A DNA stretch of 34,668 bases from Dehalococcoidia bacterium (GTDB taxonomy: Bacteria; Chloroflexota; Dehalococcoidia; UBA2979). Positions 1 through 34,668 of the stretch are shown here, in pieces (positions within the stretch are counted from its first letter, which is position 1; each line of letters begins with the position of its first letter). Position numbers and translations under genes: made by a program. Under the pieces are notes generated by a model. That model saw nothing but the letters and a program-made list of their open reading frames with translations. It was not told the DNA's origin and ran no database searches. The stretch lies in contig QZJI01000025.1 of assembly GCA_003599735.1 (NCBI GenBank), positions 1 through 34,668 on the forward strand, written 5' to 3'.

Positions 1-593
1 GGCAAGTCGACCGCCCCACTCGCCGGGATCGCGTCGAGGGCATCAAGGTCGGCCACGCACACCCCTGAGAACACCCAGCGCGACGGCCCGGCCGCAGCCC
101 GCGTCGCCTCATCTGGCCGTTCGAGGAACGTGGTCACCCGCCCCTCCCCATCCAATACGACGACGCTGTTCGAGCGCTCCCGCTCATGCACGAGCAGCGT
201 CAGCAGCGCCCCACGTCGCCGGTGCAGATCGAGGATCGGCTCCACCGCCTGGTCGGTGATCACGTCCCCGTACTGCACGAGGAACGGCCCACCGCCCTCG
301 CGAAGCCAGTCAGTGAACCCTCGGAGCGCGCCCGCCGTACCGAGCAGTTCCGGCTCCTCGCGATAGGTGATGCTCACGCCGAGGTGACGGCCATCACCGA
401 AGTGGGCGCGGATCAAGTCGCCCCGGAAGTGCAGGTTGATCCCGAACTCGCGGACGCCCTGCGCCGCCAGCCCGCGTACCGTCTGTTCGAGGAGCGGCCG
501 CCCGCCCACGTCGATCATGGGCTTGGGCAGGTCTGCGGTCAGGCCGCCAAGCCGTGTGCCGTATCCGGCGGCGAGGAGGACGGCGCGAGGCAT
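1..593 (-). CDS. Sugar-1-phosphate nucleotidyltransferase (HddC/GDP-mannose pyrophosphorylase-like), partial
   Basis: About 197 N-terminal residues are present; the C-terminus runs off the left edge. The protein opens with the NTP-transferase signature AAGYGTRLGG (residues 8-17) and PKPM (23-26), then GTAGAL (85-90) and the metal-site YGD (108-110). This is the PF00483-type fold that joins a sugar 1-phosphate to a nucleoside triphosphate in the cytoplasm. It directly follows the GmhB-like phosphatase, so D-glycero-D-manno-heptose 1-phosphate is the likeliest substrate (HddC role, giving GDP-heptose). Nucleotide and sugar specificity cannot be read from the sequence. I start at ATG 593; an in-frame GTG at 608, overlapping the upstream stop codon, is the alternative. 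A mannose- or glucose-1-phosphate enzyme is possible. Confidence 0.85.
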   Translation of the reverse strand, partial: MPRAVLLAAGYGTRLGGLTADLPKPMIDVGGRPLLEQTVRGLAAQGVREFGINLHFRGDLIRAHFGDGRHLGVSITYREEPELLGTAGALRGFTDWLREGGGPFLVQYGDVITDQAVEPILDLHRRRGALLTLLVHERERSNSVVVLDGEGRVTTFLERPDEATRAAAGPSRWVFSGVCVADLDALDAIPASGAVDL

Positions 594-600
594 CGCGACG

Positions 601-1194
601 TCAGTCACGGTCGTGATGCTTCACATGGGCCAGGATCCATCTCACCGCCTCATCAAGGGTGTCGCACGCGAAGTCCGGCGACAGCGAGGGATCGACGCGC
701 GCACCCTCGATCGGCGGAGCGAGGTGTGCCCCCGATCGAAGCAAGACCGTCCGGCACCCCGCGGCATGCCCCGCGGCCACGTCCGACATCCGGTCGCCGA
801 TGAACACACTGCGCTTGAGGTCGAGGCCGAGGTCGTGCGCTGCGCGATGCAGCAAACCCGGATGCGGCTTCCGGCAGTCACAGTCGATCCGGTACGCCGG
901 CAGCGTCGCGTTCGGGTGATGCGGGCAGTAGTAGAAGCCATCGAACATCGGCCCGCCCAGCGTCGCGATCTCCGCCTCGACCGCATGTTGGAGCGCGATC
1001 GCGTCACCCTCCGTCAGCAGCCCACGAGACACCACCGTCTGGTTCGAGATCACGACCAGCGGGAACCCCGCCGCGCTGAGCATCGCGAGGAGCCGCGGGA
1101 CATCCGACGGGATCCGGATGTCGCTCGCCCGGGCCAGCACACCGTTGTCCTCGACGACCACGCCGTCCCGGTCGAGGAACACGGCCGCGTTCAT
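601..1194 (-). CDS. gmhB: D-glycero-D-manno-heptose-1,7-bisphosphate 7-phosphatase-like HAD phosphatase
   Basis: This 197-residue protein is the normal length for GmhB, which removes the 7-phosphate of heptose 1,7-bisphosphate in the cytoplasm. HAD motif I is DRDG with the nucleophile and acid/base aspartates at D8 and D10. Motif II is SNQ (50-52), the conserved lysine is K109 in CRKP, and motif III is GDRMSD (133-138). C90, H92, C105 and C107 form the zinc-binding set that separates GmhB from the related histidinol phosphatases. The ATG overlaps the Nudix stop by 4 nt, and the nucleotidyltransferase begins at its own stop, so the genes are probably co-translated. The anomer used (alpha for GDP-heptose, beta for ADP-heptose) is not visible. 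Confidence 0.88.
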   Translation of the reverse strand: MNAAVFLDRDGVVVEDNGVLARASDIRIPSDVPRLLAMLSAAGFPLVVISNQTVVSRGLLTEGDAIALQHAVEAEIATLGGPMFDGFYYCPHHPNATLPAYRIDCDCRKPHPGLLHRAAHDLGLDLKRSVFIGDRMSDVAAGHAAGCRTVLLRSGAHLAPPIEGARVDPSLSPDFACDTLDEAVRWILAHVKHHDRD

Positions 1195-1754
1195 TGCCGG
1201 CTTCGCGACTCATGCGCGAGCAGCCCGAGGATCGACAGGCTGTCGACCACCGTGCCGTCCCAGATCCAGGCGAGCGCTCGCCCGAGGGGCACCCACGTGA
1301 CGTCGAGAGCCTCGTGGCCCGCCGCGGGATCGCCGGTGCTGTCGGAGCACGTGAACAGGGTTGTCGGGTTGTGGAGCGTGTCGAGTCCGGGGTGGAACGA
1401 GATCAGTGGCTCCATCGTCCGGCAACGTACGCCGGTCTCCTCGGCGCACTCCCGTGCGGCGCCGGCGGCGGGCGTCTCCCCCGCGTCGACGCGGCCGCCG
1501 GGGATCTCCCACGAGATGCGGTCGATCAGATACCGGTACTGCCGCACCATGAGCACCGCCCCGTCCCGCACCACCACCACGGCCGCGCGGTCGCCGTAGT
1601 CGGTCACATAGAGGTCGCGTGGCCGGCCCTGCACCGTCAGCGGGACACGCAGGACGCGCTGCCACGGGTTCTGGTACTCCACCTCGGCCGGCCCGCTCGT
1701 GCGGGCGACCTCCAGGACCCCATCCGCCACGGCGCCGCTGCGTCCCTCAAACAT
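1191..1754 (-). CDS. Nudix hydrolase (ADP-ribose/NDP-sugar pyrophosphatase type)
   Basis: This 187-residue protein has a complete Nudix box: G87, five residues, E93, seven residues, R101 E102, then E105 E106 and G108. The upstream strands and the WEIPGG segment (82-87) resemble the ADP-ribose/ADP-sugar pyrophosphatase subgroup, which splits nucleotide diphosphate sugars into NMP and sugar phosphate. I start at ATG 1754, with GGAG five bases upstream and a 2-nt gap after the preceding methyltransferase stop. The longer in-frame extension lies inside that methyltransferase and is rejected. It sits between a methyltransferase and GmhB in an overlapping gene string, so it may tune an NDP-sugar pool, but housekeeping ADP-ribose hydrolysis is equally possible. 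Confidence 0.88.
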   Translation of the reverse strand: MFEGRSGAVADGVLEVARTSGPAEVEYQNPWQRVLRVPLTVQGRPRDLYVTDYGDRAAVVVVRDGAVLMVRQYRYLIDRISWEIPGGRVDAGETPAAGAARECAEETGVRCRTMEPLISFHPGLDTLHNPTTLFTCSDSTGDPAAGHEALDVTWVPLGRALAWIWDGTVVDSLSILGLLAHESRSRQ

Positions 1755-1756
1755 GG

Positions 1757-2416
1757 CTACTCCGCGATGAACCAGTGATAGTCGCCGGTGTACCCGACCT
1801 CCTCGAACAGCGCCTTCCAGTCGTCGACATGCATATAGGTGAGCGCCGTGAGGTTCCACGCCAGCATCCGCTCGCGTTCGGCGTCGTTGCGCCACGCGTC
1901 CATCGTCACAAACGAGTGCCCGCGCGAGACCCGCTCGATCTCCTGAAGCGCCTGTTTGCACCGCTCCAGCGGGAGGTTGTGGATCGTGTTGATCGAGATC
2001 ACGAGGTCGAACGAGCCGTCGCGGAACGGCAGCGCGTCCGCCGTCGCGACCGCCACGTCGGGCCGCATGTCCTCGATCGTCCGGTGGACGGCGTACTCCG
2101 AGATGTCGATCCCGGCCAGCCGGAGTCGAGGCTCCATCGCGCGGAAGTCGTGCAGCATGAACCCCTTGCCCGACCCCACATCGAGGACCGAGGCGTCAGC
2201 CGGGAGCCCGTAGTGGTCACGCATAAGACGGACCGTGTCGGTCCAGAACCGAGGGTGGTACCGGTACCCCCCATACCCCGTCAACCGGTCGCCGTCGAAG
2301 AACTCCGGGCCGAACTGCCGGGCGACCCGTCGATGGTCCTCGGTGATCAGCCGCGCCCGCTCATCGATCGGGCGCGGCGACCGCGGGTACTTCGCGAGCA
2401 GGTTGACTTCGCCCAT
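1757..2416 (-). CDS. Class I SAM-dependent methyltransferase
   Basis: This 219-residue protein has a Rossmann-type SAM-binding motif I, VLDVGSGKG, at 77-85, the acidic end of strand 2 in GIDIS, a DALPF motif about 30 residues later, and a post-motif segment typical of Methyltransf_11/25 proteins. The substrate is unknown. In this operon it could O- or N-methylate a sugar nucleotide or a lipid-linked glycan. ATG 2416 is preceded by GGGAGG at five-base spacing, which supports the start. The Nudix gene follows after 2 nt and the GT2 gene lies 15 nt upstream. No membrane segment is apparent, so it is probably cytoplasmic. Confidence 0.85.
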   Translation of the reverse strand: MGEVNLLAKYPRSPRPIDERARLITEDHRRVARQFGPEFFDGDRLTGYGGYRYHPRFWTDTVRLMRDHYGLPADASVLDVGSGKGFMLHDFRAMEPRLRLAGIDISEYAVHRTIEDMRPDVAVATADALPFRDGSFDLVISINTIHNLPLERCKQALQEIERVSRGHSFVTMDAWRNDAERERMLAWNLTALTYMHVDDWKALFEEVGYTGDYHWFIAE

Positions 2417-2431
2417 GCTGGCCTCCCTGGA

Positions 2432-3442
2432 TCACGAGTATGTGTCTTCCGGACGGATACCGGCCCGTCCGAGGGTGGCCCGAACGCGTCTGGTGCGCTG
2501 GCGGTCCGCCCACCACGCCGCACGATACCGCCACAGCAGGCCCAGGAGGGTGAGGTCGGTCCGCAGCCGTCGCCCCAGCGTCGTGAGCGGGCGGCTCGAC
2601 CCTCCGAACAGGATGCCGGCCTCCCGGAGGAGTGCGGCATCGTAGGCGGTCTGCAGGCTGAGCAGGCGCTGCCGGTTCTGGATGTACTCGGCCGGCACGA
2701 TCTCCCCCGCCGCACGTAGCAGCGCAAGGAGCTGTTGCTCCACACGTTGGTATTGCACGGGGTCGCGGCGCTCATGTTGGCTGTAGCTGTCCTGGACGAC
2801 GCGGAACGATGCCAGCGGTGCGGGAATAAAACAGGCGCCGTAGCGAAGCGGCAGCAGGACATGGAGCGCCCCGTCCGCGCGCGACCCGAGCTCCGCCCGC
2901 AATCCGCCGAGCTCGATCAGTGCGTCGCGGCGGATGACGGTGGTGTTCCCCCAGACCCACACCCCGTACCGGAGCAACGCCTCCCGAGCATCGCGCGGTG
3001 ACAGCCATGAATCCGCCGAGGCGACCACCGCCGACCCGAAGACGCCGAGCGGACGCCCATCGACGTCGATGGCGTCGGTGAGCGCGGAACAGATCGCCGC
3101 CGACGGGTGCCGCTCCAGGAGCGACAAGGATCGCTCGATGAATGCGGGTGCGAGGCGGTCGTCGGCGGACAGGAAGAATACATAGTCGCAAGAGGTCTCA
3201 GCCAGGGCCCGGTTGGCCGAGGGGATCACGCCCAGATTTCGATCGTTGTGCAGGATGCGGATCCACGGACGCCCTGCAGTCAGGGATGCCATGACCGCAC
3301 GGCTCCCGTCCGTTGAGGCGTCATCGATCAGCAGGTACTCGTCGGGGATGCGGGTCTGCGCCAGCACCGCCCCGATCGACTCGGGGAGGTAGCGCGCGTG
3401 GTTATAGTTTGTTGTGATGACAGCGACGGTCGGTCGAGCCAC
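2432..3442 (-). CDS. Family 2 glycosyltransferase
   Basis: This 336-residue GT-A fold protein starts with the typical GT2 strand AVITTNYNHARYLPES (7-22), followed by DDAS (40-43) and the metal/nucleotide-binding LSADD (91-95). It should transfer a sugar from an NDP donor to a growing lipid-linked glycan at the inner face of the membrane. No ATG lies near the domain start. I use GTG 3442, preceded by GGAG at nine bases. The in-frame extension upstream would run into the divergent FkbM gene and is not GT2-like. The C-terminal third, after about residue 200, is arginine-rich and of unknown role. Donor and acceptor are unknown. Confidence 0.85.
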   Translation of the reverse strand: MARPTVAVITTNYNHARYLPESIGAVLAQTRIPDEYLLIDDASTDGSRAVMASLTAGRPWIRILHNDRNLGVIPSANRALAETSCDYVFFLSADDRLAPAFIERSLSLLERHPSAAICSALTDAIDVDGRPLGVFGSAVVASADSWLSPRDAREALLRYGVWVWGNTTVIRRDALIELGGLRAELGSRADGALHVLLPLRYGACFIPAPLASFRVVQDSYSQHERRDPVQYQRVEQQLLALLRAAGEIVPAEYIQNRQRLLSLQTAYDAALLREAGILFGGSSRPLTTLGRRLRTDLTLLGLLWRYRAAWWADRQRTRRVRATLGRAGIRPEDTYS

Positions 3443-3561
3443 TGGCTGCCACTCCGATTCGGTCGACAGGGCAGAAATGCGCAAAGGCGTCAGCGCCCTT
3501 AGGGTAATCGAACCGGACGCTTCGGAGCACTGGCGTGGTTGATGGGAATTTGGAGCGCTCA

Positions 3562-4425
3562 ATGAGCCGGACACTCGCTGACCTGGACTTCGGGACAGTG
3601 CTCGAAGCGCTATTGGCGGCACCCGATCACCATGCCCCGCAAGGCGCATTCCATCAGACGATGGGTGTCCTTGCACACGAACTGGCCGAGCACTACTACG
3701 GCGCGGCCGGCGCAGGAGTAGCGTCGTTCGGCGACCTTGGTGAGGTACGTCTGCCGTATCGCCAGATGGGTGCGATATCCTCGGTGAACCTGTTCGGCGT
3801 CGACGAGTTGATCATGTTCGACCTGTACCGGACTCGCCGTGGCGTATACCGGCGCGTCGCTGACCTGGGCGCGAACATCGGCTTGCACTCGATCGTGCTA
3901 TCTCGCTGCGGGTATGAGGTGCGTTCCTATGAGCCAGACCCGCAGCACGCCGCCGTGCTTCGGGCGAACCTCGCGATGAACGCCTGCACGGCGGATGTCG
4001 TCGAAGCCGCCGTCTCGACCCGGTCTGATCCCGTCGAGTTCGTTCGGATACTGGGAAACACCACGGGGAGCCACATCACAGGGTCGAAGCCGAACCCCTA
4101 CGGTGATCTGGAGCGATTCATGGTGCCAGCCATCGACGCCCGGGACGTGTTCGCGTGGGCTGACTTCGTGAAGATGGACGTGGAAGGTCACGAAGCGACG
4201 ATCGTCCAGCACACCACGCGCACGGATTGGGCCGGTACGGACGCCGTCATGGAAGTGGGCACGCGCGAGAACGCGGAAGCGATCTACCGCCACCTCTCGT
4301 CGCTCGGGGTCTCCATGTACCCCCAGCGTCTCGGGTGGCTGCGCGCGGAGAGCGCGTCTGACCTGCCTGCCGGATGGCGGGACGGTTCCCTCTTCGTGTC
4401 CGCTGAGCGTTTGCCCTGGGCCTGA
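3562..4425 (+). CDS. FkbM family methyltransferase
   Basis: This 287-residue protein has motif I DLGANIG (101-107), EPDP (124-127) and the FkbM hallmark KMDVEGHE (204-211). FkbM-family enzymes O-methylate hydroxyls on sugars or polyketides, so a terminal or internal O-methyl group on the local glycan is the natural guess. I choose ATG 3562 because GGAG lies six bases upstream; a GTG at 3535 is in frame but has no better site. It is the only plus-strand gene in the first 18 kb. It is divergent from the GT2 gene (119 bp between starts, which should hold both promoters) and convergent with the flippase (24 bp between stops), so it is transcribed separately from the locus. Confidence 0.85.
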   Translation: MSRTLADLDFGTVLEALLAAPDHHAPQGAFHQTMGVLAHELAEHYYGAAGAGVASFGDLGEVRLPYRQMGAISSVNLFGVDELIMFDLYRTRRGVYRRVADLGANIGLHSIVLSRCGYEVRSYEPDPQHAAVLRANLAMNACTADVVEAAVSTRSDPVEFVRILGNTTGSHITGSKPNPYGDLERFMVPAIDARDVFAWADFVKMDVEGHEATIVQHTTRTDWAGTDAVMEVGTRENAEAIYRHLSSLGVSMYPQRLGWLRAESASDLPAGWRDGSLFVSAERLPWA

Positions 4426-4449
4426 GGCGGTGCGCCGTCTTCGCTGGAG

Positions 4450-5841
4450 TCAGGGCGCCGGCGGCCCGCCGGCGAGCGCATACACGCTCGTCGGGTCATG
4501 CCACTGGCGACGCCGGCGGGTCCAGATGACCGAGCCCCCCGGCACGATCACCGCCGCGACGACCAGCAGATATGCGGCCGCGGCGCCGCTGCCTCCATAG
4601 CGGGAGCCGAGAAGCCACACGAGCATGCCGATCAACACGCTTGACCCCACGCTCAGTACGAGCAGGGGCTCGCGGCGATGCGCGCGGAGGTATGCCGCCT
4701 GACACTGCGTGACTTGCATCAACGCTGCCGCCGCCGCAAACATCGCCACCGCGCCGATCGGGAGGATCCGTTGGCTCAGCGGGATATCGAACAGCGAGAG
4801 CAGGCTGGCGAACACCACCACCGCCACGGCGCACGCGACCGCCGTCCCGACGGACAACACCGACGCACGCAGGAAGAGCTGGTCCAGTTCCGCATAGGCG
4901 CGCCGCGCCGTGAGCATGCCCAGACGCGGGACGCGCGGGGTGAGCCATGCCTGCGCGAGGCCGCCAATGACGGCGGTCATTTGCCATGTCATCCCCGTCC
5001 GGCCAGCCTCGACCGCGCCGCGGTAGTGGAACACGACAGGGACGAACATGGAGAACGCGAAGTACGAGGCCAGACTGCCTCCCGCCATCCGCCACTGCAT
5101 CGGCCAGAATTCACGCTTCCAGGTCACCCCGGCCCCTTCTGGCCGGACGAGCAACGAGCGGAAGAAGCGCCGGTAGACGAAGGTCAGTGTCGCGTAGACG
5201 GTCAGACTCGCTCCCGTCGCGGCACACGCAGCCCAGAGCCGTCCCCCGGCGATGAGCACCAGCCATACCCCCACCGAACCGGAGGCGGCAGCGACGAAAC
5301 GGGCGAGATAGACCGAGGCGACCTGGTTGCAGCCTTCGAGGATCGTCATGAGCGGGGTCAGCGAGAGTTGGAGGGTGGCGACCAGCACGAGCACCACCCA
5401 CGGACCATGCCAGTCCACCTGCTCGGGCCGTCCTCCGAGGAACCAGAATCCGGCAGCGCCGACCGCGACGGCGAACAGTGTGCTGACCGACGAGTACCAC
5501 AGCACTCCGAGCCGCGCGAGACTGGCAAGCCGTGCACGCTGCTCGACCGGGCCCTCGATCACACGGCCGGCCCCGAGGGTCAGGTGAGACCACTCTTGCG
5601 CGACGAACGGGAGCAGCGCGACCGAGAAGCTCAACTCGAAGAAGGTCTGCAGTGCCAGCAGGCTCCAGAACGCGTAGTAGAACCCTTGCTCTTCCGGGCC
5701 GAGGAACCCGGCGATGAAGAGGGCTGTCGCAGGGCCGGCGATCGCCGGCCAGAGCCGCCCGAGCGCGAAGAAGATCACGCCCCGGTCGATCGGCAGGCGG
5801 TCACGGAGTCTGCGTAGGGCTGGTGCCAGCACTACGGTCAC
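4450..5841 (-). CDS. Wzx-like polysaccharide flippase (MATE/MVF superfamily)
   Basis: This 463-residue protein is almost wholly hydrophobic, with roughly twelve membrane segments interrupted by short basic loops, the architecture of O-antigen and teichoic-acid flippases. It opens with a short basic stretch (LRRLRDRLPIDRG), and the first helix follows at about residue 22. The role inferred is flipping undecaprenyl-linked oligosaccharide across the cytoplasmic membrane. The start is a GTG at 5841 with no convincing ribosome binding site, so it could shift slightly. The 87-bp gap to the upstream C-methyltransferase is one of the longest in the locus and more A+T-rich than its surroundings, so an internal promoter is possible. 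No polymerase (Wzy) is recognised in the window. Confidence 0.85.
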   Translation of the reverse strand: MTVVLAPALRRLRDRLPIDRGVIFFALGRLWPAIAGPATALFIAGFLGPEEQGFYYAFWSLLALQTFFELSFSVALLPFVAQEWSHLTLGAGRVIEGPVEQRARLASLARLGVLWYSSVSTLFAVAVGAAGFWFLGGRPEQVDWHGPWVVLVLVATLQLSLTPLMTILEGCNQVASVYLARFVAAASGSVGVWLVLIAGGRLWAACAATGASLTVYATLTFVYRRFFRSLLVRPEGAGVTWKREFWPMQWRMAGGSLASYFAFSMFVPVVFHYRGAVEAGRTGMTWQMTAVIGGLAQAWLTPRVPRLGMLTARRAYAELDQLFLRASVLSVGTAVACAVAVVVFASLLSLFDIPLSQRILPIGAVAMFAAAAALMQVTQCQAAYLRAHRREPLLVLSVGSSVLIGMLVWLLGSRYGGSGAAAAYLLVVAAVIVPGGSVIWTRRRRQWHDPTSVYALAGGPPAP

Positions 5842-5928
5842 GCCAGACGTCGATGTACGTGGCTATACGTCATAGAAGCTCGAATGTTGTTATCTCTCGG
5901 TTTCCACAGGGTCTCCGCTCGTACAGAT

Positions 5929-7122
5929 TCAGAATTGCGAGAGCGGAAGGATGATATTCCGAGGCCTTTCTCCGAGCAGTTTACGGAGGATCGGATCCAC
6001 TGCATCCAGCGCTGTCACGACCACGGTCCCTCGCGACCACTCTGGCATGCTAGATGGAGTTCGCACCACGAGATCCATCCCGGGATAACGACACCCGTCC
6101 TTCCCTGCATCGTCATCGACAATGACCTGCATCGGGCCGAATCCGGAAAAGTGATAGGCCAGCGAGGGGAGCATCTGCGCCGCTCCATAGCCGACCACGG
6201 GGGTGTCTGCGACCTGCAGCATCTGCCTCGTCGCGCGCGCGTGCCGCTGGAATGTCTCGTATCGGGCCTCAATATCTGCACGGCGCGGTGCGGGAGCGTC
6301 CGGGGATGCGGAGCGACGTCCACCGCGCTTGAAGGCCACGAGGAGTGCCCCCCAGTGGTGCGGGTTCTCCGCGTGCGCGACATACTGCGCGCCGGTCTCC
6401 ATCAGGAGCCGGAAGAATGAAGATCGAGAGAAGTACTGGAGGTGCTCGTGAAAAATCTGATCGAAGCGGTGCCGCGCTAATAGTCGGTCAAAGCCGGGAG
6501 ACTCGAACACAAGTAATCCATCTTCGGCCGTATTCTCTACCAGCGCCTGAACGACGGCGCGTGGTTGAGCAATGTGTTCGAGCGTATGGCGGCAGAGCAC
6601 GAGGTCGACCGGGCCACCTGCCAGGGTCGTCAAATCTGTCTCCTCCACGGTACTCCCGATCGCTTGAATCTCCGATTCCGAGGCGTCTTCGCGAGAGAGG
6701 ATTGGGTCGATCCCCGTTCGTGCGACTGCGCGTCCCTCTAACCGTCGAAGGAGATGAAGATCGTTGCATCCCACATCCAGTGCATGATTGAACTGTCGCT
6801 GCCCCGCGACTCGATCGAGGAATTGGATGAAAAATTCCGTCCCTGCCTTTGATGACGTGCTCTCTGAAGTGCGGAAGCCGTAAGTCGAGCCATACAGTGC
6901 ATCCGGCGGCAGCATGTTCGCCAACTGCGCGTGCCCGCAGGCTCCGCAATGAAGGAGTGCTTGGTCCATCGAGACGTGCGGCGGTAACGGATCGCCCGGG
7001 CGCAGGTAAACTCCCGTGATTGGGAACGCGGGCAGGTCAATGACCGATCTCACCTCACCTCCGCAGATTGTGCAGGCCGCTTGCACCGCCCCGTTCGCGG
7101 GTCCTCGATCAGCAGCGGTCAT
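5929..7122 (-). CDS. Sugar C-methyltransferase with N-terminal zinc-binding domain (copy 1)
   Basis: This 397-residue protein has the three-part layout of NDP-sugar C-methyltransferases such as TylC3 and TcaB9. First is an N-terminal zinc ribbon with C17/C20 and C59/C62. A SAM domain follows, with LDVGCND at 115-121 and CRHTLEH at 177-183. Last is a C-terminal domain containing VGYGAAQ (310-316) and DDDAGKDG (336-343). The HEH segment (225-227) matches the proposed catalytic Glu-His of the family. These enzymes add a methyl carbon to a ring carbon next to a keto group, giving branched deoxysugars. ATG 7122 has AGGAG seven bases upstream. The gene is less G+C-rich than its neighbours (6421-6480 is 31/60 G+C). 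It is paralogous to 10311-11477. Confidence 0.88.
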   Translation of the reverse strand: MTAADRGPANGAVQAACTICGGEVRSVIDLPAFPITGVYLRPGDPLPPHVSMDQALLHCGACGHAQLANMLPPDALYGSTYGFRTSESTSSKAGTEFFIQFLDRVAGQRQFNHALDVGCNDLHLLRRLEGRAVARTGIDPILSREDASESEIQAIGSTVEETDLTTLAGGPVDLVLCRHTLEHIAQPRAVVQALVENTAEDGLLVFESPGFDRLLARHRFDQIFHEHLQYFSRSSFFRLLMETGAQYVAHAENPHHWGALLVAFKRGGRRSASPDAPAPRRADIEARYETFQRHARATRQMLQVADTPVVGYGAAQMLPSLAYHFSGFGPMQVIVDDDAGKDGCRYPGMDLVVRTPSSMPEWSRGTVVVTALDAVDPILRKLLGERPRNIILPLSQF

Positions 7123-7714
7123 TCGAAACTCCTCTTGAGAACCGAGTTCGGTCCGGGCGCGCTGTGGAGGCCCACCGGAAGCATGCCGCCCACGCATCTT
7201 GATCGGCGTTGCTCTGCTGGCCAGGCACGTTCTTCAGGTGCAGGGCGATGACCGCGCGGCCGGGGAAGCGCCGATCCAGGAACGATCGTGCCCGCGCCCG
7301 GGTGACCGGCGTGACATCGAGGGCGGGCATGGCGCCGGGCGCAAAACGCCAGAACGACGTGGTTGACCCGTACTGTTCGCCGTCCTCTTCGGGCGCCCAG
7401 GCGAAGGTCAGATCCGGATGTTCACCGTCGAGTCCCGCGCAACTGACTGCGGAGCGCACCTCCGCGACGTGGTTGACGGCGAACAGCGCCTGCAAGACGG
7501 GAGCGGCGCTGTCTCCTGCCTCTGCGAGTGAGGCACGCGAGCCAGGTAAGCGAAGGAGTGAGGTCTGCGCGCGCGCGCCGCAGAAGACCATCACGCCAGC
7601 GTTGGCGTCTGCGTCCGCGCACCGGATGTTGAGGTGTTGAGCCATCGTGAGGGCGGATCCCAGGTTCGGTTCGGAACGGCCGAGGTCCCACACCTGAGCC
7701 GGCGTGGCCATCAT
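7109..7714 (-). CDS. Unknown protein, possibly C-terminally truncated
   Basis: This is a 201-residue protein of unrecognised family. It starts at ATG 7714, overlapping the transketolase stop in an ATGA, so it is translationally coupled. The body looks like an ordered soluble domain: SALTMAQHLNIRC near the start, then SFWRFAPGAMPALDVTP, and a strand VIALHLKNVPG followed by an aspartate-rich turn. After that the last 20 or so residues turn arginine-rich and of low complexity. They are encoded by the leader and first 14 bases of the next gene. This suggests that the real C-terminal half was lost when the downstream methyltransferase was joined here. A glycosyltransferase-like or sugar-binding role is only a guess. 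No membrane segment is seen. Confidence 0.55.
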   Translation of the reverse strand: MMATPAQVWDLGRSEPNLGSALTMAQHLNIRCADADANAGVMVFCGARAQTSLLRLPGSRASLAEAGDSAAPVLQALFAVNHVAEVRSAVSCAGLDGEHPDLTFAWAPEEDGEQYGSTTSFWRFAPGAMPALDVTPVTRARARSFLDRRFPGRAVIALHLKNVPGQQSNADQDAWAACFRWASTARPDRTRFSRGVSNDRC

Positions 7715-8661
7715 GCCCTCACGGCCCGCGTCGGGGCCGCACCAAACACCGACGCTACTCGCGCGATGACCCCTGCCGCGGTCAGCCCCAGCCGTTCGCA
7801 ATGCTGGTCGTACGTCCCGTACTCGGTGACGAATTGGTCGGGGATCGCGAGCGAGGCGGTGCGCACCGGAGCGTCGCGCACCGCGCGCATCACGTCGTCC
7901 CCCAGGCCGCCGCTCTCCATGTGCTCTTCAATGATCAGCGCGCGTCCGGTCTTCGCCAGACTCGCCCGGACCGCTTCGACGTCGAGCGGCCGCACCGTGT
8001 GCACGTAGAGGATCTCCGGGTCCCAACCGGCGGCCGTCAGTCCCGGCGCCGCCTCGACGGCGCTGCGGAGTTGCGGTCCGGCGGCGATGATCGTCAGGTC
8101 GGATCCCGGCCGGATCAGCATCGCCCGTCCCGCAACAATCGCGCTGGCCTCCAGTGGGACGCCGTGCTGGACGCCGGGGATGCGGTACAGCGTGACATGG
8201 CCGCTGCGATAGAACTGACGGAAGAGCAGGTCGAACTCCGCGGTTGAGCCGGGCGCCACGATCTCGGCGTTGGGGAGGCCCTTGAACAGCGCGAAGTCGT
8301 CGTAGCAGTGGTGGGTGACGCCAAGGTTCGAGTAGTCGAACGCGCCGCCGACAGTGACAAAGTTGCCCCCAAGCCGGTGGTAGGCGAAGTCAATCTTGAT
8401 CTGCTCGAACCCGCGTTCCACGATGAACGGAGCGATGGTGTGCACCACGGGCACCCAGCCCACGCGTGCCAGCCCCGCCGCTGCGCTGATCATCGTGGGC
8501 TCGAGGATGCCGACGTTGTAATAGCGTTCGGGGAACGCCTCCCGGAACCCCGACAGGATCCCGTGGCTGATGTCGCCCACAAGCACCACGAGCCGCGGAT
8601 CCTCGCGGCCGACCGCGCGCATCGTCTCGGCGAATTGCTCGCGGACGGAGGCAGCGGTCAC
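7711..8661 (-). CDS. Transketolase-like protein, C-terminal subunit (pyrimidine-binding plus C-terminal domains)
   Basis: This 316-residue protein contains the second half of a transketolase. The pyrimidine-binding domain carries the catalytic glutamate E54 (GILEPTM, the counterpart of GIAEQNM in transketolases), followed by the C-terminal transketolase domain. It pairs with the N-terminal subunit just upstream to form a TPP-dependent enzyme that moves a two-carbon ketol unit between sugars. I start at GTG 8661, which overlaps the upstream stop in a GTGA; the longer reading frame upstream is a shadow. Split transketolases in glycan loci are often specialised. It could supply sedoheptulose 7-phosphate for the heptose route or add a two-carbon branch. 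Confidence 0.85.
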   Translation of the reverse strand: MTAASVREQFAETMRAVGREDPRLVVLVGDISHGILSGFREAFPERYYNVGILEPTMISAAAGLARVGWVPVVHTIAPFIVERGFEQIKIDFAYHRLGGNFVTVGGAFDYSNLGVTHHCYDDFALFKGLPNAEIVAPGSTAEFDLLFRQFYRSGHVTLYRIPGVQHGVPLEASAIVAGRAMLIRPGSDLTIIAAGPQLRSAVEAAPGLTAAGWDPEILYVHTVRPLDVEAVRASLAKTGRALIIEEHMESGGLGDDVMRAVRDAPVRTASLAIPDQFVTEYGTYDQHCERLGLTAAGVIARVASVFGAAPTRAVRA

Positions 8662-9446
8662 GCGAGCGCCCCCATGATCTGTGCGTACTCGTCGTCGTCC
8701 GGGATGCGATGGTGCCACTTCCCATGCCCCTCGGTGATCCCACCGCCACGGCCCTTCACCGTGTGGGCGACAATCACATGGGGACGGCCACGCGGCGCGA
8801 ACTCCACCCGCTCGATCGCGGCCCCGATCGCCGCCTCGTCGTGCCCGTCGACCTCCTGCACCGTCCACCCGAAGGCCGCCCAGCGCGCCGGCAGGTCGTC
8901 GATCGGCAGCAACTGCGCTCCCGACCGGTTCCAGTCCACGAACACGCAGAGATTGCCCAACTGCAGGTTGGCCGCGAGGTTCGCCGCTTCCCACACCGTG
9001 CCTTCGTGGCACTCGCCGTCGCCGACGAGCGAGAACACGCGGTTCGGGCGGCCATCCATGCGCAGGCCGAGCGCGATGCCCGTCGCGTAGGGAAAGCCGT
9101 GCCCGAGCGAGCCGGTCGAGGCCTCGACCCCGGGCACCTTGGTGTAGTCCGGATGCTCGCCCAGGATCCCGCCCTGGCGGCAGAAACCCGCGAGGTCCTC
9201 GTCGCTCAGGAACCCTCGTTCGTGCAGGACTGCGTATAGGGCGACGCAGCCATGGCCCTTCGACAGAACGAAGTAGTCCCGCTCATCCCAATCCGGCCGA
9301 GTCGGGTCGACGCGCAGGACACCCCGGTACAGCACCGCAAGGATGTCGACGATCGAAAACGCGCTGGGGATGTGGCCGTCTCGGCCCTCCCGCACGAGGT
9401 TGACGATCCGTCGACGCAGTTCGAGGTTGGGGACAGTTGCCGTCAT
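8658..9446 (-). CDS. Transketolase-like protein, N-terminal TPP-binding subunit
   Basis: This 262-residue protein corresponds to the TPP-binding domain of transketolase. LSKGHG is at 62-67, STGSLGHG at 110-117, and the diphosphate/Mg motif runs from GDGECHEG (142-149) to N173. The start is ATG 9446 with AGAGG upstream; the reading frame extends to 9692 but that part lies in the neighbouring SDR and is ignored. It overlaps its partner subunit by 4 nt, so a 1:1 complex is expected. Substrates are unknown. The position between an SDR and two C-methyltransferase genes makes a biosynthetic rather than a pentose-phosphate role likely, though both are chemically possible. Confidence 0.88.
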   Translation of the reverse strand: MTATVPNLELRRRIVNLVREGRDGHIPSAFSIVDILAVLYRGVLRVDPTRPDWDERDYFVLSKGHGCVALYAVLHERGFLSDEDLAGFCRQGGILGEHPDYTKVPGVEASTGSLGHGFPYATGIALGLRMDGRPNRVFSLVGDGECHEGTVWEAANLAANLQLGNLCVFVDWNRSGAQLLPIDDLPARWAAFGWTVQEVDGHDEAAIGAAIERVEFAPRGRPHVIVAHTVKGRGGGITEGHGKWHHRIPDDDEYAQIMGALA

Positions 9447-9499
9447 CGACCCTCTCCGCGAAGACTCTGAGTCATCCCGCACAACATGGATGACCGGTA

Positions 9500-10276
9500 T
9501 TACCCAAAGAAGCCTCGGCCCTGCCCGCCGTCGACCGGCACGATCGACCCGATGCAGAACGAGGCGTGCTCCGAGCAGAGGAACGCGACGAGACGCGACA
9601 CTTCGTCGACATGCCCGAATCGATGGATGGCCATACGGTCCGCCAGGTACTTCTCCACGTGCTCGGGCCGCTCCGCGGAGGCCACCTCCCAATAGCCACC
9701 CTCCGTCATCACGGCCCCTGGAAGGACGGCTGTGACCACGACCCCGTCAGGCGCGACGACGCGGCCCAGACTTCGGGTGTAGGCGTTCAGCGCAGCCTTC
9801 ACGGAGCAGTACGGAATGGGGCCGTGGTTCTCGACCGCTGAGATCGAGGAGATGTGCACGACCCGTCCCCATCTCTGCTCGCGCATATGGGGCAACAGCA
9901 GCAGGTTCAGCTCGATCGCGACCTCGATGTTGAAGCGCGAGACCCGCCGCCAGTCTTCGAGGGAGCAGAAGGGATCGGTGATGTCGAGCGTGCCACCCAT
10001 GTTGTGGACGACGATGTCGATCGGTCCGAACCCACGCCTCCGGAGTTCTTGCTCGAACGCCGCGGGGGCGCCCTCGGGGGTCAGGTCCATTGCGATGGCG
10101 AGGTGCCCGACGCCCACGCCGCCCATGGACGTCACCGTCTCGTCGACATCCGCCAGCGTGCGCGCCACGACGGCCACACGGGCGCCCTCAGCGGCCAGCG
10201 CCTGCGCGATGCCTCGTCCGATGCCTCGTCCGCCGCCGGTGACCAGCGCGTTCCGCCCAGCGAGACCGAGGTCCAT
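9500..10276 (-). CDS. Short-chain dehydrogenase/reductase
   Basis: This 258-residue classical SDR has the cofactor motif GGGRGIG (14-20) and the catalytic residues S143 or S144, Y156 and K160 (YCSVK). HNMGG at 91-95 replaces the usual NNAG. The C-terminus GSIVPVDGG is typical of FabG-like oxidoreductases. An arginine (R39 in VVART) after the second strand favours NADP(H). It would reduce or oxidise a carbonyl on a sugar or a two-carbon side chain; in this context, reduction of a keto branch is attractive but unproven. ATG 10276 has AGGAA seven bases upstream. It lies 34 bp downstream of the second C-methyltransferase and 53 bp upstream of the transketolase. Confidence 0.85.
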   Translation of the reverse strand: MDLGLAGRNALVTGGGRGIGRGIAQALAAEGARVAVVARTLADVDETVTSMGGVGVGHLAIAMDLTPEGAPAAFEQELRRRGFGPIDIVVHNMGGTLDITDPFCSLEDWRRVSRFNIEVAIELNLLLLPHMREQRWGRVVHISSISAVENHGPIPYCSVKAALNAYTRSLGRVVAPDGVVVTAVLPGAVMTEGGYWEVASAERPEHVEKYLADRMAIHRFGHVDEVSRLVAFLCSEHASFCIGSIVPVDGGQGRGFFG

Positions 10277-10310
10277 GGGATGTTCCTTCGATCGGCAGGC
10301 GCGGCGCCCG

Positions 10311-11477
10311 TCAGATGTACGACAACGGGAGGAGCGTATCGCGGGGCTGATCCCCCAGCAACCGCCGGAGGATCGGCGTGGCGTTGTCGAGCGCCGTGAT
10401 CACCACGGTCCCGTCGCGCCACCCTGGGACGTTGCTGGGATGCCGCACCGTCAGCGGCAGGTTGGCGTAACGCCAACCGTCCTTGGACTCATCGTCGTCG
10501 AGGACGACCTCCATCGCACCGAGCCCACCGAGGTGGTAGGCAAGGTTCGGAAGCAACTGCGCGGCCCCGTATCCGGCCACAGGCAGGGTTGCCGCTGTGA
10601 GCAATTCACCCGTTGCCTCCGCCAGCCGGCGAAATTGCGCGTAACGCGCGAGGACACCTGCCCGCGTGACCACCGGCGCGCTGGGTGCTGCCGGACTCTC
10701 CCCGCTGGCACGCCGGAACGCAATCAAGATCGCCCCCCAGTGCTGGGGGTGCTCAACACTGGCGACATACTCCCCGCCGCACTCCGCGAGGAGCCTGAAC
10801 AGTGAAGCGCGCGAGAAGTACTGGAGATGGTGGTGGAAAATCTGGTCAAAGCGCAGCCGCCCCAGAAGCCGGTCAAACCCCGGGACTTCAAACACCAGGA
10901 GCCCATCGGCAGCGACGGCGTCGAGCGCCTGACGGATCACCGCGCGGGGGTCGGGGACATGCTCCAGCGTGTGCCGGCACAGCACGAGATCGACAGGCCC
11001 CCCCTCAAGGGCTGTCAGGTCGACGGCCTCGACGGTGGCCCCCAATACCACCACTCCCGGCTCGACAGGCGGGGGGGCATCGGCCCAGACGGGATCGATG
11101 CCGGTGCGTGCCCCAACGCGGCCCCCGATCTGCCGGAGCAAGTGCAGATCGTTGCAGCCGATGTCGACTGCGTGCCGAAACCGACGACCCGGCGCAACGC
11201 GCTCAAGAAAGTCGGTGAAGAACGCGGTCCCGGATTGCGCACAATGACTTGCCGCTGTGCGGAACGTGTAGTCACCGGCATAGAGTATTTCCGGGGGCAG
11301 GGCACGACCGAGCTGCGCATGCCCGCAGCCGTCGCAGAGAAGCAGTTCCTGATCTGCAGCCGTCGTCGCGGGTGCCGAGTGTCCGGGACGCAGATAGAGG
11401 CCAGTGAGCGGTAGCTGCGGTAGGGCGATGACCGAGGTCGATGGGCCGCCGCAGACCGCACAAGCAGAGACCTTCAT
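10311..11477 (-). CDS. Sugar C-methyltransferase with N-terminal zinc-binding domain (copy 2)
   Basis: This 388-residue protein is a clear paralogue of 5929-7122, with the same zinc ribbon (C6/C9 and C48/C51), SAM motif VDIGCND (104-110), CRHTLEH (167-173) and C-terminal VAGYGAAQ and LDDDESKDG segments. The notable difference is at the catalytic stretch, where copy 1 reads HEH and this copy reads HHH (215-217), losing the conserved glutamate. It is also richer in G+C (10861-10920 is 40/60). It may methylate another position, carry out another step, or be a weakened copy. ATG 11477 has no strong ribosome binding site but the zinc ribbon starts immediately. The 4,6-dehydratase-like gene lies 45 bp upstream. 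Confidence 0.87.
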   Translation of the reverse strand: MKVSACAVCGGPSTSVIALPQLPLTGLYLRPGHSAPATTAADQELLLCDGCGHAQLGRALPPEILYAGDYTFRTAASHCAQSGTAFFTDFLERVAPGRRFRHAVDIGCNDLHLLRQIGGRVGARTGIDPVWADAPPPVEPGVVVLGATVEAVDLTALEGGPVDLVLCRHTLEHVPDPRAVIRQALDAVAADGLLVFEVPGFDRLLGRLRFDQIFHHHLQYFSRASLFRLLAECGGEYVASVEHPQHWGAILIAFRRASGESPAAPSAPVVTRAGVLARYAQFRRLAEATGELLTAATLPVAGYGAAQLLPNLAYHLGGLGAMEVVLDDDESKDGWRYANLPLTVRHPSNVPGWRDGTVVITALDNATPILRRLLGDQPRDTLLPLSYI

Positions 11478-11522
11478 GCCCGGACCGTCCCCCGCGCCGT
11501 CCGAGGCGACCCCGCCCCACCA

Positions 11523-12527
11523 CTAAGCACGGTGGACATACTCAAGCGGCTCCCCCTGGATCGCGTCCCAGTGCTCATCCACCCAGCGCGCCACCGCCGC
11601 CAGACCCTCGTCGAGGCCCACCTCAGGCCGCCAGCCGAACTCCGTGCGGGCCCGCGTGGAATCGATCACGTACGCCGCATCCTGGCCCAGGCGCTCGCCC
11701 ACCTCACGCGTCGCCGTCGCGAAATCGCAACCCATCGCCACGCACATCCGCGCCACCACATCCCGCACCGCCACGCCCGCGTCCGGCGACAGGTGGTAAA
11801 GCAAACCGTCGCGCCCTCGCTCCATCGCTGCCAGCTCGCCGCGCGAGACATCGCGGATGTGGATGTACGACTTCACCGCATGCCCGCCCCCGTGCAACTC
11901 GATCGTCTTCCCGAGGCGCAGATAGATCGCCGTGCGCGGGATGATCTTGAACAACTGCTGGTGCGCGCCGTACACATTCGTCGCGCGGATCATCACCGCC
12001 GGGAACCCGAAGTTCTTCACGTAGGTCATCAACGAGAGGTCCCCGGCGGCCTTGCTCGCGGCATACGGCGTCGTCGGGTTCAGCGGCGCATCCTCCGTCA
12101 CCCGCCCCTCGCACGTCCCATATACCTCAGGCGACGAGATGTGCACGTAGCGACGCAGGTACCGCCGGTCCTTCAGCGCATTGAAGAGCGCCGTCAGCGC
12201 CACCGCATTCGTCTGGAACCACTGTTCAGGATGCTCCCAGGACGGGGCCACCTCACTCTGCGCCGCAAAGTTCACGATGAACGCCGGCTCGAACTCGTCG
12301 AGCGCCGCAAGCAGCGCCGGCTGGTCGTGGTTGAGGTCGGCCTGCATGAACCGGAAGTGGTCGCGTCCGTGGCGCAGGTAGGGGAGGAACAGCGGCCCCT
12401 TCTCCGGCGACCGCGACACCCCGAGCACCTCGTACCGCCCGGTCTCCAGCAGCAGGTCGACGAAGTCGCTCCCCGAGAACGAGTTGCTCCCGATGACCGC
12501 GACTCGCTCACGCTGGCCTGATGTCAT
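11523..12527 (-). CDS. NDP-sugar 4,6-dehydratase-like SDR
   Basis: This 334-residue extended SDR has GSNSFSGS (13-20) in place of the usual GxxGxxG, FAAQSEVAPSW (87-97) as in GDP-mannose and dTDP-glucose dehydratases, SSPEVYG (131-137), and catalytic Y155 and K159 (YAASK). The glutamate of the dehydratase triad (E134) is retained, but the aspartate found before it in RmlB is a proline here. It probably makes a 4-keto-6-deoxy sugar, the usual substrate of C-methyltransferases, which fits its place just upstream of one. Epimerase activity without dehydration is the alternative. ATG 12527 has GGGGAG upstream; the E1 beta gene stops 15 bp before. Confidence 0.85.
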   Translation of the reverse strand: MTSGQRERVAVIGSNSFSGSDFVDLLLETGRYEVLGVSRSPEKGPLFLPYLRHGRDHFRFMQADLNHDQPALLAALDEFEPAFIVNFAAQSEVAPSWEHPEQWFQTNAVALTALFNALKDRRYLRRYVHISSPEVYGTCEGRVTEDAPLNPTTPYAASKAAGDLSLMTYVKNFGFPAVMIRATNVYGAHQQLFKIIPRTAIYLRLGKTIELHGGGHAVKSYIHIRDVSRGELAAMERGRDGLLYHLSPDAGVAVRDVVARMCVAMGCDFATATREVGERLGQDAAYVIDSTRARTEFGWRPEVGLDEGLAAVARWVDEHWDAIQGEPLEYVHRA

Positions 12528-12542
12528 CTCAGCTCCCCGTGG

Positions 12543-13601
12543 CTAGAACGGCCCGCGGAACGAGGGGCTCGGCTGGTCGCCGTAGCCACTCTCCCGCCAT
12601 TGCGGAGGCACAGACTGCGGCGGCAGGCCGAGCATATCGCGGACGGTCGCGACGATCTCCGGCACACCGGGGTAGTACCGCTGCGCCGCCGGCCACGAGG
12701 TCGGCGTGTGCCGTTCCGGCAGCGTGATCCGCCGCGGCGCGGTGCTCAGCGACGCGTGCGCCTGCTCCGCGGCGATCGCCAGCACCTCGGAAGCGACGCC
12801 CGCGAAGCGCCAGCCGCCGTCGACGGCAAGGAGGCGGCGCGTGCGCCCCACGGAGGCAACGATCGCATGTTCATCGATCGGCTTGATCGAACGGAGGTCG
12901 ACCACCTCCGCCGAGACACCGTCCTCCGCCAGCCATTCCGCCGCGCGGAGCGCCTCCAGCGTCTGGTAGCCAGACGCCACCAGCGTGATATCGGAACCCT
13001 CTCGTGCCACGCGGGCCGCGCCAATCGGGACGGTGTAAGTCCCGGCCGGCACGTCGCCGACGACGCCGTGCAACCAGCGGTGCTCGATGTAGATGACGAC
13101 ATCGTCGTCCTGGACCGCGGCGGTAAGCAGGCCCTTCGCGTCATGGGGCGTCGAGGGCATCACGACCTTGAGGCCGGGGACGTGGCCGAACAGGGAGTGG
13201 AGGCTCTGCGAGTGCTGAGGCCCTTGCCCCCAACCTCGTCCGACCATCAGTCTGACGACCAGGGGCACGCGCATCTGACCGCCAAACATCGCGTGCCACT
13301 TTGCCGCGTTGTTGAACAATTGGTCGAGGGAAAGCAGGGCGAAGTCAACACGCTGATGCGTGAGGATCGGTCGCTGGCCCGCGATCGCGGATCCGATGGC
13401 GACGCCGGTCATCGCGTTTTCGGAGGCCGGCATGTCCAGCACGCGATCCACCCCGTACGCCTCCTGCAGGCCGGTCGTGGTGCCGAAGATCCCCTTTGGG
13501 TCGGGGACGCCGAGCCCCATGAGGTAGACGCGCGGGTCAGCCTGCAAACACTGGTCGGTCGCCTCGCGGATCGCGGCTGCGAACGTGATCTCCCGCGTCA
13601 C
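12543..13601 (-). CDS. TPP-dependent 2-oxoacid dehydrogenase E1 beta-like subunit
   Basis: This 352-residue protein resembles the beta subunit of pyruvate/acetoin dehydrogenase E1, with transketolase-type pyrimidine-binding and C-terminal domains. The conserved glutamate contacting TPP is E61 in DMPASENAMTG. It pairs with the alpha subunit immediately upstream (GTGA overlap, so GTG 13601 is the start). No lipoyl E2 or E3 gene is present, which argues against an ordinary 2-oxoacid dehydrogenase complex. Similar orphan pairs in sugar pathways (AviB1/AviB2 of avilamycin, from memory) transfer an acetyl unit from pyruvate onto a keto sugar. The last 40 or so residues form a proline- and serine-rich tail of unknown role. 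Confidence 0.85.
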   Translation of the reverse strand: MTREITFAAAIREATDQCLQADPRVYLMGLGVPDPKGIFGTTTGLQEAYGVDRVLDMPASENAMTGVAIGSAIAGQRPILTHQRVDFALLSLDQLFNNAAKWHAMFGGQMRVPLVVRLMVGRGWGQGPQHSQSLHSLFGHVPGLKVVMPSTPHDAKGLLTAAVQDDDVVIYIEHRWLHGVVGDVPAGTYTVPIGAARVAREGSDITLVASGYQTLEALRAAEWLAEDGVSAEVVDLRSIKPIDEHAIVASVGRTRRLLAVDGGWRFAGVASEVLAIAAEQAHASLSTAPRRITLPERHTPTSWPAAQRYYPGVPEIVATVRDMLGLPPQSVPPQWRESGYGDQPSPSFRGPF

Positions 13602-14608
13602 CGAGGATTCACCAGCGGTGATGCGTACGCCGCAGGCAAGTCCCGGTCCTCGGGAAACGGGCTGGCGAGGGCGAAGGCGAAGGCGTCGTCCACCTCTGCA
13701 GCGATCCGCAAGCGCGTCGCGTCGATGCTCGCCACCGTCGCCTCACCCGCCGCGATCACCCGCGCGGTCTCCCGCTCGACGGGACACCGCTCACGCCACA
13801 CCTCGAACTCCGCCTCGCTGCGGTAGCCGATGTCGTTGTCGTAGTTCGGCCCGCAGTGCTCCAGCCAGCGGTACGTCGACAGTTCGAGGAGTGTCGGGCC
13901 GTCGCCAGAGCGGGCGCGCGCGACCGCGCGCGTGGCAAGATCGCGCACCAGTCGCACATCATTCCCGTCACCCCGCTCCGCCGCGAGCCCCATCGACCGT
14001 CCGAGGGCGACGAGGTCGCGGCCGGCCGGCTGACGCACCTCGCGCGGCGAGTAGACGGAGTAGAGATTGTCCTCGCAGATGAACACAAGAGGCAGTCGGT
14101 GGAGCGCAGCGAAGTTGAGCGTTTCGTAGAAGACGCCCTCCTCGGTCGTCCCGTCGCCAAAAAAGACCGCCGTCACGCGGCCGTCGCCGCGCTGTTTCGA
14201 TGCGAACGCGACGCCCGCGCCGACAGGGATGCTGCCGCCGACGATCGGCGTGGATCCGAGGAAGCCCGCTTCCATGTCCACGAGGTGCATCGACCCGCCC
14301 ATGCCGCCTGAACACCCGGTGGCGCGTCCGTGGATCTCCGCGATCATCGCCCGGAGGTCGCCGCCCTTGGCGAGATAGTGCGCGTGCGCCCGGTGCGTGG
14401 ATAGCACCGCGTCACGACGGTCGAGGGCGCTGGCGACACCTACCGCCACGGCTTCCTGCCCGATGCTGAGGTGGACCGGACAGCGCATCTCCTCGTGGTG
14501 GTAGCGCGAGGCAATCGCTTCCTCCACCATCCGGATGCGCAGCATTCCGTAGAGGAGCGACTGGCCCACGTCGGCGGCGTCTGCGGGCCGGGCGGGAATC
14601 GTGCTCAC
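13598..14608 (-). CDS. TPP-dependent 2-oxoacid dehydrogenase E1 alpha-like subunit
   Basis: This 336-residue protein carries the TPP diphosphate/Mg motif GDGTTEEG (151-158) running to N181, plus HLSIGQEAV (46-54) and the glycine-rich GCSGGMGGSMH (98-108) of E1 alpha subunits. With the beta subunit it should form an alpha2beta2 enzyme that decarboxylates a 2-oxoacid and passes on the activated aldehyde. The region usually phosphorylated in E1 alpha is not clearly kept. GTG 14608 has GAGGAGG at five-base spacing. The neighbours are sugar epimerases and dehydratases rather than E2/E3, so the acceptor is more likely a sugar than lipoamide. Confidence 0.87.
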   Translation of the reverse strand: MSTIPARPADAADVGQSLLYGMLRIRMVEEAIASRYHHEEMRCPVHLSIGQEAVAVGVASALDRRDAVLSTHRAHAHYLAKGGDLRAMIAEIHGRATGCSGGMGGSMHLVDMEAGFLGSTPIVGGSIPVGAGVAFASKQRGDGRVTAVFFGDGTTEEGVFYETLNFAALHRLPLVFICEDNLYSVYSPREVRQPAGRDLVALGRSMGLAAERGDGNDVRLVRDLATRAVARARSGDGPTLLELSTYRWLEHCGPNYDNDIGYRSEAEFEVWRERCPVERETARVIAAGEATVASIDATRLRIAAEVDDAFAFALASPFPEDRDLPAAYASPLVNPR

Positions 14609-14628
14609 CGGGCCCTCCTCGTCGCGGC

Positions 14629-15639
14629 TCAGGCGAGCCCGAGGCGCTGCATACGGCGGATGTTGTAGTAGCGGTCGTCGGTCATCGCGCCCGGCACCAG
14701 CCCGGTGTCGAACGCGTGGACGAGGTCGCGCACGGCGTCCTCGATCGAGTGCTTCGGCTCGAAGCCCAGGACACGGGCGATCTTCGCGGATGAAATATGG
14801 TACGAGCGGTTGTCGTCCGTGGGCGTGCGACGGATCTCGACATCCTCGCCCACGACACGGCGCACCATCTCCGCGATCTGCATCACCGAGTGGTTTTCGT
14901 ACCCAGCGTTGAACACCTCACCGTCGACAAGGTCGTGCGGCCACTGGAGCGACTGGACATACAGGTCCATTACGTCGTCGATGTGGATGTTCGGCCGCAT
15001 CTGGTCGCCACCGAATACGTTGATCACGCGGTTATGGGCCGCGTGGTTCGTCAGGATATTTACCGCGAGGTCGAGCCGCAGCCGCGGCGAGTACCCGCAG
15101 ACCGTGGCGGGCCGCAGGATGATCGTCGTCCAGTCGGGCGAACGGTGTTCGAGCAGCAGCGACTCCCCCAGCGCCTTGTACTTCGAGTAGTCGGTGAGCG
15201 GCTCCAGTGGCAGCTCTTCTGTCACGTTCGGCTCTGCCTTGACGCCGTACACGCTCGACGACGAGGCGAACACGAACCGTCGGACGCCCGCCGCGCGAGC
15301 GGCATTGATCAGGAGCTCCATCGAGTCATAGTTGATCGATTTCCCGAGCTCCGGGTCGAGTTCGAATGACGGATCGTTCGAGATGCAAGCGAGGTGGATG
15401 ACGGCGGAGCAGCCCTCGACGGCACTGCGTACCGCTGCCGCGTCACGCAAGTCGCCGTGGATCTGCCGCAGGCCGGGATTGCCGGCAACGGGTGCGAGTG
15501 TGTCGCCGTAGATATAGAGGTCGAGCACGTTCACGTCGTACCCGGCGTCGAGGAGTCGCGGCACCAGCACGGACCCGACATATCCGGCGCCGCCGGTCAC
15601 GAGCACGCGCTCGCCAGGAGTGACCTCGCGCACGCTCAT
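14629..15639 (-). CDS. NAD-dependent nucleotide-sugar epimerase/dehydratase
   Basis: This 336-residue extended SDR has GGAGYVG (16-22), the SSSSVYG motif (126-132) and catalytic Y151 and K155 (YSKYK). HLACISNDPSFELDP (82-96) is characteristic of a subgroup of epimerases and dehydratases in glycan clusters. It acts on an NDP-sugar in the cytoplasm; the reaction (4-epimerisation, 4,6-dehydration or C4 reduction) cannot be fixed by eye. Its ATG overlaps the kinase stop by 4 nt. Because the kinase and the SIS isomerase lie directly upstream, modification of an NDP-heptose is a reasonable inference. Confidence 0.85.
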   Translation of the reverse strand: MSVREVTPGERVLVTGGAGYVGSVLVPRLLDAGYDVNVLDLYIYGDTLAPVAGNPGLRQIHGDLRDAAAVRSAVEGCSAVIHLACISNDPSFELDPELGKSINYDSMELLINAARAAGVRRFVFASSSSVYGVKAEPNVTEELPLEPLTDYSKYKALGESLLLEHRSPDWTTIILRPATVCGYSPRLRLDLAVNILTNHAAHNRVINVFGGDQMRPNIHIDDVMDLYVQSLQWPHDLVDGEVFNAGYENHSVMQIAEMVRRVVGEDVEIRRTPTDDNRSYHISSAKIARVLGFEPKHSIEDAVRDLVHAFDTGLVPGAMTDDRYYNIRRMQRLGLA

Positions 15640-16724
15640 TCACCTACCTCCGTCAGTAGCATCGTGATGTCGCGTTCGAGTGCCTCGCGGTCGACCGCGG
15701 TACGGTTCCCTACCACCGTCACCGCCTGTGCTCCCACAGCGTTGGCGATGAAGTTCACCGCGTCTGCCGGAACCCCCGCGGCTACGCACAGCGAGGCGAC
15801 GGCGAAGACGGCGTCCCCGGCGCCCATACGGTCCACGACGCGGAACGCGAGCGACGGGCATTCGTCGGTGCCGGCGGTGGTGTGGAGCAATGCTCCGGAC
15901 TTGCCGCGCGTCACCAACGTAGCCCGCGTGCCGAGGAGCCCGCTCAGCTCCTCCAGCAACCCGGGCAGGGGGCCTTCGCGGTCGCGCCGGTCGAGGCGGA
16001 TCTCGCGCTCCTGGATTGAGACAAAGTCGGCGCGCTGATACTTCGTGATGGTGTGGAAACCGAGGTTCGCCGAGTTCGTCTGCGCGTTGACCGCGAGGAA
16101 TCGTGCCCCACCCTCGATCGCCCGCGCCGCGGCCGGAGAGATCAAGCCATGCCCGAAGTCCGCCACAACCACAACATCGACCTGAGGCAGGAGTTCCTCT
16201 AGGTTCGCGAGGAACGCGGCCTCGTTGTCGATACCCAGTACGGAGTCGTTGAACTCGTAAACCTCAAGGAGGCGCGCCGCCGTGTAGTTGTCGATGAAAC
16301 GCCGTTTCACGATCGTCGGTGAGCCGGCCTTGTAGATGAACCGCGGCTGCACGTGCTCGTGCAGGTGCTCACGGATGAAGGCGTCTCGGCTCTCCCGCTC
16401 GCCCAACGCCGTCAGAAGATCGACGCGATTCGCGAAGGCGCCCGCATGGTTGGCGACCGCCACTGCCCCGCCGGCCTGTGACTCCTGTGACAGCGCGCGC
16501 ACGGCAATGACCGCGTCCTTCGCGGATTTCCCCATCGGCTCGACATAGGCGTATTCATCGATGATCGCCTCACCGATGACCGCAACCCGCCCGCCGGATG
16601 CGGCGTCCAGAAAACCAACCACATCCGATGCGGAGTACCGCCGCCGGAAATCGACGAGGTACCGGCGTGCCTCCGATGAGAGGTCCGACGCGAGAGTGTG
16701 GTGGGGCATGTGGTGGTCGCTCAC
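15636..16724 (-). CDS. PfkB/ribokinase-family sugar kinase (HldE N-domain-like)
   Basis: This 362-residue kinase has an early strand VAVIGEAIIDEY (47-58), the substrate-side glycine pair in AGGAVAVANHAG (84-95) and the ATP-site anion hole and base GAGD (301-304, D304 catalytic). The IDEY and GGA-x-A-x-A-N pattern is closest to the D-beta-D-heptose 7-phosphate kinase domain of HldE/RfaE. The cytidylyltransferase-like second domain of HldE is absent, and an extra 45 or so residues precede the fold. The start is GTG 16724 in a GTGA overlap with the upstream epimerase; ATG 16709 is an alternative. It would make heptose 1,7-bisphosphate for the GmhB-like phosphatase at 601-1194. Confidence 0.83.
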   Translation of the reverse strand: MSDHHMPHHTLASDLSSEARRYLVDFRRRYSASDVVGFLDAASGGRVAVIGEAIIDEYAYVEPMGKSAKDAVIAVRALSQESQAGGAVAVANHAGAFANRVDLLTALGERESRDAFIREHLHEHVQPRFIYKAGSPTIVKRRFIDNYTAARLLEVYEFNDSVLGIDNEAAFLANLEELLPQVDVVVVADFGHGLISPAAARAIEGGARFLAVNAQTNSANLGFHTITKYQRADFVSIQEREIRLDRRDREGPLPGLLEELSGLLGTRATLVTRGKSGALLHTTAGTDECPSLAFRVVDRMGAGDAVFAVASLCVAAGVPADAVNFIANAVGAQAVTVVGNRTAVDREALERDITMLLTEVGE

Positions 16725-17755
16725 GGACGCCCCCCCGCCGCTTCCGACGAGGCCCCAGCGACCGTGCGGTCTGTCCGTCCGAGATAGCGGAACCACTGGC
16801 GCGTCGCGGCGGCGATCGAGTCAGGCTCCCACACCGGAGCGTCTCGGAACTCCTCGATCTGTTCGAGGAGCAGGCCGACACCTTGATCTAACGACATCTC
16901 GGCCTGCCAGCCGAAATCCTCGCGGGCACGGGTGACGTCAGCGAAGGTGCAATCCGGTTCACCGGGGCGTCGCGGGATATGCACGGTAGGCCCACCGATA
17001 AGCGCGGCGATCCGGTTCACCGCGTACGTCCCGCCCGAGCCGATATTGTACACACGGCCCGTGATGGAGGATTCCGCGGCGAGCCGGAAGGCACGGGCCA
17101 CGTCCGTCACGTATGTGAAGTCGCGGGTCTGAGTGCCATCGCCAACAATCGTCAACGGCTTGACGTTCAGCCGTTGGGCGAGGAACACACCAAAGACGGC
17201 GCCGTACGTCCCGGTCGTCCGTGCCCGTGGTCCATATACATTAAATAGCCGCAACGAGAGTGCGGGAAGGCCGTAGCACTCCGCCCAGTGGAGCACGTAC
17301 TGCTCGCCCAGATACTTGGTGAGTGCGTAGGGGTACTGAGGCCGCGCCGGGGCGTCCTCCGGTGTCGGGTAGACATCAGGTATCCCGTAGCACGAAGAGG
17401 ACGCGGCATAGACAAACCGCCGCACTCCCGCGGCCCGGGCAGCCTCCAGCAACCGCACGGTGCCGTCGACGTTGGCCCGGTGGTAGTCGAGCGGACGTTC
17501 GATCGAGGGGACGATGTCCGTCAGCGCCGCAAGGTGGAATACCCAGTCCGCACCAGCCAGGAGGGGCGCGAGGGCTGCCTCGGTGATGTCGGCTTCGTGG
17601 AACTCGATCGGCGCCCCCGCGGATAGATCGGGAAGGTTCGACCGCCGTCCCGTCGAGAGGTTGTCGAGGACGACAACCTCGTGCCTGTGCGCGACCAGTT
17701 CGGCAACCAGGTGGCTACCGATGAAGCCAGCGCCTCCGGTGACGACGGCACGCAT
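16721..17755 (-). CDS. UDP-glucose/UDP-GlcNAc 4-epimerase-family protein
   Basis: This 344-residue extended SDR has GGAGFIG (7-13), an aspartate (D31) closing strand 2 for NAD, HLAALTDIVPSIERP (74-88), ASSSCYG (118-124) and catalytic Y143 and K147 (YALTK). SLRLFNVYGPRA further on is typical of GalE/WbpP-type epimerases. It probably interconverts C4 epimers of a UDP-sugar in the cytoplasm. It lies 6 bp after the GmhA-like gene and overlaps the kinase by 4 nt. The C-terminal 25 or so residues (serine-, alanine- and glycine-rich) extend beyond the usual fold. Confidence 0.87.
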   Translation of the reverse strand: MRAVVTGGAGFIGSHLVAELVAHRHEVVVLDNLSTGRRSNLPDLSAGAPIEFHEADITEAALAPLLAGADWVFHLAALTDIVPSIERPLDYHRANVDGTVRLLEAARAAGVRRFVYAASSSCYGIPDVYPTPEDAPARPQYPYALTKYLGEQYVLHWAECYGLPALSLRLFNVYGPRARTTGTYGAVFGVFLAQRLNVKPLTIVGDGTQTRDFTYVTDVARAFRLAAESSITGRVYNIGSGGTYAVNRIAALIGGPTVHIPRRPGEPDCTFADVTRAREDFGWQAEMSLDQGVGLLLEQIEEFRDAPVWEPDSIAAATRQWFRYLGRTDRTVAGASSEAAGGRP

Positions 17756-17761
17756 CGGCCG

Positions 17762-18352
17762 CTACCTGGCCGCTTGCCCCGCCGCGCTGGCGAGGGCGTC
17801 GCGCAACGCGAAGGTGATGAGGTGCATTGCGGCGCTATGGGCCGCCTCGACCACCCCATAGTGGTTCGACGGCACATGCAGCGATGCGTCAGCGAGCGCC
17901 TCAGCCTCGCCGCCGGCAAACCCGGTGAACGCGAAGGAGGCAATACCTAGCGCCCGTGCTTCATGGAGGGCCGCCACTACGTTCGGCGAGTTCCCGCTCC
18001 CCGTGATGACGACCAGGAGGTCGCCCGGGCGGGCGAGTGAGCGTAGCGGTTCCGCGAACACCCGGTCATACGCAGTGTCGTTTGCGAGAGCGGTCAGCAG
18101 GGCGGGGTTGTCACCGAGCGCAATCGCGCGGAGGGCACGGTTCCCGGCGGAGGCCGCGGTTTTCATCAGGTCGGTGGCGAAGTGGCTCGCGGCGCTCGCG
18201 CTTCCACCGTTGCCGCATACGTAGACAGTGCTGCCTCTCGCGTGAACCTGCATGAGGAAGTCGATGGCCTGTTCGAGACGTCCCAGGTCGAGGCCCTGGA
18301 CCGCGCCGACGTAGTCCACAAGCTGTTCCGCAAGGAGGTGGCGCTGGCTCAC
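17762..18352 (-). CDS. gmhA: Sedoheptulose-7-phosphate isomerase-like SIS protein
   Basis: This 196-residue single SIS-domain protein is the normal length for GmhA, which turns sedoheptulose 7-phosphate into D-glycero-D-manno-heptose 7-phosphate. It has CGNGGSASAASHFATDL (46-62) with H57, the phosphate loop TGSGNS (117-122), and H172 near the place of the catalytic histidine. D61 stands where E. coli GmhA has the catalytic glutamate E65, a conservative change that could alter activity. GTG 18352 is preceded by GGAGGG at three to four bases, and the long frame upstream lacks SIS features. It is the first gene of the long minus-strand locus, so the main promoter should lie between 18353 and about 18600. 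Confidence 0.83.
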   Translation of the reverse strand: MSQRHLLAEQLVDYVGAVQGLDLGRLEQAIDFLMQVHARGSTVYVCGNGGSASAASHFATDLMKTAASAGNRALRAIALGDNPALLTALANDTAYDRVFAEPLRSLARPGDLLVVITGSGNSPNVVAALHEARALGIASFAFTGFAGGEAEALADASLHVPSNHYGVVEAAHSAAMHLITFALRDALASAAGQAAR

Positions 18353-18938
18353 TGACCCTCCGCCGTGAACGGCATCCCGGCGAACGGAAGCGCCTGCTGG
18401 CCACGTCTCCTCGCCTCGATAACCGTAGACTACCACCGCCACATGGGACAGGCGCCGTGCCGCAAACGGGCGTCTGGGCTGGCATGTGAGACGGTCAGCA
18501 AAGCACACTCGCACCTACGACGTATCGAGTGATCGAGCGCCGCCTTCAGCCTCTTTGCGAGGTCGGCCTTCTCTGCATCAGTGAGGCGGGCTTCCGGTGG
18601 ACCAGGTGAATTGACGAGGCGGCGTCGAACCGTCGTGGGTCACTTCGGCCGTTTCGCGCGCGGCGTACGTCGCGGCCGACGCCGGCAGCCCACTCACGGC
18701 CTGCGCCAGCAAGGCGAGCAGCACGACGGCGAGACTCGCATGCCGGGGCAGCGTCCCCCAGCGGCACGCGCGGAGCGCCTCGGGCGTGGTGCGGAGCACT
18801 GGCCACCAGCGAGGTGCGGTCGCGACGACCACGACGAGGCAAAGCAACCGGGAGGCCCACCACGTACGTATCCCCAGGAGTCCCAGATTCACGATGCTGA
18901 CGACGGAACGCTGAAGGTGCCGCACTCGTTCCCACTAT
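18353..18938. other. Gap between the glycan locus and the lipoprotein gene
   Basis: No gene is certain here. The stretch just upstream of 18352 should hold the promoter of the minus-strand glycan locus, but I see no convincing -35/-10 pair. The only plausible coding piece is the small membrane ORF at 18578-18925. No tRNA, repeat or strong terminator hairpin was found. Confidence 0.5.
18578..18925 (-). CDS. Possible small membrane protein, unknown
   Basis: This 115-residue reading frame has two hydrophobic segments, roughly SRLLCLVVVVATAP (25-38) and HASLAVVLLALLAQAVSG (62-79), separated by a basic, tryptophan-containing loop, and it ends in a polar tail. Hydrophobic clustering of this kind is unusual for a shadow frame, which is why it is listed. 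Against it, the start is a GTG with only a weak GGGA upstream, and it lies 13 bp from the divergent lipoprotein start, leaving little room for two promoters. No family is recognised. Confidence 0.3.
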   Translation of the reverse strand: MRHLQRSVVSIVNLGLLGIRTWWASRLLCLVVVVATAPRWWPVLRTTPEALRACRWGTLPRHASLAVVLLALLAQAVSGLPASAATYAARETAEVTHDGSTPPRQFTWSTGSPPH

Positions 18939-19919
18939 GTGAACGGTCGAAAACACCCGGCGGGCATGGCGTGGTCGCGGCGGTGGGGCCTGGGCTTTGC
19001 GGCGCTGGGCTTTGCGACACTAGGGCTGTTGCTCGGCGCGTGCTTCGATGGCCCCTCCCTAGACATCGACGTTCCTGACACCGCGAGCGCGCCCTCATCG
19101 CCGATCGTGCTGGTGAGCACGACGAGCGACGTGACAGGCGATCCGACAGCCGGCCCGGCTGTCGGGCCGGCAGTCGGAGCATGGGTGCCGGCGGGGAGCC
19201 TCCCGCCCCGTGACGCCTCCCCAACCCCGGCCCCCACGCCCGAGCGCGGGGCGGAAGCGGTCATACAACCCGACGTCATCGTGACGCTGCGTCTCAGTGA
19301 ACGTGTGCGAGTCTCAGACACCGGGTGGACGGTTGGCTTCCGCGAGGTGGTCGAGGACAGCCGGTGCCCGACGGACGTGCGGTGCGTCTGGGCGGGGCAG
19401 GTCTCGGTGCGGCTGCTGGGTGAGCATGCGGACGGGCGTGTGGCCGCACTCACGCTCACGATGCCCGCGGGTGGCCCCGCCTCTGGCGTGCTGGGCGACC
19501 TGCGGGTCGATGCGCGAGGGATTGAGCCTGTGCGACGTGTGGAGGCGCCAGCGCCGGCGTCATACACACTCTCCCTCCGCGTCAGCGTTTCGCCGTCACC
19601 AGGTTCGACGGTGCTGTCCGGCGTCCGAGGCCGCGTGACCATCGGCCCGATGTGTCCGGTGATGCGCGTTGACCAGCCGTGCCCCGACCAGCCGTACCGG
19701 GCGCTCCTCATCGTGCATGACACCTCGGGTCGAGAGATCACGCGCATCGAGTCGTCGGAAGACGGCACGTATGCGCTCGTGCTGCCGCCTGGGTCGTACA
19801 TGATGTCGCCACAGTCGCCCTCGGCGTCACGTTTGCCGTGGGCCTCTCCCCAACCATTCGAGGTGCGACCTTCGGTGTGGACGGTGATGAACATCGAGTT
19901 CGATAGCGGAATTCGATGA
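18939..19919 (+). CDS. Putative lipoprotein of unknown function
   Basis: This 326-residue protein has a basic start, a hydrophobic core and the lipobox LLGAC, with the cysteine at residue 35 as the lipid attachment site. A long serine-, threonine- and proline-rich linker follows (about 45-105). The next domain contains the cysteine pair in SRCPTDVRCVWAG, a pattern I have seen in secreted bacterial proteins of unknown role. The last 110 or so residues contain RGRVTIGPMCPVM and a YALVLPPGSY strand like the beta-sandwich (carboxypeptidase-regulatory-like) domains. It is expected outside the cytoplasmic membrane. Start choice: GTG 18939 or ATG 18966; the latter also gives a good signal peptide. 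Function is unknown. Confidence 0.7.
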   Translation: MNGRKHPAGMAWSRRWGLGFAALGFATLGLLLGACFDGPSLDIDVPDTASAPSSPIVLVSTTSDVTGDPTAGPAVGPAVGAWVPAGSLPPRDASPTPAPTPERGAEAVIQPDVIVTLRLSERVRVSDTGWTVGFREVVEDSRCPTDVRCVWAGQVSVRLLGEHADGRVAALTLTMPAGGPASGVLGDLRVDARGIEPVRRVEAPAPASYTLSLRVSVSPSPGSTVLSGVRGRVTIGPMCPVMRVDQPCPDQPYRALLIVHDTSGREITRIESSEDGTYALVLPPGSYMMSPQSPSASRLPWASPQPFEVRPSVWTVMNIEFDSGIR

Positions 19920-19992
19920 TATTTGTAGTCGATTATGTGCGTGGGTAGATTCGCGAATGTGTTTCACCACCATAAAAAAAGATCACATGTTC

Positions 19993-20037
19993 TAATATTG
20001 CGCGGGGGGGTATTGCGCTGCCGTCCGGAAGACGGCA
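19993..20037 (+). promoter_or_regulatory. Candidate promoter and leader hairpin ahead of the riboswitch
   Basis: The 307-bp gap 19920-20226 begins A+T-rich. TAATAT at 19993-19998 is a good -10 candidate, but no clear -35 is seen at normal spacing. Transcription from here would include a perfect 7-bp hairpin (TGCCGTC 20019-20025, loop CGGAA, GACGGCA 20031-20037) just before the aptamer. No T-run follows, so it is not a typical terminator of the lipoprotein gene. Confidence 0.35.
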
Positions 20038-20062
20038 CGATCCTCGTTAACGTTTGAAGCAG

Positions 20063-20197
20063 ACGCCAAAACTCAAGGTGCATGGGCGCCATGAGTACGG
20101 GGGAACCAACAACTGGGGCGTAACGGTCGAAGCCGGATGGCCGGGGACGACAGTGCGGGACCTCCACCCGTAGCCCGTCAGCTCACCTCGTCGGCGT
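20063..20197 (+). ncRNA. Cyclic-di-AMP riboswitch aptamer (ydaO/yuaA type)
   Basis: The leader of the membrane glycosyltransferase matches the ydaO/yuaA consensus as I remember it. P1 is ACGCC (20063-20067) with GGCGT (20193-20197). ACTCA (20071-20075) pairs with TGAGT (20092-20096), enclosing a small GGTGC/GCGCC hairpin. Then come the conserved ACGGGGGAACC (20097-20107), TGGGGCGTAAC (20114-20124), a variable hairpin and the highly conserved CCCGTCAGCTCACCTCG (20174-20190) immediately before P1. The aptamer binds two c-di-AMP molecules in known examples and usually turns the downstream gene off. The output here is the GT2-cupin pair. Confidence 0.88.
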
Positions 20198-20202
20198 AAG
20201 GA

Positions 20203-20222
20203 GGAACCCAGGAGAGGGTTCC
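20203..20222 (+). promoter_or_regulatory. Shine-Dalgarno-bearing hairpin between riboswitch and start codon
   Basis: GGAACCC (20203-20209) pairs perfectly with GGGTTCC (20216-20222). The loop AGGAGA holds the likely ribosome binding site, 12 bases before the TTG start. It begins six bases after the aptamer and could be its expression platform, acting on translation. A second purine-rich run, AAGGAGGA (20198-20205), overlaps the left arm and the aptamer end. Confidence 0.5.
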
Positions 20223-20226
20223 GCCA

Positions 20227-22029
20227 TTGATCAGTATTCCAGCCCTGGGTGCGCCCGTGCGTGCCCGGCGCGATGAACCTCAGACTGCCACGCCACCCTT
20301 GGGCCCCGACTCTCCGCAATGGTGGCGGGTGAGTGATGCGATCCCGCTCACCATGTCGGTGGCGCTTGCCTCCTCGGTGTTCTGGGCGCCATGGACGCAG
20401 ACGACCGCCGCGATCCTCGCGGTCTCGCTCACCGTGTTCTTCATCTACTGGGTGATCCGCTCGTATGCGGTCGGCGTCGCCGTGTGGGTCGGCCTGCGAC
20501 GCATCCGCGAGTGGACCGCCACAGACTGGCACGGCAAGTACGAGGCATGGTCACGCTCGCGCACGGATGCGCCGGCATGGGACTGGCCGTGCCACCTTGT
20601 CATTGTGCCCAACTACAAGGAGCACGAGGAAGGCCTGGCACGCACCCTCCGATCACTGGCGACCCAGGCGAACGCGCGGCAGGTTGTCGTGGCGCTCGCC
20701 ATGGAGGCGCGTGAGGCCGAAGCCCCCGGCAAGGCGGAGCGGCTCATCGCGCAGTTCCAGGGCGCGTTCGCCGGTATCTACGCGACCTTCCACCCGGCTG
20801 GCCTCCCTGGGGAGCTCGCCGGTAAAGGTTCGAACGAAGCTTGGGCAGCTCGTGAGATGTACACACGTCTTATCGAGGATGGCGGCGGCGACCTCGGCCG
20901 GTACACGGTCACATCGTGCGACGCGGACGCGGTCTTCCACCCGCGGCACTTCGTGGCCCTCAACTACCGGTTCCTCACAGCGGCGGACCGCTACCGGACA
21001 TTCTGGCAGCCGACGATCTTCAACTCGAACAACATCTGGGATATCCCCGCGCCGCTGCGGATCCCGGACGGGCTCTCCGGCATCAACCGCACCGCGAACC
21101 TGGTGCTCCCGTTCGCGGTGAAGTTCCCGACCTCCTGCTATTCCCTGTCGTGGTCGATGCTGCATGAGATTGACTACTGGGACGAAGAGGTCATTCCCGA
21201 GGACTGGCACGTCTATCTGAAGGCGTGCTTCACACTGGGCGACCGCGTGAACGTCGACCCGATCTACATCCCGCTCGGCAACGACTGCGTCCTGGCGCCG
21301 GGCGGGACATGGGCGACGCTGAAGGCGCACTACGAACAGTCGAAGCGTCACGCCTGGGGCGCGAGCGACATCACCTACGCCTGGAACGCGACCTTCCGCC
21401 GCGGGCCGCTGTCGGTCGGGCGGCGGCTGCTGTTGGCCCTGGCGCTCACGAAGACGCATGTCTTCTGGGTCGCGCAGTGGTACATCGTCACTCTCGGCAT
21501 CCTCGTCCCGGCAAAGATGTCAGGCACGTTCGGTGCGTCGATGCCGCTGTGGTGGACACACAAGGCGTTCAAGGTCCCTGGGCCCGGCTGGCACCCTGAG
21601 AATGTGGTCCACGTCGACAAGTGGCTCGCCTTCGACAAATCTGGTGTGGTCGAGCCCAACATGTGGCTGAATTTCAACGGACTATTGATCGCGATCTGCC
21701 TGCTGCCGCTGATCGCGCTGATCGTTTTCGAGACCCGCACCCGCCCGCCAAAACCGGACTGGGTGACGGGATGGGGCCTGCTGCGCCAATACGTGATGTG
21801 GCCGGCGATGGGTGTGATTACGTTTTTCTGGGCCAGCATGCCCGCCCTGCACGCCCAGTGGCGTCTCGCTGCCGGGAAGGGCCTGATCTACAAAGTGGCC
21901 GAGAAAGGCACCCGCCAGATGGTGGCCGCCGCGGAGGCCGCGCATCACTTGGCGACTGCGTCGCATGAAAACGTTCACGTCCGGCATCTTGAACCTGCCG
22001 AGGCAATGGTGGTGGAGGCTCGCTCATGA
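20227..22029 (+). CDS. Large membrane-bound family 2 glycosyltransferase
   Basis: This 600-residue protein has a processive-type GT2 layout. Two N-terminal membrane segments (about 40-90) precede a cytoplasmic GT-A domain with NYKEHEEGL (129-137), CDAD (231-234, the metal site), catalytic-base-like ED (325-326) and Q371, R374, W377 in a QxxRxxW motif resembling QxxRW. About four more membrane segments follow (400-430, 485-502, 518-540). This resembles cellulose- or hyaluronan-synthase relatives and bacterial membrane GT2 proteins of unknown product. The start is a TTG at 20227, 30 bp after the c-di-AMP aptamer and under its likely control. It overlaps the cupin gene by 4 nt. The product is probably an envelope glycan or glycolipid; donor unknown. 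Confidence 0.85.
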   Translation: MISIPALGAPVRARRDEPQTATPPLGPDSPQWWRVSDAIPLTMSVALASSVFWAPWTQTTAAILAVSLTVFFIYWVIRSYAVGVAVWVGLRRIREWTATDWHGKYEAWSRSRTDAPAWDWPCHLVIVPNYKEHEEGLARTLRSLATQANARQVVVALAMEAREAEAPGKAERLIAQFQGAFAGIYATFHPAGLPGELAGKGSNEAWAAREMYTRLIEDGGGDLGRYTVTSCDADAVFHPRHFVALNYRFLTAADRYRTFWQPTIFNSNNIWDIPAPLRIPDGLSGINRTANLVLPFAVKFPTSCYSLSWSMLHEIDYWDEEVIPEDWHVYLKACFTLGDRVNVDPIYIPLGNDCVLAPGGTWATLKAHYEQSKRHAWGASDITYAWNATFRRGPLSVGRRLLLALALTKTHVFWVAQWYIVTLGILVPAKMSGTFGASMPLWWTHKAFKVPGPGWHPENVVHVDKWLAFDKSGVVEPNMWLNFNGLLIAICLLPLIALIVFETRTRPPKPDWVTGWGLLRQYVMWPAMGVITFFWASMPALHAQWRLAAGKGLIYKVAEKGTRQMVAAAEAAHHLATASHENVHVRHLEPAEAMVVEARS

Positions 22030-22340
22030 CGACCCTGACGCAGCTGGGGTGGCGCACGATGGCGGACGACCATCGCTACCTGATCCGCGACATGGCGCTC
22101 GGTGACACCACCATCTCGGAGACGGTCCTGCACCCCGCGCAGAGCACGAGGGGGCACTCCCACCCGTGGCCAGAGGTCTACCTCTGCAACTCGGGTGCGG
22201 GCATGTTGTACCTGGACCACGATGCTGGCCACCCGCTGGTGCCGGGCTCGCGGTACATCATCCCTGGTGGTGTCCACCACCGCGTGTCAACCGTGACTGG
22301 CGTCACGTTCACTTGCGTCTTCGAAGGACCGCGCCGCTAG
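22026..22340 (+). CDS. Small single-domain cupin
   Basis: This 104-residue protein has a full cupin core. The metal ligands are H44, H46 and E50 in GHSHPWPE, and H84 or H85 in GGVHHR, with PGSRYIIPGG (73-82) leading into motif 2. It could be a sugar-phosphate isomerase/epimerase or a small metal-bound sensor; the sequence does not decide. Its ATG overlaps the glycosyltransferase stop (ATGA), so both share the c-di-AMP riboswitch, and a sugar-related activity supporting the glycosyltransferase is likely. A strong hairpin follows 25 bp after its stop. Confidence 0.82.
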   Translation: MTTLTQLGWRTMADDHRYLIRDMALGDTTISETVLHPAQSTRGHSHPWPEVYLCNSGAGMLYLDHDAGHPLVPGSRYIIPGGVHHRVSTVTGVTFTCVFEGPRR

Positions 22341-22365
22341 CTACCTGATCCAATCGCGCTCGGCC

Positions 22366-22390
22366 GAGGCCCGCCCATGAGGCGGGCCTC
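22366..22390 (+). terminator. Terminator-like hairpin after the GT2-cupin pair
   Basis: A perfect 10-bp stem, GAGGCCCGCC with GGCGGGCCTC, encloses the loop CATGA, 25 bp after the cupin stop. Only a short pyrimidine run (CTC) and no T-run follows, so termination may be weak or of the hairpin-only kind common in G+C-rich bacteria. Confidence 0.65.
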
Positions 22391-22526
22391 CTCATGTACG
22401 CGCACCTGTGCGCACGCCCCATAGGCGGCCAAGAAAATTTGCGGCGGCAGGGTGTGGTTGACTCTTCACCATGTGGGCTTCACCCGTTATCCTTCCGCCT
22501 AAGCGGGTGGGGTCGGAGTCCGGACT

Positions 22527-24110
22527 GTGGACCTCACTATGCTGCGCCCTCGGTCGATACCTCGCCGTGCGCGCACTTCGATGAGGCATGCTGCCGTGGC
22601 TTCCCTCATCTCCCTCTTGATGGGCTTCATGGGCCTCAGCTTCCCGATCCTGACCACCTTCGCTGAGGGGCCAGACATCGTCCGCGAGCAGAGTGCGTTG
22701 ATCGCCGCGGGCCGCGACCCGCTGCCCGCCGGTTCTATCGCCGTCGTCCGCGCGGACGGCGACTGCCTGCGCGTGCGCTCTGAGGCGAACCTGACAAGCA
22801 CACCGCTCGCTTGCGTCCCCACTGGCAGCACCGCGACCATCCTGCCGGCGACGCGCGACGCCGATGGCTACCGTTGGCAACTCGTCAGCGCGAGCGGGTT
22901 CACCGGCTGGGTTGCCGATGTCTATCTCGCCCTGTCCAGCGGCACGACATCACCATCGAGTGGCGGCGCATCCGGTCCATCCGCCGTCTCGTCATCAGCG
23001 GGGGCCGCGGCCTGCGTCAACAGCATTGCTTCCGTGAAGCCGGGACTGAATACATCGCTATCGCCGGTGGGCCTGAACCTCGTGCTCTGGGGCGGCGGCA
23101 CGATGAATGCGCTGGCGACGGCGACCGAGGCCCAGGGCTGCAGGATCACGGCGATCTACGCGAACCGTCCGGGCGGTGGATCGCTCGTCTCGTACTTGGT
23201 GGGGGTACCGGATTTCGTGAACGCGGAATGGCAGTCCGTGTTTGCCGGCGGACGGATCCCGGCGGGGACGGCGCTCATGTTGATCTGCGGTGCCACGGGG
23301 ACGCAGGCCGTAGTCTCCGTCCCGACACCGGCATCGGCCGTGCCCGCCCCACGTAAGATCGGCCTGAAACCCGCTCCATTGGTAAGTGCGGCGGCCATCG
23401 CCATCATTGACGGCGACTCAGGCGCGCTGCTGTACGACAAGAACGCGACCACCCCACGGCCGCCGGCCAGCCTGACAAAGATCGCGACAGCAATCCTCGC
23501 GGTCGAAGGGACGGAGCTGTCCTCCGGCGTCACCGTGGACGTGGACGGCCCGCGGATGGCGGCGCGGGACGGCAGCAGCGTCATGGGCCTGCGCCCCGGC
23601 GACTGCTATAGCATGGCCGACCTGCTCTATGGCCTCATGCTCCCCTCCGGCAACGACGCTGCGATCGCGATCGCGAAGTACGAGGCGGGGAGCGAGGCGG
23701 CGTTCGTCAAGCAAATGAACACGCTGGTGCGGCGGATGGGCCTGACCGGCACTATGTTCACCGACCCGCACGGTCTTGGTTCACCGCAGCACCGGAGCAC
23801 CGCCTACGACCTGGCAATGATGGCGCGGTACGGGATGACACTGCCGCAGTTCCGCGAAGTGGTGGGCGCACCATTGCGGACGACCAGTGGCTCGCGCAGC
23901 ATTCCGCTGTACAACACGAACGCCCTGCTCCGGCGCTACCCAGGCGTCGACGGCGTGAAGACGGGGTTCACCGAAGAGGCGGGCCGCACGATCGTGGTGT
24001 CTGCGGTCAGGAATGGCCACCGCGTCTTCGTCGCCCTGTTGAATGACCAGAACCGCGATGATAGTGCGGTGTCTCTCCTCGACTGGGTATTCCAAAACCA
24101 CCAGTGGTAG
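22527..24110 (+). CDS. Secreted D-alanyl-D-alanine carboxypeptidase (peptidase S11) with SH3 domain
   Basis: This 527-residue protein starts with a basic stretch and a hydrophobic signal segment (about 22-45). An SH3b-like domain follows (about 68-135: CLRVRSEAN, GWVADVYLA), then a serine/glycine linker, a domain of unknown type (about 163-255), and the S11 penicillin-binding catalytic domain (about 285-527). Catalytic motifs are complete: SLTK (S315, K318), SGN (374-376) and KTG (478-480). It trims the terminal D-Ala from peptidoglycan stems outside the membrane. GTG 22527 has GGAG at eight bases; ATG 22539 is an alternative. No C-terminal membrane anchor is visible, so the SH3 domain may hold it at the wall. 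Confidence 0.9.
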   Translation: MDLTMLRPRSIPRRARTSMRHAAVASLISLLMGFMGLSFPILTTFAEGPDIVREQSALIAAGRDPLPAGSIAVVRADGDCLRVRSEANLTSTPLACVPTGSTATILPATRDADGYRWQLVSASGFTGWVADVYLALSSGTTSPSSGGASGPSAVSSSAGAAACVNSIASVKPGLNTSLSPVGLNLVLWGGGTMNALATATEAQGCRITAIYANRPGGGSLVSYLVGVPDFVNAEWQSVFAGGRIPAGTALMLICGATGTQAVVSVPTPASAVPAPRKIGLKPAPLVSAAAIAIIDGDSGALLYDKNATTPRPPASLTKIATAILAVEGTELSSGVTVDVDGPRMAARDGSSVMGLRPGDCYSMADLLYGLMLPSGNDAAIAIAKYEAGSEAAFVKQMNTLVRRMGLTGTMFTDPHGLGSPQHRSTAYDLAMMARYGMTLPQFREVVGAPLRTTSGSRSIPLYNTNALLRRYPGVDGVKTGFTEEAGRTIVVSAVRNGHRVFVALLNDQNRDDSAVSLLDWVFQNHQW

Positions 24111-24138
24111 GCGGGCGCGTCGCTCTCACGCCCCAACG

Positions 24139-24504
24139 CTAGACGCGTTCCACCCGCTCCAGAGGCACCACGAACAGCACCGCGCCACCCACGCGTACGT
24201 CCACCGTCGCCGCGCTCGGCATTTCCAGCTCGTCGGCGAACGGCAAGCTCGCGAGGGCCATCGGTTCGATCACCTCGGGGAACTCGCGGTAGAGTAGCGC
24301 GGTCAGCTCGGACACGCGGGACTCGTGGATCGCGCTAAACACGGTGGCTGAGCCACGCCGGAGGAAACCGCCGGAGGATCCGACCCGCGTGGCGCCGAGG
24401 TCTATCTTCGCCAGCGCGGCGATCAGCCGGTCGCCGTCCCCGTCCGGCACGATGATGATGCACAGTTTGTTCGGCTGCGGGGCAGTCTGCTGCGGAGTGG
24501 TCAC
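24139..24504 (-). CDS. darA: Cyclic-di-AMP receptor, PII-like (DarA/PstA family)
   Basis: This 121-residue PII-like protein has the family pattern: a first strand KLCIIIVPDGDGDRLIAAL (13-31), then the ligand-site segment SSGGFLRRGSAT (43-54) resembling the family's TGGFLRxGNTT, and VELTALLYREF-like helix residues after it. DarA/PstA proteins form trimers that bind c-di-AMP in the cytoplasm; their target is unknown in most species. GTG 24504 has GAGGAGG at six bases. It follows purE by 23 bp and converges on the carboxypeptidase gene (28 bp between stops). S52 replaces the usual asparagine of GNTT. About 12 polar residues precede the fold. Confidence 0.85.
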   Translation of the reverse strand: MTTPQQTAPQPNKLCIIIVPDGDGDRLIAALAKIDLGATRVGSSGGFLRRGSATVFSAIHESRVSELTALLYREFPEVIEPMALASLPFADELEMPSAATVDVRVGGAVLFVVPLERVERV

Positions 24505-24527
24505 GGGCGGCCTCCTCGTGTTCGGGA

Positions 24528-25043
24528 CTAGTCCTGCGTGGGGAACTCCGCACGGACGCGTGCGTCCTTCTCTTCCACCGTCGCCGCCAGCGCCGCCTGC
24601 GCTGCCGCGACCTTCGAAGCCAGCACGGGATCGTGCGCGCCGAGCATCCGCACGGCCAGCAGTCCCGCGTTCCGGGCGTTCCCGATGGCGACAGTCGCGA
24701 CCGGAATACCAGCCGGCATCTGCACGATCGAGAGCAACGAGTCGAGCCCATCGAGGGTCGCGAGCGGGACGGGCACGCCGATCACGGGGAGCGTGGTAAG
24801 GGACGCGGTCATGCCCGGCAGATGGGCGGCGCCACCCGCGCCTGCGATGATCACCTTCAGGCCGCGCGCTGCGGCCCCCTGCGCGTACTCCACCATCCCC
24901 AGCGGCGTCCGGTGGGCGGAGACCACACGGACCTCGTGCGGCACGCCGTATTCGGACAGCGCGTCCGCCGCCGCCCGCATCGTGGGGAGGTCAGAATCGC
25001 TGCCCATGATGATCCCGACGACCGGGGTGATGGACTGGGTCAT
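24528..25043 (-). CDS. purE: N5-carboxyaminoimidazole ribonucleotide mutase
   Basis: This 171-residue protein is a class I PurE, converting N5-CAIR to CAIR in purine synthesis. GSDSD (14-18) and SAHRTP (42-47, catalytic H44) are present, as are [12 protein letters not shown] (67-78) and GVPV (89-92). Class I PurE works with PurK, which is encoded just upstream and overlaps by 4 nt (ATGA). ATG 25043 has GGGAGGA at four bases. The last 20 or so residues form a charged helix beyond the core. The gene is followed closely by the c-di-AMP receptor gene. Confidence 0.95.
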
Positions 25044-26218
25044 GAGTTCCTCCCGCTAGGCGACACTGACGCCACGCCACGCCCGGTGAGCAAGGCCGCG
25101 GCGCGGATGGCACGGGCGCGCGTCTCCTCTGCGTCCGATCCCCACGCGTTCACATGTCCGACCTTACGCCCCGGCCGTACTTCCTTGCCGTAAAGGTGTG
25201 GGTGGACGCCGCCGGGGAGTGCGACGGCAGAGGGCACGCGCGGCGCCAGGCTCTCGTGGTCTTCCCCGAGCAGGTTCGCCATTACCACGTGCGGGGTGAG
25301 CAGGTCTGTGGGCCCGAGGGGCCAGTCGAGGATCGCACGCAGGTGGTTCTCGAACTGTGAGGTGGCGCATGCGTCCATGCTGAAGTGCCCGGAGTTGTGT
25401 GGTCGGGTAGCGACCTCGTTGATGACGAGTGCGCCGTCTACGAGGAATAGCTCCGTCGCGAAGATGCCCGTGACCTCGGTCAGTTCAGCGATGCGCAGCC
25501 CGATCTGCCGGGCCTCTTCGGCGACCGAAGCGGGGACGTCAGCCGGCGCGATCACCACATGGCAGATGCCGTCCCGTTGTACGGTCTCGACCGCGGGGTA
25601 CACGACGCATTCCCCGCCGGGACGGCGCGCGACGAGGACCGCAAGCTCACGCTCGATCGGTACGAATGTCTCGACCATCAGCGGCGTTTCGCGCAGGGCG
25701 GCCTCGCGCACGAGGTCTGCCGCGGCGGCGGGCCCGCCCAGCACCCAGACGCCGCGGCCGTCGTAACCGCCGCGTTGCGCCTTCGCGACTACTGGCCAAC
25801 CATAGGCCCCGGCAAACGAGGTGATGTCGTCAACCGTCCGCACTTCGGCAAACGGGGGGACGGGGAGCCCGGCGCGCGCGAACTCGGTGCGCTGGTGCAG
25901 TTTGTCCTTCGCGAACCGGAGAGCACGCGCCCCCGGCCGCACGATTCCGCCTGCCGCCTCGATCGCCTCGAGGGCATCGTCATCGACGAGTTCGTGGTCG
26001 AGTGTGACGACATCGCAACGTGCGGCGAAGGCGACGAGGTCGGCACGCGAACTGGGCGAACCGAGATCGACGGTGGGGCAGACGCGGGCAGCGGACTCGT
26101 CCGGCCGTTCTGCGAGGACACGCACGCCGATGCCGAGCGCGATCGCCGCCTGGTAAGTCATCCGCGCGAGCTGCCCCGCACCGACAATGCCCACGACCGG
26201 GAACCCGTCCGGCGTCAC
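25040..26218 (-). CDS. purK: 5-(carboxyamino)imidazole ribonucleotide synthase
   Basis: This 392-residue ATP-grasp enzyme makes N5-CAIR from AIR, bicarbonate and ATP. The N-terminal [13 protein letters not shown] (8-20) is the PurK signature. [16 protein letters not shown] marks the glycine-rich ATP loop, and the late segment [19 protein letters not shown] contains the metal-binding glutamate/asparagine and the PurK-specific RPHNSGH. GTG 26218 has GGGAGGAG at five bases. It is the first gene of a purK-purE-darA string. The 135 bp upstream of it to the next gene's stop probably hold its promoter; no obvious purine riboswitch was seen. Confidence 0.95.
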
Positions 26219-26353
26219 GGCCGCTCCTCCCGCGTTCCGAACCGACCTCGATTCTAGCGTCCGGCCTCGAAAGCGGGCATCTGGTGCGGCGGGCGCCGGC
26301 GAGGACGCGCGCCAGATGGTGGAGCACCTTGTGGCGTGCCTCGATGCCAGTCG

Positions 26354-26614
26354 CTAAATGATGGCGTTCGCCTCTTCAGCCTTGCGAAGCGCCTCAGTGA
26401 TAGTGGCGACAAGGGCCCGTGCGGACGCCGCGTCCATCTCGACGGCGATGCGTTCCGACACGGTGTCACTGAGGAAGTCGATATTGAGGGCGTGCTCGTC
26501 GGCCAGCTGGACCGGGTGGTCGTAGGAGACCATCGCGGTCTTCACCTTGAACCAGCCATGCTCGCCCTTGCCCGCGCCCGTGACGGGCGTCTGCTCCACG
26601 ATGTTTGTGCACAT
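26354..26614 (-). CDS. Small conserved protein (DUF6295-like)
   Basis: This 86-residue protein starts MCTNIVEQTPVTGAGKG and contains GWFKVKTAMVSYDHP and EHALNIDF, then an alanine-rich helix at the end. This matches, from memory, the small family annotated DUF6295, which has no known function. No signal or membrane segment is present. ATG 26614 has AAGGAG at six bases; the longer frame upstream overlaps the hydrolase gene and is rejected. It lies 22 bp downstream of the dienelactone hydrolase-like gene and is probably co-transcribed, which suggests a shared but unknown task. Confidence 0.75.
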   Translation of the reverse strand: MCTNIVEQTPVTGAGKGEHGWFKVKTAMVSYDHPVQLADEHALNIDFLSDTVSERIAVEMDAASARALVATITEALRKAEEANAII

Positions 26615-26636
26615 AGAGGACTCCTTCTCGACGGAC

Positions 26637-27395
26637 CTAAGCGAGGTGCTTCTCGAAGAACGCCCAGACCTTGGCCCAGCCGTCCATCGCCTGCTCCTGA
26701 CGGTAAGGGGCTCGGTCATAGTAGAAGAACCCGTGGCCCGCGCCGTCATAGCGGTGGAACTCGTACTGCTTCCCGTGCTGCTTCAGCGCGGCCTCGTGCT
26801 GGTCCACCTGGTCCGGTGCGGGGGCGCGGTCTTCGTTGCCGAAGATGCCGAGAAGCGGGCACGAAAGGTTGGCGGTCAGGTCGATCGGCGAAACTGGACG
26901 CTTCTCGTTCAGGTCCTCGGGCTTCATCACCACGCCGCCGCCCCACAGGTCGACCGCGGCGGCGAACTCGTTGCTCTGGCAGGCGGTGAGGTACGTGTGC
27001 CGCCCGCCGGAACAGGAGCCGAGGACACCGATCTTCCCGGTCGTGTTTGGCTGTGCCTTCAGATAGTTCGCGGCGGCGACGACATCGCCGACCACTTGCG
27101 CATCCGGGACTCCGCCGGCGGCGCGCATCAGCACCTGCACGTCCTCGAGCGTCCCGTGGCCAAGACGCTCGTAGAGGTTGGGGCAGAGGACTGCGTAGCC
27201 GCGGCGTGCGAATCGGAACGCCATCTCTTTGTACCAATCGCTCCAACCTGGAGCGTGGTGGATCAGGACGACGCCGGGGACAGGCTCGGGCGCGGTCGGC
27301 CGGACGGAAAACGCGCGGATCTGGTCGCCGTTGTGCCCGGCGATCATGATGGTCTCAGCGAGGATGCCCTCCTGCTGGTCGGTGCGGTACGGCAC
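26637..27395 (-). CDS. Dienelactone hydrolase family protein
   Basis: This 252-residue alpha/beta hydrolase has the cysteine nucleophile in GSCSGG (C128), the acid D189 in GNEDRAPAP and the histidine H221 in GAGHGF, the triad order of dienelactone hydrolases. The oxyanion region is LIHHAPGWSDWYKE. The substrate need not be a dienelactone; many relatives hydrolyse other esters or lactones. Start: GTG 27395 is preceded by GGAGGA at six bases, and VPYRTDQQEG looks like the family start. ATG 27410, five codons earlier, lacks a good ribosome binding site. It is cytoplasmic, with no signal peptide. Confidence 0.85.
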   Translation of the reverse strand: MPYRTDQQEGILAETIMIAGHNGDQIRAFSVRPTAPEPVPGVVLIHHAPGWSDWYKEMAFRFARRGYAVLCPNLYERLGHGTLEDVQVLMRAAGGVPDAQVVGDVVAAANYLKAQPNTTGKIGVLGSCSGGRHTYLTACQSNEFAAAVDLWGGGVVMKPEDLNEKRPVSPIDLTANLSCPLLGIFGNEDRAPAPDQVDQHEAALKQHGKQYEFHRYDGAGHGFFYYDRAPYRQEQAMDGWAKVWAFFEKHLA

Positions 27396-27508
27396 GATTT
27401 CCTCCTCCATCGTTCTCTATCTCATTCACGCTGGTGGGGGCGACAGCATACGACCCCGGTCGAGCGGAGGAGGTCAAAAAGACGGCCTGCGTTACCCCAC
27501 GTCCGTCG

Positions 27509-27952
27509 TCACCCGGATCTGGTCTGCGCCTCACACGCGGCGCACCGGCCGACCAGCGCGAGGTGGTCGAGGAACGGCGTGAAGCGCGACTCCGCCATGA
27601 CGGCCCGGCCAAACCGTTCGAGCAGCCGTGGCGCGATCTCGACCTCGACACCACAGTCCACGCAGAGGGCGTGGTGGTGCGGGTGCTGTGGGTCCAGCCA
27701 CTCATAGACGGCGCTGCCACGCCCGCGGTCGAGGTGTCCCACAACGCGATGCTCCACCAGCGTGTGCAGCGTGCGGTAAACCGTGGCCAGGGAAACAGGC
27801 TGGGCGGATTCAACCTGAAGGCGGGCCTGGACCTCTTCTGCTGTCCGGTGATCCGCCGCGTGAAGCAGTGCCTCGCCGACAGCCAGTCGCTGCGCTGTGA
27901 CGCGTAACCCCACCGCGCGCAACCGGCGTTCCACGACATCGCTGCACGACAT
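27509..27952 (-). CDS. Fur-family metalloregulator (probably Zur)
   Basis: This 147-residue Fur-family repressor has an N-terminal winged helix with the recognition segment SLATVYRTLHTL (54-65), and a C-terminal dimerisation domain with the histidine-rich HPHHHALC (90-97) and two structural zinc CxxC pairs (C97/C100 and C137/C140). These proteins bind DNA when loaded with metal and repress import genes. The gene is divergent from a zinc-type ABC importer, with a dyad in the shared promoter, so Zur is the best guess; Fur or PerR roles cannot be excluded. ATG 27952 has GGAGG at six bases. The longer frame would cover the operator. Confidence 0.87.
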   Translation of the reverse strand: MSCSDVVERRLRAVGLRVTAQRLAVGEALLHAADHRTAEEVQARLQVESAQPVSLATVYRTLHTLVEHRVVGHLDRGRGSAVYEWLDPQHPHHHALCVDCGVEVEIAPRLLERFGRAVMAESRFTPFLDHLALVGRCAACEAQTRSG

Positions 27953-27991
27953 CGGCGTCCTCCGCAGGCGAGCGTAGCGTGTCTGTCTAGT

Positions 27992-28018
27992 TGAGAATAG
28001 TTGCAACTTCTATCCTCA
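27992..28018. promoter_or_regulatory. Candidate Zur/Fur operator
   Basis: TGAGAATAG (27992-28000) and CTATCCTCA (28010-28018) form an inverted repeat with one mismatch and a 9-bp centre, in the 99-bp gap between the regulator and the binding-protein gene. It overlaps the candidate -35 of the importer operon. The arm length and A+T content suit a Fur-family site. Confidence 0.5.
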
Positions 28019-28029
28019 GTCGGTAGGCT
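28001..28029 (+). promoter_or_regulatory. Candidate promoter of the zinc importer operon
   Basis: TTGCAA at 28001-28006 and TAGGCT at 28024-28029 are separated by 17 bp and lie just upstream of ATG 28052. The -35 falls inside the dyad, as expected for a repressed promoter. The -10 match is only fair. Confidence 0.35.
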
Positions 28030-28051
28030 TGCGATGGTTCCTGGGGGTGTC

Positions 28052-29116
28052 ATGCGCCTGTCGTTCGCGGTGCTTCATGGCCTGCCTCGGCTGTTGCTCC
28101 TGACTACCGCGCTGGGCGTGGCATTCCTCACGGGCTGTGGGGAGCAAGGAACGTCCAGCGAAGCCGTCGGGCCCGGCGCCTCTTCGGCCAGCAGCGACTT
28201 CAAGAGAGACGATGGAAAACTGAACGTCGCGACGACCATCGCGCCACTCACCAGCATCATCCTGAACGTCGGTGGTTCACGGATCCACCTCCGAGGGCTG
28301 ATCCCGGACGGCGTGGATTCCCACACCTACGAGCCGAGACCATCCGACGCGGAGATCTTGAGCCGGGCCGACCTGCTGATCATGAACGGCGCGCACCTCG
28401 AAGGGACGACCGAGGCGCTCGCGAAGACGAACCTGAAAGATCCGAAGAAGATCTACCGCCTCGCCGAGGCCACCCTCTCCGGCGACGATCCAGAGACGGG
28501 GTTTCTCTATGACTTCAGTTTCCCGAAAGAAGGGGGCGCGCCCAACCCACATCTCTGGATGGACCCGCTCTACGCGATGAAATACGCCGACCTCACTCGC
28601 CAGTGGCTCAGCGAAAACGATCCGAAGAACGCGGACTACTACCGCGCGAACTACGAGAAATTCGCTGCCGTCCTCCGGCAACTGGACGAGGCGATCCGGA
28701 AAGACCAGCTGACCGTCCCCACCGCGAACCGGAAACTGCTCACCTACCACGACTCGTGGGCGTACTGGGCGCGGGAATACGGGTGGACGGTGATCGGTGC
28801 CGTCCAACCTTCTGACTTCTCCGAGCCGAGCGCGAAGGAGGTCGCCGACCTGATCGGGCAGATCAAGCGGGAACGCGTCCCGGCGGTCTTCGGGAGCGAG
28901 GTCTTCCCCAGCAAGACGCTCCAGGCCATCGCCAAGGAGGGCGGCGCGACATTCGAGGATCAACTGAGCGACGATGCCCCTCCCGGCGACGTGCGCGACG
29001 TGCGCCACACGTACCTCGGCATGCTCGTCGAGGACATGCAAATCATGTTCAAGCGCCTCGGCGGTTCGGCCATCGAAGTCTCCAAGGTGCCGGTCGCGAA
29101 TACGGCGACGGACTAA
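28052..29116 (+). CDS. znuA: Metal (zinc-type) ABC transporter substrate-binding lipoprotein
   Basis: This 354-residue cluster A-I binding protein has a signal peptide ending in the lipobox FLTGC (C29 lipidated), then a polar linker and the two-lobed ZnuA/TroA fold. Likely metal ligands are H91 (DSHTYEP), H167 (NPHLWMDP), H233 (TYHDSW) and an acidic residue near 302-308 (FEDQLSD). A histidine at the third position favours zinc over the Mn-type glutamate, though TroA shows this is not strict. The histidine-rich loop of many ZnuA proteins is missing. I start at ATG 28052 (GGGGGTG upstream); ATG 28034 is in frame. The ATPase gene begins 6 bp after the stop. Confidence 0.9.
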   Translation: MRLSFAVLHGLPRLLLLTTALGVAFLTGCGEQGTSSEAVGPGASSASSDFKRDDGKLNVATTIAPLTSIILNVGGSRIHLRGLIPDGVDSHTYEPRPSDAEILSRADLLIMNGAHLEGTTEALAKTNLKDPKKIYRLAEATLSGDDPETGFLYDFSFPKEGGAPNPHLWMDPLYAMKYADLTRQWLSENDPKNADYYRANYEKFAAVLRQLDEAIRKDQLTVPTANRKLLTYHDSWAYWAREYGWTVIGAVQPSDFSEPSAKEVADLIGQIKRERVPAVFGSEVFPSKTLQAIAKEGGATFEDQLSDDAPPGDVRDVRHTYLGMLVEDMQIMFKRLGGSAIEVSKVPVANTATD

Positions 29117-29122
29117 CCTCCA

Positions 29123-29914
29123 GTGGTCACGCCAATAGTCGAGGTACGTGGGATGGCGGCCGGATACGACGGCCAGCCCGTGCTGCGCGACGTCGACCTG
29201 CGCGTCGAATCCGGCGAGTTCGTCGGGATCGTTGGCCCCAGCGGCTCCGGAAAGACCACACTCCTCCGCGCGCTGATGGGAATGGCGCCGCTATACGCCG
29301 GCACGGTGCGCGTGGACGGCTGCGCGGTGCACGAGGGCGCACGCCCCGCGGTCGGCTACGTCCCGCAGGTTGAAACCATCGACTGGAACTTCCCGGTCAC
29401 TGTCGAAGAAGTCGTGCTCATGGGGCGCGCGACTGTCTCTGGCCCGTGGCCGTGGCCGCGGGCACAAGACCGGAAGGACACGGCTGATCTCCTTGGACGG
29501 CTGGGCATCGCTGAGTTCCGGCGACAGCACATCCGCAAACTGTCCGGTGGCCAGCAGCAGCGAGTCTTCCTGGCGCGCGCGCTGGTCCGCAACCCACGCC
29601 TGCTCATCCTCGATGAACCCACCAGCGGGGTCGACATCAAGACGCGCGACGATGTCCTCCATCTGCTGACCGACCTGAACGCGGAGGGCGTGACGGTGCT
29701 GCTCTCCACGCACGAGATCAACGCGGTGGCGGCGCATCTTCCGCGCGTCATCTGCGTGCGCGGCCGCGTGATTGCGGATGGATCCCCTTCCGAGGTGTTC
29801 ACGACGGAGACGCTCCAGCGCACCTTCGACGGGGACATGGTGGTGGTCCGGCAGGGTGGGGTGACGCTCGTCGCCGACCGTCCGCACATCGAAGGCCCGC
29901 ACGGCAAGAGGTAG
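29123..29914 (+). CDS. znuC: Metal ABC transporter ATP-binding protein
   Basis: This 263-residue ABC ATPase is complete: Walker A GPSGSGKTT (38-46), Q-loop Q82, signature LSGGQQQR (140-147), Walker B LLILDEP (160-166) and switch histidine in STHE. The Q-loop neighbourhood PQVETIDWNFPVTV is typical of the Mn/Zn (MntB/ZnuC/TroB) subgroup. It powers import with the flanking binding protein and permease at the inner face of the membrane. The start is a GTG at 29123, 6 bp after the previous stop, with little room for a ribosome binding site other than CCTCCAGTG, so coupled translation is likely. Confidence 0.92.
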   Translation: MVTPIVEVRGMAAGYDGQPVLRDVDLRVESGEFVGIVGPSGSGKTTLLRALMGMAPLYAGTVRVDGCAVHEGARPAVGYVPQVETIDWNFPVTVEEVVLMGRATVSGPWPWPRAQDRKDTADLLGRLGIAEFRRQHIRKLSGGQQQRVFLARALVRNPRLLILDEPTSGVDIKTRDDVLHLLTDLNAEGVTVLLSTHEINAVAAHLPRVICVRGRVIADGSPSEVFTTETLQRTFDGDMVVVRQGGVTLVADRPHIEGPHGKR

Positions 29915-29922
29915 CCAATAGC

Positions 29923-30810
29923 ATGGGTATCTTCTCCACGCTCTCCGACCCCTGGCAGTTCGAGTTCTTCCGGCGGGCGCTGCTCGCCGCCACGATGGTC
30001 GGCGCACTGACCGGACTGGTCGGCGTGCTCGTCGTCCTGCGCCGGATGAGCTATATCGGCCACGGCATGTCGCACGCCGTCTTTGGTGGCGCTGTCGTCG
30101 GGTACGTGGCCGGGATCAATTTCTACCTCGCCGCGGGGGTCTGGGGGTTCGCCTCCGCGCTGCTGATCAACCAGGCGACGCGCCGCCGCCAGATCGGCGC
30201 GGACGCCGCGATCGGCATCGTGACCACCGCCTCGTTCGCCATTGGCGTCGCGTTGATTAGTCGCGCGAAGAGTGTCACGAGGAACTTCGACGCCGCGCTG
30301 TTCGGGAACCTGCTTGGGATCAGCGGGGTCGACCTGGCCGTGATCGCGGGCGTGCTCGTGTTTGCGGCTCTCGTCTTTGTGTTCGCCTACAAGCGGCTGT
30401 TGTTCATGGTCTTCGACCCGGAAGTGGCGCCCGCATTCGGCGTCCGGACGGGAAGGCTAGACGCGCTCGTCGCGCTCATGCTGGCTGCGACGATCATCGC
30501 CTCCATCCGGATCATGGGGGTGACGCTGATCGCGGCGTCGATCGTGATCCCACCGGTGACGGCACGGCTGCTCACCGACCGCTTCTCGATTATGCTGGCG
30601 CTCTCGGCCGCCATCGGCGGGGCGGTCGCCTTCGCTGGTATCTACGCGTCGTATTACGTCGATATCGCGTCCGGGGCGAGCATCGTGCTGCTGTCGACAG
30701 CGGTCTTCGCGGTGACGCTGCTTACCGTCGTGGTGCGCCAGTGGCGGCGCACCGGACGCCCCGGCCTGGAGGTCCTAGACGCGCCCACCTCCGAAGCCCT
30801 CCTTGGCTAG
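29923..30810 (+). CDS. znuB: Metal ABC transporter permease
   Basis: This 295-residue polytopic protein of the ABC-3 family has about eight membrane segments. Early hallmarks are the coupling region RRMSYIGHGMSHAVFGG (40-56), which is strongly conserved in ZnuB/MntC-type permeases, and the mid-protein turn FDPEVAPAFG. The late segment MGVTLIAASIVIPPVTAR is another family signature. It forms the channel of the importer with the ATPase encoded 8 bp upstream. No second permease or outer-membrane component follows, so the operon is the minimal three-gene set. It ends 6 bp from the convergent biotinyl carrier gene. Confidence 0.92.
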   Translation: MGIFSTLSDPWQFEFFRRALLAATMVGALTGLVGVLVVLRRMSYIGHGMSHAVFGGAVVGYVAGINFYLAAGVWGFASALLINQATRRRQIGADAAIGIVTTASFAIGVALISRAKSVTRNFDAALFGNLLGISGVDLAVIAGVLVFAALVFVFAYKRLLFMVFDPEVAPAFGVRTGRLDALVALMLAATIIASIRIMGVTLIAASIVIPPVTARLLTDRFSIMLALSAAIGGAVAFAGIYASYYVDIASGASIVLLSTAVFAVTLLTVVVRQWRRTGRPGLEVLDAPTSEALLG

Positions 30811-30816
30811 CCCGTC

Positions 30817-31026
30817 CTACTCCAGCGTGAGCAGGAGGGCGCCCTCGTCGACATAGCCGCCGACCTCAACGTGGATCTCCGCCACGCGCCCGGCGAGCGG
30901 AGACGGCACCGGCGTCAGCATCTTCATCGACTCGACCGTGACAACCTCCTGGTCAACCTCGACCAGGTCGCCGACGGCGACCATGATCTCCTGCACCACT
31001 CCAGGCCACGGGGCTTCAACCTTCAC
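30817..31026 (-). CDS. Single-domain biotinyl/lipoyl carrier protein
   Basis: This 69-residue protein consists only of a biotinyl-type domain. The modification motif is ESMKM (32-36) with K35 as the biotinylated lysine, and the folded hammerhead repeats VEAPWPGVV and PVPSPLAGRV flank it. Methionines on both sides of the lysine favour biotin over lipoate. Such carriers serve acyl-CoA or pyruvate-type carboxylases, but no carboxylase or transcarboxylase gene is in the window, so its partner must be elsewhere. GTG 31026 has AAGGAG at five bases. It is convergent with the zinc permease. Confidence 0.88.
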   Translation of the reverse strand: MKVEAPWPGVVQEIMVAVGDLVEVDQEVVTVESMKMLTPVPSPLAGRVAEIHVEVGGYVDEGALLLTLE

Positions 31027-31213
31027 CGGTGCTCCTTACCCGCGGGCAGCAGTCCTTCAGCTACGAGGATCACTTCAAGCGCCTCATGGAGGGTAGTCGT
31101 CGCACCCCATCCCAGTTGTGCCCGTGCGAAAAATCATCCAACTGGCAGACTGGATGCATCTCGTTTCGCATCGAGTACCGGGGTACCATGATTCTGCGCC
31201 AGGGGAGCCCTCG

Positions 31214-32179
31214 CTATTGAGATTGCGGCAGACGGCCAAGCCCTTCCAGTACCAATCGTATGCCGTCATGGAATGAGATTGAGGCTTCCCATCCCAGCCG
31301 TTGGCGCGTCTTTTCCGTCGACCCAATCTGATGCATCCGGTCTACAGGACGCACTCGTGTGGGATCATGAACAATATTCAGTCGTACCCCTAAATGGCGA
31401 CCGATCGTTTCGGCAACATCGAGAACAGAATGCTCGACACCGGTACAAAGATTGAATGCTTCACAGGGTGCCAGAACGTCGCCGTTGAACAACAACGCCT
31501 CTAACCCGGACGCAGAGTCGTCGGCGTGCGTGTAATCCCGGCGAGGCGCCGTATTGCCTAATTGAATCACGGCATCTCGAACCCCGTCGGGGATTTGGGC
31601 CAGTATGTCGGGAATAAGATGCGACTTGGGATCGTCATGACCAATCGCGTTATACATTCGCGCCACCCGGGCGACCCCACCGGTGCGCTCGGCCCAGAAC
31701 TGAGCCTGTCGTTCGTTAATAAGTTTCGTTAGCCCATAGTTGTCGACAGCCTCAAGTGCCGATTCATCCTCGATGAGAGGACGCTCCGTCGGTCGATAGA
31801 CGGCACCACTCGACGCAATCACTGCCATGCGAACCTCCGCAGCCTCAGCCGCTGCGAGCACGCATTCGGTGCCCACCACGTTGACTTGTAGTGCGAAGGC
31901 TCGGTTCGTCTCGCAGATAGGGATTGAATTCACCGTTGCGAGATGAACAACCGCGTCAGGAAGCACCTCACGGAACACTCGCAGCAGACCGCTTTCATCC
32001 CGGACATCCACGGAATGGGTCCGCATCGCCCCGGTCACCCCCCGACCGCCCGAACCCGTCGGGTTGCAAATAACCTGCACCTCAATACCTCGCTGTGCGA
32101 GGCGCATCACGAGTCGGCGACCGATAAATCCCGATCCGCCAGTCACTAAAACACGCTGGACTGTAGGCAGAGGTGTCAT
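31214..32179 (-). CDS. NAD-dependent nucleotide-sugar epimerase/dehydratase
   Basis: This 321-residue extended SDR has GGSGFIG (14-20), HLATVNSIPICETN (79-92), ASSGAVYR (122-129) and catalytic Y148 and K152 (YGLTK). VYR replaces the common VYG. It acts on an NDP-sugar in the cytoplasm; specificity is not readable. The start ATG 32179 overlaps the upstream glycosyltransferase stop by one base (TAATG), with AGGAG at five bases. The gene is more A+T-rich than the housekeeping block (31681-31740 is 32/60 G+C), which hints at separate acquisition of this locus. The 187 bp after its stop hold no recognised feature. Confidence 0.85.
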   Translation of the reverse strand: MTPLPTVQRVLVTGGSGFIGRRLVMRLAQRGIEVQVICNPTGSGGRGVTGAMRTHSVDVRDESGLLRVFREVLPDAVVHLATVNSIPICETNRAFALQVNVVGTECVLAAAEAAEVRMAVIASSGAVYRPTERPLIEDESALEAVDNYGLTKLINERQAQFWAERTGGVARVARMYNAIGHDDPKSHLIPDILAQIPDGVRDAVIQLGNTAPRRDYTHADDSASGLEALLFNGDVLAPCEAFNLCTGVEHSVLDVAETIGRHLGVRLNIVHDPTRVRPVDRMHQIGSTEKTRQRLGWEASISFHDGIRLVLEGLGRLPQSQ

Positions 32180-33267
32180 TACAACTCCTGTTGCGCCTGG
32201 TCGATGGCATCGCACCAGCCGGAGGTGAAATTGCCTCCGACCTTAGGATCGATTCCAATTCTCCCATTCCGGCGCGCACCTACGCGATCAAGCGCCTCGC
32301 GCAGTCCGGCGCGGAGGTCATCGTCCGAACGCCCCGGTATCCATACGATCGAAGCGGAGGTACCGAACTCTTCCATACCCCACATGATCTTTGTCGAGAG
32401 CACTACCGCTCCTGCTGTCAACGCGTCGAATAGCAATCCGCTCGTGCCGGAGGTGTAGAGCGCCGGATCGTACGGCAACACGACCACGTCCGAGGAAAGC
32501 AGCACTCGGTCGTACTCCTCAGAGGAGAGATGACCGACGTGGATGGTGGTCCCGGGATCGCCCCCATACGCGCGTGTAATCGCCTCGGTCACCCTGCGCT
32601 CAGCAAGCGTCAACGGCGTCTCGGCTACCTGACAGAACAGCCGCGTGGACGGGTCTGTTTCGCGCGCGATTCGCAGCACCGCCTCGTAATGGTCAATGCC
32701 CTTCTCCTCTCGGAACAGCCCGATGAGGCTCACGGTCGGTGGCCCCTCGCGTCGAACCTTGCGCGCCTGGGCTAGTCCCGGCCGCACAGGTAGCGGGATC
32801 ACCGGAACCGGCATACCGCTGATGGCGGACCATGTCCGCGAGGCGGCATACGAATCTGAGACAAGGTGTGTGACACCCCGACGGACCAAGCCGCAGACGC
32901 AGCGTTCGATCAACCGTGCGCGCCAATCGTACCGGCCGAACATGATGTCCGCGCCGCGCCGCATCATCATCACCGCCCGACCGCGCCGCGCCACGGGCAG
33001 CGCCGTCAACACCCACAGCACCAGGATGTCGCGCACCTCCGGGGTGTGGAATACCACTACATCTCTCCGGCGGAAGGCACCCCACATCGCGCTGGTGAAG
33101 CGGCAGTAGCGGTCGAGTCGGCCATTTGGTGGCCTCACTTCTAGGTAGGGTGCCATGACCTCAAACGGTCGGCCTGCTAGCGCCCCGCGCAACAGGCCTA
33201 GGTACTCGGCGGTGTGTCCGCCCGCAGCCCGGCCGATTAGAAAGTCCACGAGGATGACGCGGTTCAT
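32179..33267 (-). CDS. Glycosyltransferase (GT4/GT-B type)
   Basis: This 362-residue protein has GT-B character. An N-terminal Rossmann-like half with AAGGHTAEYLGLLRGAL (12-28) is followed by a second half beginning near TVSLIGLFREEKG, and it ends with a donor-site-like segment TSGTSGLLFDALTAGAVV. The E-x7-E motif of classical GT4 enzymes is not clear, so family placement is tentative. It would transfer a sugar at the cytoplasmic membrane face. ATG 33267 overlaps the next glycosyltransferase stop in an ATGA; the longer frame upstream is discarded. Many arginines around 100-140 could favour membrane association. Confidence 0.75.
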   Translation of the reverse strand: MNRVILVDFLIGRAAGGHTAEYLGLLRGALAGRPFEVMAPYLEVRPPNGRLDRYCRFTSAMWGAFRRRDVVVFHTPEVRDILVLWVLTALPVARRGRAVMMMRRGADIMFGRYDWRARLIERCVCGLVRRGVTHLVSDSYAASRTWSAISGMPVPVIPLPVRPGLAQARKVRREGPPTVSLIGLFREEKGIDHYEAVLRIARETDPSTRLFCQVAETPLTLAERRVTEAITRAYGGDPGTTIHVGHLSSEEYDRVLLSSDVVVLPYDPALYTSGTSGLLFDALTAGAVVLSTKIMWGMEEFGTSASIVWIPGRSDDDLRAGLREALDRVGARRNGRIGIDPKVGGNFTSGWCDAIDQAQQEL

Positions 33268-34349
33268 GTGAGCGCGGTCCGGTACAGATCTAGAATGCGC
33301 TGTCCCACGACTCCCCACGAGTATCTGGAGGCGAGTTGCTCTGGCATGCCTGCGGGCACACCCTCCGCCACACTCCGGGTTACCGTTTCCGCGAGTGCTC
33401 GTCGAGCATGAAGTGGGAACATCCGATCTTCGAGTCCGAGACTCTCCAATAGCGGTCGATGCCCGGGGATATCGCTCGCAGCGACTGGTAGCCCTCGGAG
33501 GATCATTTCGATCAGCGTGAGCGGCATTCCTTCCTCCCGAGAGGCAATCACATATACATCAGCCCCTGCGGCCAGCCCCGCCACTTCTTCGTCGGGGACA
33601 AAGCCATAAAAATGAACCCGGTCTGAGACTCCATACGAATGTGCCTCTGCCTCTAAACGCTCCCGCTCCAAACCACGCCCGACGACGTGCAAGTGCGCCG
33701 CGCCGAGACCAGGTTCCCGAAGTGCTGCTATCACATCATCGATGCATTTCACCGGGTCGAGACGGCCGACACTTAGAATCGCGGGCGAGCCGATGAGGCG
33801 CTCGCTGATCGGCTCGATCAAGACCGGCTCGGTGGCACTTGGGATGATGACCACACGACCAGTCGGAAGGTGGCGATCACGTAAGTACGTGACCCACGGC
33901 TCCGAGAGCAAGACAACGGCGCGAGCCCATCTCAGCAGCGCTCGCTCCACGACCTGATCCCAGACCGTCTTGCGGGTGACCCGCAACCACTGGCGTACTC
34001 GCTGCTGAAGCGACCCTTGAAGCGTTGGCGGCGTGTCGTAATACGCATGCGGCGTGTAGAGGAACGGCTTACGGAAGGCCCGCGCGAGGAGTGCTGTGAG
34101 CGCCACCTCGGGCATCCGCCCCCCGTGGACATGTATCACGTCCACTTGACGAATGTACGGCACGACCCCTAGGCCCCGGGCGCGTACGAACCCAGGTGCC
34201 AGCAGGGCGCCGGCCGGCACCCGAGCAGAGGCAATCGTCACCTCATGACCCGCGTCGCGCAGGTACCGGGAGAGCCCGATAATGTGGCGCATCATCCCAC
34301 CGCCCCCGTACTCCAACGGGATGTCGGGCGTGAACTCCAGTACGCGCAT
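33264..34349 (-). CDS. Family 4 glycosyltransferase
   Basis: This 361-residue GT-B protein opens with a glycine-rich donor or acceptor loop, EYGGGGMMRH (13-22), has HVHGGRMPEVAL (73-84) and TPHAYYDT (99-106), and in the C-terminal half SVGRLDPVK (193-201) and the classical E-x7-E motif (E273 to E281 in EEGMPLTLIE). It is a retaining GT4 enzyme acting on a lipid-linked glycan with an NDP-sugar donor. It is the first gene of the minus-strand trio 34349 to 31214. It is divergent from the FkbM fragment; the 96 bp between should carry both promoters. Confidence 0.88.
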   Translation of the reverse strand: MRVLEFTPDIPLEYGGGGMMRHIIGLSRYLRDAGHEVTIASARVPAGALLAPGFVRARGLGVVPYIRQVDVIHVHGGRMPEVALTALLARAFRKPFLYTPHAYYDTPPTLQGSLQQRVRQWLRVTRKTVWDQVVERALLRWARAVVLLSEPWVTYLRDRHLPTGRVVIIPSATEPVLIEPISERLIGSPAILSVGRLDPVKCIDDVIAALREPGLGAAHLHVVGRGLERERLEAEAHSYGVSDRVHFYGFVPDEEVAGLAAGADVYVIASREEGMPLTLIEMILRGLPVAASDIPGHRPLLESLGLEDRMFPLHARRALAETVTRSVAEGVPAGMPEQLASRYSWGVVGQRILDLYRTALT

Positions 34350-34445
34350 GCGTAACGTTCAGGATGCCGAAATCGAGGAGCGCAGCATGCCTACGTTCTA
34401 CCGGAAGGGCGCTCGCTGCGCCATCCGCCCGTCCCGGCTAGCCCG

Positions 34446-34668
34446 GTGAGCCTCCTCAGCCAAGTCCGCGGCGGCGTACGCCGTCTCGTCCGCGCGGCGG
34501 TCGGCCCCAACAGTGAAGTCACCCTCCACCGCGTCTACCATCGCGTCCTCCGCCGGACAGGCCGGTTCGCGCCCCCCGAGGATGCCCTCACTCTCGCGTT
34601 GCTGAGCCTCCTCGCCTCCCGCGCGCGCACTATCCTCGATGTCGGGGCGAACGTCGGCCGGTACGCCC
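34446..34668 (+). CDS. FkbM-type methyltransferase, N-terminal fragment (partial)
   Basis: An open frame from GTG 34446 runs off the window after 74 codons. It encodes a basic N-terminus (VSLLSQVRGGVRRLVRAAVG) and then TILDVGANVGRYA at its end, which is motif I of FkbM-family SAM methyltransferases, comparable to DLGANIG in the gene at 3562-4425. Family assignment rests on this motif alone. The exact start is uncertain because no good ribosome binding site is seen. Confidence 0.65.
   Translation, partial: MSLLSQVRGGVRRLVRAAVGPNSEVTLHRVYHRVLRRTGRFAPPEDALTLALLSLLASRARTILDVGANVGRYA

Follow-up and report, generated by a model that had tools for sequence, protein, structure and literature searches.

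A c-di-AMP riboswitch of the ydaO/yuaA class is predicted in the leader of an mRNA that encodes a membrane glycosyltransferase of family GT2 (hereafter GT) and a cupin in a Dehalococcoidia bacterium. We consider it likely that the switch acts at the level of translation, in the OFF direction, and that its target is an envelope-glycan synthase of the hyaluronan/cellulose-synthase fold group. The window, i.e., the whole stretch of DNA that was analysed, comprises 34,668 nucleotides (contig QZJI01000025.1) and belongs to a genome of 2.01 Mb that is 70% complete. Class membership and the fixed link with the GT are shown by comparison of related sequences, as are the pseudoknot, a hairpin at the start codon and the terminator of the sister branch; from these, and by analogy with tested switches, we infer the translational OFF mode. 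The wider proposal has about an even chance of being right: c-di-AMP would directly control envelope polysaccharide synthesis by means of a riboswitch and a synthase that form a dedicated pair, no younger than the divergence of the two GT branches, and in the Dehalococcoidia a terminator would have been converted to a Shine-Dalgarno-masking pseudoknot and a start-codon hairpin.

c-di-AMP is an osmotic-stress messenger of many bacteria. The pairing described here would be a direct, deeply conserved wire from this messenger to one membrane glycosyltransferase and, given that it is kept across a large Chloroflexota group, an envelope sugar polymer appears to be a likely target of the osmotic-stress signal. 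Until now, c-di-AMP had been connected with envelope glycans only indirectly, e.g., by the cglA-disA suppression in Streptomyces (PMC11481543).

The riboswitch in the window

The original prediction of a c-di-AMP riboswitch was borne out by a cmscan search of the whole window, in which the Rfam model RF00379 gave a single match over threshold (Table 1), with 57.2 bits (the gathering score being 38), an E-value of 6.7e-11 and full-length coverage of the model (1-134). The landmarks that had been named, i.e., P1, the GGGGAACC-like and TGGGGCG-like loops and the near-invariant CCCGTCAGCTCACCTCG, had been placed correctly, the last three being located at 20100-20107, 20114-20120 and 20174-20190, respectively. 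The conserved core (CAGCUAACCUCG, GGGGAACC, GGGG..) is complete except for one letter, a C at position 20184 where the consensus has A (CAGCU[A]ACC); this is probably tolerated, because the same change also occurs before unrelated targets in the window's family (GT4, nucleotidyltransferase). The match is not a chance one, since the genome has only three RF00379 sites and all close relatives for which upstream DNA is available have one before the GT. By its sequence, the window RNA is a further member of the known class, sharing P1, the core motifs and a loop-to-3'-tail pseudoknot with the crystallised aptamer.

Table 1 Features of the riboswitch-GT locus in window coordinates
Feature	Position	Strand	Basis
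c-di-AMP (ydaO/yuaA) riboswitch aptamer RF00379 with 3' flank	20054..20210	+	cmscan
P1 5' strand ACGCC, partner GGCGT 20193-20197	20063..20067	+	Rfam consensus structure; fold
GGGC, partner GCCC 20173-20176	20116..20119	+	aptamer alignment; 4QLM sequence printed in PMC5393176
Aptamer loop CCTCC, anti-Shine-Dalgarno-like, predicted pseudoknot partner of GGAGG 20200-20204	20161..20165	+	loop/tail complementarity vs swaps
P1 3' strand GGCGT	20193..20197	+	Rfam consensus structure; fold
GGAGG, Shine-Dalgarno-like and 3' half of class pseudoknot	20200..20204	+	sequence; loop/tail complementarity
Hairpin GGAACCC-AGGAGA-GGGTTCC without U-tract, 4 nt ahead of the start codon; putative platform for translational control	20203..20222	+	folding of related leaders
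Membrane GT2 glycosyltransferase, 600 aa, TTG start; D232-A-D234, E325-D326-W327, Q371xxR374HAW377	20227..22029	+	Pfam; invariant motifs; AlphaFold; Foldseek
Cupin, 104 aa, overlaps GT stop by 4 nt	22026..22340	+	Pfam Cupin_2 28.2 bits; tblastn over loci

Conserved association with the GT

The GT gene begins 16 nt after the RF00379 match in the window. RF00379 is present in 41 of the 44 genomes of the window's GTDB family; 19 of the family genomes have the GT, and the riboswitch is directly upstream on the same strand in all 19. A scan of named genomes gave 25 loci with the GT, each of them in Dehalococcoidia, other Chloroflexi or bacterium metagenome assemblies, and RF00379 lies just upstream in 24 of them, counts that overlap with those for the family since some assemblies are shared; the exception (L048) starts only 102 nt before the match, so that the upstream DNA is absent. 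In a class-wide search the GT was found in 64 of 393 genomes, which fall into two groups: families f1 and f33 contain close orthologues, and the second group consists of remoter relatives scoring 400-470 bits. The riboswitch was present at 18/18 loci tested in f33, a second family whose assemblies are partly the same as those of the named loci, and before 17 of 22 distant-branch genes, with 64-96 bits, the other five being without it. Before GT homologues from the rest of the phylum it was found in 0 of 20, and the linkage is therefore specific to the class and does not simply come with membership of the GT family.

Both genes of the predicted output were recognized by Pfam, the GT as Glyco_trans_2_3 (32.9 bits, cut-off 27) and the cupin as Cupin_2 (cut-off 27.2 bits). 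They had been proposed as a controlled pair, of which the GT holds as the conserved target, judged from the sequences compared, and the cupin does not, because it accompanies the GT as a passenger, and in part of the clade only. Gene neighbours vary between families, and g1, g8 and g16 are the only genera in which the cupin adjoins the GT; hence, the riboswitch follows the GT and not the locus. On this comparative evidence the riboswitch-GT link is evolutionarily fixed. The contrast that had been drawn with potassium transporters and wall hydrolases also stands. The riboswitch accompanies the GT through two branches and two expression platforms.

Some related leaders depart from this arrangement. 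Two loci of one genome (L137 and L141) have aptamer and hairpin leaders of the GT2 type without a GT2 gene behind them, one being upstream of an inositol-monophosphatase-like ORF; these were possibly orphaned by loss of the GT. At a distant-branch locus (L179, G110:C183), a second partial aptamer-like core (CCCGGCAGCTAACCTCGTAGGCGTA) was observed after position 882, past the first riboswitch and terminator and before the GT, a possible tandem c-di-AMP riboswitch. A c-di-GMP-II-GAG riboswitch (58.8 bits) at 1606-1695 of L217 (G542:C165) was dropped as a GT leader element, as it lies on the strand opposite the outgroup GT homologue and outside the GT leader.

The glycosyltransferase and its probable product

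The DAD, EDW and QxxRHAW motifs of the GT are invariant, and the ED-W residues remain nearly so when the distant branch and outgroups are added; these motifs mark an intact GT2 enzyme. An AlphaFold model built from a 33-sequence alignment (pLDDT 84.9, pTM 0.83) has a membrane-embedded GT-A fold with several transmembrane segments, and among solved structures its best Foldseek matches were hyaluronan synthase (8smm, E 4.5e-10) and BcsA (4p00, E 2.1e-9), both with a probability of 1.00 but with TM scores of only about 0.3-0.5. The DxD, ED and QxxR..W-type motifs of the GT resemble those of these enzymes, and membrane helices likewise flank its GT domain on both sides. It differs from them in that identity is only 11-15%, the W of QxxRW is displaced by two, no sequence-profile match was obtained among PDB chains and no PilZ domain was found in the Pfam scan. 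The model supports a membrane synthase of the putatively processive (hyaluronan/cellulose-synthase) group. The original prediction of a processive enzyme making an envelope glycan is thus upheld as far as the predicted fold and the motifs go.

The other targets of the riboswitch bear on the nature of this product. The first gene after each of the 76 RF00379 sites in the family was listed, giving 40 zinc-ribbon proteins of about 70 aa, 19 GT2 enzymes of the window type, four GT4 glycosyltransferases, three di-myo-inositol-phosphate-synthase-like nucleotidyltransferases, three KamA-like aminomutases, two trehalose-phosphate synthases, two family-5 solute-binding proteins and three without assignment. 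The riboswitches thus also stand directly before probable compatible-solute synthesis genes, which were named by profile with several scores below curated cut-offs: OtsA/OtsAB (L083, L098) matched NCBIfam PRK14501 with 752 bits, above the cut-off; the di-myo-inositol-phosphate-synthase-like proteins (L079, L092, L120) matched NF041135 with 260 bits, below it; and the KamA-like sites are L118, L121 and L126. Together, envelope glycosyltransferases and probable compatible-solute enzymes fit the known osmotic role of c-di-AMP.

The resemblance of these targets to solute synthesis, along with the weak likeness of the cupin to ectoine synthase, would also suit a chiefly compatible-solute regulon in which the GT makes a small osmolyte glycoside or a glycolipid instead of a long envelope polysaccharide. 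We regard this as unlikely, as the transmembrane segments and the hyaluronan/cellulose synthase fold indicate an envelope product, the QxxR..W motif is like that of processive GT2 enzymes and the second switch of the genome itself sits before a GT4. An envelope glycan is thus the preferred product. Conserved neighbours were also sought as a clue to it, and none was common to different families.

Several further observations were made on these loci. The second switch of the genome (L073, C5:44934-45068) is its best-scoring site, with 86.6 bits, and the riboswitch-GT4 pairing was seen in four of five genomes of the window's genus. The commonest target in the family, the zinc-ribbon protein (MLQSPPPKKCPRCRGLMIVEDDWYGK...; L102, L089, L093 and 37 other loci), matched no Pfam family above cut-off, and in its leaders a second conserved hairpin (CCGGCGGGATGCCGG-like) lies downstream of the aptamer and ahead of the start codon. 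In the window, the third gene (22527-24110) encodes an SH3_3 and Peptidase_S11 D,D-carboxypeptidase, separated from the cupin by an inverted repeat rich in G+C that was placed by eye at about 22365-22400. On the minus strand at 10311-18514, near the riboswitch locus, there is a sugar-nucleotide/polysaccharide-type cluster with an SIS isomerase, an HldE-like kinase, several epimerases/dehydratases and a PDH-E1-like pair.

The probable expression platform

The two branches of the GT differ in what follows the aptamer. In the distant branch, an intrinsic terminator immediately after the aptamer was found in 16 of 17 leaders, compared with 18% of shuffles, and the GT start is further downstream. 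Terminators were not enriched in the window's branch (4/32 leaders), and the window leader has no hairpin with a U-tract after the aptamer, as a ydaO-type terminator platform would. The start codon in the window's branch is about 16-22 nt from the aptamer match and a short hairpin with a mean z of -2.5, whose end lies between -2 and +5 nt relative to the start codon, was found in 24/24 leaders; its structure is kept while its sequence changes. These hairpins were called by per-sequence folding, chosen over alignment folding since arm length varies; for the same reason, RNAalifold on a MAFFT alignment of the leaders gave only three pairs. After the hairpin, the window's genus has TTG as the start codon, g8 has CTG and the others have ATG. 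In the g8 leaders L119, L122, L130, L135 and L139, the CTG apparently lies right behind the platform hairpin; CTG and TTG are weak start codons at a regulated site.

The loop-to-tail pseudoknot of the class, visible in the printed sequence of the crystallised aptamer (CUCCUUCG/CGAAGGAG) (PMC5393176), is formed in the window by CCUCC and the GGAGG after P1. Over 105 aptamers, loop/tail complementarity was 14.08, compared with 11.34 ± 0.23 for swapped pairs, and for GT leaders of the window's family it was 13.49 against 12.31 ± 0.36, none of 500 swaps being as high in either set. GGAGG is the partner in the window's genus and the pair changes jointly to CUUCC/GGAAG in sister genera. In f33 the pairing was not above swaps, the hairpin being kept and the pseudoknot not. 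The pairing and its joint change fit a direct masking of the ribosome-binding region, as far as sequences can suggest it. A pairing of the aptamer's GGGGAACC with the GGUUCC of the hairpin was dropped, as genera with GGGCUUUCC hairpins keep GGGGGAACC unchanged.

At high c-di-AMP, P1 would close and the loop CCUCC would pair with GGAGG, so that the pseudoknot and the hairpin next to the TTG start would jointly hide the ribosome-binding region and neither GT nor cupin would be made (OFF). With falling c-di-AMP the region would open and the GT would be made; as a membrane synthase, it would build or lengthen an envelope glycan and in this way take part in osmotic and turgor adaptation. In other bacteria, c-di-AMP falls, e.g., under potassium limitation.

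A switch of the opposite sense is also conceivable, in that a ligand-stabilised pseudoknot could capture the 5' arm of the terminator or hairpin and so turn expression ON. The pseudoknot tail does overlap the 5' arm of the downstream hairpin in both branches, and in the window pseudoknot and hairpin may compete. Nevertheless, the overlap in the window is only 2 nt (20203-20204), the tail itself is Shine-Dalgarno-like and all tested c-di-AMP riboswitches named in three reports are OFF switches (PMC9960051, PMC6488665, PMC11481543), which makes the ON reading quite improbable.

The translational OFF reading has a precedent in nlpC of C. glutamicum, whose c-di-AMP switch was found by experiment to be translational and OFF and for which a CTCC/GGAG pseudoknot was proposed by the authors (PMC9960051). 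As in the window, there is no terminator and CTCC of the aptamer is complementary to GGAG of the ribosome-binding site; unlike in the window, the target is a wall peptidase, and the window's branch adds a conserved start-codon hairpin and comparative support for the pairing. CCUCC/GGAGG thus provides such support for a mechanism only proposed in C. glutamicum. The distant branch has the same aptamer-terminator layout as Bacillus ydaO/kimA and kdpFABC (PMC9960051, PMC6488665), although the Dehalococcoidia target is not a potassium transporter and the window's own branch is without a terminator. The two GT branches naturally lend themselves to comparing how one aptamer works with a transcriptional and with a translational platform.

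The targets of the class named in the publications consulted are wall hydrolases and transporters of potassium, osmoprotectants and amino acids, unlike the membrane GT2 of the window, which is apparently an unreported target. In the open literature searched, a membrane GT2 was not found as a dedicated, deeply conserved target, though the pairing may already appear, uncommented, among the targets in the supplement of Nelson et al. 2013, and no study of c-di-AMP riboswitches in Dehalococcoidia or the phylum Chloroflexota was found.

Ligand and c-di-AMP supply

c-di-AMP is well supported as the predicted ligand by the aptamer alignment, in which the GGGC...GCCC core of GT-linked aptamers is a compensatory replacement of GGGU...ACCC. 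The outer C-G pair of the window stands in for the U-A of most relatives, and the same letters are present in the crystallised c-di-AMP-binding ydaO aptamer (4QLM; PMC5393176). A variant aptamer for another ligand, to which the C at 20184, the branch-specific core letters and a window score below that of many family members (70-96 bits) might point, was rejected as very improbable, as the odd core letters are this compensatory pair common to the crystallised aptamer, the low score accompanies long peripheral loops and the distant branch scores high before the same gene. No diadenylate cyclase was found in the window's own genome, probably owing to its incompleteness. The diadenylate cyclase (DAC) domain was found in 38 of 44 genomes of the family (the 15 good-quality ones all have it), in three of four congeners of the window's genome and in all 20 further genomes of the class that were checked.
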